Source: Acidimicrobiia bacterium (GTDB lineage: Bacteria; Actinomycetota; Acidimicrobiia; Spongiisociales; UBA5794). From it: 38,789 nucleotides of DNA. This document shows positions 1 to 38,789 of the stretch, piece after piece (positions within the stretch are counted from its first letter, which is position 1; every line of letters begins with the position of its first letter). The notes below the pieces were generated by a model. The model had not been told where the DNA came from, did no database searches, and worked only from the letters and a program-made list of their open reading frames with translations. The position numbers and the translations under genes are program-made. The stretch is taken from the NCBI GenBank assembly GCA_030066715.1, contig JASJBC010000042.1, forward strand, positions 1 through 38,789, in the 5' to 3' direction.

Positions 1-1
1 T

Positions 2-436
2 GCGGTGATCTGCCACAACGACGTCTGTATCGAGAACGTTGTCTTCTCCGACGAGACCGTGGTCGGGTTGCTCGACTTCGACTTCGCAGCGCCGGGCAGA
101 CCGGTGTGGGACCTGGCGATGACCGCCCGGTACTGGGTGCCACTCCAGGACCCGATCTCGGCGGCAGCCACCGGACGCGATCACCTCGACCCATTCCGCA
201 GGGTTCGGGTGATGGCGGATGCCTACGGAGCGGACGACGAGATCCGCGAGACCTTCACGACGGTGCTCATGGAGATCGAGGAGGTGGCGCTGCGCTTCGT
301 AACCCAACGAGTGGACCAGGGCATCGAGGCCTTCATCTCCATGTGGAACGACCTGGGCGGCCACGAGAGGCATCGGCGCAAGATGACATGGCTGGCCGAG
401 CACAGATCCCGCATCGACGATGCGCTGGCCGTGTGA
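2..436 (+). CDS. APH-type phosphotransferase, C-terminal fragment (cut by window edge)
   Basis: The reading frame enters from the left edge and ends at a TGA at 434-436, so only about 144 C-terminal residues are visible. It carries the kinase catalytic loop HND followed five residues later by Asn (HNDVCIEN) and then the metal-binding LLDFDFAAPG segment. This is the hallmark of the aminoglycoside phosphotransferase/choline kinase fold (APH family). The following W-D-L-A motif is usual in actinobacterial members. Members transfer ATP phosphate to small hydroxylated molecules; the substrate cannot be read from sequence. The next gene starts 20 bp downstream on the same strand, so co-transcription is likely. 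A similar protein, with APGRRMWDLAW after its own metal motif, lies at 2355-3131, so two members of one subfamily sit within 2.5 kb. The family call is firm, the substrate unknown. Confidence 0.85.
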   Translation, partial: AVICHNDVCIENVVFSDETVVGLLDFDFAAPGRPVWDLAMTARYWVPLQDPISAAATGRDHLDPFRRVRVMADAYGADDEIRETFTTVLMEIEEVALRFVTQRVDQGIEAFISMWNDLGGHERHRRKMTWLAEHRSRIDDALAV

Positions 437-456
437 CCAGGGGCCGAGGAGGAACC

Positions 457-921
457 ATGCCGACTCTGTATTTGCTTTGCGGGTTGCCCGGCTCGGGCAA
501 GTCGGTTCGAGCAAAGGAACTCGAAGCCGCAGGCGAGGGAATCCTCTTGAACGCCGACTCCTGGGTGTGTCACCTCTTTCCCGATGACGCAGAGGCTGCA
601 GCCAGAGACGAGCGCAAGTTCATCGTCCATGATCTCCAGTGGGAACTCACTGAACGGCTGTTGACCGGTGGCAACAGCGTCATCCTCGATTGGGGCTTGT
701 GGAGCCGGGAGGAACGAGATCACTATCGCCGGCTTGCTCGCGAGCTGGGCGCCAGAGTAGAGACCGTCTTCCTCGATGCTCCGCTCGAGACCCTCCAGGA
801 ACGGGTGGCCGAGCGGAACCGCAATCTTCCACCGGGCACTTTCCACATCTCAGCCGAAGAGATGGCCGAATGGGCTGCGGTCTTCGAGCCGCCGACTCCC
901 GACGAGTTGGCAGAGCACTGA
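457..921 (+). CDS. P-loop AAA/kinase-like protein
   Basis: A 154-residue protein starting at an ATG behind a good Shine-Dalgarno (GAGGAGG, 446-452). An N-terminal Walker A, GLPGSGKS, follows a beta-strand (TLYLLC). A Walker-B-like VILDWG comes near residue 72, and an arginine-rich lid region (ERVAERNRN) follows. This is the layout of the small predicted kinases of the AAA_33 type. It is encoded 20 bp behind a phosphotransferase-like gene and probably shares its transcript; two small-molecule kinases together suggest modification of a common class of substrate, which is inference. The annotated frame remains open upstream of the ATG, but the Shine-Dalgarno and the position of the P-loop near the N-terminus favour 457. 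It resembles chloramphenicol phosphotransferase-type and zeta-toxin-type kinases only at the P-loop level, so no substrate is proposed. Confidence 0.8.
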   Translation: MPTLYLLCGLPGSGKSVRAKELEAAGEGILLNADSWVCHLFPDDAEAAARDERKFIVHDLQWELTERLLTGGNSVILDWGLWSREERDHYRRLARELGARVETVFLDAPLETLQERVAERNRNLPPGTFHISAEEMAEWAAVFEPPTPDELAEH

Positions 922-975
922 CTCGTCGCATGAGGCCTTGGCTCTTCGTTTGGGCACGAGACTCCCGACCGGGAT

Positions 976-981
976 TATGTT
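976..981 (+). promoter_or_regulatory. -10 element, probable leaderless start
   Basis: TATGTT ends exactly 6 nt before the ATG at 988, so transcription should begin at or next to the start codon. No Shine-Dalgarno is seen before this ATG. The same spacing recurs at other genes in the window. Confidence 0.5.
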
Positions 982-987
982 TCCGAT

Positions 988-1674
988 ATGACCGAACGCG
1001 TCCGGGTGATGCTCGAGAGCGGTAAGAAGAAGCGTGTGGTGGCGAGCGCCTTTGATTGGCCTGGGTGGGACCGCAGCACCAAGTTGGGTGGCGATGCGCT
1101 GGAGGTGCTGGACTCCTATCGACACCGCTACGCCAAGGTCGCCGAACTTGCCGGCTACGGAGACGAGTTCGGGCGTCTGGGGGATCTCGAAGTGGTCGAG
1201 CAGGTCGAGGGCATCGGAATGACCGACCACTACGGTGTCTCGGGACGGGCCGCGACGGCGGAAGGCAGTCCGATGACGGAAGCCGAACTCGACCGTAAGC
1301 TCGCGCTGCTTCGGGCCTCGTGGGCTACCTTCGACGACACGGCAGCACGCGTGTCCGCCGAGCTTCGCAAAGGTCCGCGAGGAGGCGGCCGGGACAAGGA
1401 CCGAATCATTCGGCACGTGAATGGCTCGGAGATCCACGAGTTCGCGCCGAAGGTCGGTGTGAAGATGCCGTTGGAGACGAGGGACGACCCCAATGCGCTG
1501 CGCGCCTATCGGGACGTCTTCGCCGATGCGATCCGTGAGCACCACGCTCGAACCAAACCGGCACGGTCGTGGGCGTTGCAGTTTCTGATCCGACGCTGTG
1601 CCTGGCACATGCTCGACCACGCCTGGGAGCTCGACGACAGGGACCTGACCGGTGCCCAGCCGGAAATCACATAG
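988..1674 (+). CDS. DinB-like / conserved hypothetical protein
   Basis: A 228-residue soluble protein without signal peptide or membrane segment. The N-terminal motif WPGWDRSTK and the C-terminal stretch WALQFLIRRCAWHMLDHAWELDDRDL resemble the four-helix DinB/YfiT-like fold, where a C-terminal His within a W-H-x-L-x-H helix takes part in metal binding. Known relatives include thiol-dependent transferases and DNA-damage-induced proteins, but many have no assigned role. A central Gly/Arg-rich stretch (RKGPRGGGRDKDR) and a conserved-looking HVNGSEIHEFAPK segment separate the two halves. It stands alone: 66 bp after the P-loop gene, with its own -10 element, and convergent with the VOC gene at 1759-2181. 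The fold assignment is moderate and the function is unknown. Confidence 0.6.
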   Translation: MTERVRVMLESGKKKRVVASAFDWPGWDRSTKLGGDALEVLDSYRHRYAKVAELAGYGDEFGRLGDLEVVEQVEGIGMTDHYGVSGRAATAEGSPMTEAELDRKLALLRASWATFDDTAARVSAELRKGPRGGGRDKDRIIRHVNGSEIHEFAPKVGVKMPLETRDDPNALRAYRDVFADAIREHHARTKPARSWALQFLIRRCAWHMLDHAWELDDRDLTGAQPEIT

Positions 1675-1694
1675 CGGGGAAGGCCCAGCCTCAG

Positions 1695-1732
1695 CTCAGC
1701 GGCCCTGACGTTCCCGCGATCACATGCGTCCT
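1695..1732. repeat. Intergenic repeat copy A (CTCAGC family)
   Basis: Begins CTCAGC and continues with CCCTGACGTTCCCGCGATCA. It lies in the 84-bp gap between two convergent genes. The CTCAGC head and the CCCTGACGTTCCC core match copy H at 9343. The TTCCCGCGATCA part also matches copies E, F and G. Confidence 0.55.
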
Positions 1733-1758
1733 GGTCAGGTTGACGCTCCAGCTTCCGA

Positions 1759-2181
1759 TCACTCGGCCTCGCCGTACGTGGCAAGGAACCGGGCGAGTTG
1801 CTCCTGGCTCGGGTGACCCCACCCGAGGCAGAAGGGGTGACCGGCGGGATCGGCGTAGACGCGGTGTCCGTGGTCGGAATCCGGGTCCGTTGCGTCCTGG
1901 AGGAGTCTGGCGCCGAGGTCCATGGCGCGACGATGCGCTGCTGCCTGGTCCGTCACGTGAAAGTCAACGTGAACTTGTTGTGGTTCTCCGTCGGGCCAAT
2001 CCGGCGGGACGTGGTCCGGTGCACTTTGCACACCGACGAGCCAGTTCCCCTGGCTGTCGATGACGCAGTGGAACCGCGGGTCCTCGTCGACCACGATCCC
2101 GTCCAACATGGCAGCCCAGAATGCGCTCTCCGCTGCTACATCTGCAGCATCGAACACCACCACATGGCGAATCAGGTCCAT
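1759..2181 (-). CDS. VOC-family (glyoxalase-like) protein
   Basis: A 140-residue single-domain protein of the vicinal oxygen chelate superfamily, seen from paired beta-alpha-beta-beta-beta modules. The N-terminal module begins with the strand LIRHVVVFDAADVAAESAFWAAML. The second contains VHVDFHVTD and ends with the typical YADPAGHPFCLGW motif. This 'glyoxalase-like' subfamily is abundant in actinomycetes and mostly uncharacterised; roles range from dioxygenases to antibiotic-binding proteins. Metal ligands cannot be assigned safely. The gene is monocistronic, convergent with 988-1674 and divergent from the phosphotransferase at 2355. The ATG is preceded by TAGCAT on the minus strand with a 6-nt gap, and no Shine-Dalgarno is visible, so it is probably leaderless. 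Confidence 0.85.
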   Translation of the reverse strand: MDLIRHVVVFDAADVAAESAFWAAMLDGIVVDEDPRFHCVIDSQGNWLVGVQSAPDHVPPDWPDGEPQQVHVDFHVTDQAAAHRRAMDLGARLLQDATDPDSDHGHRVYADPAGHPFCLGWGHPSQEQLARFLATYGEAE

Positions 2182-2187
2182 GGCGGA

Positions 2188-2193
2188 ATGCTA
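2188..2193 (-). promoter_or_regulatory. -10 element of the VOC gene, probable leaderless start
   Basis: On the minus strand TAGCAT is followed by 6 nt and then the ATG at 2181. This spacing puts +1 at the start codon. Confidence 0.45.
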
Positions 2194-2342
2194 CAGGTAC
2201 CGAGGCAAGCGAGCCCCACTCGATGCGGACCCTCACCGCTGAATGGTTAGCGACCGCACTCGATGCTCCAGCACGTGTCGGCGCCTCCGAGGGCGGCCGC
2301 GTCCACGCTCCCTCGAGCGCAGCCGAGAATCCCGCTTGGGGC

Positions 2343-2348
2343 GATAAT
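2343..2348 (+). promoter_or_regulatory. -10 element of the phosphotransferase gene, probable leaderless start
   Basis: GATAAT is followed by 6 nt and then the ATG at 2355. No clear -35 is seen 16-18 bp upstream, and no Shine-Dalgarno precedes the ATG. Confidence 0.45.
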
Positions 2349-2354
2349 CGACAC

Positions 2355-3131
2355 ATGAGCGAACACGAGCAGGCGCTGGAGGGCGGGAACCTCAATCCCG
2401 GAGTGGTTCGAGTGGGTGACACCGTGCGGCGCAGTGCCGGCTCGTGGACCCCGGCGGTTCACGATCTGTTGCAGCACCTCGCGGACCGGTCCTATCCGGC
2501 ACCACGACCTCTGGGCATCGACGACGATGGGCGAGAGGTCCTCACGTTCATCCCAGGTGAGTGCGTCCACCCAGACAACCTGGATATGTTGCAGACCGAC
2601 TCATCGATGCGTCGCGTCGGCCGCCTCATCACCGAGTATCACCGTGCCCAAACTGGCTACGTCAGCCCACCCGACGCCCTGTGGCGAAAGGACGGCCAGG
2701 ACCCAACAGGATCAACCGAAGTGATCGCCCACAATGACCTCGCTCCGTGGAATCTGATCTCGGGGCCAACCGGATGGGTGTTCATCGATTGGGATCTTGC
2801 CGCTCCCGGACGCCGGATGTGGGACCTTGCCTGGGCACTGCACAGCTTCGTAGGTCTATGGCCCGATTCCCCCATCGCTCACGACGACACAGTTCGCCGC
2901 ATCGCTGCATTCTGTGACGGAGCCGCGATCGACCATTCCGACCGTCCCCGCCTTCTCGACGTTGTGGTTGAGCGAACCCGCCATCACAGCCTCATGCTTC
3001 GCTCGCGGGCTCGAGAAGGCGACGCCGAGTATCAGCGCCTGGTGGACGATGGCCACGCCCACGCTTGGGAGCAAGGATCGAATCACGTAGCCGCCAACCG
3101 TGATCGCTGGGCATCGGCGCTCCGAGCCTGA
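2355..3131 (+). CDS. APH-type phosphotransferase
   Basis: A 258-residue member of the aminoglycoside phosphotransferase/choline kinase-like family, complete in the window. The catalytic loop is HNDLAPWN near residue 130-140: the base is the Asp, and the Asn binds metal. It is followed by VFIDWDLAAPG, the DFG-equivalent metal site, and then MWDLAW. The N-terminal lobe is short, with GNLNPGVVRVGDTVRR forming the nucleotide-binding strands, and VLTFIPG is the hinge. This architecture is common in actinobacterial phosphotransferases of unknown substrate; resistance to an antibiotic should not be assumed. It is a second copy of the type found at the left edge (2-436). The start is the ATG 6 nt after a GATAAT element; longer in-frame extensions upstream lack family similarity. 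Confidence 0.85.
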   Translation: MSEHEQALEGGNLNPGVVRVGDTVRRSAGSWTPAVHDLLQHLADRSYPAPRPLGIDDDGREVLTFIPGECVHPDNLDMLQTDSSMRRVGRLITEYHRAQTGYVSPPDALWRKDGQDPTGSTEVIAHNDLAPWNLISGPTGWVFIDWDLAAPGRRMWDLAWALHSFVGLWPDSPIAHDDTVRRIAAFCDGAAIDHSDRPRLLDVVVERTRHHSLMLRSRAREGDAEYQRLVDDGHAHAWEQGSNHVAANRDRWASALRA

Positions 3132-3271
3132 CAGGGGCCCGGGATCACCAAGGCTGTGACCGTCAGGCCGGGTTGCGAGTGCCGGTCAGCCGCGCGCCTG
3201 GGGTTGATACCCCATGCGCACCGTGGGCAGCAACGTGCACGCTGGGGGCATGGCGCATCAGGAGGTCTCTG

Positions 3272-3811
3272 ATGACAGAGCAGCATCAAGCATGCGAGCA
3301 GCGCGAACGTCCAATCAATGTCGATTCCGAATACCGCAACGACCGCACGTTCCTCGGGGATGGTCCGGAAGCCCAGCGATTCATGGTGGCGATAATGGTC
3401 CTCGTCACAATCATCTGGTTGGCCAATGTTGTGTGGTTCGTCGACAGTGCGAGCCACGGCGCAGGACTCCCCTACGAGACGTGGTGGCAGCATTGGCTCT
3501 TGATAGCGTTTGCCGCAATACCCGTGTACGCCGCCATCGGGCAACTGCACAGGCAAACCCGATCTACCCAGAGCAGATTCCTGCGCGTTGTCGTGTTTCT
3601 CGTGCCACCCATCGCCGCAGTCCATCTCATCGGGATCGCGGGCAAATGTGTGAGCCTGAATGGGCTCGCTTCCTACTCCTGCTCTCCCGTTGGGTGCGGG
3701 TGTCCGGAGAATGCCTCGTTTCTTGGATGGGCAGGTCTCTATGTGGGATTCGCTGTACTTGTGGTCACCACGGTGTACATCCTGCTGGCTGATCGTGCCC
3801 GCTTGCGCTAG
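3272..3811 (+). CDS. Hypothetical four-helix membrane protein with cysteine-rich loop
   Basis: A 179-residue protein starting at the ATG 5 nt after a perfect AGGAGGT Shine-Dalgarno (3260-3266), one of the strongest in the window. After a hydrophilic N-terminus of about 38 residues come four predicted membrane helices: FMVAIMVLVTIIWLANVVWF, WLLIAFAAIPVYAAI, VVVFLVPPIAAVHLIGIAG and GWAGLYVGFAVLVVTTVYI. Between helices 3 and 4 is a loop with four cysteines within about 20 residues (GKC...YSCSPVGCGCPEN), which suggests disulphides or metal binding on the outer face. I do not recognise the family. It stands alone on the plus strand, 140 bp after the phosphotransferase gene and before repeat copy B. 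The frame is open further upstream, but the Shine-Dalgarno decides the start. Confidence 0.7.
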   Translation: MTEQHQACEQRERPINVDSEYRNDRTFLGDGPEAQRFMVAIMVLVTIIWLANVVWFVDSASHGAGLPYETWWQHWLLIAFAAIPVYAAIGQLHRQTRSTQSRFLRVVVFLVPPIAAVHLIGIAGKCVSLNGLASYSCSPVGCGCPENASFLGWAGLYVGFAVLVVTTVYILLADRARLR

Positions 3812-3885
3812 GTAGAGAGTCAGCGACACCCACCTCCGAGTAGCTCCCGGTGGAGCCCGGGACGATCATTCTCGGTGAGGGGCGC

Positions 3886-3945
3886 CTCAGCACCATGTCT
3901 CAAACCTTCCCGCAATTGGGTTCTCGGTCGATGTAGCTGCTCGAG
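3886..3945. repeat. Intergenic repeat copy B (CTCAGC family)
   Basis: Begins CTCAGCACC and then carries TCAAACCTTCCCGC, with GGTTCTCG about 12 nt further on and GTAGCTGC near the end. It aligns with copies E, F and G over about 58 bp with scattered differences. The AACC/GGTT inner pairing is kept. It lies upstream of the ArsR promoter. Confidence 0.65.
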
Positions 3946-4067
3946 CGGCGCAACGTTCGGGATTCGAGGCGGACGAGTGTTCAGGGACACCGACCGCCGG
4001 CGCCCTTCGGGAACAGATCGCCGGATCGGTGACGCCATGCCTCGGTTGGCACTCATTGCCGAAAGAG

Positions 4068-4097
4068 TTGACATTTAACAAGTCTGTGAACTATTCT
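4068..4097 (+). promoter_or_regulatory. Sigma-70-type promoter of the ArsR operon, leaderless
   Basis: A perfect -35 TTGACA (4068-4073), an 18-bp spacer and a -10 TATTCT (4092-4097). The -10 ends 6 nt before the ATG at 4104, so the mRNA should start at the start codon. This is the best vegetative promoter seen in the accessory region. An ArsR repressor could act here, but no clear operator dyad is visible in the spacer. Confidence 0.75.
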
Positions 4098-4103
4098 CTC
4101 CGA

Positions 4104-4418
4104 ATGGATGTGTTTGATGCGCTGGCTGACCCGACCCGTCGTCGCGTGGTCCAGCTGCTTGGGGAGCGACGGCATCGCGCCGGGGAGCTCGCCGACGCGA
4201 CGGGCATGTCTCCGGCGGCGATGAGCCGACATCTGAAGGTCCTCCTCGCCGCGGGGATGATCGAGGACGAGCGCGTTCCCGAGGATGCTCGCATCCGAAT
4301 GTTCAAGCTGCAGCCGGAATCACTGGTCGCCGTTCAGGCGTTTCTCGATCAGCTGCAGGCCGAGTGGCGGACCCAGCTCGGGTCATTCAAGCGACATGTG
4401 GAGGCCAAGACCCGATGA
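4104..4418 (+). CDS. ArsR/SmtB-family HTH transcriptional regulator
   Basis: A 104-residue winged-helix repressor-type protein. MDVFDALADPTRRRVVQLL is the classic start of the ArsR fold, and the recognition helix region is MSPAAMSRHLKVLLAAGMIEDERV. The wing and a C-terminal dimerisation helix (VAVQAFLDQLQAEW) follow. There is no Cys metal site, which fits the subgroup that controls an adjacent AHSA1/SRPBCC gene rather than metal resistance. The stop overlaps the next ATG (ATGA, 4415-4418), so the two proteins are translationally coupled and probably regulated together. The start is at an ATG directly behind a strong promoter, so the protein should be made from a leaderless mRNA. Autoregulation is the usual mode for the family; it is inferred here. 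Confidence 0.93.
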   Translation: MDVFDALADPTRRRVVQLLGERRHRAGELADATGMSPAAMSRHLKVLLAAGMIEDERVPEDARIRMFKLQPESLVAVQAFLDQLQAEWRTQLGSFKRHVEAKTR

Positions 4419-5206
4419 CATCCATGACCGAGTCGATAGACGTAGACACCGACCCATTGACTGCCTTCACAGTCTTCAGCGACGAGTTCGACCAGTGGTG
4501 GGGGCGAGGCCCCATTGACGCCTACGACACGTGGCGGCTCGTCGGGCGTCGCATCGAGGGCCGTGTCGGGGGACGGTTGGTGGAGGACTATGGCGACGAG
4601 GAACGCGTCATGGGCACCATCACGATCTGGGAACCGGGCGCTCGCTTGGCGTGGACAACCCGCAATGGCGTGACGATCGACATCACGTTCGAGGTGCACG
4701 GCTCCGGCACGCGGGTGCGCGTGACGGGCACCGTCCCCGACGGTGTCGACGGCACCGCCGACCTGTCGATGGTTCGCATGGCACCGCAGTGGTTCCCGCG
4801 CTACCTCCACGGCAAAGCCCGCGGGGCCTCGATCCCAGACTACGGCCGGATGCACCTCGTTCTGCGGTCCGCCTCCCCCGCCTCTACCGCCCGCTGGCTG
4901 GTCGACGTGTTCCAGCTCGAACCCACCGCTGACCTTCCCGATCAGTACGATGACCCCAACGACACATGGATCGAATTCCGTGTCGGAAACAGCTTCATCG
5001 TTCTGTGGGGCGGCGGCGGCACGATCGGCACGGATTCGCCGTTCATCTACGTCGATGACCTCGATGCGCACCTCGAGCAGGCCGAGGCAGCCGGCGCAAG
5101 GATCATCACCCCGGTCACCGAGCACGGCTTCCGCTCCTACACGGCCGCGGACTGCGAAGGGCGACACTGGGTCTTTGCGCAAAGCGGTCCCCGCCTCGGT
5201 CGCTGA
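4415..5206 (+). CDS. AHSA1/SRPBCC domain fused to a VOC domain
   Basis: A 263-residue two-domain protein. Residues about 1-145 form an Aha1-C-terminal-like SRPBCC domain: ESIDVDTDPLTAFTVFSDEFDQWW at the front, then GGRLVEDYGDEERVMGTITIWEPGARLAWTW-like strands and the C-terminal helix ending in WFPRYL. Residues about 150-260 form a VOC module: MHLVLRSASPASTARWLVDVFQLE, SPFIYVDDLDAHLEQAEAAGA, and YTAADCEGRHWVFAQ. The two domains are more often separate proteins. Genes for ArsR plus an AHSA1-domain protein are a common pair in actinomycetes; here the partner has gained a second ligand-binding domain. It is translated from an overlapping ATGA start, so it depends on the ArsR transcript. The ligand is unknown. 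A hydrophobic small molecule would suit SRPBCC folds, but that is inference. Confidence 0.88.
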   Translation: MTSMTESIDVDTDPLTAFTVFSDEFDQWWGRGPIDAYDTWRLVGRRIEGRVGGRLVEDYGDEERVMGTITIWEPGARLAWTTRNGVTIDITFEVHGSGTRVRVTGTVPDGVDGTADLSMVRMAPQWFPRYLHGKARGASIPDYGRMHLVLRSASPASTARWLVDVFQLEPTADLPDQYDDPNDTWIEFRVGNSFIVLWGGGGTIGTDSPFIYVDDLDAHLEQAEAAGARIITPVTEHGFRSYTAADCEGRHWVFAQSGPRLGR

Positions 5207-5300
5207 CGCGTCGCCCGCGCCGAGAGCCACAGATCGACAGCTCTGGTGGCACGACGAGCGCACCCGACCTACGGCACCTCACGACCGCCGGGAACCGCAA

Positions 5301-5413
5301 GTCGGCGTGCGGTTACATCCGCGCACCCTCAGCGCCGTGGATTTGGCCTACCCGACATTGTTTTCCAGCTCGAGGTAGCGGTCTAGTTTGGCCGACCGGC
5401 TCGCGATTGCCGG
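5301..5413. repeat. Intergenic repeat copy C (long subtype, pairs with copy D)
   Basis: A 113-bp element between two convergent genes. It contains CGGTTACATCC, then CTCAGCGCCGTGGATTTGGC, CTACCCGACATTGT, TCGAGGTAGCGGTCTAG and GATTGCCGG in that order. It aligns without gaps to copy D (6847-6959), with differences scattered along its length. The CTCAGC head and the CGAGGT...CTAG tail link it to the shorter copies. Confidence 0.75.
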
Positions 5414-5433
5414 TTGTGTGTGGGCATGGTCGT

Positions 5434-6774
5434 CTATATGACGAGTGCGAGTAGGCCGAAAGTGATCACGGTCGCGACGATGACTCCGGGAAAGACAAGA
5501 TGGGCGGTCCGCGACTGCCGGCTGTTGAGGCGTTGAGCAAGGATCAGAACGGCGGTAGTCGCTCCGAGGTACAGGATCAGAATTAGGTAGCCGGTCGCGC
5601 GATCAGAACCGCGCATCTCGTTGTTCAGGCCACTTGATGTTCCGACAACAAACATGATTCCGAGGAAGAAGGCAAGCGCGAGGCCCGCCGAGACAATGGC
5701 CTCACTGCGGAACAACCTGCCCGATCCGCCCCGTGGGGCGTCATGAGACACAACGTTGTGCGCCGCACGTCGCACATGGCGAGCGTTCGCGGCAAGCACT
5801 ACAACGAGCGTCCCAAACACCGCCAACGCGAAGAGGGCGTATCCGATCGGGCTGAACAGCGGGGTCCGATACTCGGGCAGGTACCCGTCCATCAACGGAT
5901 AGAACGCCTCCTCGTACTCGTCGAGGTCGATGTCAATCGTTGCGTTGAACGCCTCCTGGAAAGACGCGCCGTTCCCCATTGCCAGGAACAGATCCCTGGC
6001 GTCATTGAGGGTGCTCGAAGCCCCGTCAGCGTCCAACAGGTACTCCGTGGCCAGTTGGTACATCGGGTAGTTGAAGTTGAAGCCCGCCCCCGGCACCGTC
6101 ACCTGTGAGTCGCGTTTGAACGAGACGGGGCTTACCTCGCCGTACTCTGCGGTGAGGCCATTCATCTGATGAAGACTCCTGACCGCTCCTCCCGCTGTTC
6201 CTCCCACGACCGCTTCCGCAAGTCCCTCGCTGAACCACACATCGGTCATCTCGGGATCGCCTCCATCGCGACCCTTCAGCAGGGATTCGAGCACATGCAC
6301 CAGCTCGTGCTCGAGAACCGGCCCGTAGTAGTCCACATCAGTCGGCCGTTGAGGATGATCGGGAGACCACATGACGACCCCCGCGTAGTAGGCGCGCATC
6401 CCCCAATCCTGTGGGTAGTAGTCGCGGTAGGCGTAGATGTGAACCTTGTCCTGGCTATCAGGCATTCGCAACATCGAAGCGTCCACAGAGAACTCGTCGA
6501 GCAGGCCCGCCCAAAGACCCTCGGCGACCTCAGCGACCTCGCGTCGAGCATCGGGACTCGACCGGTCGCCGTACACCACGAACGTGGAACTCTCAACAGG
6601 GTGACCATCGTGAGGCCACTCCACGCGTGAATACCACGAACCCTCGTCGACCATGGCTTCGGAATCTCCGGTACCCGACGCCGAAGCAAACGATGCCGAC
6701 GCAAAGAGCCAGCCGAGACCGATCACCACCAACAACAGAAGCAACGAACGCCTCATGCCACCGAGATCTTTCAC
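5434..6774 (-). CDS. Membrane-anchored HExxH zinc peptidase-like protein
   Basis: A 446-residue secreted/membrane protein. An N-terminal signal segment (LLLLLVVIGLGWLFASASFA, residues 11-30) leads to an extracellular domain. That domain carries HELVH (residues 156-160) and FSEGLAE with Glu183, 23 residues after the second His. This is the gluzincin arrangement (two His plus a downstream Glu) seen in peptidase MA-like proteins. Residues about 310-446 hold four predicted helices separated by short loops, ending with FPGVIVATVITFGLLALVI. Activity is likely but unproven, and the substrate is unknown. The start is a GTG at 6774; an internal ATG six codons on (6756) would give a shorter, more typical signal peptide. 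Immediately upstream is a perfect 7-bp-arm palindrome (6783-6799), a candidate operator. The gene stands alone between two long-subtype repeats. Confidence 0.75.
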   Translation of the reverse strand: MKDLGGMRRSLLLLLVVIGLGWLFASASFASASGTGDSEAMVDEGSWYSRVEWPHDGHPVESSTFVVYGDRSSPDARREVAEVAEGLWAGLLDEFSVDASMLRMPDSQDKVHIYAYRDYYPQDWGMRAYYAGVVMWSPDHPQRPTDVDYYGPVLEHELVHVLESLLKGRDGGDPEMTDVWFSEGLAEAVVGGTAGGAVRSLHQMNGLTAEYGEVSPVSFKRDSQVTVPGAGFNFNYPMYQLATEYLLDADGASSTLNDARDLFLAMGNGASFQEAFNATIDIDLDEYEEAFYPLMDGYLPEYRTPLFSPIGYALFALAVFGTLVVVLAANARHVRRAAHNVVSHDAPRGGSGRLFRSEAIVSAGLALAFFLGIMFVVGTSSGLNNEMRGSDRATGYLILILYLGATTAVLILAQRLNSRQSRTAHLVFPGVIVATVITFGLLALVI

Positions 6775-6782
6775 GCGTCCTT

Positions 6783-6799
6783 AGGACATCTTATGTCCT
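6783..6799. promoter_or_regulatory. Perfect palindrome upstream of the HExxH gene
   Basis: AGGACAT, 3 nt, ATGTCCT: a perfect dyad 8 bp before the GTG at 6774 of the minus-strand peptidase gene. It could be a repressor operator or an mRNA hairpin covering the ribosome-binding region, since AAGGA lies just inside. No regulator gene is adjacent. Confidence 0.5.
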
Positions 6800-7208
6800 G
6801 GCCTCAACCGCGCCCAACCCCCTCAGGAACCAGCCCACATAGGCACGTAGGGGAGCGGTTACGTCGATAACCACTCAGCACCGTGGATTTGACCTACCCG
6901 ACATTGTCTTCCAGGTCGAGGTGGCTGCCTAGGCAGGCCGAACCACTCGAGATTGCTGGCGATCGGACGGGTGGGGGTCCTCGATATCGCTCTACGGGTT
7001 GGGTGATACGTGCGGGTGCGGTATCTCGCAGGAGTAGGGCGGTGGTCCCCTATTCCCTGCCAACAGCTCCGCGTCGGTACTGTTGCGGATGCGATATCCC
7101 GACATACCTTGGCCTTCGTTTCGGACAGCGCTCAGAGCGGTACGGGATCGTTTGGGGCTTGGCTGACAGAGCCTCACGCTCCCTACTTCCTAGTGTTCAT
7201 CGGCTTGC
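6800..7208. other. Intergenic region with repeat copy D and no convincing gene
   Basis: Between the GTG of the peptidase gene and the small gene at 7221 I find only repeat copy D (6847-6959) plus sequence without a credible reading frame. Open frames here are short and cysteine/arginine-rich with no family resemblance, and they run through the repeat. Confidence 0.6.
6847..6959. repeat. Intergenic repeat copy D (long subtype, pairs with copy C)
   Basis: 113 bp, co-linear with copy C. Near its start is a small perfect dyad, GGTTA-cgtcga-TAACC (6857-6872), which also occurs in copy E. CTCAGCACC (6874) and AGGTCGAGGTGGCTG can pair as an imperfect stem. It lies upstream of the small gene at 7221. 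Confidence 0.75.
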
Positions 7209-7214
7209 TAGCCT
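7209..7214 (+). promoter_or_regulatory. Extended -10 element of the 57-residue gene, probable leaderless start
   Basis: TGC followed by TAGCCT, then 6 nt, then ATG at 7221. The extended -10 (TGN) and the spacing match other genes in the window. Confidence 0.45.
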
Positions 7215-7220
7215 CGGTGC

Positions 7221-7394
7221 ATGGAGAACATCGTGGGACTAGCGATCCTGATTGCCGTTTTTGTGGGAATCGCATTTGCGACTCGCAAGAAGCCGGATCG
7301 ACGGAATCGGGAAGAGTTGGATCGACTGACCCGACTGAACCAGAATAAGCCTCCCAGTCGAGGCGACGCCGATGTGGACAACTGGGGCCGCTAG
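7221..7394 (+). CDS. 57-residue single-pass membrane protein
   Basis: A short frame from ATG to TAG. It encodes MENIVGLAILIAVFVGIAFA, one hydrophobic helix reaching nearly to the N-terminus. A strongly charged tail follows (TRKKPDRRNREELDRLTRL), ending in GDADVDNWGR. Helix plus positively charged cytoplasmic flank gives an N-out/C-in small membrane protein. I do not recognise a family. Support for a real gene: clean hydrophobic-to-charged organisation, an extended -10 element 6 nt before the ATG, and no competing frame with family resemblance. It is flanked by repeat copies D and E, like the other single-gene units here. Against: short length and no Shine-Dalgarno. A homologue search would decide. 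Confidence 0.6.
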   Translation: MENIVGLAILIAVFVGIAFATRKKPDRRNREELDRLTRLNQNKPPSRGDADVDNWGR

Positions 7395-7538
7395 CAGGGG
7401 CGACGGACGCCATCCGGATCATGCCGGGTCGAACCACGAGATCAAAGGTGGTCCTTCGTCAGCACTGCTGGCCTTCCCGCCCCGATCTCCGAATACGGAG
7501 CAGTAACGCACGTTCCTCCGCGTGCAGCAGGTCGGCAC

Positions 7539-7624
7539 GTCGGGGAGCGGTTACGTCGCTAACCACTCAGCACCCCGTTTCAAACCTTCCCGCGATCAGG
7601 TTCTCGATTGAGGTGGCTCCCTGA
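7539..7624. repeat. Intergenic repeat copy E (CTCAGC family)
   Basis: 86 bp. The first part shares with copy D a GTCGGGGAGCGGTTACGTCG stretch (one mismatch against D) including the GGTTA/TAACC dyad (7549-7564). CTCAGC begins at 7566 and its first 38 bases are identical to copy G. Internal dyads: AACC 7583-7586 with GGTT 7599-7602, TCAA 7580-7583 with TTGA 7608-7611, and AGCACC 7569-7574 with GGTGGCT 7612-7618 (one bulge). It ends 12 bp before the next gene. Confidence 0.8.
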
Positions 7625-7636
7625 CAACTTCCTGCC

Positions 7637-8071
7637 ATGATCAGCAGCATGATTACCGCCGGTGACGTTGTCCCTTTGATCCTCGACGCCTGCCCTTCGT
7701 TCGTCGCGGTATGGGAGATCGAAATCGAGCAAGACCCAATCCATCTGAATGAAGACGGGACACGCCTCGACTATCTCGATGCAAGCGCGTTCAGTAGACA
7801 CCTAGTCAGGCTCCTGAAGGCCCACCGATCTGACGAAATCACGGCGAGCTTCCAAGCCATCGAGAAGTTGCTTGTCGACGGGGACCCCTACGTTAAGGAA
7901 CTCGCAACCATTGGCTACTTAGAGAGCTTGCAGAATCACGCGGGTTGGGATGAGAAGATCGAAGCGTCAGACTTCGAGGGTTTCCTCCAACCCGAAAGCC
8001 GCCGCTGGTGGAAGGGCCTGATTCGTTTCTGGTCGGGCGACTCACCGGCGGTCCGGCCCGTTGACGATTGA
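7637..8071 (+). CDS. Small acidic protein, resembles DUF7674 family
   Basis: A 144-residue soluble acidic protein. It has LILDACPSFVAVWEIEIEQD near the front, a central VDGDPYVKELATIGYLESLQ helix region and a C-terminal FLQPESRRWWKGLIRFW motif. That combination is what I recall for the DUF7674 group, a family often seen as isolated small genes and near toxin/immunity loci. The assignment is from memory and moderate. There are two candidate ATGs (7637 and 7649), with no good Shine-Dalgarno before either. The gene is a single unit between repeat copies E and F. Neighbouring units encode DUF6228- and DUF4279-like proteins of similar size, suggesting an assembly of immunity-type or orphan genes (inference). 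Confidence 0.65.
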   Translation: MISSMITAGDVVPLILDACPSFVAVWEIEIEQDPIHLNEDGTRLDYLDASAFSRHLVRLLKAHRSDEITASFQAIEKLLVDGDPYVKELATIGYLESLQNHAGWDEKIEASDFEGFLQPESRRWWKGLIRFWSGDSPAVRPVDD

Positions 8072-8107
8072 TCGCCAGACCGAACGCCCCGGCCATATCC
8101 GCACGGG

Positions 8108-8165
8108 TTCAGCGTCCCGTGTCAAACCTCCCGCGATCAGGTTCACGATTGAGGTGGCGGCGTAG
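8108..8165. repeat. Intergenic repeat copy F (CTCAGC family)
   Basis: 58 bp beginning TTCAGCGTCCCGTGTCAAAC, with CCCGCGATCAGGTTCACGAT and GAGGTGGCGGCGTAG following. It aligns to copies E and G over its full length. The AACC/GGTT and TCAA/TTGA pairings are kept. Confidence 0.8.
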
Positions 8166-8246
8166 ATAGGGCGCGATCTCGCATCCGGTGCCCTGCTCCC
8201 CTGCCCGGGTCTTGGTCGACCCGCCTGCATGTGCGAGCATCGTGTG

Positions 8247-8663
8247 ATGGACGAAGTCATCATCGGGTTGGGTACTCCCTCTGCAGTCTTCCGGTCTATC
8301 GATCGCAGCGATGGCGATGACCCCTACGGTGGCGGCGGATTTGTCTTTGGACTCAACGCAGACGGTCTCCAGATTGAGCGACGCGTGTTCATGTTCAGCT
8401 TCGATTGGGATGCCCTCATTGCGTTCTTCTCCGATCTCGCTGACTCCTGGCAGGGCTGGGATGGGCATAAGTCGTGGCATTCAATCGAACATGACCTGTC
8501 AATCGCTGCGACTGCGGACGGCGGCCGACATGTCAATCTGGAGTTCACGGTGCGTGATGGTCCCCACGGAAGCTGGTCAGTGACTGCCGGTGAGTTCTCG
8601 ATCGATGCCGGTGAGGACATGACGACGGCCGCCCGGAACATCCGAGCTTGGATCCACGCGTGA
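8247..8663 (+). CDS. DUF6228-family protein
   Basis: A 138-residue soluble protein. The central FFSDLADSWQGWDGHKSWHS motif, followed by LSIAATADGGRHVNLEFTV and a C-terminal DAGEDMTTAARNIRAW, fits the DUF6228 group known from streptomycetes and other actinomycetes. No catalytic motif is visible. The function is unknown; size and scattered distribution resemble immunity proteins. The ATG at 8247 is chosen because family similarity begins just after it; an in-frame ATG at 8229 is an alternative. It is a single-gene unit flanked by repeat copies F and G. Confidence 0.75.
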   Translation: MDEVIIGLGTPSAVFRSIDRSDGDDPYGGGGFVFGLNADGLQIERRVFMFSFDWDALIAFFSDLADSWQGWDGHKSWHSIEHDLSIAATADGGRHVNLEFTVRDGPHGSWSVTAGEFSIDAGEDMTTAARNIRAWIHA

Positions 8664-8696
8664 TTCTCCTCCCTTCACCGGCGACGTCCCCGCACG

Positions 8697-8755
8697 CTCA
8701 GCACCCCGTTTCAAACCTTCCCGCGATCAGGTTCGTTGTGGAGGTGGCTGCGTAG
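8697..8755. repeat. Intergenic repeat copy G (CTCAGC family)
   Basis: 59 bp from CTCAGCACCCCG to GGTGGCTGCGTAG. The first 38 bases are identical to copy E; the two then differ mainly in the segment between GGTT and GAGGTGGCT. It lies 33 bp after the DUF6228 gene. Confidence 0.8.
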
Positions 8756-8863
8756 GGCACGTGTCGCCAGTTGGCACCCGATCAGTGACTCACGTTTGTC
8801 GTGTGGCGGCCGGACTGTCATCCTTCACCGGGCCAGGGGACTCGGGAACCCAGAAAGAGACGA

Positions 8864-9295
8864 ATGCCCAAACGAGCCTATAGCCGTGCGCATGCATCAG
8901 TTCGATTCGCGGGGGCGAGTCTTGATCCGCTGACCGTCACGCAAGCACTGCAGCTCCCGCCAGATCATCAGCATCGTGACGGTGAGCCGCGCCTGTCGCG
9001 ATCCCCGAAGGGGCGGGTGACGCGGTATGCCGACTACCGCGGGGGCCTATGGTCAATGTCTTCCGAAGCGTGGGTGGAATCCCCGCGGCTCGAGACCCAC
9101 CTCGACTGGCTGCTCTCACAGCTCGAGCCTCGCCAGACCGCCATCCAAGAGCTTCTCTCAGCCGGAGTCGATGCTGACTTCTTCTGCTACTCGGTTGGTT
9201 CGCTTGATGAACCGCCGTCGTTGCCTCGAACGATTCGTGAAAGAGCCGAGACCCTAGGCATCAGAATCGAGATTGATCACTACGAAGAGGAATAG
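8864..9295 (+). CDS. DUF4279-family protein
   Basis: A 143-residue soluble protein. The layout VRFAGASLDPLTVTQALQL, a central GGLWSMSSE segment, LETHLDWLLSQLEPRQTAI, and the C-terminal RAETLGIRIEIDHYEEE are the ordered motifs of DUF4279. These proteins often stand beside polymorphic-toxin genes or alone, and are suspected immunity proteins. No toxin gene is visible next to this one. The ATG at 8864 follows a purine-rich AAAGAGA stretch. It is the third small single-gene unit between repeats (copies G and H). Confidence 0.78.
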   Translation: MPKRAYSRAHASVRFAGASLDPLTVTQALQLPPDHQHRDGEPRLSRSPKGRVTRYADYRGGLWSMSSEAWVESPRLETHLDWLLSQLEPRQTAIQELLSAGVDADFFCYSVGSLDEPPSLPRTIRERAETLGIRIEIDHYEEE

Positions 9296-9342
9296 GAAGC
9301 TCTAGCGGAGACTCGTGTCAAGCCCGGCCACGTCGCCACACC

Positions 9343-9370
9343 CTCAGCGCCCCTGACGTTCCCCCATCGT
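9343..9370. repeat. Intergenic repeat copy H (CTCAGC family, diverged)
   Basis: CTCAGCGCCCCTGACGTTCC matches copy A with one change; similarity fades after the next CCC. It lies immediately before the HNH nuclease gene and is the last copy I can find going right. Confidence 0.55.
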
Positions 9371-9391
9371 TTTCTTGTCACAGGCGCTTGA

Positions 9392-9397
9392 TACGTT
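9392..9397 (+). promoter_or_regulatory. Extended -10 element of the HNH gene, probable leaderless start
   Basis: TGA followed by TACGTT, 6 nt and then ATG at 9404. No Shine-Dalgarno is present. Confidence 0.45.
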
Positions 9398-9403
9398 GCA
9401 CGT

Positions 9404-10654
9404 ATGGTCACGCAAGACAACGCTGAATGGGTACCAGAGTCGCTGGACACCATGGACCCGGGCCACGAGATGGCCTGCATGTTGTCTGCCATCAACGTCG
9501 ACAACTGCACCGGCTACGACCGGATCCGGGTCCTCAAAGCCCACGAGAAGATGCGTGCGTTCTACTCAGCGCAGCTCTACCAGGACATTGCTGCCGTCGC
9601 CGATGCGGTCGACGCCGAGGACATGACATCCGAGTGCGTCGAAGAGTCGGCAGCGGCGGAGGTCGCTGCCGCGTTGAAATGGACCAGGCGAACCGCCGAC
9701 AGCGAGATGGGCTTTGCGATCGACCTTCGGGACCGTCTTCCCCAGGTATGGCAAGCGCTCATTGCTGGAGATATCGATGAACGCCGGGCCAAGGTGCTGG
9801 TGGCGGGAACCACCCACCTTCCCGAGGACACTGCTCGGGAAGTGGTCGCATCCATCATCGACCGCGCCCATCGCTACACCACTGGGCAACTCCACGCTCG
9901 TCTCCGCAGGCTGTGCCTTGAGACCGACCCCGACGAAGCCGCCTCACGCTACGAGCATGCCGTCGAGCAACGACGGGTGAGCACACAGGCCGACGAATCG
10001 GGCACCGCTCATCTCTTTGGCATTGACCTACCTCCGCACCGGCTCGCCGCCGGGATGAAGCGAATCGACGATCTCGCCAAGTCCCTCCGCCGGCCCGGGG
10101 AAACACGTTCCATCGATCAGCTGCGGGCCGACGTTCTTCTCGATCTCCTCGAAGGCACCGGCGTCGCGTCGGACTCTGGTCGCGGCACAGTGATCATTCA
10201 CACCACACTCGAATCCCTCGCCGAGCTCACCGATCATCCCGGTGAACTGGCCGGCTACGGACCAGTCGTCGCCGACATCTCCCGGCAACTCGCCGCACAG
10301 CAGCACACCGCCGAGTGGCGTTGGGTGGTAGAGGATCCAGAAACCCAGCAACCGCTGGCCATCGGCACCACCCGCCGCCGGCCCAACACCGAGCAGCGCC
10401 GCCTCGTTGAAACCCGCAACCCGACCTGCATCCATCCCGGGTGCCGGATGCCGGCCATGGAATCCGACATCGATCACACCGATCCGTGGTCGCACGGCGG
10501 CCGCACCGACACCGGCAACCTCGCCCCCCTCTGCCGACATCATCACCGTCTCAAGGAGGAGAGCGGGTGGAGCTATAGGCCCGTCGCCAACGGTGACTAC
10601 GTCTTCACCACGCCGCTGGGCCATGCATACACCACGAGCGGGCGATCGCCCTAG
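9404..10654 (+). CDS. DUF222 / HNH endonuclease (13E12-repeat family)
   Basis: A 416-residue protein of the family named from the mycobacterial 13E12 repeats. Residues about 20-300 form the helical DUF222 region, including ALIAGDIDERRAKVLVAGT and a long region rich in charged residues. The C-terminus has an HNH/McrA-type nuclease: CIHPGCRMP, then DIDHTDPWSHGG and NLAPLCRHHHRLK. It holds the paired Cys, the catalytic His of the DIDH motif and the metal-binding His residues. These genes are multicopy and mobile-like in many actinomycete genomes; the target and role are not established. It sits at the right edge of the repeat-containing region. Its stop overlaps that of the convergent lipoprotein gene (10651-10654). 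Confidence 0.92.
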   Translation: MVTQDNAEWVPESLDTMDPGHEMACMLSAINVDNCTGYDRIRVLKAHEKMRAFYSAQLYQDIAAVADAVDAEDMTSECVEESAAAEVAAALKWTRRTADSEMGFAIDLRDRLPQVWQALIAGDIDERRAKVLVAGTTHLPEDTAREVVASIIDRAHRYTTGQLHARLRRLCLETDPDEAASRYEHAVEQRRVSTQADESGTAHLFGIDLPPHRLAAGMKRIDDLAKSLRRPGETRSIDQLRADVLLDLLEGTGVASDSGRGTVIIHTTLESLAELTDHPGELAGYGPVVADISRQLAAQQHTAEWRWVVEDPETQQPLAIGTTRRRPNTEQRRLVETRNPTCIHPGCRMPAMESDIDHTDPWSHGGRTDTGNLAPLCRHHHRLKEESGWSYRPVANGDYVFTTPLGHAYTTSGRSP

Positions 10655-11016
10655 CCGCAGCGTTCTGTGGATTGCAGGTACCAGCCGCCACTTGACTCAG
10701 AGACTATGGCTCGGCCGATACGAAGCCCGTCCTCGTCGCGGACCACGACCTCCGCGCTCCCCGGGGATTCCTCTTCGACCTCCAACTCGCCGAACGGCAG
10801 CAGTTCGCCACCCATGACCGCGGCGGCAGCCGCAATCGGCGAAGGCGATCCCCTCACCGACAGGTTCGGGCTCAGCATCGACACCAACACCTCATCCGAA
10901 GGACAGTCGAGCGTCCCCGTGCCGGTGTTGACCTCGATCGGCTCATCCCCGCCACAGCCCGCAAGCATCATCAGGAGGGCGAGGACGAAGTACAGAGCGC
11001 GTTTCACGAGGACCAT
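10651..11016 (-). CDS. Hypothetical lipoprotein
   Basis: A 121-residue protein with a lipoprotein signal peptide: positively charged start (VLVKR), hydrophobic core and lipobox LAGC with the lipidated Cys near residue 21. An acidic linker (GGDEPIEVNTGTG) follows. The mature domain holds two further Cys (LDCPSDEV and the C-terminal ERCG) that could form a disulphide, and it ends in a W-Y-L-Q strand. It is an export-and-anchor protein on the outer face of the membrane. I do not recognise the family; the layout suggests a small beta-rich sensor or binding domain. A GTG three codons in (MKRALYF) is an equally good start. It lies upstream of argH in the same direction, separated by 38 bp from the argH stop, so it could be the tail of the arg transcript. 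Confidence 0.75.
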   Translation of the reverse strand: MVLVKRALYFVLALLMMLAGCGGDEPIEVNTGTGTLDCPSDEVLVSMLSPNLSVRGSPSPIAAAAAVMGGELLPFGELEVEEESPGSAEVVVRDEDGLRIGRAIVSESSGGWYLQSTERCG

Positions 11017-11054
11017 TGTCGCGCCGTTCGGGGCAATGCGCCCAGAAGACCGCT

Positions 11055-12407
11055 CTATGCCAACCGCTTTCGAAGCTCCTCGAGCTGCACCCGCACCGAC
11101 TCCATCGATCCCCCGCCCGGGGTGACCCGGGCAGCAACCGAGGCCGCCGGTGTCAACGCCTCCACGTCCTCCGGCAGCAACCGCTCGTGAGCCGCCCCCA
11201 ACTCCTCCGCCGTTGCCTCGGCAAGCGTGCGCCCCGCCGCGGCCAGCCCGGCGACAAGACCTCCTACCGCCTCATGGGCCTCACGGAACGGCACACCCCG
11301 GCTGACCAGGATCTCAGCCAGGTCGAGAGCGGTCACCATCCCCGATGGCTCCGGCGGGTGGAACCGGCCACTGTCCAACATCCCGCCCAACGCCGCCAGC
11401 GCCAGGGCCAACGTGTCATCCGCATGGAACACCGCTCGCTTGTCCTCCTGCAGATCACGGTTGTAGGTGAGGGGCAGACCCTTCTGCAACGTGAGCAACG
11501 CAGTCAGGTCGCCGATCACTGTCGCCGTCTTCCCCCGGGCCAACTCTGCGATGTCGGGGTTCTTCTTCTGCGGCATCGCCGACGAGCCCGTCGTGAAGGC
11601 ATCGCCAAAGGTCGCCCACCCATACTCCTCGCTCGCCCAGAGGATCATCTCCTCGGACAGGCGGGACAGGGTGACCATCGTCTGCGCACAGCAGAACACA
11701 TACTCGGCGACAGAATCACGGGACGCCACGGCATCCATTGAGTTGCCGAACACACCGGCGAAATCGAGCGTCGCCGCCACCGCGGCAGGGTCGAGCGGCA
11801 GGTTGCTCCCAGCCGAAGCCCCCGCCCCGAGCGGCGAGACGTCGATGCGATCCCGGGCGGCAACAAACCGATCCCGATCCCGCAGCAGCATCCAGGCATA
11901 GGCCAGCAGATGATGGGCCAGAGGGACCGCCTGCGCCTGCTGCACGTGGGTGTACGAGGCGACGACCGTGTCACCGACATCCTCTGCCTTCCCCAGCAAC
12001 ACGCGCACCAAATCCTCGATTTGACCGACGCGCGCATCGAGCGACCGGCGCAGATACAGACGCAGGTCGAGACACACCTGGTCATTACGCGACCGTCCCG
12101 TGTGCAACTTGCCGGCTACCTCACCCACCAGTTCGTAGAGCCGCCGCTCCACCGCCGAGTGCACGTCCTCATCGTCATCCGACCAGACGAATTCACCCGA
12201 CTCGGCCTCAACCGAGACTCGGTCCAGTCCCCGCAGCAACTCCGCACTCTCCTCGAAGGAGAGGATGCCCACCTCGGCGAGCATCAACGTGTGCGCCTGC
12301 GAGCCGCGGACATCGTCGGCAAGCAACCGCCGATCCGAGTGGTCGACGGTGAACCGCCACAACAGCTCCGCAGGCCCTTCCTCGAAGCGGCCGCCCCACA
12401 GAGTCAT
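11055..12407 (-). CDS. argH: Argininosuccinate lyase
   Basis: A 450-residue enzyme of the fumarase/aspartase superfamily. It splits argininosuccinate into arginine and fumarate, the last step of arginine synthesis, in the cytoplasm as a tetramer. Identifying motifs: the TLWGGRFEEGP start, SRNDQVCLDLRLYLR, THVQQAQAVPLAHHLLAYAW and the family signature GSSAMPQKKNPD on the flexible loop with the catalytic Ser. Length is normal. It starts 2 bp after the argG stop and is the last arg gene of the operon. Confidence 0.97.
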   Translation of the reverse strand: MTLWGGRFEEGPAELLWRFTVDHSDRRLLADDVRGSQAHTLMLAEVGILSFEESAELLRGLDRVSVEAESGEFVWSDDDEDVHSAVERRLYELVGEVAGKLHTGRSRNDQVCLDLRLYLRRSLDARVGQIEDLVRVLLGKAEDVGDTVVASYTHVQQAQAVPLAHHLLAYAWMLLRDRDRFVAARDRIDVSPLGAGASAGSNLPLDPAAVAATLDFAGVFGNSMDAVASRDSVAEYVFCCAQTMVTLSRLSEEMILWASEEYGWATFGDAFTTGSSAMPQKKNPDIAELARGKTATVIGDLTALLTLQKGLPLTYNRDLQEDKRAVFHADDTLALALAALGGMLDSGRFHPPEPSGMVTALDLAEILVSRGVPFREAHEAVGGLVAGLAAAGRTLAEATAEELGAAHERLLPEDVEALTPAASVAARVTPGGGSMESVRVQLEELRKRLA

Positions 12408-12409
12408 CG

Positions 12410-13620
<1,211 letters not shown>

Positions 13621-13624
<4 letters not shown>

Positions 13625-14091
13625 TTCCGCGCTCCCATTTCTTCGATGCGGCTGGCGATGGCTTCACCGCCGACCTCGGCATCCGCCACGATCATCAGGG
13701 TGTCGTCGCCCGCAATGGTGCCCAAGGCTCCCTTGACCACGGCCCGGTCGATCGCTCCCGCCACGAGATGGGCGGCACCCGGCGGGGTGTGCAGGACTAC
13801 GAGGTTGTCGGAGACCGCAATCTCCTCGACGAAGTCGTTGACGGCCCGGCGGAGTCGTATCTCGGCCTCGGTGAGCTGCTCGGCGCTCGGCGCCAGGCTG
13901 TACCGAACCGCACCGTTGTCATCGCGAACCTTGATCGCTCCGAGCGCATCCAGATCGCGCGACACCGTCGCCTGGGTCACCGGGAAACCTTCACCCTCGA
14001 GCAGCTCCACCAAGCGGGCCTGGCTGGTGATCTCACCATCAGCGAGCAGCTTGCGAATCAGGCGTCGTCGGCCTGCGGTAGCGGGGCTCAC
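13621..14091 (-). CDS. argR: Arginine repressor
   Basis: A 156-residue regulator. The N-terminal winged helix is [20 protein letters not shown] followed by [17 protein letters not shown], where the T-Q-A-T-V-S-R-D-L helix contacts DNA. The C-terminal oligomerisation domain contains [20 protein letters not shown] and the arginine-binding [10 protein letters not shown] (G-D-D-T) motif. Six subunits bind arginine and repress arg genes. It is encoded inside the operon, overlapping argB by 4 bp and argG by 4 bp. A probable binding site lies on the argC promoter (17207-17236), which fits autorepression. Confidence 0.96.
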
Positions 14092-14993
14092 AGCACCGGC
14101 TCCATCGTCACCATCGTTCCTATCCCTTCGGGTGTGAACACTTCCAGCAGCAGCGCATGCTGCATACGACCATCGAGGATGTGGGCTCTCTCCACGCCAC
14201 CCTCGACCGCCGAGATGCAGGACCTCAGCTTGGGCAGCATCCCGGAGGATGCGGACCCGGAGTCGATGAGATCCTTCAGATCCTTCACGATGATTCGAGC
14301 GATCAAGGAGTCCTTGTCGCCGAGATCGCGGTATAGGCCCTCCACGTCGGTGAGGTAGATGACCTTGAGTGCACCAAGCGCTTCCGCCAGCGCCCCGGCC
14401 GCCGTATCTGCGTTGAGGTTGTAGGCCTTGCCGTCGATCCCCCTGGCCAGCGGGGCCACCACGGGTACGTAGCCCTGATGCTGCAAGCTCTGGATCAGCC
14501 CCGGGTTCACCTCGGTGATCTCGCCGACGAACCCCAGCTTCTCATCCTTGGCCTCGGCCATGAAGGTGTTCCCGTCGAGCCCGTTGACGCCGGCGGCCAC
14601 CGAGCCGTGCGCATTGATCAGACGGACGATGTCGGGGTTTATCTCGCCGGCCAACGTCGACTGCACCACACGAATCGTCTCTTCGTCGGTGACCCGCAGC
14701 CCCTCGTGCCATTGCGGCTCGATGCCGCGCTGGCCCATCGCCCGGGAGATGTGCGGACCGCCTCCGTGCACGATCACCGGGTTGATGCCCACGTAGTGGA
14801 GCATGGCCACGTCGTCGGCGAAGGTGTTGCGCAGATCCTCGTCGACCATCGCCGAGCCGCCGTACTTGATGACCACGGTCTTGCCCCGGAAGTCCTTGAT
14901 GAACGGGAGCGCCTCGGAGAAGATCCGCGCTTTGCCCATCGTCTTGGCGATACGTGGCTTCGCCTCGTGGGGCGTCGAGTGTCCGGTGCTCAT
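14088..14993 (-). CDS. argB: Acetylglutamate kinase
   Basis: A 301-residue amino-acid kinase that phosphorylates N-acetylglutamate. Motifs: VVIKYGGSAM (Lys and Gly for ATP phosphate), NPVIVHGGGPHIS, the long GLDGNTFMAEAK segment, and IYLTDVEGLY. The N-terminal helix (MGKARIFSEALPFIKDFRG) is the extension of hexameric, arginine-inhibited kinases, so feedback inhibition is expected. The ATG shares one base with the argJ stop (TGATG). Its stop overlaps argR. In many actinomycetes argD and argF would follow argB; here argR does. Confidence 0.97.
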   Translation of the reverse strand: MSTGHSTPHEAKPRIAKTMGKARIFSEALPFIKDFRGKTVVIKYGGSAMVDEDLRNTFADDVAMLHYVGINPVIVHGGGPHISRAMGQRGIEPQWHEGLRVTDEETIRVVQSTLAGEINPDIVRLINAHGSVAAGVNGLDGNTFMAEAKDEKLGFVGEITEVNPGLIQSLQHQGYVPVVAPLARGIDGKAYNLNADTAAGALAEALGALKVIYLTDVEGLYRDLGDKDSLIARIIVKDLKDLIDSGSASSGMLPKLRSCISAVEGGVERAHILDGRMQHALLLEVFTPEGIGTMVTMEPVL

Positions 14994-16156
14994 CAGCTGT
15001 ACTCCGCGTTGAAGGTCACGTACTCGGGGGTGAGGTCGGTGGTGATCACCCGCGCCGCACCGGGCCCGGTCCCGATGGTCATGGTCACGATGAAGTCACC
15101 GCTGGCAATCGCCGCGTGCAAGGCATCCGCATCGTGAGCAACGGCCACACCATCACGGGCAATGTCGATGCCGTCGTAGGCGACGCCAAACTCGTTCGGG
15201 TCGAACTTCAAGTCGGTTGCGCCCAGGGCGCCCAGCAGCCGTCCCCAATTGGGGTCTCCGCCGAAGAAGGCCGACTTCACCAGAGCCGAATCGGCAACCA
15301 GCCTCCCCGCCTCCCGGGCCACCGCATCGGTCTCCGCCCCGACTACGTCGATCATCACCACCCGGCCGGCACCTTCGGCGTCGCGCGCCAGCTGATTGGC
15401 AAGATCCCAGCACACCGCCGCCACCGCATCGGTCAGTTCGGTGACATCGGGCGCAACACCGCTTGCTCCTGAGGCGAGCACGATCACAGTGTCGTTCGTG
15501 GAGGGGCATCCGTCGATATTGAGGGCGTGAAACGACTCGTCGACGGCCGCTCGCAACGCGGTATCGAGCGTGGCGGAGTCCGCAATGGCGTCGGTGGTCA
15601 GGACCACGAGCATGGTTGCCATGTCGGGCCGGACCATGCCCGCCCCCTTGGCCATGCCCCCGACGCTGAAGCCCGCGGCAGCGAAGGTGCTCTCCTTGGG
15701 CACGGTATCGGTTGTCATGATCGCTCGGGCGGCCAGAGTTCCTGCCTCCGGCGACGTAGCGAGCCGCTCCCCGGCGGCCATCACTCCCTGGACCACTTCC
15801 TTGGTCGGGAGCGGCTTCCCGATGCCGCCCGTCGAGCAGACCAGTACCTGTTCGTGGGAGCAGCCGACGGCGCTGGCGGCGGCGTTCACCATCGCCCGGG
15901 CGTCGGCGAGTCCCCCGGGCCCTGTTGCCGCATTGGCGCAGCCCGAGTTCAGCACGACTGCGCGCATGTCCTGCCGGCGCGCCAGCTGACCTCTGCTCAG
16001 CTCCACCGGAGCCGCCGCTGCCCGATTGCGCGTGAAGACTGCTGCTGCCACCGCATTGGAGGGGCCGGCAACGAGCGCGACGTCGAGTGCTCCGGATTCC
16101 TTGACCCCGGCGGCGACTCCCGTGGCGACGAACCCCTGCGGGGCGGTGACGCTCAC
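14993..16156 (-). CDS. argJ: Bifunctional glutamate N-acetyltransferase / ornithine acetyltransferase
   Basis: A 387-residue ArgJ that recycles the acetyl group from N-acetylornithine to glutamate. It is made as a precursor that cleaves itself before the Thr of MVRPDMATMLVV (Thr181 counting from this start), giving alpha and beta chains. Other motifs: LNSGCANAATG, TTDTVPKE, GDPNWGRLLGALG and the C-terminal EYVTFNAEYS. The start is a GTG at 16156 that overlaps the argC stop (GTGA); upstream in-frame sequence is only the shadow of argC. Family similarity (SVTAPQGFVATGVAAGVK) starts one residue later, which confirms the choice. Confidence 0.96.
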   Translation of the reverse strand: MSVTAPQGFVATGVAAGVKESGALDVALVAGPSNAVAAAVFTRNRAAAAPVELSRGQLARRQDMRAVVLNSGCANAATGPGGLADARAMVNAAASAVGCSHEQVLVCSTGGIGKPLPTKEVVQGVMAAGERLATSPEAGTLAARAIMTTDTVPKESTFAAAGFSVGGMAKGAGMVRPDMATMLVVLTTDAIADSATLDTALRAAVDESFHALNIDGCPSTNDTVIVLASGASGVAPDVTELTDAVAAVCWDLANQLARDAEGAGRVVMIDVVGAETDAVAREAGRLVADSALVKSAFFGGDPNWGRLLGALGATDLKFDPNEFGVAYDGIDIARDGVAVAHDADALHAAIASGDFIVTMTIGTGPGAARVITTDLTPEYVTFNAEYS

Positions 16157-17181
16157 GGCATCCACCCCGCCATCGGCAAGCCCGCGGTCTCCTCGAGACC
16201 AAGCGCGATGTTGACCGACTGGACGGCCGCACCCGCCGTGCCCTTGGTGAGGTTGTCGATGGCCACGAGCACCACAGCGGTGTTCGTCCTCGGATCGAAG
16301 TGGGGCTGCACCAGCACCCGATTCGAGTTGGTTACCCATCTCGTGTTCGGCGAGACGTCCGAGATCTGCACAAAGGGTGTCTTCTCGTACGCACCGGCGA
16401 AGAGTGCGGCCACGGCCTCTCCGTCGACGCCTTCAGCCAGCGGGACGTAACACGTCGTGAGGATGCCTCGCTGCATCGGGATCAGATGCGGCGTGAAGAT
16501 GACCGCAGGCTCGAAGTCGCCAACTTGGCCCAGTACCTGCTCGATCTCCGGCTGATGGCGGTGGGTGAGCACGCCATAGGCGGCGGCACCCTCGTCCACC
16601 GCACCAAACATGAGGTTCTCCTTGGCAGCGCGGCCCGCCCCGGAAACCCCGGACACCGCGTCGACGATGACCGTGCCGGCGACCAAGCCTGCAGAGTGGA
16701 GCGGCGCAACCCCGAGCAGAGCCGAAGTGGGGTAGCAACCGGGAACCGCAATCCGGTCGGCTCCTGCCAACTGATCCGCAAACAGTTCGGGGAGCCCGTA
16801 CACCCACTTCCCGAGCTGTTCGGGATGAGGATGCGGCGACCCGTATGCGGCTTCGTAGCGCTCGGGACCGTCGAGCCTGAAGTCGCTCCCCAGATCCACG
16901 ACGACCCGTGTGCCGTTGGCGCGCATTCGCATCGCCGGTTCCGCCGACGTGCCGTGGGGAAGCGCAAAGAACGCAACGTCCACTTCGGGGAGCTGCTCAG
17001 GGTCGTTGCCGGCAAGCAGCCGCTCTCCCCCGCCGAGATGAGGGTGGACCTCACCCAGTCTGCGCCCGGCCTTGGAATGGGCACCGAGATAGCCGACTTC
17101 GAGCTGCGGGTGAGCGTCGATGAGTCTGATCAGTTCGCCGCCGCCGTGGCCGGAGGCTCCAAAAATGGCTGTGCGGATCAT
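16153..17181 (-). CDS. argC: N-acetyl-gamma-glutamyl-phosphate reductase
   Basis: A 342-residue NADPH-dependent reductase converting N-acetylglutamyl phosphate to the semialdehyde. The dinucleotide-binding start is AIFGASGHGGGELIRL (G-A-S-G-x-x-G). The active-site motif is VPGCYPTSALLGVAPL with the catalytic Cys. The second domain carries HRHQPEIEQVL and the FTPHLIPMQRGILTT motif. It is the first gene of the operon. The ATG is preceded by AAGGA, part of a possible leader hairpin (17187-17203), and by a promoter overlapped by an ARG-box-like dyad. Confidence 0.97.
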   Translation of the reverse strand: MIRTAIFGASGHGGGELIRLIDAHPQLEVGYLGAHSKAGRRLGEVHPHLGGGERLLAGNDPEQLPEVDVAFFALPHGTSAEPAMRMRANGTRVVVDLGSDFRLDGPERYEAAYGSPHPHPEQLGKWVYGLPELFADQLAGADRIAVPGCYPTSALLGVAPLHSAGLVAGTVIVDAVSGVSGAGRAAKENLMFGAVDEGAAAYGVLTHRHQPEIEQVLGQVGDFEPAVIFTPHLIPMQRGILTTCYVPLAEGVDGEAVAALFAGAYEKTPFVQISDVSPNTRWVTNSNRVLVQPHFDPRTNTAVVLVAIDNLTKGTAGAAVQSVNIALGLEETAGLPMAGWMP

Positions 17182-17186
17182 CGTTC

Positions 17187-17203
17187 CTTCTTTGGCAAAG
17201 AAG
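17187..17203 (-). promoter_or_regulatory. Possible leader hairpin covering the argC ribosome-binding site
   Basis: On the minus strand CTTCTTT, 3 nt, AAAGAAG: a perfect 7-bp stem. Its 3' arm runs into the AAGGA Shine-Dalgarno of argC. The predicted mRNA start (about 17201) is at the hairpin's 5' edge, so the stem would form almost at the mRNA end and could reduce argC translation. Confidence 0.45.
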
Positions 17204-17206
17204 AAA

Positions 17207-17236
17207 GATTATACGTATATGCACATAATCTGTCTA
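17207..17236 (-). promoter_or_regulatory. argC: arg operon promoter overlapped by an ARG-box-like dyad
   Basis: On the minus strand: -35 TAGACA (17236-17231), a 17-bp spacer, -10 TATAAT (17213-17208). The spacer and -10 coincide with a 24-bp imperfect palindrome. It has perfect GATTAT/ATAATC arms (17207-17212 and 17225-17230) and 9 of 12 positions symmetric. The half-sites resemble ArgR boxes (ATGCA-type cores). Binding of ArgR here would block the polymerase. Confidence 0.75.
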
Positions 17237-17244
17237 GTGGGGCT

Positions 17245-17802
17245 TCACTCTCCCTGGAGTCGGCGCAGGGTCTCGGCTCCGAGACGGTTGCCGGCGAGAT
17301 CGCCACGATGGATCTCCAGCGCCCACTGCGTCGCCAGCCGAGGGTAGTCGGCCTCGGGGGCATCCTCGAGGCCGACGAGCAGCTCCTCCAGCTCACCGGT
17401 AGTGGCGTCCACTCCGTCACCATGGGCCGCAACGATGTCGGCCAGCCGTTCCGGGTTCGCCACGTGCCCGAAGAAGAGCCGCAACAGCGCCGGGTGTTTC
17501 ACTACCGGCGGCTCCGGAACGGGGCCTTCGACCCATCGCACCAGCTCGGCATGGCCCGGCTCGGTCAACGAGTACATCGTCTTGTCGGGCCGATCCCGCT
17601 GCGCGACGGTCTCGGCGCTGACCAGACCCAGTTCCTCGAGCCGGCGCAGCTCGCGGTAGATCTGGCTCTGCGCCGGGCTCCAGTAGAAGTGCCGCAGGCT
17701 GGCCAGCGCCCACCGCCGGATCTCGTAACCGGAGAGCTTTCGACCAAACGAGAGCAGCCCCAGCACGGCGTATGACGAAGTAGGGAGGTTGACATCACTC
17801 AC
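17245..17802 (-). CDS. PadR-family transcriptional regulator
   Basis: A 185-residue protein. The N-terminal PadR winged helix begins SYAVLGLLSFGRKLSGYEI and continues SPAQSQIYRELRRLEELGLV, the recognition helix with the usual Y-R-x-L-x-x-L-E, then a wing ending KTMYSLTEPGHAEL. The C-terminal half (from about residue 95) is the Vir-like helical dimerisation region. The GTG start lies 7 nt after TATAGT, so the transcript is probably leaderless. The intergenic region to the divergent gene at 17868 holds a nested dyad (17821-17852) and is the likely autoregulatory operator. argC starts 63 bp after its stop but has its own promoter. Confidence 0.92.
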   Translation of the reverse strand: MSDVNLPTSSYAVLGLLSFGRKLSGYEIRRWALASLRHFYWSPAQSQIYRELRRLEELGLVSAETVAQRDRPDKTMYSLTEPGHAELVRWVEGPVPEPPVVKHPALLRLFFGHVANPERLADIVAAHGDGVDATTGELEELLVGLEDAPEADYPRLATQWALEIHRGDLAGNRLGAETLRRLQGE

Positions 17803-17809
17803 GCCCGTT

Positions 17810-17815
17810 ACTATA
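17810..17815 (-). promoter_or_regulatory. -10 element of the PadR gene
   Basis: TATAGT on the minus strand ends 7 nt before the GTG at 17802. The spacer region upstream carries the dyad at 17823-17835, so the operator would overlap the promoter. Confidence 0.5.
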
Positions 17816-17820
17816 ACTAA

Positions 17821-17852
17821 TCGTCATAATATGACTAACAGTCATATGACGA
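17821..17852. promoter_or_regulatory. Nested inverted repeats, probable PadR operator
   Basis: GTCAT-aat-ATGAC (17823-17835) and the perfect 10-bp palindrome GTCATATGAC (17841-17850) sit side by side. The pair is itself arranged as a larger inverted repeat running from TCGTCAT to ATGACGA. It lies between two divergent genes, one for a PadR regulator, and overlaps the upstream part of the PadR promoter. Confidence 0.65.
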
Positions 17853-17867
17853 AGACGGGAGATCGAA

Positions 17868-18161
17868 TTGGATCAAGAGCGAGTGCTGGCCCTGAATCCA
17901 AAGGAGGGTGCTCAGGGCACAAACATCCTGCGTTCCATGTACGACCCGGTGAAGGCGGCGATCCTGGCGGCGATCGGCGAGCATGGGGAGTTGGCATTCA
18001 GTGACCTGCGCGCCGAGGTGGAGGCCAGGACACCTGCGAGCATGTGGGAGTCCGCGAGCGTCGGCTGGTACACAACCACGGTGAAGCTCGATCTCGAGGC
18101 ACGCGGCCTCATCGAGCGGGTTCCGCGCTCCAGCCCGCAACTCCTCCGTCTCGGCGGCTAA
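17868..18161 (+). CDS. Small winged-helix-like protein, resembles DUF6958
   Basis: A 97-residue protein. The order LNPKEGAQGTNILRSMYDPVKAAILAAIGEHGELAFSDL followed by SVGWYTTTVKLDLEARGLIERVP matches, as I recall, the DUF6958 group; the second half looks like a recognition helix plus wing (V-K-L-D-L-E-A-R-G-L-I-E-R-V). It probably binds nucleic acid, but no role is known. The start is a TTG preceded at 7 nt by GGGAG; a GTG at 17883 is possible. It diverges from the PadR gene across a shared operator, so PadR control is likely. Confidence 0.7.
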   Translation: MDQERVLALNPKEGAQGTNILRSMYDPVKAAILAAIGEHGELAFSDLRAEVEARTPASMWESASVGWYTTTVKLDLEARGLIERVPRSSPQLLRLGG

Positions 18162-18176
18162 CCGGGAAGGGGTCGG

Positions 18177-18182
18177 TATCCT
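18177..18182 (+). promoter_or_regulatory. -10 element of the 50-residue gene, probable leaderless start
   Basis: TATCCT, 6 nt, ATG at 18189. Confidence 0.45.
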
Positions 18183-18188
18183 CGGCCC

Positions 18189-18341
18189 ATGACGTGGCTA
18201 CTGGCTCACCAAGGCGGCTGGGACGAGATCCTGCTGTTCGTGGGGCCGATCGTCGTCGCCTTCTTGGTGATTCGCAGCCTGGAGCGCCGCGGCAAGAAGC
18301 AACAGGACGAAACTCAGGACTCGCAGAACTCAGTTCCGTAG
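18189..18341 (+). CDS. 50-residue single-pass membrane protein
   Basis: A short frame from ATG to TAG. The sequence begins MTWLLAHQGGWDEILLFVGP, runs into a hydrophobic helix (ILLFVGPIVVAFLVI) and ends in a charged, Gln-rich tail (RSLERRGKKQQDETQDSQ). Helix followed by a positively charged flank is the pattern of a real small membrane protein. A -10 hexamer at the leaderless distance supports it. Small proteins with W-x-E-I-L-L-F-x-x-P-x-x-V are common in high-GC actinobacteria, as far as I recall, but have no function. The last 28 bp overlap the 3' end of the convergent membrane-protein gene. Confidence 0.6.
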   Translation: MTWLLAHQGGWDEILLFVGPIVVAFLVIRSLERRGKKQQDETQDSQNSVP

Positions 18342-19921
18342 ATGTTGTCGGCGGCACTGTCCAGGTAGACGCCAACGAGTTCGAGCTTGTGCTCCTCGGT
18401 GTCCGATACCGCCGTCGCCACCAGATCGGCGACCACGTCACAGCGTTGCTCGTTGCCCTCGGGTGTGTTGTCGAAGTTGACGAGAAGCAACCCCGCCTCG
18501 TTTTGCAGCCTGGTGTCGAGCCGCGAGTTCACGCTCGCCATATCGCCCTGATTGACGATCGAGGTCAGCGCCAGCGCCAGGGCCAGACAGGCCGACATGA
18601 CAAGGGCCGATCGATCGTAGAGCCAGTCATACAGGGCAGTGAGGGCGATACCGAGGATCACAGCCCACGCCATCCAGGAAAGGCCGGTCTCCCGCCACGG
18701 CGAGATGTCCGCACCACGATCCTGCAGCCCGCCGCTGAGTGCGGCCAAAGCAGCGGCACCGAATAGAACCATCACGAAGTAGATGCCCATGAGCGTCATC
18801 GGCACCCGGGGATGGCGTCCCCTGGTGTCCTCGTCCCGCTCGATGGCGGTGCGGCGCAGCACCGTGAAGACCAATCCCGCCCCGACTGCCGCCGGAAGCA
18901 GGAACTCCGGCGCCCTCCGCACCCAACTCAACAGGTTGAGCTGGCTCCACTGCGGCACCGGCCAGAAGGACGCCCCGAGCCGGTAGAACAGGCTCGTGAA
19001 GGCGTCACCGCCAACCGACACTTCCGCCGCCCGGTAGCAAGCGAGTTCGGCACAGCGCTGGGCAATGGAGGCCCTGGTGGGGATGAAGACAACCAGGAAG
19101 CCGGTGACGACCAGCGCCCAGAGGAGGAATGCCTCCGAGTGGAAGAGGTCCTTCCACGTCGCCACCCACGAGTCACCGGAGGCGAAGGACAACAACAGAA
19201 GATGGATGACCCCGAGGGGCAAAGCCAGGTAGGCAATCTCGATCATGCTGGCGAGCAGGGCGCCGATCACGACCGCACTGCCCACCCGCACCCACATGCG
19301 GCGCAAGGGTTGACCCGACCGGTACCGCAGCCAGCTCCGGCCGAACCACAGCGGCACAGCCAGAACGACGGCCGCCGTCCCGAGATACAGCCCGGGGAAC
19401 AGAGTCAGCGGATGGGTCGCCGGGTTGAACAGAACCAGCGAGATACCGATCAGGACCGCAGTCAGACCGTACAGACGCCGCCAATGCACATCTGTGGCCT
19501 TGCCGCCGGCGGCCCGGCGATATTGGTCGATGGTCATCATCACCATCGTCACCAAGAGGAAGATCATCGCAATCTTGACGACCGCCATGGTCACGTTGGG
19601 GGCGATCCCGGTGGCGGCACTGATGCGCACGACGACCCAGTGCTCGAGGTAGAAGAGGAGTCGGCTGAACGGGCGAAACACGCCGAGATCGAGGTATCCG
19701 GGGATCTCATCGATCACCCGCCCGACCAGCTCCCACGGTCTGGCTCCAACCAAATGCTCGGGCATGTACATGATGAAGCGCTCGTCGGCCCATTGCCGTG
19801 CCACCAGGGCGGGTAGGGCGACAATGGCGGAGAGAATGACCGATACCTGGATCGAGAACCGCACCACCGGGTTCGACTTGAGAAAGCGGCGCCGCCATAG
19901 CGACTGAATCTCGGCCATCAT
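18314..19921 (-). CDS. Large polytopic membrane protein of unknown function
   Basis: 535 residues with about ten predicted membrane helices. The first is after residue 20 (FSIQVSVILSAIVALPALVA). An extracytoplasmic-looking loop follows with ERFIMYMPEHLVGARPWELVGRVIDEIPGYLDLGVFRPFSR. Further helices come in groups, and a C-terminal soluble tail of about 90 residues has two Cys (EQRCDVV and GTEFCES). The early loop with a charged motif before helix 2 recalls GT-C type glycosyltransferases or related polyprenyl-sugar enzymes, but I see no convincing catalytic motif, so no function is assigned. There are two adjacent ATGs (19921, 19918). TAACCT on the minus strand ends 6 nt before the second, favouring 19918. 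It diverges from yjjI. Confidence 0.7.
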   Translation of the reverse strand: MMAEIQSLWRRRFLKSNPVVRFSIQVSVILSAIVALPALVARQWADERFIMYMPEHLVGARPWELVGRVIDEIPGYLDLGVFRPFSRLLFYLEHWVVVRISAATGIAPNVTMAVVKIAMIFLLVTMVMMTIDQYRRAAGGKATDVHWRRLYGLTAVLIGISLVLFNPATHPLTLFPGLYLGTAAVVLAVPLWFGRSWLRYRSGQPLRRMWVRVGSAVVIGALLASMIEIAYLALPLGVIHLLLLSFASGDSWVATWKDLFHSEAFLLWALVVTGFLVVFIPTRASIAQRCAELACYRAAEVSVGGDAFTSLFYRLGASFWPVPQWSQLNLLSWVRRAPEFLLPAAVGAGLVFTVLRRTAIERDEDTRGRHPRVPMTLMGIYFVMVLFGAAALAALSGGLQDRGADISPWRETGLSWMAWAVILGIALTALYDWLYDRSALVMSACLALALALTSIVNQGDMASVNSRLDTRLQNEAGLLLVNFDNTPEGNEQRCDVVADLVATAVSDTEEHKLELVGVYLDSAADNIYGTEFCES

Positions 19922-19991
19922 GTGAGGTTAACGACCTTCGGACAACCTCTAGTGGATCAGTAGCCGATTGCCGGACGGACAAACTCGATAA

Positions 19992-20014
19992 TTGTCTAGC
20001 AGCCTTCTAGACAA
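19992..20014. promoter_or_regulatory. Inverted repeat upstream of yjjI, probable operator
   Basis: TTGTCTAG, 7 nt, CTAGACAA: perfect 8-bp arms. It lies 43 bp before the yjjI ATG and just after a GATAAT (19987-19992) that could be the -10. The spacing suits a repressor dimer. The arms start and end like Rex boxes (TTGT...ACAA) but lack the rest of that consensus, so the regulator is open. Confidence 0.6.
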
Positions 20015-20057
20015 AAGGGCTCAGCTGCGGCAAACTCGGCAGCGGAGGATCTAACAA

Positions 20058-21611
20058 ATGAACATGGACGAATTCCGGTCGAGAGCCAGGGACATCGTCA
20101 ACGACCCGACCCTGACCTTTCACCAGCGCAAGCACTATCTGGCGTGGCTCGCCGAGAACGCCCTCGAGTACCCGGCGCTCAGCACGGCGGCCGCGGAAGC
20201 TCTGAACAAGCAGATCATCTGCGATCTGTTCGAGGGCAGTGCCCCCTATCGCGGCCGCTACATCCTGCCGGACTACGGAAAGGCTCTGCGCAACGGATCG
20301 GCTCACCTCGAGTTGGATCCTCCCACCGACCTGGACGAGGCACTGAACTTCCTGCTGATCATGTACACGCAGGTCCCTTCGATCACCGGATACCCCGTCT
20401 ACCTCGGCGACTTCGACAAGATCCTGGCCCCCTATGTCACCGATGCGATCAGCGACGATGACCTTTACAGGAAGCTCGAGCTCTTCTACCGGGCACTGGA
20501 CCGGATGCTCCCCGACGCGTTCGTGCACACCGATCTCGGGCCACACGACAGCCGGATCGCTCGTGCCATCCTGAGGATCGATCGGGAGCTGCTCCAGGTC
20601 GTCCCCAACATCACACTGAAGGTCGATCCTGAGCTGACCCCGGACGATCTGCTCCTCGAAGCCGTTTTGACGGTATTCGAGACGGGCAAGCCCCACTTCG
20701 TGAACCATCCGCTGATGGTGCGCGACCTCGGCGAGGACTACGCGGCGGTGAGTTGCTACAACTCACTGAAGATCGGTGGCGGCTCTCACACCCTGAACAG
20801 GCTCAATCTCAAGGAGGTCGCACTCCTCCATCAGGGTGACATCGACAGCTTCATCGACACCACGCTCCCCCACTATGTGGAGCTGCTTGCGGAGTTGATC
20901 GAAGCTCGCATCCGGTATCTGGTCGAGGAAGCGAAGTTCTTCGAGCACGACTTCCTCGCCGTCGAGGGTCTCATCGAGCTGGACAAGTTCTCTGCAATGT
21001 ACGGCGTGTACGGACTCGCCGAGGCCGTGGATATCCTGATGGAAGCGGCGGGCAAGGACGGCCGGTACGGGCACGATGCCGAAGCCAACGAGCTGTCCTA
21101 TCGGATCACCCGCACGATCGCCGACCTCGTTGCGCAGCGCCCGATGCCCTACTGCGAGGGCAACAACGGCCGTGCCTTCATGCACTCCCAGTCCGGCATC
21201 GACAGCGATCTCGAGGTGACCGCCGGCACACGGGTTCCCATCGGCGAGGAGCCCGAGATGTTCGACCACATTCGGGCCGTCGCTCCCCACCACGATCTCT
21301 TCCCGGCGGGAGTCAGCGACATATTCCACGTCGAGGACACCGTACGTCGTAACCCCTCCGCGATGGTCGATATCATCCGTGGCGCCTTCAGGGAAGGCAT
21401 GCGGGACTTCACGTTCAATCTCGCCACGAACGGATTCATCCGCATTACCGGATACCTGGTCCGGAAGTGCGACGTGGAGCAGTTCGACGAGATGGGCGCC
21501 CGGCACGGCAGCACGACATTTGCGGCCGGGTCGGTGAAGAACTCGCATGTAACGGAGAGATACGTGAAGCGGGTCCTCAGCCGTGAAAGCAGCCCAAGGG
21601 CACCTCAATGA
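20058..21611 (+). CDS. yjjI: YjjI-family glycine-radical enzyme
   Basis: A 517-residue protein matching the size of E. coli YjjI, much shorter than pyruvate formate-lyase or diol dehydratases. The active-site Cys is in DYAAVSCYNSLKIGGG (Cys233). The radical glycine is in GFIRITGYLVRKC, Gly465 of R-I-T-G-Y, near the C-terminus as in all glycine-radical enzymes. The middle carries QRPMPYCEGNNGRAFMHSQS. Its reaction is unknown. The activase gene yjjW follows with 29 bp overlap, so a complete two-gene system is present. A GGAGGA Shine-Dalgarno sits 8 nt before the ATG, and the promoter region has a perfect inverted repeat. The radical is destroyed by oxygen, so expression is probably limited to low-oxygen conditions (inference). 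Confidence 0.93.
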   Translation: MNMDEFRSRARDIVNDPTLTFHQRKHYLAWLAENALEYPALSTAAAEALNKQIICDLFEGSAPYRGRYILPDYGKALRNGSAHLELDPPTDLDEALNFLLIMYTQVPSITGYPVYLGDFDKILAPYVTDAISDDDLYRKLELFYRALDRMLPDAFVHTDLGPHDSRIARAILRIDRELLQVVPNITLKVDPELTPDDLLLEAVLTVFETGKPHFVNHPLMVRDLGEDYAAVSCYNSLKIGGGSHTLNRLNLKEVALLHQGDIDSFIDTTLPHYVELLAELIEARIRYLVEEAKFFEHDFLAVEGLIELDKFSAMYGVYGLAEAVDILMEAAGKDGRYGHDAEANELSYRITRTIADLVAQRPMPYCEGNNGRAFMHSQSGIDSDLEVTAGTRVPIGEEPEMFDHIRAVAPHHDLFPAGVSDIFHVEDTVRRNPSAMVDIIRGAFREGMRDFTFNLATNGFIRITGYLVRKCDVEQFDEMGARHGSTTFAAGSVKNSHVTERYVKRVLSRESSPRAPQ

Positions 21612-22440
21612 TGTAATACGGTTCAGTGCGGTCGACGGACCGGGCAACCGTTTTGTGGTGTTTCTCCAGGGATGCAACTTCAACTGCATCGCCTGTCACA
21701 ACCCGTACACGATCAACGACTGTGACAGCTGTGGCGTCTGCGTGGAGCCGTGCCCCGAAATGGCTCTCTGGTTCGATGGGCACCACCGAGTAGTCGTCGA
21801 CGACGACGTGTGCACGCAATGCGACATCTGCATCCAGGTGTGCCCCCGTGACAGCACCCCGTTGAGCCAGATGATTCGTCTCGACAGCCTGACCCGCCAA
21901 ATCGACGAGGTCTCCCCGTTCATATCCGGTATCACCGTCTCCGGCGGCGAGCCGACGCTACAGGCGGACTTCGTCACCAGCTTGTTCAGTGCGATCAAGT
22001 GCGACGGGAAGCTCAGCCGCTTGACCACTTTTGTGGACTCCAATGGTCACGCCGGCCGCGATGTCTGGGACCGCCTTCTTCCCGTCATGGACGGAGCCAT
22101 GATCGACCTCAAGGCGCTGGATCCCGACACCCATCGCGAGATGACGGGATCCGGCAACGAACTCGTGCTGGAGACGATCCGGTATCTCGCCGAGTGGGAC
22201 CGCTTGTACGAAGTCCGGCTGTTGATGGTTCCCGGCAAGAACGACTCTCCTGAAGCCGTTGCCGCCACCGCCCGATGGCTGTACGACGTCGACCCGGCCA
22301 TGCGAGTCAAGCTCATCGGCTTCCGCCAGCACGGCGTCCGCCCACAGTTCGCCGACATCCCGGAAGCCGACCCGGACCACATGGCCGAGCTGGCCGACAT
22401 TTTGCGCACCACCGGCTTCGCCGATCTCCTGGTGGTCTGA
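21583..22440 (+). CDS. yjjW: YjjW-family glycine-radical enzyme activase (radical SAM)
   Basis: 285 residues. The radical SAM cluster motif is GCNFNCIACHN (Cys31, Cys35, Cys38). It is followed by a ferredoxin-like insert with two 4Fe-4S sets: CDSCGVCVEPCP (47-57) and CTQCDICIQVCP (77-87). The SAM-binding VSGGEPTLQ and later LKALDPDTHREMTG complete the activase fold. It would abstract the hydrogen from Gly465 of the YjjI protein. The GTG start lies within the 3' end of yjjI (29-bp overlap), implying translational coupling and stoichiometric synthesis. Confidence 0.94.
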   Translation: MKAAQGHLNDVIRFSAVDGPGNRFVVFLQGCNFNCIACHNPYTINDCDSCGVCVEPCPEMALWFDGHHRVVVDDDVCTQCDICIQVCPRDSTPLSQMIRLDSLTRQIDEVSPFISGITVSGGEPTLQADFVTSLFSAIKCDGKLSRLTTFVDSNGHAGRDVWDRLLPVMDGAMIDLKALDPDTHREMTGSGNELVLETIRYLAEWDRLYEVRLLMVPGKNDSPEAVAATARWLYDVDPAMRVKLIGFRQHGVRPQFADIPEADPDHMAELADILRTTGFADLLVV

Positions 22441-22505
22441 GACCCATTGCCCTCAAGGTGTGATCCTCACGACCCGATTCCTCTGTAGTTGACAGAAAGC
22501 AGCGC

Positions 22506-23237
22506 GTGCACGACTTCTACGGATCGGTCTTCCTTCTCGATGACCCAGACTCTGTGCTCGATGCCAAGGTCACCGTTGATCTCAACCGGGTGATCATCCA
22601 GGCGGACAACACGGAAATCGGGGCCTGGCGTCATGCCGACGTTCGCGTCAAGAAGGTCAAGGGCAAGGTCCACCTGATCGCCGACGACGAAACCCTGGTG
22701 CTCGAGTTGGAGGGCCAGGAGTTCTTCCTCGACCTTCTCGGCGCCAACGATGACGGACCACCGAAGTCACGACGGCGCCGCAAGGCCGAGTCCCAATACG
22801 GCAAGGGGCCGAGCTCCGCATTCAGCCTGGCCAACGTCAAGGAACTCGCCAGAGAGAACGCTGCGGAGCAGATCGATCGCCGGCTCGCCATCGCCATGGC
22901 GGTCGCCGCCCTCGCCATCCTCGGCGGCGCCGCTCTCACCTGGGGCCCGTTCCGGCTGATGGACCCGGGCAGCTTCCCCATCGCACGGCTCCTCGCCGGC
23001 TTTGGCGGATTGGGCGGGCTCCTCGCCCTGTACTTGGCCTACTTCGACCGCAACCGGGCCATGGGGTCGGCGGCGGCCATATCGGCAGGCTTCGTGACCT
23101 TCTGCATCGTGTATCTGTATGCCCGGAGCGCCCGGCTCGGTATCGGGTTCATCCTCGTTCTGCTCGGCGCACAGGCACTGATGACGGCAGGGATCCTCGG
23201 GCTGGTGCGGCGTCGCACCGAACCGGAAGACGACTAG
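22506..23237 (+). CDS. Hypothetical protein: soluble N-terminal domain plus four membrane helices
   Basis: 243 residues. The first 85 residues form a beta-rich soluble domain (FYGSVFLLDD...VTVDLNRVIIQADNTEIGAW...VHLIADDETLVLEL) that looks like a GRAM/PH-type fold. A basic linker with RRRRK and a hydrophilic region follow. Then come four membrane helices from about residue 130: LAIAMAVAALAILGGAALTW, ARLLAGFGGLGGLLALYLAYF, AAAISAGFVTFCIVYLY and GIGFILVLLGAQALMTAGIL. I do not know the function. The start is a GTG with a weak ribosome-binding site. The stop overlaps that of cca (4 bp, convergent). Confidence 0.75.
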   Translation: MHDFYGSVFLLDDPDSVLDAKVTVDLNRVIIQADNTEIGAWRHADVRVKKVKGKVHLIADDETLVLELEGQEFFLDLLGANDDGPPKSRRRRKAESQYGKGPSSAFSLANVKELARENAAEQIDRRLAIAMAVAALAILGGAALTWGPFRLMDPGSFPIARLLAGFGGLGGLLALYLAYFDRNRAMGSAAAISAGFVTFCIVYLYARSARLGIGFILVLLGAQALMTAGILGLVRRRTEPEDD

Positions 23238-24616
23238 GGACGTCCCGCCCACCATTCGTCGAGAAGGCGGTATGCCTCCTCCGGCTCATAAGGGCCGTGG
23301 TCGATCCGGTGCTCCGTCAGCAGGCGCATCGCCGCCCCCACGTCGGGTCCCGGGGCGATTCCGAGGTAGGACATGACCTCGTTGCCATCAATCGGGGGAC
23401 GCAAAGCGTCGAGTTCCTCCTGTTGCCGCAACTCGGTGATCCGCTCTTCCAACTCGTCGATGCGGCGCGCGATTGCATTGGCGCGCTTGCGACTTCGGGT
23501 TGTGACGTCACAGCGCACCAGTTCGTTGAGCAGCGGCAGCAGATCGCCGGCGTCCCGCACGTAGCGGCGTACCGCCGAGTCGGTCCATCCCATCTTGTAC
23601 GTGTGCGGGCGCATGTGTAGAAACACGAGTTGGGAGACGTCCTTGATTGTGTCCTTGGGGTAGCGAAGCTCACGCATCCGCTTGCGCGTCATGCGGGCCC
23701 CCACTACCTCATGGTGGTGGAACGTGACGCCTCCCTCACCGAACTCTCTGGTCGCCGGTTTCCCGACATCGTGAAACAGCGCGGCAAGGCGCAGTGTCTC
23801 TTTGGCGGATGTCTTGGCCACTACGGCAACCGTGTGGGCCAGGACATCCTTGTGGTGGTGCACCGGGTCCTGTTCCAGCTGGAGCGCGGCCAATTCGGGG
23901 AGAAACTCGTCGGCGAGACGGGAGTCGACGAGCCCCCACAGTCCGTCTGCCACATGGGCACCGACCATCAGCCGGTTCAGCTCGTCGCGGATTCGCTCTG
24001 CCGAGATGATCCCGATGCGCTCCCGCATTCTGGAGACGGCCGCCACCGCCTCGGGATCCGGGGTGAAGCCCAGCGAGGCGACAAAGCGGTAGAGCCGCAG
24101 CATCCGCAGCGGATCGTCGCCGAATGACACCTCAGGATCGATCGGCGTCCGCAACACCTGTGCCGCAAGATCGGCGAGCCCGTGGAACGGGTCGACCATC
24201 TCCGGGGGTCCGCCGGTCAACCGCACCGCCATCGCGTTCACGGTGAAGTCGCGCCGTGACAAATCGGTTTCGATATCTCGCGAGAACTCCACCCGAGGCT
24301 TGCGGCTGTCCTCGCGATAGACGTCGCTGCGGAAAGTCGTTATCTCGAACACCTCACCGGCCTTGGTTGCGCCGATGGTCCCGAAGGCCTCCCCCACCCG
24401 GTACACCCCGTCCGCCCATCCTTCGAGCAGATCGGCAACGGGTTCCGGGTGGGCGTCGGTGGCGAAGTCCAGATCCTTGGTCTCGGAGCCGAGGAAGGCG
24501 TCACGAACGCTGCCGCCCACCAGGTAGAGCTGATAACCGGCCGCCTCGAAGCGCTCCCCGAGGAGCTGAGCGGCCGATCCCTCCGCAAACAGCCCGGCCA
24601 GCCGCGGCGGAATCAT
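23234..24616 (-). CDS. cca: CCA tRNA nucleotidyltransferase (polyA polymerase family)
   Basis: 460 residues. It adds or repairs the 3' CCA of tRNA from CTP and ATP. Class II nucleotidyltransferase motifs: LYLVGGSVRDAFLG (residues 31-44), KDLDFAT with the catalytic Asp pair (D48, D50), and DLSRRDFTVNAMA. A later EDxxR-type motif is SFGDDPLRMLRLYRFVASLGF. A C-terminal HD domain (HHHKDVLAHTV, then ALFHDVGKP) suggests phosphohydrolase activity in addition. It corresponds by position to the mycobacterial pcnA near the sigM-dnaA block. The ATG overlaps the rnhA stop (ATGA); longer upstream frame is the shadow of rnhA. Confidence 0.94.
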   Translation of the reverse strand: MIPPRLAGLFAEGSAAQLLGERFEAAGYQLYLVGGSVRDAFLGSETKDLDFATDAHPEPVADLLEGWADGVYRVGEAFGTIGATKAGEVFEITTFRSDVYREDSRKPRVEFSRDIETDLSRRDFTVNAMAVRLTGGPPEMVDPFHGLADLAAQVLRTPIDPEVSFGDDPLRMLRLYRFVASLGFTPDPEAVAAVSRMRERIGIISAERIRDELNRLMVGAHVADGLWGLVDSRLADEFLPELAALQLEQDPVHHHKDVLAHTVAVVAKTSAKETLRLAALFHDVGKPATREFGEGGVTFHHHEVVGARMTRKRMRELRYPKDTIKDVSQLVFLHMRPHTYKMGWTDSAVRRYVRDAGDLLPLLNELVRCDVTTRSRKRANAIARRIDELEERITELRQQEELDALRPPIDGNEVMSYLGIAPGPDVGAAMRLLTEHRIDHGPYEPEEAYRLLDEWWAGRP

Positions 24617-25203
24617 TCCTCCCGCCACCTTGCGGCGAGCGCATCCGCATACTCGTTCCAGCGGAAGCCGACGTGGGCCTTGATCCACTTCAGCTTCAGT
24701 TCGGGGCGGCGTTTGTACCCCGCATAGACCTGTTTGACCAGGTCCAAGTTCTCCACCGGGCCGGATTTGCGCTTCCACCCTCGCTTCTCCCAACCCTCCG
24801 CCCACTCGGTGATCGTGCGTACGGCGAGGTTCGAGTCCGAATAGACCGTCACGGGGGTTCCGGTGGGGATCACCTCCAGGGCGGCGAGCAGTGCGGTGAG
24901 CTCCATGCGATTGTTGGTTGTGTCCGGGTCGTGCCCGTGCCGCTCTGCGATGATCTCGTCGTCGACGACGTAGACGACACCCCAGCCGCCGGGACCGGGA
25001 TTGGGAACGGAGCTGCCGTCGGTGAACACTCCCGTGGTCGGGTCCGCGTCGGCGTTGGTGCCCCCACTCGGCGCCGTCCCGGTCGTCGGCTTGGCGTCAC
25101 GGCACGATCGGCACTGTTTGGGGACCCATCCCGGGTAGCGATCCAGCACGCTTTGGGGCAGCGAGAAGGAGTCGCCGCAGTCACGGCAGATAAAGTCGGG
25201 CAT
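24613..25203 (-). CDS. rnhA: Ribonuclease HI with N-terminal zinc ribbon
   Basis: 196 residues. The RNase H domain (about 58-190) has VFTDGSSVPNPGPGGWG (Asp62), NNRMELTALLAAL (Glu101), VTVYSDSNLAV (Asp123) and KAHVGFRWNEYADALA (His177, Asp187), the full catalytic set. It degrades RNA in RNA-DNA hybrids. Residues 1-35 add two CxxC pairs (Cys6/9 and Cys31/34), a zinc ribbon not found in standard RNase HI. A linker rich in Thr/Gly/Ala joins them. The start codon follows TACGCT at 8 nt and the gene may be leaderless. It is the first gene of a pair with cca. Confidence 0.9.
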   Translation of the reverse strand: MPDFICRDCGDSFSLPQSVLDRYPGWVPKQCRSCRDAKPTTGTAPSGGTNADADPTTGVFTDGSSVPNPGPGGWGVVYVVDDEIIAERHGHDPDTTNNRMELTALLAALEVIPTGTPVTVYSDSNLAVRTITEWAEGWEKRGWKRKSGPVENLDLVKQVYAGYKRRPELKLKWIKAHVGFRWNEYADALAARWREE

Positions 25204-25230
25204 AGACCCGCAGCGTAATGCGATCGAGTG

Positions 25231-25287
25231 CCGGATCTAGGACTCTTGGAAAACCCTGCCGTTGCTTCCTGCGAGCCCTAGATCCGG
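25231..25287. repeat. Long inverted repeat between pilT and rnhA
   Basis: CCGGATCTAGG (25231-25241) is perfectly complemented by CCTAGATCCGG (25277-25287). Inside, CTC (25243-25245) and GAG (25273-25275) extend the stem after one mismatch. This gives 14 pairs and a 27-nt loop. It lies 9 bp after the pilT stop and about 28 bp before rnhA. There is no T-run, so it is not a standard terminator. Possibly a processing hairpin or a mobile-element remnant. Confidence 0.6.
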
Positions 25288-25296
25288 ACAGTCGGT

Positions 25297-26385
25297 TCAG
25301 GCAGTGCGCAGACCGGTCTTCTGCGCGGCCATCCTGAAGTCGGTTGGGTGCGATGCGTTGTTCAGCGCCTCCTCGAAGGTGATCACGCCATCGCGGAAGT
25401 ACTGAAGAAGGCATTGATCGAACGTCTTCATCCCGTAGTAGGCGCCCTCCGACATGACCTCTTCGAGCCGGTTCGTCAACTCGGGATCCATGATGTAGTC
25501 GAAGGTCCGATCGGTCTCGGTGAGCACTTCCGTAGCCGGGATACGTCCCGAGCCGTCTGCGGCAGACACCAGCCGCTGGCTCACGATCGCCTTGATGTTC
25601 TGCCCAAAACGCAACCTCATCTGATGGTGCCGGTGCGGCTCGAAGACCTCGATGAGCCGCGTCACCGTCTCGACAGCGTCCTTGGTGTACATCGCAGCGA
25701 GAACGAGGTGGCCTGTCTCTGCGGCATAGAGGGCTGCTTCGATCGTCTCGGCATTGCGCAGCTCGCTGACCATGATGACGTCGGGGTCCTGGCGGAGGAT
25801 GCGACGCAGGCCGTCGGCGAAGTTGCCGGTGTCGACGCCGACCTCACGCTGCGAGACGATCGCCATCTTGTCGCGGTGGAGCATCTCGATCGGATCCTCC
25901 AGCGTCACGACGCTCACCCGCCGGGTCGAGTTGATTTCGTCGAGCATTGCGTTGAGGCTCGTGGTCTTCCCGGAGCCCGACGATCCGGTGACTATGACCA
26001 GCCCGCGATCCTGCTTGCAGACACGGCCGACGGCCTCGGGGAGCCCGAGTTCGACAAAGCCTTTGCTGCCGGCAACGACCGCACGCACCACCAGTGCGAT
26101 CGAGCCACGCTGGCGATACACGTTCACCCGGAACCTGCCGAGGCTGGCGGTGCCGTAGCCAAAGTCGGCCTCCCCCTCTTCCTCGAAGATGGCTCGGGTC
26201 TTGTCATCCATCAGGGTCTCTGCCCACTCCCTCGTGTCCTCCGGATTCACCTTGGGAAGCTCAGAGAAGTGGAGATGCCCATCGATTCGGTACGCCGGTG
26301 GTGACCCCACCTTGAGGTGCAGATCGGAGGCCCCGATCTCGGCGAGCTTGCCAAGAAGAGCATCGAGAGTCGGCAGTTGTTCCAT
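25297..26385 (-). CDS. pilT: PilT-type ATPase (type IV pilus retraction)
   Basis: 362 residues. The N-terminal PilT domain (LDALLGKLAEIGASDLHLKVGSPPAYRIDG) is followed by the ATPase core. Walker A is GSSGSGKTT (134-142), with an Asp box around TLEDPIEMLH, a Walker B near DPDVIMVSELRNAETI (a variant of the usual V-G-E-x-R-D) and the TGHLVLAAMYT motif. It would power pilus retraction and twitching. No pilus genes lie near it. The Walker B variation (SELRN for GEMRD) is worth noting. The start is the second ATG (26385), placed 6 nt after GGGGA; the ATG at 26391 is an alternative. Confidence 0.9.
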   Translation of the reverse strand: MEQLPTLDALLGKLAEIGASDLHLKVGSPPAYRIDGHLHFSELPKVNPEDTREWAETLMDDKTRAIFEEEGEADFGYGTASLGRFRVNVYRQRGSIALVVRAVVAGSKGFVELGLPEAVGRVCKQDRGLVIVTGSSGSGKTTSLNAMLDEINSTRRVSVVTLEDPIEMLHRDKMAIVSQREVGVDTGNFADGLRRILRQDPDVIMVSELRNAETIEAALYAAETGHLVLAAMYTKDAVETVTRLIEVFEPHRHHQMRLRFGQNIKAIVSQRLVSAADGSGRIPATEVLTETDRTFDYIMDPELTNRLEEVMSEGAYYGMKTFDQCLLQYFRDGVITFEEALNNASHPTDFRMAAQKTGLRTA

Positions 26386-26406
26386 CGTCATTCCCCGGTC
26401 ACTATC

Positions 26407-26425
26407 GGTGGCGAATCCCGCCACC
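26407..26425 (-). promoter_or_regulatory. Hairpin in the pilT upstream region
   Basis: GGTGGCG, 5 nt, CGCCACC: a perfect 7-bp stem 21 bp before the pilT start on the minus strand. It may influence translation or be an operator. Confidence 0.35.
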
Positions 26426-26579
26426 CTCTGTGGTATCAGTGACGGTATCGGTCGCTGCCGCCACCCACTTGAACGATGCTTGGGCCATTTCCGGGCGGGG
26501 CGGCAGAGGCCCCCCGGGACCCGGTTAACGTGGTCGTTGAACCGCCGCACCGGCGGCACATCGGGCGAGGGACAACCCG

Positions 26580-27365
26580 ATGTGGAGAGGGAATGAGAGA
26601 CTGATGGCGCTTGCCGATCAGCCTGCAACGGTCAGCCAACGCGGACAATGGCCGGGCAGGGTAACGCTGCGCAGAGGGTGGGCCAGAGCGGAGGCACGCC
26701 CCTGGAATGACGATGAGCCCAAGGCGGCTCTTCGTCTGCTTCGTGGTGGGCCCTCATTCCTCGAGGCCTGTGCGTCACGGCTCCTCGACCTCGGAGTGAC
26801 CGGAGTCATGTCGCCACCCCTTCCGCTCAACTCGCAGCGTTCCTGGACTCAGGCCGGCTTTGCGCCTTTCATCGACCTCGCCCTGATGCGAAAGTCGCTC
26901 GAGAACACAACCGGGGCGCCGGACCATCTCGTGGTGGAACGTCCCGATACCGACATCGAGGATCTGCTGAACATCGATGCGGCAGCGTTCCCGCCGTTCT
27001 GGCGTTTCAACCGTGGCGCACTCGAGGAGGCAATCGGGGCGACCTCACGCTCGACGACGCTGACCATTCTCGGCAGCGGAGGAACCCCGATCGCCTATGC
27101 GGTCGTCGGTTTCGGAAGCGCCATCGCCTATCTGCAACGTGTGGCGGTCGAACCCGAGTGGCAGGGCCACGGCATGGGCCGTTCGCTGGTTCGTGTCGTT
27201 GCCAGGAAGGCCAGGTCCTCCGGGGCGAAGGTACTCCTCCTCAACACGCAGATGGACAACCACTCCGCCATCGGCCTCTATGAGGACGAGGGATTCATCC
27301 AACTGCCGGAACCGCTGACGCTGCTGCAATACCCTCCCGAGGAGACAAAACCCCGACCCGGGTAA
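26580..27365 (+). CDS. GNAT-family acetyltransferase
   Basis: 261 residues. The C-terminal half (about 115-245) is the GNAT fold: a DIEDLLNIDAAAFPPFW front helix, then AYLQRVAVEPEWQGHGMGRSLV, where Q/R-x-x-G-x-G/A is the acetyl-CoA loop (EWQGHGMGRSLV), then the NTQMDNHSAIGLYEDEGF C-terminal motif. The N-terminal part is unrelated sequence, about 110 residues. In mycobacteria the corresponding position near mviN holds other genes, so no specific role is claimed. The ATG at 26580 has the better Shine-Dalgarno; 26604 is an in-frame alternative. It is read toward the pseudokinase gene, 13 bp away. Confidence 0.85.
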   Translation: MWRGNERLMALADQPATVSQRGQWPGRVTLRRGWARAEARPWNDDEPKAALRLLRGGPSFLEACASRLLDLGVTGVMSPPLPLNSQRSWTQAGFAPFIDLALMRKSLENTTGAPDHLVVERPDTDIEDLLNIDAAAFPPFWRFNRGALEEAIGATSRSTTLTILGSGGTPIAYAVVGFGSAIAYLQRVAVEPEWQGHGMGRSLVRVVARKARSSGAKVLLLNTQMDNHSAIGLYEDEGFIQLPEPLTLLQYPPEETKPRPG

Positions 27366-27378
27366 TCTCGGCCTCGTA

Positions 27379-28686
27379 GTGGCTCCACAACTCCCCGACA
27401 GATATCAAACACAGGTGCGGCTGGGTCGCGATGGCGACATCGACGAATGGCTCGCCACCGACACTGCGCTCGACCGGCCCGTTCTGGTGCGTGTCCTCGA
27501 TGCCGACGCCAGCCCCGCTCGCGTTGCCGAGTTCGTGACGACAACGCGCGCCGCCGCCACCGTCGAGCATGTGCACCTCGCCGGCGTCTACGAGGTCGCA
27601 GAATCCCCCGCCGGGGGCGCTCACGCAGCCATCGAGTGGAACGGTGGAGTTTCGATCGCCGACCGGCTCGCCGCCGGGGAGACGCTGCCGGTCTCCGAGT
27701 TCCTTCCCAACGCCGCGGGTCTCGCCGAGGGGCTCGCCGAACTCCACGCTGCCGGGGTCATTCATGGAGCCATCGACCCGGGAGCCATAGTGTTCTCCGC
27801 CGCCCACCCGGCGAAGCTCAGCTCGTACGGGCGACGCCGTCTCTCTCACCGTCCCGGCAAGGACACCGTTGCCCTGGCCCGGGCGCTGCGGATTGCGGTC
27901 ACCGGCTCCTCGAGCCCGGCGATCCGACCCTCCCACCTAGTCGACGGGCTGCCCGCCTCCGTAGACGATGCGATCAGGAAAGCTGAAGCCGGGGAGTACG
28001 ACGCCCGCGCCCTCGGTGCGGCCCTGCGCGCCATTCCCTCCACACTGCCCCCATCGCGTCGATCCGGGTGGTCGTGGCGATGGGTGATCCCGGCCGCCAT
28101 GCTCCTCATCAGCGCAGTCGTCATCGCCGGAATCGGGCTGGCCATCGACGTCGACCCCGACTCTCCATTCCTGTTTCCGGCCACTCCCCCGGTGACTCGC
28201 GACGTGACGACGACGGTCACCACGCCGGCGTCGACGACGACAACCCTGCCTGAAGTGGCTCCAGGAGTGCTCAGCGCCGAGCCATCGGTCTACGACCCGT
28301 TTGGCGACCAGAGCGAGCGGGAGCGGGACTTGCCCAACCTCATCGATGGTGACTTCTCCACGACATGGCGGACCGAGCGCTACTTCGATCCGCTCCCCCG
28401 CATCAAGGAAGGTGTCGGGGTGACGTTCCGGGTCAGCGGAGCCCCCGGAGCCGTCGAGATTCGGGCCACGCCGAACACGGGGTATTCCATCCTCTGGGCA
28501 GAGACGATCCCGGCCGACTTCACGTCGTGGGAACCGATCGGCTCCGGCACGGTCTTCGACGCACCGGCGGAGCTGCAACTCCCCGACCGTGACGGTGGTG
28601 TCTGGCTGCTCTGGCTGACCGACCTTCCCGAGCAGGCCGTCGACGAGTTCTTCTCGGAACTCTCGGAAGTCACCTTCTCGGCATGA
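27379..28686 (+). CDS. Membrane-anchored pseudokinase with extracytoplasmic discoidin-like domain
   Basis: 435 residues in three parts. (1) Residues 1-220: Ser/Thr-kinase fold without catalytic residues. The invariant Lys is Arg38 (VLVRVL), the catalytic loop reads VIHGAIDPGAIVF in place of H-R-D, and the DFG motif is SSYG. (2) One membrane helix, about 234-256. (3) An outer domain with a Thr-rich linker (VTTTVTTPASTTTT) and a beta-sandwich typical of F5/8-type C domains (LIDGDFSTTWRTERYFD, then WLLWLTDLPE). The layout equals the C-terminal part of mycobacterial MviN (MurJ), whose pseudokinase recruits the FhaA adaptor to control peptidoglycan synthesis. Here the MurJ flippase part is absent and the gene stands directly before sigM. 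The start is a GTG at 27379. Confidence 0.85.
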   Translation: MAPQLPDRYQTQVRLGRDGDIDEWLATDTALDRPVLVRVLDADASPARVAEFVTTTRAAATVEHVHLAGVYEVAESPAGGAHAAIEWNGGVSIADRLAAGETLPVSEFLPNAAGLAEGLAELHAAGVIHGAIDPGAIVFSAAHPAKLSSYGRRRLSHRPGKDTVALARALRIAVTGSSSPAIRPSHLVDGLPASVDDAIRKAEAGEYDARALGAALRAIPSTLPPSRRSGWSWRWVIPAAMLLISAVVIAGIGLAIDVDPDSPFLFPATPPVTRDVTTTVTTPASTTTTLPEVAPGVLSAEPSVYDPFGDQSERERDLPNLIDGDFSTTWRTERYFDPLPRIKEGVGVTFRVSGAPGAVEIRATPNTGYSILWAETIPADFTSWEPIGSGTVFDAPAELQLPDRDGGVWLLWLTDLPEQAVDEFFSELSEVTFSA

Positions 28687-28718
28687 CACCGCGGCGCTAA
28701 CGCGCCAGAATCCCCTCC

Positions 28719-29291
28719 ATGACCAGCCGGGCCGCAGAAGATGTTGCGCTCCTCAATCGCTATCTCGGCGGCGACATGGCCGCCTTCGACGAGCTGGTAC
28801 GAGCTCATGAGGATCGTGTCTTCGCCATTTGCCTCCGCATGATGAGTGATCGCGATGCGGCTCTCGACGCAGTCCAGGAGACGTTTCTCACCGTCTTCCG
28901 CAAAGCCGATCGTTACGAGGCCAAGGCGGCGTTCAGCACCTGGCTCTATCGGGTGACGGTCAACACCTGCTACGACTTGCTGCGCAAGGCGAAACGGCGT
29001 CGCACCGAACCGCTTCCGGAAACCGCCGACCCACCCGACCGGCAGAGCGGCGATGCCTTTGCTGCGGTCGAGCTCCGCCCCGACATCGAGGAGGCCCTGG
29101 CAGCCGTGCCGACAGAATTCCGCTCCGCCGTGGTTCTCGTCGATCTCGAGGGCTTGTCCCTCGAACAGGCCTCGCAGATACTCGATGTCCCGGTCGGAAC
29201 GATCAAGTCACGAGTATTCCGCGGCAGAAAGCAGCTAGCCAAGAGTCTTGGGAACCTCAGAGCGGGTTCGCAACATCAAAGAGACGAATGA
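28719..29291 (+). CDS. sigM: ECF-type RNA polymerase sigma factor, SigM-like
   Basis: 190 residues. Region 2 (AAFDELVRAHEDRVFAICLRMMSDRDAALDAVQETFLTVFRKA) binds the -10 and core polymerase. Region 4 (LSLEQASQILDVPVGTIKSRVFRGRKQLAK) recognises the -35. The position between pseudokinase and trxB equals that of mycobacterial sigM. The stop overlaps the start of the next gene (ATGA at 29288-29291), the usual sigma/anti-sigma coupling. The -10 region before the ATG is poor, so it may be autoregulated by an ECF promoter that I cannot define. Confidence 0.93.
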   Translation: MTSRAAEDVALLNRYLGGDMAAFDELVRAHEDRVFAICLRMMSDRDAALDAVQETFLTVFRKADRYEAKAAFSTWLYRVTVNTCYDLLRKAKRRRTEPLPETADPPDRQSGDAFAAVELRPDIEEALAAVPTEFRSAVVLVDLEGLSLEQASQILDVPVGTIKSRVFRGRKQLAKSLGNLRAGSQHQRDE

Positions 29292-30208
29292 AGATGCACG
29301 AACACGATCAAGAGCTGATCATGGCTCTCGCCGAGGGCACCCTCGACGGTGCCGTCGCGGCCACGGCCGCTGCGGAGATTGCCGCGTGTGGCGAGTGCTC
29401 TGCCGACCTCGAACTGCAGCGCTTCGCTCTCGAGGCGATTGCCGCGGCCCCCGATGTGTACCTGACCGCAACCGAGTCCGCTCAGCTGCACTCGAACCTC
29501 GCGCAGCAGCTGGGTGTCACTGCGCCGGCCCCAGTGCGCCCGCGGCGACGGTTCGCTTGGGCTAGGTGGGCTCCGGTGGCGGGGGTGGCAGCCGTCTTCG
29601 TCCTCCTCGTCGCATTGGGCCCGGGCCTCATGACTGCAGGAGACAGTGACGACGCGAGCGACGAAGTCGTGGCGGGTGTGGCTACGACGGCCGCTACCGA
29701 CTTTGCGGCGACCGAAGCGCCGGCCGCGGAAATGGCCCCGCAGGAGCGCGGCGACGACGCGGCCGATGGTGGGGCGAGCCTCTCCGCGATCGAGGACGCA
29801 GCGGCGACGACCGCAGCTCCGGAGACGACGGCCGCTCCGACCGAGACGACGACGAGCGCGGACAGTGAGGGACTCGAGCACCTCGTCTTCCTCGGCTCCG
29901 TGGAGGAAGTCGACACAGAGGCCCTCGTCGAGCTGCTTGCTGCACGAGACCCGGAGACCTTGGCGCTGTCCGACGACGCAAAGAGTGTCGATCCGTTCTT
30001 CCTCGACTGCCTGCTGGAGACGGCCTCGGCCGAGACCGCAGCCGAACGCGGCATCGTCCCCGAGAGCGTTCCCTTCATCCTCGGCACGGTCACCGACGCC
30101 GCCGGGCAGGAGCTCGTGTTGGTCGCATATGCGCCGGATGACGTCACCGAAACGGTGTTCGTCCTCCACGTCCCCTTTGGCTGCGAGGTCGTGGAGACGC
30201 TGCCCTAG
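29288..30208 (+). CDS. Membrane-anchored anti-sigma factor, RsmA-like
   Basis: 306 residues. N-terminal cytoplasmic region with LIMALAEGTLDGAVAATAAA followed by EIAACGECSADL, in place of the zinc-binding H-x3-C-x2-C of anti-sigma domains; the His position is Glu here. A membrane helix follows at about 93-114 (VAGVAAVFVLLVALGPGLM). Then comes a long extracytoplasmic region with Thr/Glu/Ala-rich low-complexity sequence and a C-terminal domain with two Cys (LDCLLE and FGCEVVE) that may form a disulphide. It should hold the sigma factor at the membrane. The ATGA overlap fits co-translation. Given the trxB-trxA genes just downstream, a redox trigger is plausible, as for other Cys-containing anti-sigma factors, but unproven. 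Confidence 0.85.
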   Translation: MKMHEHDQELIMALAEGTLDGAVAATAAAEIAACGECSADLELQRFALEAIAAAPDVYLTATESAQLHSNLAQQLGVTAPAPVRPRRRFAWARWAPVAGVAAVFVLLVALGPGLMTAGDSDDASDEVVAGVATTAATDFAATEAPAAEMAPQERGDDAADGGASLSAIEDAAATTAAPETTAAPTETTTSADSEGLEHLVFLGSVEEVDTEALVELLAARDPETLALSDDAKSVDPFFLDCLLETASAETAAERGIVPESVPFILGTVTDAAGQELVLVAYAPDDVTETVFVLHVPFGCEVVETLP

Positions 30209-30231
30209 ACGACACCCGGCGGGGCTCTGAC

Positions 30232-30237
30232 TAATCT
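30232..30237 (+). promoter_or_regulatory. -10 element of the small membrane-protein gene
   Basis: TAATCT is followed by 8 nt and the ATG at 30246; a GTG at 30240 is too close. This supports the ATG as start. Confidence 0.4.
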
Positions 30238-30245
30238 GCGTGGGG

Positions 30246-30533
30246 ATGAACGACTTTCCAACACAGATAGCCGACTTCCTAGAGGACACCGCCACGAAGA
30301 TCCGCTCGCTGACGGTCGATCGGCTCGCCTCAGCAGCGAAATGGACCGGCGTCGGCATCGTGGCCCTCCTGCTTGGATTCGTCCTCGTCATCTTCCTCGT
30401 CGTTGGTCTCGTCCGCCTGCTCGCCGGTCTGGTGGGTATGCAGTGGGCCTACACGATCATTGGGGGATTATTTGTGGTCGCCGGGATGTTCTTATGGAGG
30501 CTTCGCATCCCGCGCGAGGCGTCACAGGACTGA
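30246..30533 (+). CDS. Small two-helix membrane protein (phage-holin-like superfamily)
   Basis: 95 residues. A hydrophilic N-terminus (DFPTQIADFLEDTATKIRSLTVDRLASA) is followed by two membrane helices: TGVGIVALLLGFVLVIFLVVGLVRLL and WAYTIIGGLFVVAGMFLW, ending in a short charged tail. It resembles the DUF1469/holin-like small proteins commonly encoded next to trxB in this gene block. The function is unknown. It ends 21 bp before trxB on the same strand. Confidence 0.7.
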   Translation: MNDFPTQIADFLEDTATKIRSLTVDRLASAAKWTGVGIVALLLGFVLVIFLVVGLVRLLAGLVGMQWAYTIIGGLFVVAGMFLWRLRIPREASQD

Positions 30534-30554
30534 ACACACACAAAGGACCGAACG

Positions 30555-31484
30555 ATGACTGAGAAGGTCGTTATCGTCGGCTCGGGACCCGCCGGGCTCA
30601 CGGCCGCCATCTACACGTCTCGCGCCGATCTCTCGCCGTTGATGATCGAGGGGATGGAACGCGGCGGACAGCTCATGCTCACGACCGACGTCGAGAACTA
30701 CCCCGGCTTCCCCGACGGAATTCTCGGCCCGGAGCTGATGGAGGGATTCCGCAAGCAAGCGGAACGGTTCAACACTCGCATCATGAGCTACAACGTGACC
30801 AAGGTCGATTTCTCGCAGCGACCGTTCAAACTGTGGGTCGAGGACGACCTCTACGAGGCGGACACTGTGATCATCTCCACTGGGGCCTCGGCTCGGTGGC
30901 TCGGTCTCGAGAGCGAGACCAGGCTCCGCGGTCACGGGGTCTCGGCGTGTGCGACCTGTGACGGGTTCTTCTTCCGCGGCAAGGAAATCGCCGTGGTCGG
31001 TGGCGGTGACAGTGCCGCCGAAGAGGCCCTCTTCCTCACCAAGTTCGCTTCCAAGGTCTACGTGATCCACCGGCGCGATGAGCTCCGGGCCTCCAAGATC
31101 ATGGCGAACCGTGTTCTGGAGCACGAGAAGATCGAGGTCATTTGGGACACTGTGGTCGAAGAGGTGCTCGGTGATGACGTAGTCACGGGACTGCGGATCA
31201 GAAACCGGGTGACCGAGGAGGTCTCTGAACTCGCCGTCGAAGGCCTGTTCTTGGCCATCGGTCACACCCCCAATACGAAGATCTTCGAGGGCCAGCTGGA
31301 TCTCGACGATCAGGGCTACATCATCATCGGGGAGAACACGATGACATCGGTCCCCGGCGTGTTTGCGGCGGGAGATGTCACCGATCACGTGTACCGTCAG
31401 GCGATCACGGCCGCAGGTATGGGATGTCAGGCCGCGATCGACGCTGAGCGTTGGCTCGACGCAATTGAGGAACAGGAAGGTTAG
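30555..31484 (+). CDS. trxB: Thioredoxin reductase
   Basis: 309-residue flavoprotein that uses NADPH to reduce thioredoxin. FAD-binding [18 protein letters not shown] (residues 7-24), redox-active CATCDG (Cys132/135), NADPH-binding [15 protein letters not shown], and the C-terminal FAD contact [10 protein letters not shown]. Length is typical. The ATG is behind AAGGA. trxA starts 4 bp after its stop, so both are made from one mRNA. Confidence 0.97.
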
Positions 31485-31488
31485 GAGC

Positions 31489-31815
31489 ATGGCAGAGACG
31501 ACAGTTACCGCACAGGACGCCGGGTTCGAAGATCTCATCAGCAGCGACACCCCCACCCTCGTCGACTTCTGGGCCGAGTGGTGTGGTCCCTGTAAGATGA
31601 TGGAAGGCCCCCTGGGCGAACTCGCCGGGGAGCAGGCCGGCAAGCTGACGGTTGCGAAGCTCAACGTCGATGAGAATCCCAACACGGCGATGAACTACGA
31701 AGTCATGAGCATCCCCACCATGATCCTGTTCAAGGACGGGCAAGAGCAGAAGCGCTTCGTCGGAGCCCGCTCCAAAGGCCAACTCGAGGCCGAACTGGCG
31801 GACTACATAGGTTGA
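31489..31815 (+). CDS. trxA: Thioredoxin
   Basis: 108 residues with DFWAEWCGPCKMMEGPL: the active disulphide pair is Cys32/Cys35 in WCGPC. The cis-Pro loop is SIPTMILFKDGQ. It reduces protein disulphides in the cytoplasm and is itself reduced by TrxB. The ATG at 31489 follows TTAGGAG (Shine-Dalgarno). Confidence 0.97.
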   Translation: MAETTVTAQDAGFEDLISSDTPTLVDFWAEWCGPCKMMEGPLGELAGEQAGKLTVAKLNVDENPNTAMNYEVMSIPTMILFKDGQEQKRFVGARSKGQLEAELADYIG

Positions 31816-31840
31816 TCCGAACATGTGAGACGATGGGGTC

Positions 31841-32839
31841 GTGAGACTCTATCGACGCGGAGATGATGGAGAGGCGGTCCGGGATATCCAGGACCGTCTC
31901 GCCGCGCTCGGCCACAATACGGAGCCCGACCCGGTCGGCAGCTTTGGCCCCGGCACCTTTGCAGCAGTTTCGGGCTTCCAGAAGAAGCGGGGTCTCTGGA
32001 CGGACGGCATTGTCGGTCCCGACACCTGGCGGGCTCTCGTCAGCGCCGGCTTCACCCTCGGCAGCCGCATCCTCTACCACCGCGTCCCGATGATGCGGGG
32101 CGACGACGTCGCCGAATTGCAACGCCAGCTCAACTCGCTGGGCTTCGACAGCGGCAACGTCGACGGGATCTTTGGCCCGGATACGTTGCGCGGGCTCTTG
32201 GAGTTTCAGTCCAATCGTGGGCTGGCCGAGGACGGGCTCACCGGTGCCGAGGTGGTCCAGGAGCTGAGCCTGATGGCGCGGGCAACGGCGAAACCCGGTC
32301 GCGAGGTCGTGCGCGACCACCAGTGGCTAGTAAATCTTCCCAGCTCGCTTGCCGGGCAACGCATCTACGTCGACACGTTCTGTCGTGACGATGCCGAAGC
32401 CGAGGCAACCTGGGCGCCGGGCGTGTTGCTTTCTACAATCATCCAGGCGCATGGTGCGGCAGTCGTCCTTTCGCGAAGTTCCGATACCACACCAAACGAG
32501 CGGGTGCGGGCCCTACGAGCCAACCGTCTCGGCATCGACGTGGTTGTCTCCATCTGTGCCGCCCGCGACGACGGCGCCGGTGTCTTCTTCTTCGCATCTG
32601 AGCTGAGCAGTTCGCAAGCCGGACGGGCTCTGGCGGAGCTGGTCGCCGCGAGGCTCGACATACCGCACGGGGGCCGGGCGATCCCAATGCTGAAGAACAC
32701 GCGGTCCCCCGCCGTCGTGGTCGCACTCGATGCTTTGTCGGAGCCCGAGATGACTGCAATCGCACAAGGTCTTGTCGATCTCTATGCGACGGATTGGTCG
32801 GAGAGGAACGGGTCGGAGCAGCCTACGGGTGCCGACTAA
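31841..32839 (+). CDS. cwlM: CwlM-like protein: two peptidoglycan-binding domains and an altered amidase_3 domain
   Basis: 332 residues without signal peptide, so cytoplasmic. Two PGB_1 repeats: DDGEAVRDIQDRLAALGH...FGPGTFAAVSGFQ (residues about 8-66) and GDDVAELQRQLNSLGF...FGPDTLRGLLEFQ (87-140). The C-terminal half follows the amidase_3 fold: IYVDTFCRDD, VLSRSSDT, RVRALRANRLGIDVVVSICAA. Both expected zinc His are Cys (181 and 239), and the catalytic Glu of the P-A-V-x-V-E segment is Ala (295). Mycobacterial CwlM at the same position next to trx and par genes is not a hydrolase but an activator of MurA under PknB control, and this protein fits that role. The start is the GTG behind GGGG. The stop overlaps that of parB (4 bp). 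Confidence 0.88.
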   Translation: MRLYRRGDDGEAVRDIQDRLAALGHNTEPDPVGSFGPGTFAAVSGFQKKRGLWTDGIVGPDTWRALVSAGFTLGSRILYHRVPMMRGDDVAELQRQLNSLGFDSGNVDGIFGPDTLRGLLEFQSNRGLAEDGLTGAEVVQELSLMARATAKPGREVVRDHQWLVNLPSSLAGQRIYVDTFCRDDAEAEATWAPGVLLSTIIQAHGAAVVLSRSSDTTPNERVRALRANRLGIDVVVSICAARDDGAGVFFFASELSSSQAGRALAELVAARLDIPHGGRAIPMLKNTRSPAVVVALDALSEPEMTAIAQGLVDLYATDWSERNGSEQPTGAD

Positions 32840-33687
32840 CTGAGCAGCCGGTATATCCGCTCGAGATCGTCCAGAGACGAGTACTTGATTGCGACCTTCC
32901 CACCCCGTTTGCCGTGATCGATTCTCACTGCAGTCCCGAGCCGCTCCCCCAGCCTGTCCTCGAGTTCGATGATCGCGGCGGGTCGTGGCGGCTTCACCCG
33001 GGCCGACTTCGTGGTGGCGGCCGTTCCCGCTCTCTTCTTGACCGCATCCTCGACCTGGCGCACCGACCATCCCTCGGCAACCACCCGCTCGGCGATGTGT
33101 ACGGCGTAGGGCACGTCTTCGATGGCCAGCAGCGCCCGGGCATGCCCCGCGGACAGATCGCCGCGCCCGACCATGCCCTGAATCGGCGCGGGCAACTGCA
33201 GCAGCCGCAACGTGTTTGTTATGGCACTGCGGCTCTTGCCGACCTTGGTGGCCACCTCTTCGTGGGTCAAGCCAAAATCTGTCAGGAGCTGCTGGTAGCC
33301 GGCTGCCTCCTCCAACGGGGAGAGATCCTCGCGCTGCACGTTTTCGATCAAGGCCTCAGCAAGGCTCGCCGACTCCTCACCTGTCTCGGATCTGATGATC
33401 GCCGGGATCTCGGTCAGTTCGGCGATCCGGGCTGCTCGACAGCGGCGCTCGCCTGCGATCAGCACGTAACCCTCTTCCGCCGGGCGCACAACGATCGGTT
33501 GCAGCACGCCCACCTCGGCGATCGAGTCGGCCAGCGATTGCAGCGCCTCGGGATCGAAGTGCTCCCGCGGTTGCTGTGGGTTTGGCTTGATCTCGTCGAG
33601 CTTGATCGTGCTGAATCCTGCCAGGGGATGCTCGACGGGAAGCAGAGAATCGAGCCCTCTCCCCAATCCGCTCTTACGTGCGGCCAT
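32836..33687 (-). CDS. parB: Chromosome partition protein ParB
   Basis: 283 residues. ParB N-terminal CTPase region: LDEIKPNPQQPREHFDPEALQSLADSI and the arginine patch GERRCRAAR. The HTH that binds parS is GLTHEEVATKVGKSRSAITNTLRLL. A C-terminal dimerisation domain follows (LEDRLGERLGTAVRIDHGKRGGKVAIKYSSLDDLERI). It loads at parS, spreads as a clamp and is moved by ParA. The ATG at 33687 lies 5 nt after AGGAGG inside the parA 3' end, so the genes overlap by 14 bp. Confidence 0.95.
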   Translation of the reverse strand: MAARKSGLGRGLDSLLPVEHPLAGFSTIKLDEIKPNPQQPREHFDPEALQSLADSIAEVGVLQPIVVRPAEEGYVLIAGERRCRAARIAELTEIPAIIRSETGEESASLAEALIENVQREDLSPLEEAAGYQQLLTDFGLTHEEVATKVGKSRSAITNTLRLLQLPAPIQGMVGRGDLSAGHARALLAIEDVPYAVHIAERVVAEGWSVRQVEDAVKKRAGTAATTKSARVKPPRPAAIIELEDRLGERLGTAVRIDHGKRGGKVAIKYSSLDDLERIYRLLS

Positions 33688-34453
33688 GACGCCTCCTGAA
33701 CTCCCGGGCCAGTTCTCGATACGAGATAGCCCCACGGGACATTGGATCAAAAGCTTCGATGGGCTCCCCGTAGGACGGCGCCTCGGAGAGTCTCACGGTT
33801 CGGGGAATCACGGTTCGGTAGGTCGTGTCGCCGAAGTGCTCGCGGACCTGAGCGACAACATCGGCGGAGAGTGTCGTCCGCCCGTCGTACATAGTGAGGA
33901 GCACACCCTCGACCTCCAGTTGAGGGTTGAGGCTCTGTTGCACGAGACGGACGTTTCTCATCAGCTGGCTCACCCCCTCGAGTGCGTAGTACTCACACTG
34001 GATGGGGATGAGCACCTCGTCGGCGGCGGCAAGTCCGTTGATCGTCAGCAAACCCAGCGACGGGGGGCAATCGATCAGGATGAAGTCGTACTCCGCAACC
34101 ACCGGCTTGAGCGCCTGCGCCAGCCTCATCTCCCTCGAGAACAGCGAAACCAGCTCGATTTCGGCGCCGGCAAGCTCGATAGTGGCCGGCACCACATAGA
34201 GATCACGAACCGATGTGGGCTCGATGGCATCATCGATCGCCACCTCGTCGATGATCACCTCGTATGTTGAGTACTCGATACCGTTTCGATCGATCCCCAG
34301 CCCCGAGGACGTATTGCCTTGTGGGTCGAGATCTACAAGGAGAACTCGATCACCCTGCATCGCCAGACCGGCTCCAAGGTTGATGGCTGTGGTCGATTTA
34401 CCGACCCCGCCCTTCTGGTTTGCAATCGCAACAACCGTTGCGTTGTCGGTCAT
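33674..34453 (-). CDS. parA: Chromosome partition ATPase ParA
   Basis: 259 residues of the deviant-Walker family. Walker A is ANQKGGVGKSTTAINL with the signature Lys, then LLVDLDPQGN (Walker A') and DFILIDCPPSLG (Walker B). It is a DNA-binding ATPase that moves ParB complexes. Chosen start: ATG at 34453 preceded by AGGAGAG at 5 nt; upstream sequence in frame is rsmG shadow. It starts 16 bp after the rsmG stop. It is in the minus-strand operon and overlaps parB. Confidence 0.95.
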   Translation of the reverse strand: MTDNATVVAIANQKGGVGKSTTAINLGAGLAMQGDRVLLVDLDPQGNTSSGLGIDRNGIEYSTYEVIIDEVAIDDAIEPTSVRDLYVVPATIELAGAEIELVSLFSREMRLAQALKPVVAEYDFILIDCPPSLGLLTINGLAAADEVLIPIQCEYYALEGVSQLMRNVRLVQQSLNPQLEVEGVLLTMYDGRTTLSADVVAQVREHFGDTTYRTVIPRTVRLSEAPSYGEPIEAFDPMSRGAISYRELAREFRRRHGRT

Positions 34454-34469
34454 GGATCTCTCCTGCGGA

Positions 34470-35090
34470 CTAAGTTGCCTCAATCCTAAGGAGGTTCGCA
34501 CCCGTGTCAAGGATTCCGGGGGGCACGGATTCGACTCGGATGAGCAAACCATCCGGTATCTTGGTGGGGATGTCGCCCTCACCGGTGCGGGATAGCGCGA
34601 TAACCGCAACACCGCCCGGAACAAGCAGACGTTTCACGTGAATCATCAGAGTTGCGATCGGGATCGCCGCCCTCGAAACGATCGACTCGACCGGGTCGTC
34701 GATCTCCCTGATGTCGTTCTGCTCGATCCGACAGTTCTCGAGACCGAGGATCGTCACCGCACGACGCATCAGGTCACATCGTCGACCTGATCTGTCCAGG
34801 AGACGGAACTCAACAGCCGGCATGGCAATGGCCAGTGGGATCCCCGGCAGACCTGCACCGCTGCCGATGTCGAGACACTCCCTGCCATCGGCTAGACCGC
34901 AGGCAAACACCAGGGAATCGGCAATGTGTCTGTCCCACAGCCGATTTCGCTCATCCGGGCCGATGCCGCCGGCACGGTGGCCCTCCGATGCAAGCCAATC
35001 GTGATACCGAACGAGCAGCTCTAGCTGGGTCGATCCGAGCTCGATACCGCAATAGCGGGCCGCAGCGACCGCACGCGTTTCGGCCCCCAT
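34470..35090 (-). CDS. rsmG: 16S rRNA (guanine-527-N7) methyltransferase
   Basis: 206 residues. GIGPDERNRLWDRHIADSL is the family motif in the N-terminal part. The SAM-binding CLDIGSGAGLPGIPLAI (D-I-G-S-G-x-G-x-P-G) is followed by DRSGRRCDLMRRAV. It methylates G527 of 16S rRNA, and losing it can give low-level streptomycin resistance. The start is an ATG at 35090, within the palindrome at 35081-35114. A TTG at 35096 in the same frame is an alternative. No Shine-Dalgarno is visible, and translation may be affected by the structure. Confidence 0.93.
   Translation of the reverse strand: MGAETRAVAAARYCGIELGSTQLELLVRYHDWLASEGHRAGGIGPDERNRLWDRHIADSLVFACGLADGRECLDIGSGAGLPGIPLAIAMPAVEFRLLDRSGRRCDLMRRAVTILGLENCRIEQNDIREIDDPVESIVSRAAIPIATLMIHVKRLLVPGGVAVIALSRTGEGDIPTKIPDGLLIRVESVPPGILDTGANLLRIEAT
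34630..34645. promoter_or_regulatory. parS-like site 1, inside rsmG
   Basis: CGTTTCACGTGAATCA matches the parS consensus TGTTTCACGTGAAACA at 14 of 16 positions, with the central 12 (GTTTCACGTGAA) perfect. It lies inside rsmG, 177 bp upstream of the parA start. Confidence 0.72.
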
Positions 35091-35114
35091 GTTCAACGTG
35101 AAACATGGGGGCCG
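35081..35114. promoter_or_regulatory. 34-bp palindrome containing parS-like site 2, over the rsmG start
   Basis: Perfect 13-bp arms CGGCCCCCATGTT (35081-35093) and AACATGGGGGCCG (35102-35114) around an 8-nt loop. The centre (35090-35105) reads TGTTCAACGTGAAACA, 14 of 16 to parS; on the minus strand the left half TGTTTCAC is exact. The GC-rich arms surround the ATG (35090) of rsmG in the gap after khpB. Confidence 0.75.
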
Positions 35115-35127
35115 AAGTTGAGCATGC

Positions 35128-35991
35128 TCAGTCGGCCGGAGCTACAACCACGGAACGGTTTGGCTCTTCGCCTTCGGAGAATGACCTCACACCGTCGATC
35201 TCGGCAATGGCGTCATGGACGACCTTGCGATCGGCAGCGTTCATCGGTTCGAGCATTGCCTCACGACCGTCCTCGATGACGGTCTCCGCAAGACGCCCGG
35301 CATAGATCTTCAGAGCTTCGCGACGACGTGCCGCATATCCGGCGATGTCCAGCCGCATCCGAGGAGCGCCAAATGTCTTTCTCTGGATCACTGTACGGGT
35401 CAGCTCGTGAACAGCCTGGACGACGGCACCCTTTCGACCAACCAGCGCTTCCGTTTGCTCGCCGTTGATATCGACATAGAGGATGTCATCCTCCACACGG
35501 GTCTCCACCACACCGTCGAGGCCAAACGCCTCGAGTAGCCCCTCGGCAAACTCACGTGCGACCTGGGCTTGCTCCTCGATATCCGCTTTGTCCTCGGGCT
35601 TCTTGTCCACGACAACCTTCTTCTTCTCTACTGAGCCGTTCGCTGCCGTCGGCTTCTTCTCCTTCGGACCCCGATCTCTCGAGTCCTTGGGGCCTTTTCT
35701 CCGTTGCTGACTTCCGTTTGGCTTCCCGCCTTTTGCCTTGCGGGACTTGCCATCTCCGGACTTTGACTGACCGTTCTGCGGCTTGCGGCCCTTTGTCCGA
35801 CGGCGCCGTTTCTTCTTTGGCTTGACCGTCACCTTGACCTTGGCCTCACGACCACCCAGACCCAGGAGACCCTTCTTGCCCTCGTCAACCACCTCGATGT
35901 TGACCGCATCCTTTGAGGTCTCGCCGAGGGCGCTCATTGCGGCGTCGACGGCCTCGTCGACAGTCTTCCCGACTGCCTCAACCCACTCCAT
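35128..35991 (-). CDS. khpB: KhpB/Jag RNA-binding protein
   Basis: 287 residues in three parts. The Jag-N domain (EAVGKTVDEAVDAAMSALG...GLLGLGGREAKVKV, about 1-55) is followed by a long Lys/Arg-rich linker of some 80 residues (KPKKKRRRRTKGRK...KKVVVDKK). Then come a KH domain (about 150-210, with ALVGRKGAVVQAVHELTRTV) and an R3H domain (ending NAADRKVVHDAIAEIDGVRSFSEGEEPNR). KhpB works with KhpA as an RNA chaperone linked to cell division and elongation. The position between rsmG and yidC is the standard one. The linker is longer and more basic than in many relatives and probably adds nonspecific RNA binding. It starts 2 bp after the yidC stop. Confidence 0.92.
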   Translation of the reverse strand: MEWVEAVGKTVDEAVDAAMSALGETSKDAVNIEVVDEGKKGLLGLGGREAKVKVTVKPKKKRRRRTKGRKPQNGQSKSGDGKSRKAKGGKPNGSQQRRKGPKDSRDRGPKEKKPTAANGSVEKKKVVVDKKPEDKADIEEQAQVAREFAEGLLEAFGLDGVVETRVEDDILYVDINGEQTEALVGRKGAVVQAVHELTRTVIQRKTFGAPRMRLDIAGYAARRREALKIYAGRLAETVIEDGREAMLEPMNAADRKVVHDAIAEIDGVRSFSEGEEPNRSVVVAPAD

Positions 35992-35993
35992 AC

Positions 35994-36863
35994 CTACTTC
36001 CTCCTGCGCCGGTTGCGCTTCTTGCTGGCGTGTGGTGACGGACCGGTCGTCTTTGGGGTCTCTGGGGGAGCTGCCTCACCCTTGACGGATTTCCCGTCCT
36101 CGTCGTCACCGTCCAAGCGGAAAATGACCGCCTGCTGACCCACACGGAACAAATTCGAGACCGCAAAGTAGAGACCGAGCCCCATCGGGAAACCCCACGA
36201 GATGAACCCCATGAAGAGCGGCATGATCCGCGAGATCATCTGCATTTGCTGGGCCTGTCGGCTCTCGGTCTGACCGTTGTTCTTGTTGCGCCGGGTCGTT
36301 TGATACACCTGGTAATAACTGGTTGCCACGATGGCGAGGACGAGAATGATCGCCGGGATCCCGCCGACAAGCCCGTCGGACACCACCTGTTGTGGCGATT
36401 GCAGCATGTCCAAACCGAGGAATGTGGTGCTCGAGTCCCCGGCCAGCAGCGCATCGGCCAGTTCCGACCCGGCCGGAACGATGTCGCTGGGATCCAAAAC
36501 CGTGGGGTCGTCGGCGCTCGGGCTGGTGCGGAAAACCCTGTACAGGGCGAACCAGATGGGCATCTGCAGAATCAGCGGCAAACACCCTGCCGCCGGATTG
36601 ACGCCGCGCTCCTGATAGAGCGCCATCATCTGCTTGTTCATCTCTTCCCGGTCGTCCTTGTACTCCTTCTGGAGCTTCTTGACCTCGGGCTGAATCTCCT
36701 GCATGGCCTTCATCGAGCGGGTCTGCTTCAAAGTCAGCGGGAAGAGCAAGAGGCTGACCATCAGCGTCAGGATGATGATGGCGACGCCGTAGTTGGGGAT
36801 GAAGTCGTAGAGCCAGGTGAGGAGCTGGCCGAGCGGGGGAGCGAGGACGGTGAAGGGATTCAC
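35994..36863 (-). CDS. yidC: Membrane protein insertase YidC
   Basis: 289 residues, short Gram-positive type. Membrane helices: [56 protein letters not shown] and [20 protein letters not shown]. The cytoplasmic loop between the first two contains [23 protein letters not shown], the substrate-contacting region with the family Arg. A basic C-terminal tail (KKRNRRRRK) binds ribosomes. The start is a GTG at 36863 whose last bases overlap the yidD stop (GTGA, 4 bp); the longer upstream frame is the yidD shadow. Confidence 0.94.
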
Positions 36864-37132
36864 GTGGGATTGCCTTGTGCTGGGGAGGTTTTTTGATTGC
36901 GCGGTGGTACCGGATCGTAGCCGCCGTCGTGCCAAGGGTGACATCGGCCGATGCGCTTTGTCGCCATCCAGCCACCCCGCAAGAACCCATGCGTGCGCAA
37001 TGCCTCTTGCGCATACTCAGAGCAGGTCGGCCGGTACCGGCAGTTATCGCGAAGCAGGGGAGAGATCAATCTGCGATAGAGAGCAATGAGCTTCACCGCC
37101 CAGAAAGAGGGCTGGTATGGCCTGAGCTTCAT
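36860..37132 (-). CDS. yidD: Membrane protein insertion efficiency factor YidD
   Basis: 90 residues: [29 protein letters not shown] followed by [29 protein letters not shown], the three-Cys YidD signature. It helps YidC-dependent insertion. The ATG at 37132 overlaps the rnpA stop by 4 bp (ATGA). Its own stop overlaps the yidC GTG, so translation is coupled along the chain. Confidence 0.93.
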
Positions 37133-37584
37133 GCTCTTTCCTCGGACACGGACTCTTCTCCTGTACAACGGTTGATCGCACTGACCAAGCCGGCAAAGGG
37201 CGCAGTCAGCACCGCTCGATCGGCGATCAGCACATACACGGTATCGCTTTTGAGGGCACAACGCGCCGCGGCTTCACGCAGCCGGCGCTTGGCCCTGTTC
37301 CGCAACACCGCGGAGCCCACCCTCTTGCCGACGACAAAACCTACGGTTGCGGGCCCGGCAGGGCCGGGAGCGATGACAACGGTGACCGCACCACATCGGC
37401 GGCGGGTTCCGGTCTTGTAGGCCCGGGAGAACTCTGCGCTGCTGCGCAGCGATCGGTAGGGACGACCGGTCTCAGGCAGAGACGCGATGACGACCCTTGA
37501 CGCGGCGGCGCTTGATGACGGCCCGGCCGGCGCGGGTGCGCATCCGGGAGCGGAAGCCGTGCTTGCGCTTACGGCGTCGTACAT
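37129..37584 (-). CDS. rnpA: Ribonuclease P protein component, frame starts inside rpmH
   Basis: RNase P protein: core from about residue 45 with [45 protein letters not shown] (the RNR motif that contacts RNase P RNA) and [13 protein letters not shown]. It makes the 5' ends of tRNA with the catalytic RNA. In its frame there is no ATG, GTG or TTG between 37584 and the core. The only standard start is the ATG at 37584, 22 nt inside rpmH and in another frame. The product would be 151 residues with a 35-residue extension (rich in Ala/Ser/Pro) from the overlap. The fallback is a CTG at 37479. A similar overlap is known in Thermus. Confidence 0.9.
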
Positions 37585-37606
37585 TGGGTTGATAGGTGCG
37601 TTTCAT
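37472..37606 (-). CDS. rpmH: 50S ribosomal protein L34
   Basis: 44 residues. The sequence begins [18 protein letters not shown] and continues [21 protein letters not shown], the highly basic and almost invariant L34 pattern. It binds 23S rRNA. It starts at the ATG on the minus strand (37606) and ends with TGA at 37474-37472. The rnpA frame overlaps its last 113 bp. No strong Shine-Dalgarno is seen. It is the first gene of the minus-strand operon; the promoter is at 37646-37675. Confidence 0.97.
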
Positions 37607-37645
37607 AACGGGGAATCCAGATGGGAGGAGTCGCGGTCGGGCGCT

Positions 37646-37675
37646 AGGTTACGAACACCTCGGACAGATTGTCAA
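37646..37675 (-). promoter_or_regulatory. rpmH: rpmH operon promoter
   Basis: On the minus strand a perfect -35 TTGACA (37675-37670), an 18-bp spacer and -10 TAACCT (37651-37646). The -10 is 3 of 6 to consensus. It would give a leader of about 33 nt before the rpmH ATG. Confidence 0.55.
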
Positions 37676-37997
37676 AGGGGATTAGGCGCTTCTGCCGCAC
37701 GCGCGCGGCATTGGAACTGCCATTCGCGAAAAGTTGGCTTTGCCCGCGAAAGAAAGAACTCAGGCGTTTTTGCGTAACCAACCCGTCTCGCGGCCGAACT
37801 CACTGTATATGCAACCCCACCATATTAACTGGTAGACAACGCATTTCAGAGACTGCAGCAACCGGCCGGAGAGGGCGGTAGGCCCGGATTTGCCGTTCTT
37901 GAATACCGGGGAGGGCGTTCCATATACTCGCTCCGCCGGTCCGCGTGATTGGGCGGCAACTTCCCAGGACTTTTAGAGATGAGCGCGCTCACATGCG

Positions 37998-38030
37998 TTC
38001 TCCACAGTATGTGGATATGTATGTGGATGG
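37998..38030. promoter_or_regulatory. Three DnaA boxes in the dnaA upstream region
   Basis: TTCTCCACA (37998-38006, plus strand, 8 of 9 to TTATCCACA). TGTGGATAT (38010-38018, minus strand, 8 of 9). TGTGGATGG (38022-38030, minus strand, 7 of 9). The starts are exactly 12 bp apart. Located 31-63 bp before the dnaA ATG, they fit DnaA autoregulation. Confidence 0.7.
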
Positions 38031-38060
38031 CTCAGGTTTAGAGGATGGCATCGTCGGACA

Positions 38061-38789
38061 ATGACATACGGACAACCGCAACCACTGGCCTCGCAGTGGG
38101 ACAGCTTCAAGCAGGTCGTACAGGACGAGGTCTCGGTTGGGGCCTGGCAGACGTGGATTGCGCCCTTGCGGGCGGAGCACTCTGACTCGGCTCTCACCCT
38201 CGAGGCCCCAAGCGAATTCCACCGGTCGTGGGTGAGGGATCGTTATCTCTCCGCCCTTCGCAGGGCGACGGCTCAGGTCTACGGACCCGATATCGAGATC
38301 CGTCTCGACGTCGCAGTGGAGGACATGACGCCGCCACCGGCCCAACCCGCTCCAGAGCAAGCAGAGCCGACGACCGCTCCGCAACAGCCACGGCTGCCGT
38401 TGTCTGGGGAGTCTCGTCTCATCTCCAAGTACACCTTCGAGAACTTCGTCGTCGGCTCCTCGAATCGATTCGCCAACGCCGCCGCCATGGCCGTTGCCGA
38501 GCAACCGGGCAGCCAGTACAACCCGCTGTTCATCTACGCAGACGCCGGCTTGGGCAAGACCCACCTTCTTCATGCGGTTGGTCATCACCGCAGCGAGCTC
38601 GCCCCGGGATCCATCGTCCGCTACGTCACATCCGAGCAGTTCTTCAACGAGTTCATCAACGGCATCCGCCGCAAGCGAATGGACGAGTTCAAGGCGCGGT
38701 ACCGCACCATCGACCTCCTCCTTCTCGACGATGTCCAGTTCTTTGACGGCAAAGAGCAGATCCTCGAGGAGTTCTTCCACACGTTCAAC
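38061..38789 (+). CDS. dnaA: Chromosomal replication initiator DnaA, N-terminal part (cut by window edge)
   Basis: 243 residues visible, with no stop before the window edge. Domain I: WDSFKQVVQDEVSVGAWQTWIAPL (1-36) and the following strands. Domain II: a Pro/Gln-rich linker, about 90-112. Domain III begins YTFENFVVGSSNRFANAAAMAVAE, with Walker A DAGLGKTH (161-168; the usual G-G-x-G-L-G-K-T is changed to A-D-A-G-L-G-K-T), and Walker B LLLLDDVQFF (219-228). It melts the origin and loads helicase. The ATG is chosen because the domain I motif starts 11 residues on. It has no good Shine-Dalgarno. Divergent from rpmH, as is typical near the origin. Confidence 0.97.
   Translation, partial: MTYGQPQPLASQWDSFKQVVQDEVSVGAWQTWIAPLRAEHSDSALTLEAPSEFHRSWVRDRYLSALRRATAQVYGPDIEIRLDVAVEDMTPPPAQPAPEQAEPTTAPQQPRLPLSGESRLISKYTFENFVVGSSNRFANAAAMAVAEQPGSQYNPLFIYADAGLGKTHLLHAVGHHRSELAPGSIVRYVTSEQFFNEFINGIRRKRMDEFKARYRTIDLLLLDDVQFFDGKEQILEEFFHTFN

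Follow-up and report, generated by a model that had tools for sequence, protein, structure and literature searches.

The pseudokinase of mycobacterial MviN is a textbook case of the control of cell-wall synthesis by a dead kinase. In the window, by which we mean the whole stretch of 38,789 nucleotides analysed here (contig JASJBC010000042.1 of an Acidimicrobiia bacterium, order UBA5794), a gene for a pseudokinase of similar build stands by itself, and this raises the questions of which of the two arrangements is the usual one and of what such a protein would do when it is not joined to the flippase.

A pseudokinase with a membrane helix and an outer domain

The open reading frame at 27379..28686 (+), whose bounds are exact and whose start codon is GTG, encodes a protein of 435 aa, for which the ORF call, the comparison of orthologues and AlphaFold2 together give a pseudokinase, a membrane helix and an outer domain. 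In the AlphaFold2 model of the whole protein (mean pLDDT 89.6), the kinase fold is followed by one helix (aa 233-255; 28075..28143, +), a linker that is disordered at residues 264-289 and an outer beta-domain. The pseudokinase domain spans aa 1-222 (27379..28044, +), with residues 4-167 aligning with PknB (HMMER, E 2.5e-10) and Foldseek matching the PknB structure 1mru (E 1.3e-14); PknB also ranks first when the whole model is searched by Foldseek. When the PDB was searched by sequence, with the protein or a profile, PknB was the top match and the MviN pseudokinase entries were not among the matches listed, so sequence alone does not place the protein nearer to MviN than to PknB.

All three catalytic motifs (Lys, HRD, DFG) are lost. 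In the alignment with PknB, the position of the ATP-binding Lys is taken by Arg38 (27490..27492, +), which is found in 56/56 orthologues, HRD is replaced by HGA (H129-G130-A131; 27763..27771, +) and DFG by SYG (S149-Y150-G151; 27823..27831, +), while the Asn of HRDxxxxN corresponds to A136 and the helix-C Glu to T55. Asp is absent among the residues listed for the 56 orthologues at positions 131 and 149, and the protein does not carry the active-kinase set of Lys, HRD Asp, Asn and DFG Asp; the inactive domain that the earlier note had read from these motifs is thus borne out by both alignments. Most of the activation segment is also gone: counted by eye, 13 residues separate SYG from D162, the next conserved Asp, whereas about 42 lie between DFG and the equivalent Asp of the PknB encoded in this genome. 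The Gly loop is replaced by D-x-D-x-E-E, and the hinge holds Trp87 (27637..27639, +), which aligns with the EW of the MviN-type tails of the fused proteins and which we take to be the counterpart of MviN W789, the bulky filler of the nucleotide pocket (PMC12599244).

The constancy of Arg38 could mean that it substitutes for the Lys in binding a nucleotide or another small ligand, with signalling by a ligand-driven conformational change, and ActPs2 pseudokinases with the same Lys-to-Arg change have been modelled as ATP binders (PMC12599244). We consider this improbable, since the altered Gly loop, the hinge Trp and the missing DFG and helix-C Glu all speak against it, as does the MviN domain, which has a Trp at the presumed same site and does not bind ATP (PMC12599244).

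The outer domain (28270..28683, +) has no Pfam match. When it was modelled alone (pLDDT 93.8), Foldseek matched it to F5/8C/CBM32 domains of the PDB (E about 1e-6), and the predicted structure is the F5/8C-CBM32 beta-sandwich (jelly-roll), in agreement with the discoidin-like domain previously proposed; a predicted fold of this type would not in itself prove sugar binding.

Conservation of the locus and the position of murJ

Across 79 loci of the order the same gene arrangement recurs, namely PcnA(-), PilT(-), GNAT, pseudokinase, sigM, small membrane protein, trxB and cwlM-like. In the window, the GNAT acetyltransferase gene (26580..27365, +; Pfam and locus comparison; 77/79 loci) lies directly upstream and its stop at 27365 leaves a gap of 13 bp, and the gene for a SigM-type ECF sigma factor (28719..29291, +; profile match and locus comparison; 74/79 loci) follows 32 bp downstream. 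The sigma gene is overlapped by that of a probable membrane anti-sigma factor (29288..30208, +), which was recognised by sequence reading from a His/Cys motif and one hydrophobic segment and has no Pfam match, and further on are the genes for thioredoxin reductase TrxB (30555..31484, +; TIGR01292) and a CwlM-like protein with two peptidoglycan-binding domains and Amidase_3 (31841..32839, +; domain matches). A PilT/T2SSE-type ATPase gene between pcnA and the GNAT gene (25297-26628, -) is retained in 63/79 loci. Just downstream of the region lie parB, parA, gidB, jag and yidC (32836-36944, -), which probably puts the locus close to the origin of replication. Elsewhere in the window we observed a gene for a glycyl radical enzyme of the YjjI type and, after it, one for a radical SAM protein that carries ferredoxin domains (20058-22440), and a DUF222-HNH endonuclease gene (9404-10654), of a kind often repeated in actinobacterial genomes.

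Orthologues of the pseudokinase were found in 39 of 41 relatives, stand-alone, near-full-length and 39-85% identical, except for one that is short, probably through a contig end. Fifteen positions are invariant in 56 orthologues (R14, G16, D20, W24, D28, R33, P34, L36, R38, E86, W87, G89, H129, D162 and L166). Within the genus, dN is 0.10-0.15 and dS is above 1.4, so near to saturation that the ratio is only a rough one of about 0.1 or less. These values point to strong purifying selection and to a conserved gene, not debris.

The gene occupies the site of the mycobacterial fusion, and it could in that respect be what is left of a fused mviN that was truncated and is decaying. We reject this reading as very improbable, because the orthologues across the order are full-length and stand-alone, selection on them appears to be strong, stand-alone live kinases exist elsewhere, and murJ is a separate and distant gene. 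A fused frame in relatives, which according to the earlier note would mark the gene as a truncation, was not seen; there, murJ is a separate gene, and in the sole case in which it shares a contig with the pseudokinase the two are 120 kb apart. The absence of MurJ from the 13-bp gap and its surroundings extends to the whole order, with MurJ in 0/79 loci within flanks of up to 10 kb (many contigs are shorter) and no MurJ domain in the same chain as the pseudokinase, in the window or across the loci. The genome's own murJ lies in two pieces, each at the end of a contig (G000:C238 and C58), distant from the window and beside an ABC-transporter permease gene, and the two pieces are apparently one unfused gene. 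A third match to the MurJ profile, on C83, was set aside, as it resembles a MATE-type transporter.

One family of the window's order, f8, has kept murJ and lost the pseudokinase, so the gene is dispensable somewhere. In the three f8 loci (L256, L257, L258) the GNAT, sigM, trxB and cwlM-like genes have kept their positions and the pseudokinase is missing; in L256, the one member that was read closely, the slot is occupied by a gene on the opposite strand, named DegV-like by its likeness to neighbours elsewhere.

The MurJ proteins of the order (L242-L252 and G000:C238/C58) are very divergent, on a branch of about 2 changes per site. Their unity with the MurJ of the class is rejected when the long-branched rows of f42 and f49 are included (p-AU 0.001) and is not rejected when these are removed (p-AU 0.40); murJ of this order may have been either moved or replaced. 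Among the other families of the class, murJ is away from the locus in f10, f12 and f18, all with an intact kinase, and is still at the locus in f17; the MurJ proteins of these four families form one clade, so there murJ was moved without being replaced.

The kinase of the sigM slot across the phylum and its descent

The earlier note had equated the protein with the tail of mycobacterial MviN and had taken the fusion as the reference state. The likeness in architecture and locus stands, but the choice of reference does not. A profile of the outer domain matches 146 of 296 genomes from the phylum, and we read 80 regions around such matches. Where sigM, trxB, pcnA or cwlM is near, the match lies mostly directly upstream of sigM, often right after murJ, and the distance from kinase to sigM does not exceed 200 nt in 40 of the 46 sampled loci that have sigM, be the kinase a live one, a dead one, one joined to MurJ or one that has no murJ beside it. 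An intact kinase (Lys, HRD Asp, Asn, DFG Asp) is present at the sigM slot in f19, f27, f42 (2/3) and f49 and, within the window's own class, in f10, f12, f17 and f18, and a degenerate one in f24, f25, f28, f31, f36 (whose genomes are large and of the Streptomyces type), f45, f48 and the window's order. One chain with MurJ is found only in f41, the mycobacterial type, with frames of 1198-1523 aa. Judged from the sampled loci, a kinase of this family accompanies sigM more consistently than murJ, and the MurJ fusion is the exception, the stand-alone protein being usual in the slot upstream of sigM-trxB-cwlM.

Several arrangements differ in detail. In other Acidimicrobiia families (L153-L163) the slot holds a kinase that is intact and has this outer domain, and in several of these loci DUF6049 and/or DegV genes separate the GNAT gene from the kinase and murJ is elsewhere. 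In f24 (L168-L170) the degenerate kinase lies between murJ and trxB, and no sigM was detected. Intact copies also occur outside the sigM locus (f32, f35, f43, f44 and f52); the intact kinases that lie away from it in L184-L191, L209-L216 and L226-L230, with the same outer domain, make up a branch of their own within the receptor-kinase family.

A Trp in the hinge column is common to the window's order, f36 and f41, where all 8 fused proteins carry EW, and outside the order it occurs in 14 of 25 degenerate against 0 of 50 intact kinases. In the free tree, the order is on a long branch, away from its class and near other dead lineages, which is where long-branch attraction would be expected to put it. 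Grouping the order with the active kinases of the class is not rejected for the whole protein (p-AU 0.24), and for the outer domain the same grouping (p-AU 0.59) has a likelihood slightly above that of the free tree. From this and from the shared locus we infer that catalysis was lost separately within Acidimicrobiia; instead, the order may have inherited a dead kinase from one older ancestor that it had in common with f36 and f41, a reading kept in view because of the hinge Trp. Parsimony requires at least five changes between live and dead states when the tree is built from the whole protein and 10 when it is built from the outer domain, the latter tree being weakly resolved; one row, L154, counts as dead only through its cut-off N-terminus. 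Since it is implausible that a dead kinase would regain all of its catalytic residues, the lower bound of five suggests repeated loss.

A receptor kinase was probably the source of the mycobacterial MviN tail, and the order of the window has probably undergone its own kinase death together with the loss of linkage to murJ. A fuller history is possible, and we offer it tentatively: many Actinomycetota would descend from a form in which the slot carried an active receptor kinase of the cell wall. Catalysis would have been lost repeatedly and independently, with the hinge Trp arising in dead lineages that are not related to one another. In the mycobacterial family the protein would have been joined to MurJ, and in UBA5794 it would now be a free pseudokinase whose acidic docking surface is new and works for the SigM system, not for MurJ. 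The relatives of the MviN tail are thus found as separate proteins, many of them catalytically intact, in the same slot, which makes the origin of the tail testable, and live kinases occupy the place where it most likely arose.

Proposed function and comparison with known systems

We propose, with about even confidence, that the protein is a membrane-anchored scaffold or co-receptor, a dead member of an actinobacterial receptor-kinase family that works with the sigM/cell-wall region. Its outer domain would bind cell-wall glycan, and a face of the pseudokinase that includes the invariant D20, W24, R38 and W87, among others, would dock an intracellular partner, either from the PknB-FhaA-CwlM network or from the neighbouring SigM system, so that signalling would proceed without phosphotransfer and without a tie to MurJ.

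The mycobacterial precedent offers a different reading, in which MurJ would be controlled in trans: PknB would phosphorylate a juxtamembrane Thr, FhaA would dock there and the flippase would be restrained. In mycobacteria, a phospho-Thr after the pseudokinase domain recruits FhaA (PMC12599244, PMC6180346, PMC10166564). The shared architecture and locus favour such control, as does the genome's content, since fhaA-fhaB-pstP-rodA-pbpA-pknB is present, with a separate true PknB (apart from FhaA, these proteins were named from sequence reading), along with the CwlM-like protein. The check proposed earlier on murJ and FhaA-like genes yields an unfused, distant murJ and an FhaA; the network exists, yet the known docking site is absent. 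A Thr-Asp/Glu lies at the juxtamembrane place in 8/8 fused proteins, where it is presumably the FhaA docking site, T947 by position, but in the window's order no Thr is conserved there and its frequency is at most 23% at any position from 205 to 235 (56 orthologues). The unlinked murJ and its retention in f8 without the pseudokinase also count against this reading, which is unlikely; with the site absent and the gene lost from one family, the evidence leans against flippase control of the mycobacterial style in this order.

It is more plausible, though still doubtful, that the protein is a sensor of the sigM operon, with the outer domain reading the envelope and the pseudokinase relaying its state to the anti-sigma factor or to SigM. 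The close spacing to sigM whatever the state of the kinase, the presence of SigM in nearly all loci of the order and the kinase-ECF pairs described elsewhere (PMC13147305) are in line with such a sensor, but f8 keeps sigM without the pseudokinase, f24 has the kinase and no detected sigM, and adjacency may mean only shared expression under envelope stress. The window's order is a natural experiment in which a pseudokinase has been freed from murJ, and f8 is one in which it has been deleted.

Among known systems, the PknB PASTA kinases have the closest solved kinase fold by both sequence and structure; unlike them, the protein has neither catalytic residues nor PASTA repeats. The outer domain shares the fold of F5/8 type C and CBM32 domains, with just 13-18% identity in the best structural matches. 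Our literature search found no paper describing the outer domain that these proteins have in common or the members with a live kinase; PMC10166564, in the part drawn on here, gives an annotation only, without either of these or an Acidimicrobiia case. According to the legend of its S6 Fig, a 'protein kinase family protein' is often downstream of unfused mviN; this presumably is the same slot, of which the window's member has lost its murJ neighbour. The literature consulted places extended MviN only in organisms with arabinogalactan. Unlike MviN (Rv3910), the protein of the window has no MurJ part, with murJ elsewhere in the genome, and no Thr-Asp/Glu before its membrane helix, and its motifs are HGA/SYG and VLVR against Lsid/Y-- and VALT in the MviN type. 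It is like the C-terminus of MviN (ActPs3; PDB 3UQC, 3OUN) in being a dead kinase with a short activation segment and a hinge Trp, followed by a membrane helix and a homologous outer domain, and in its position upstream of sigM-trxB-cwlM.
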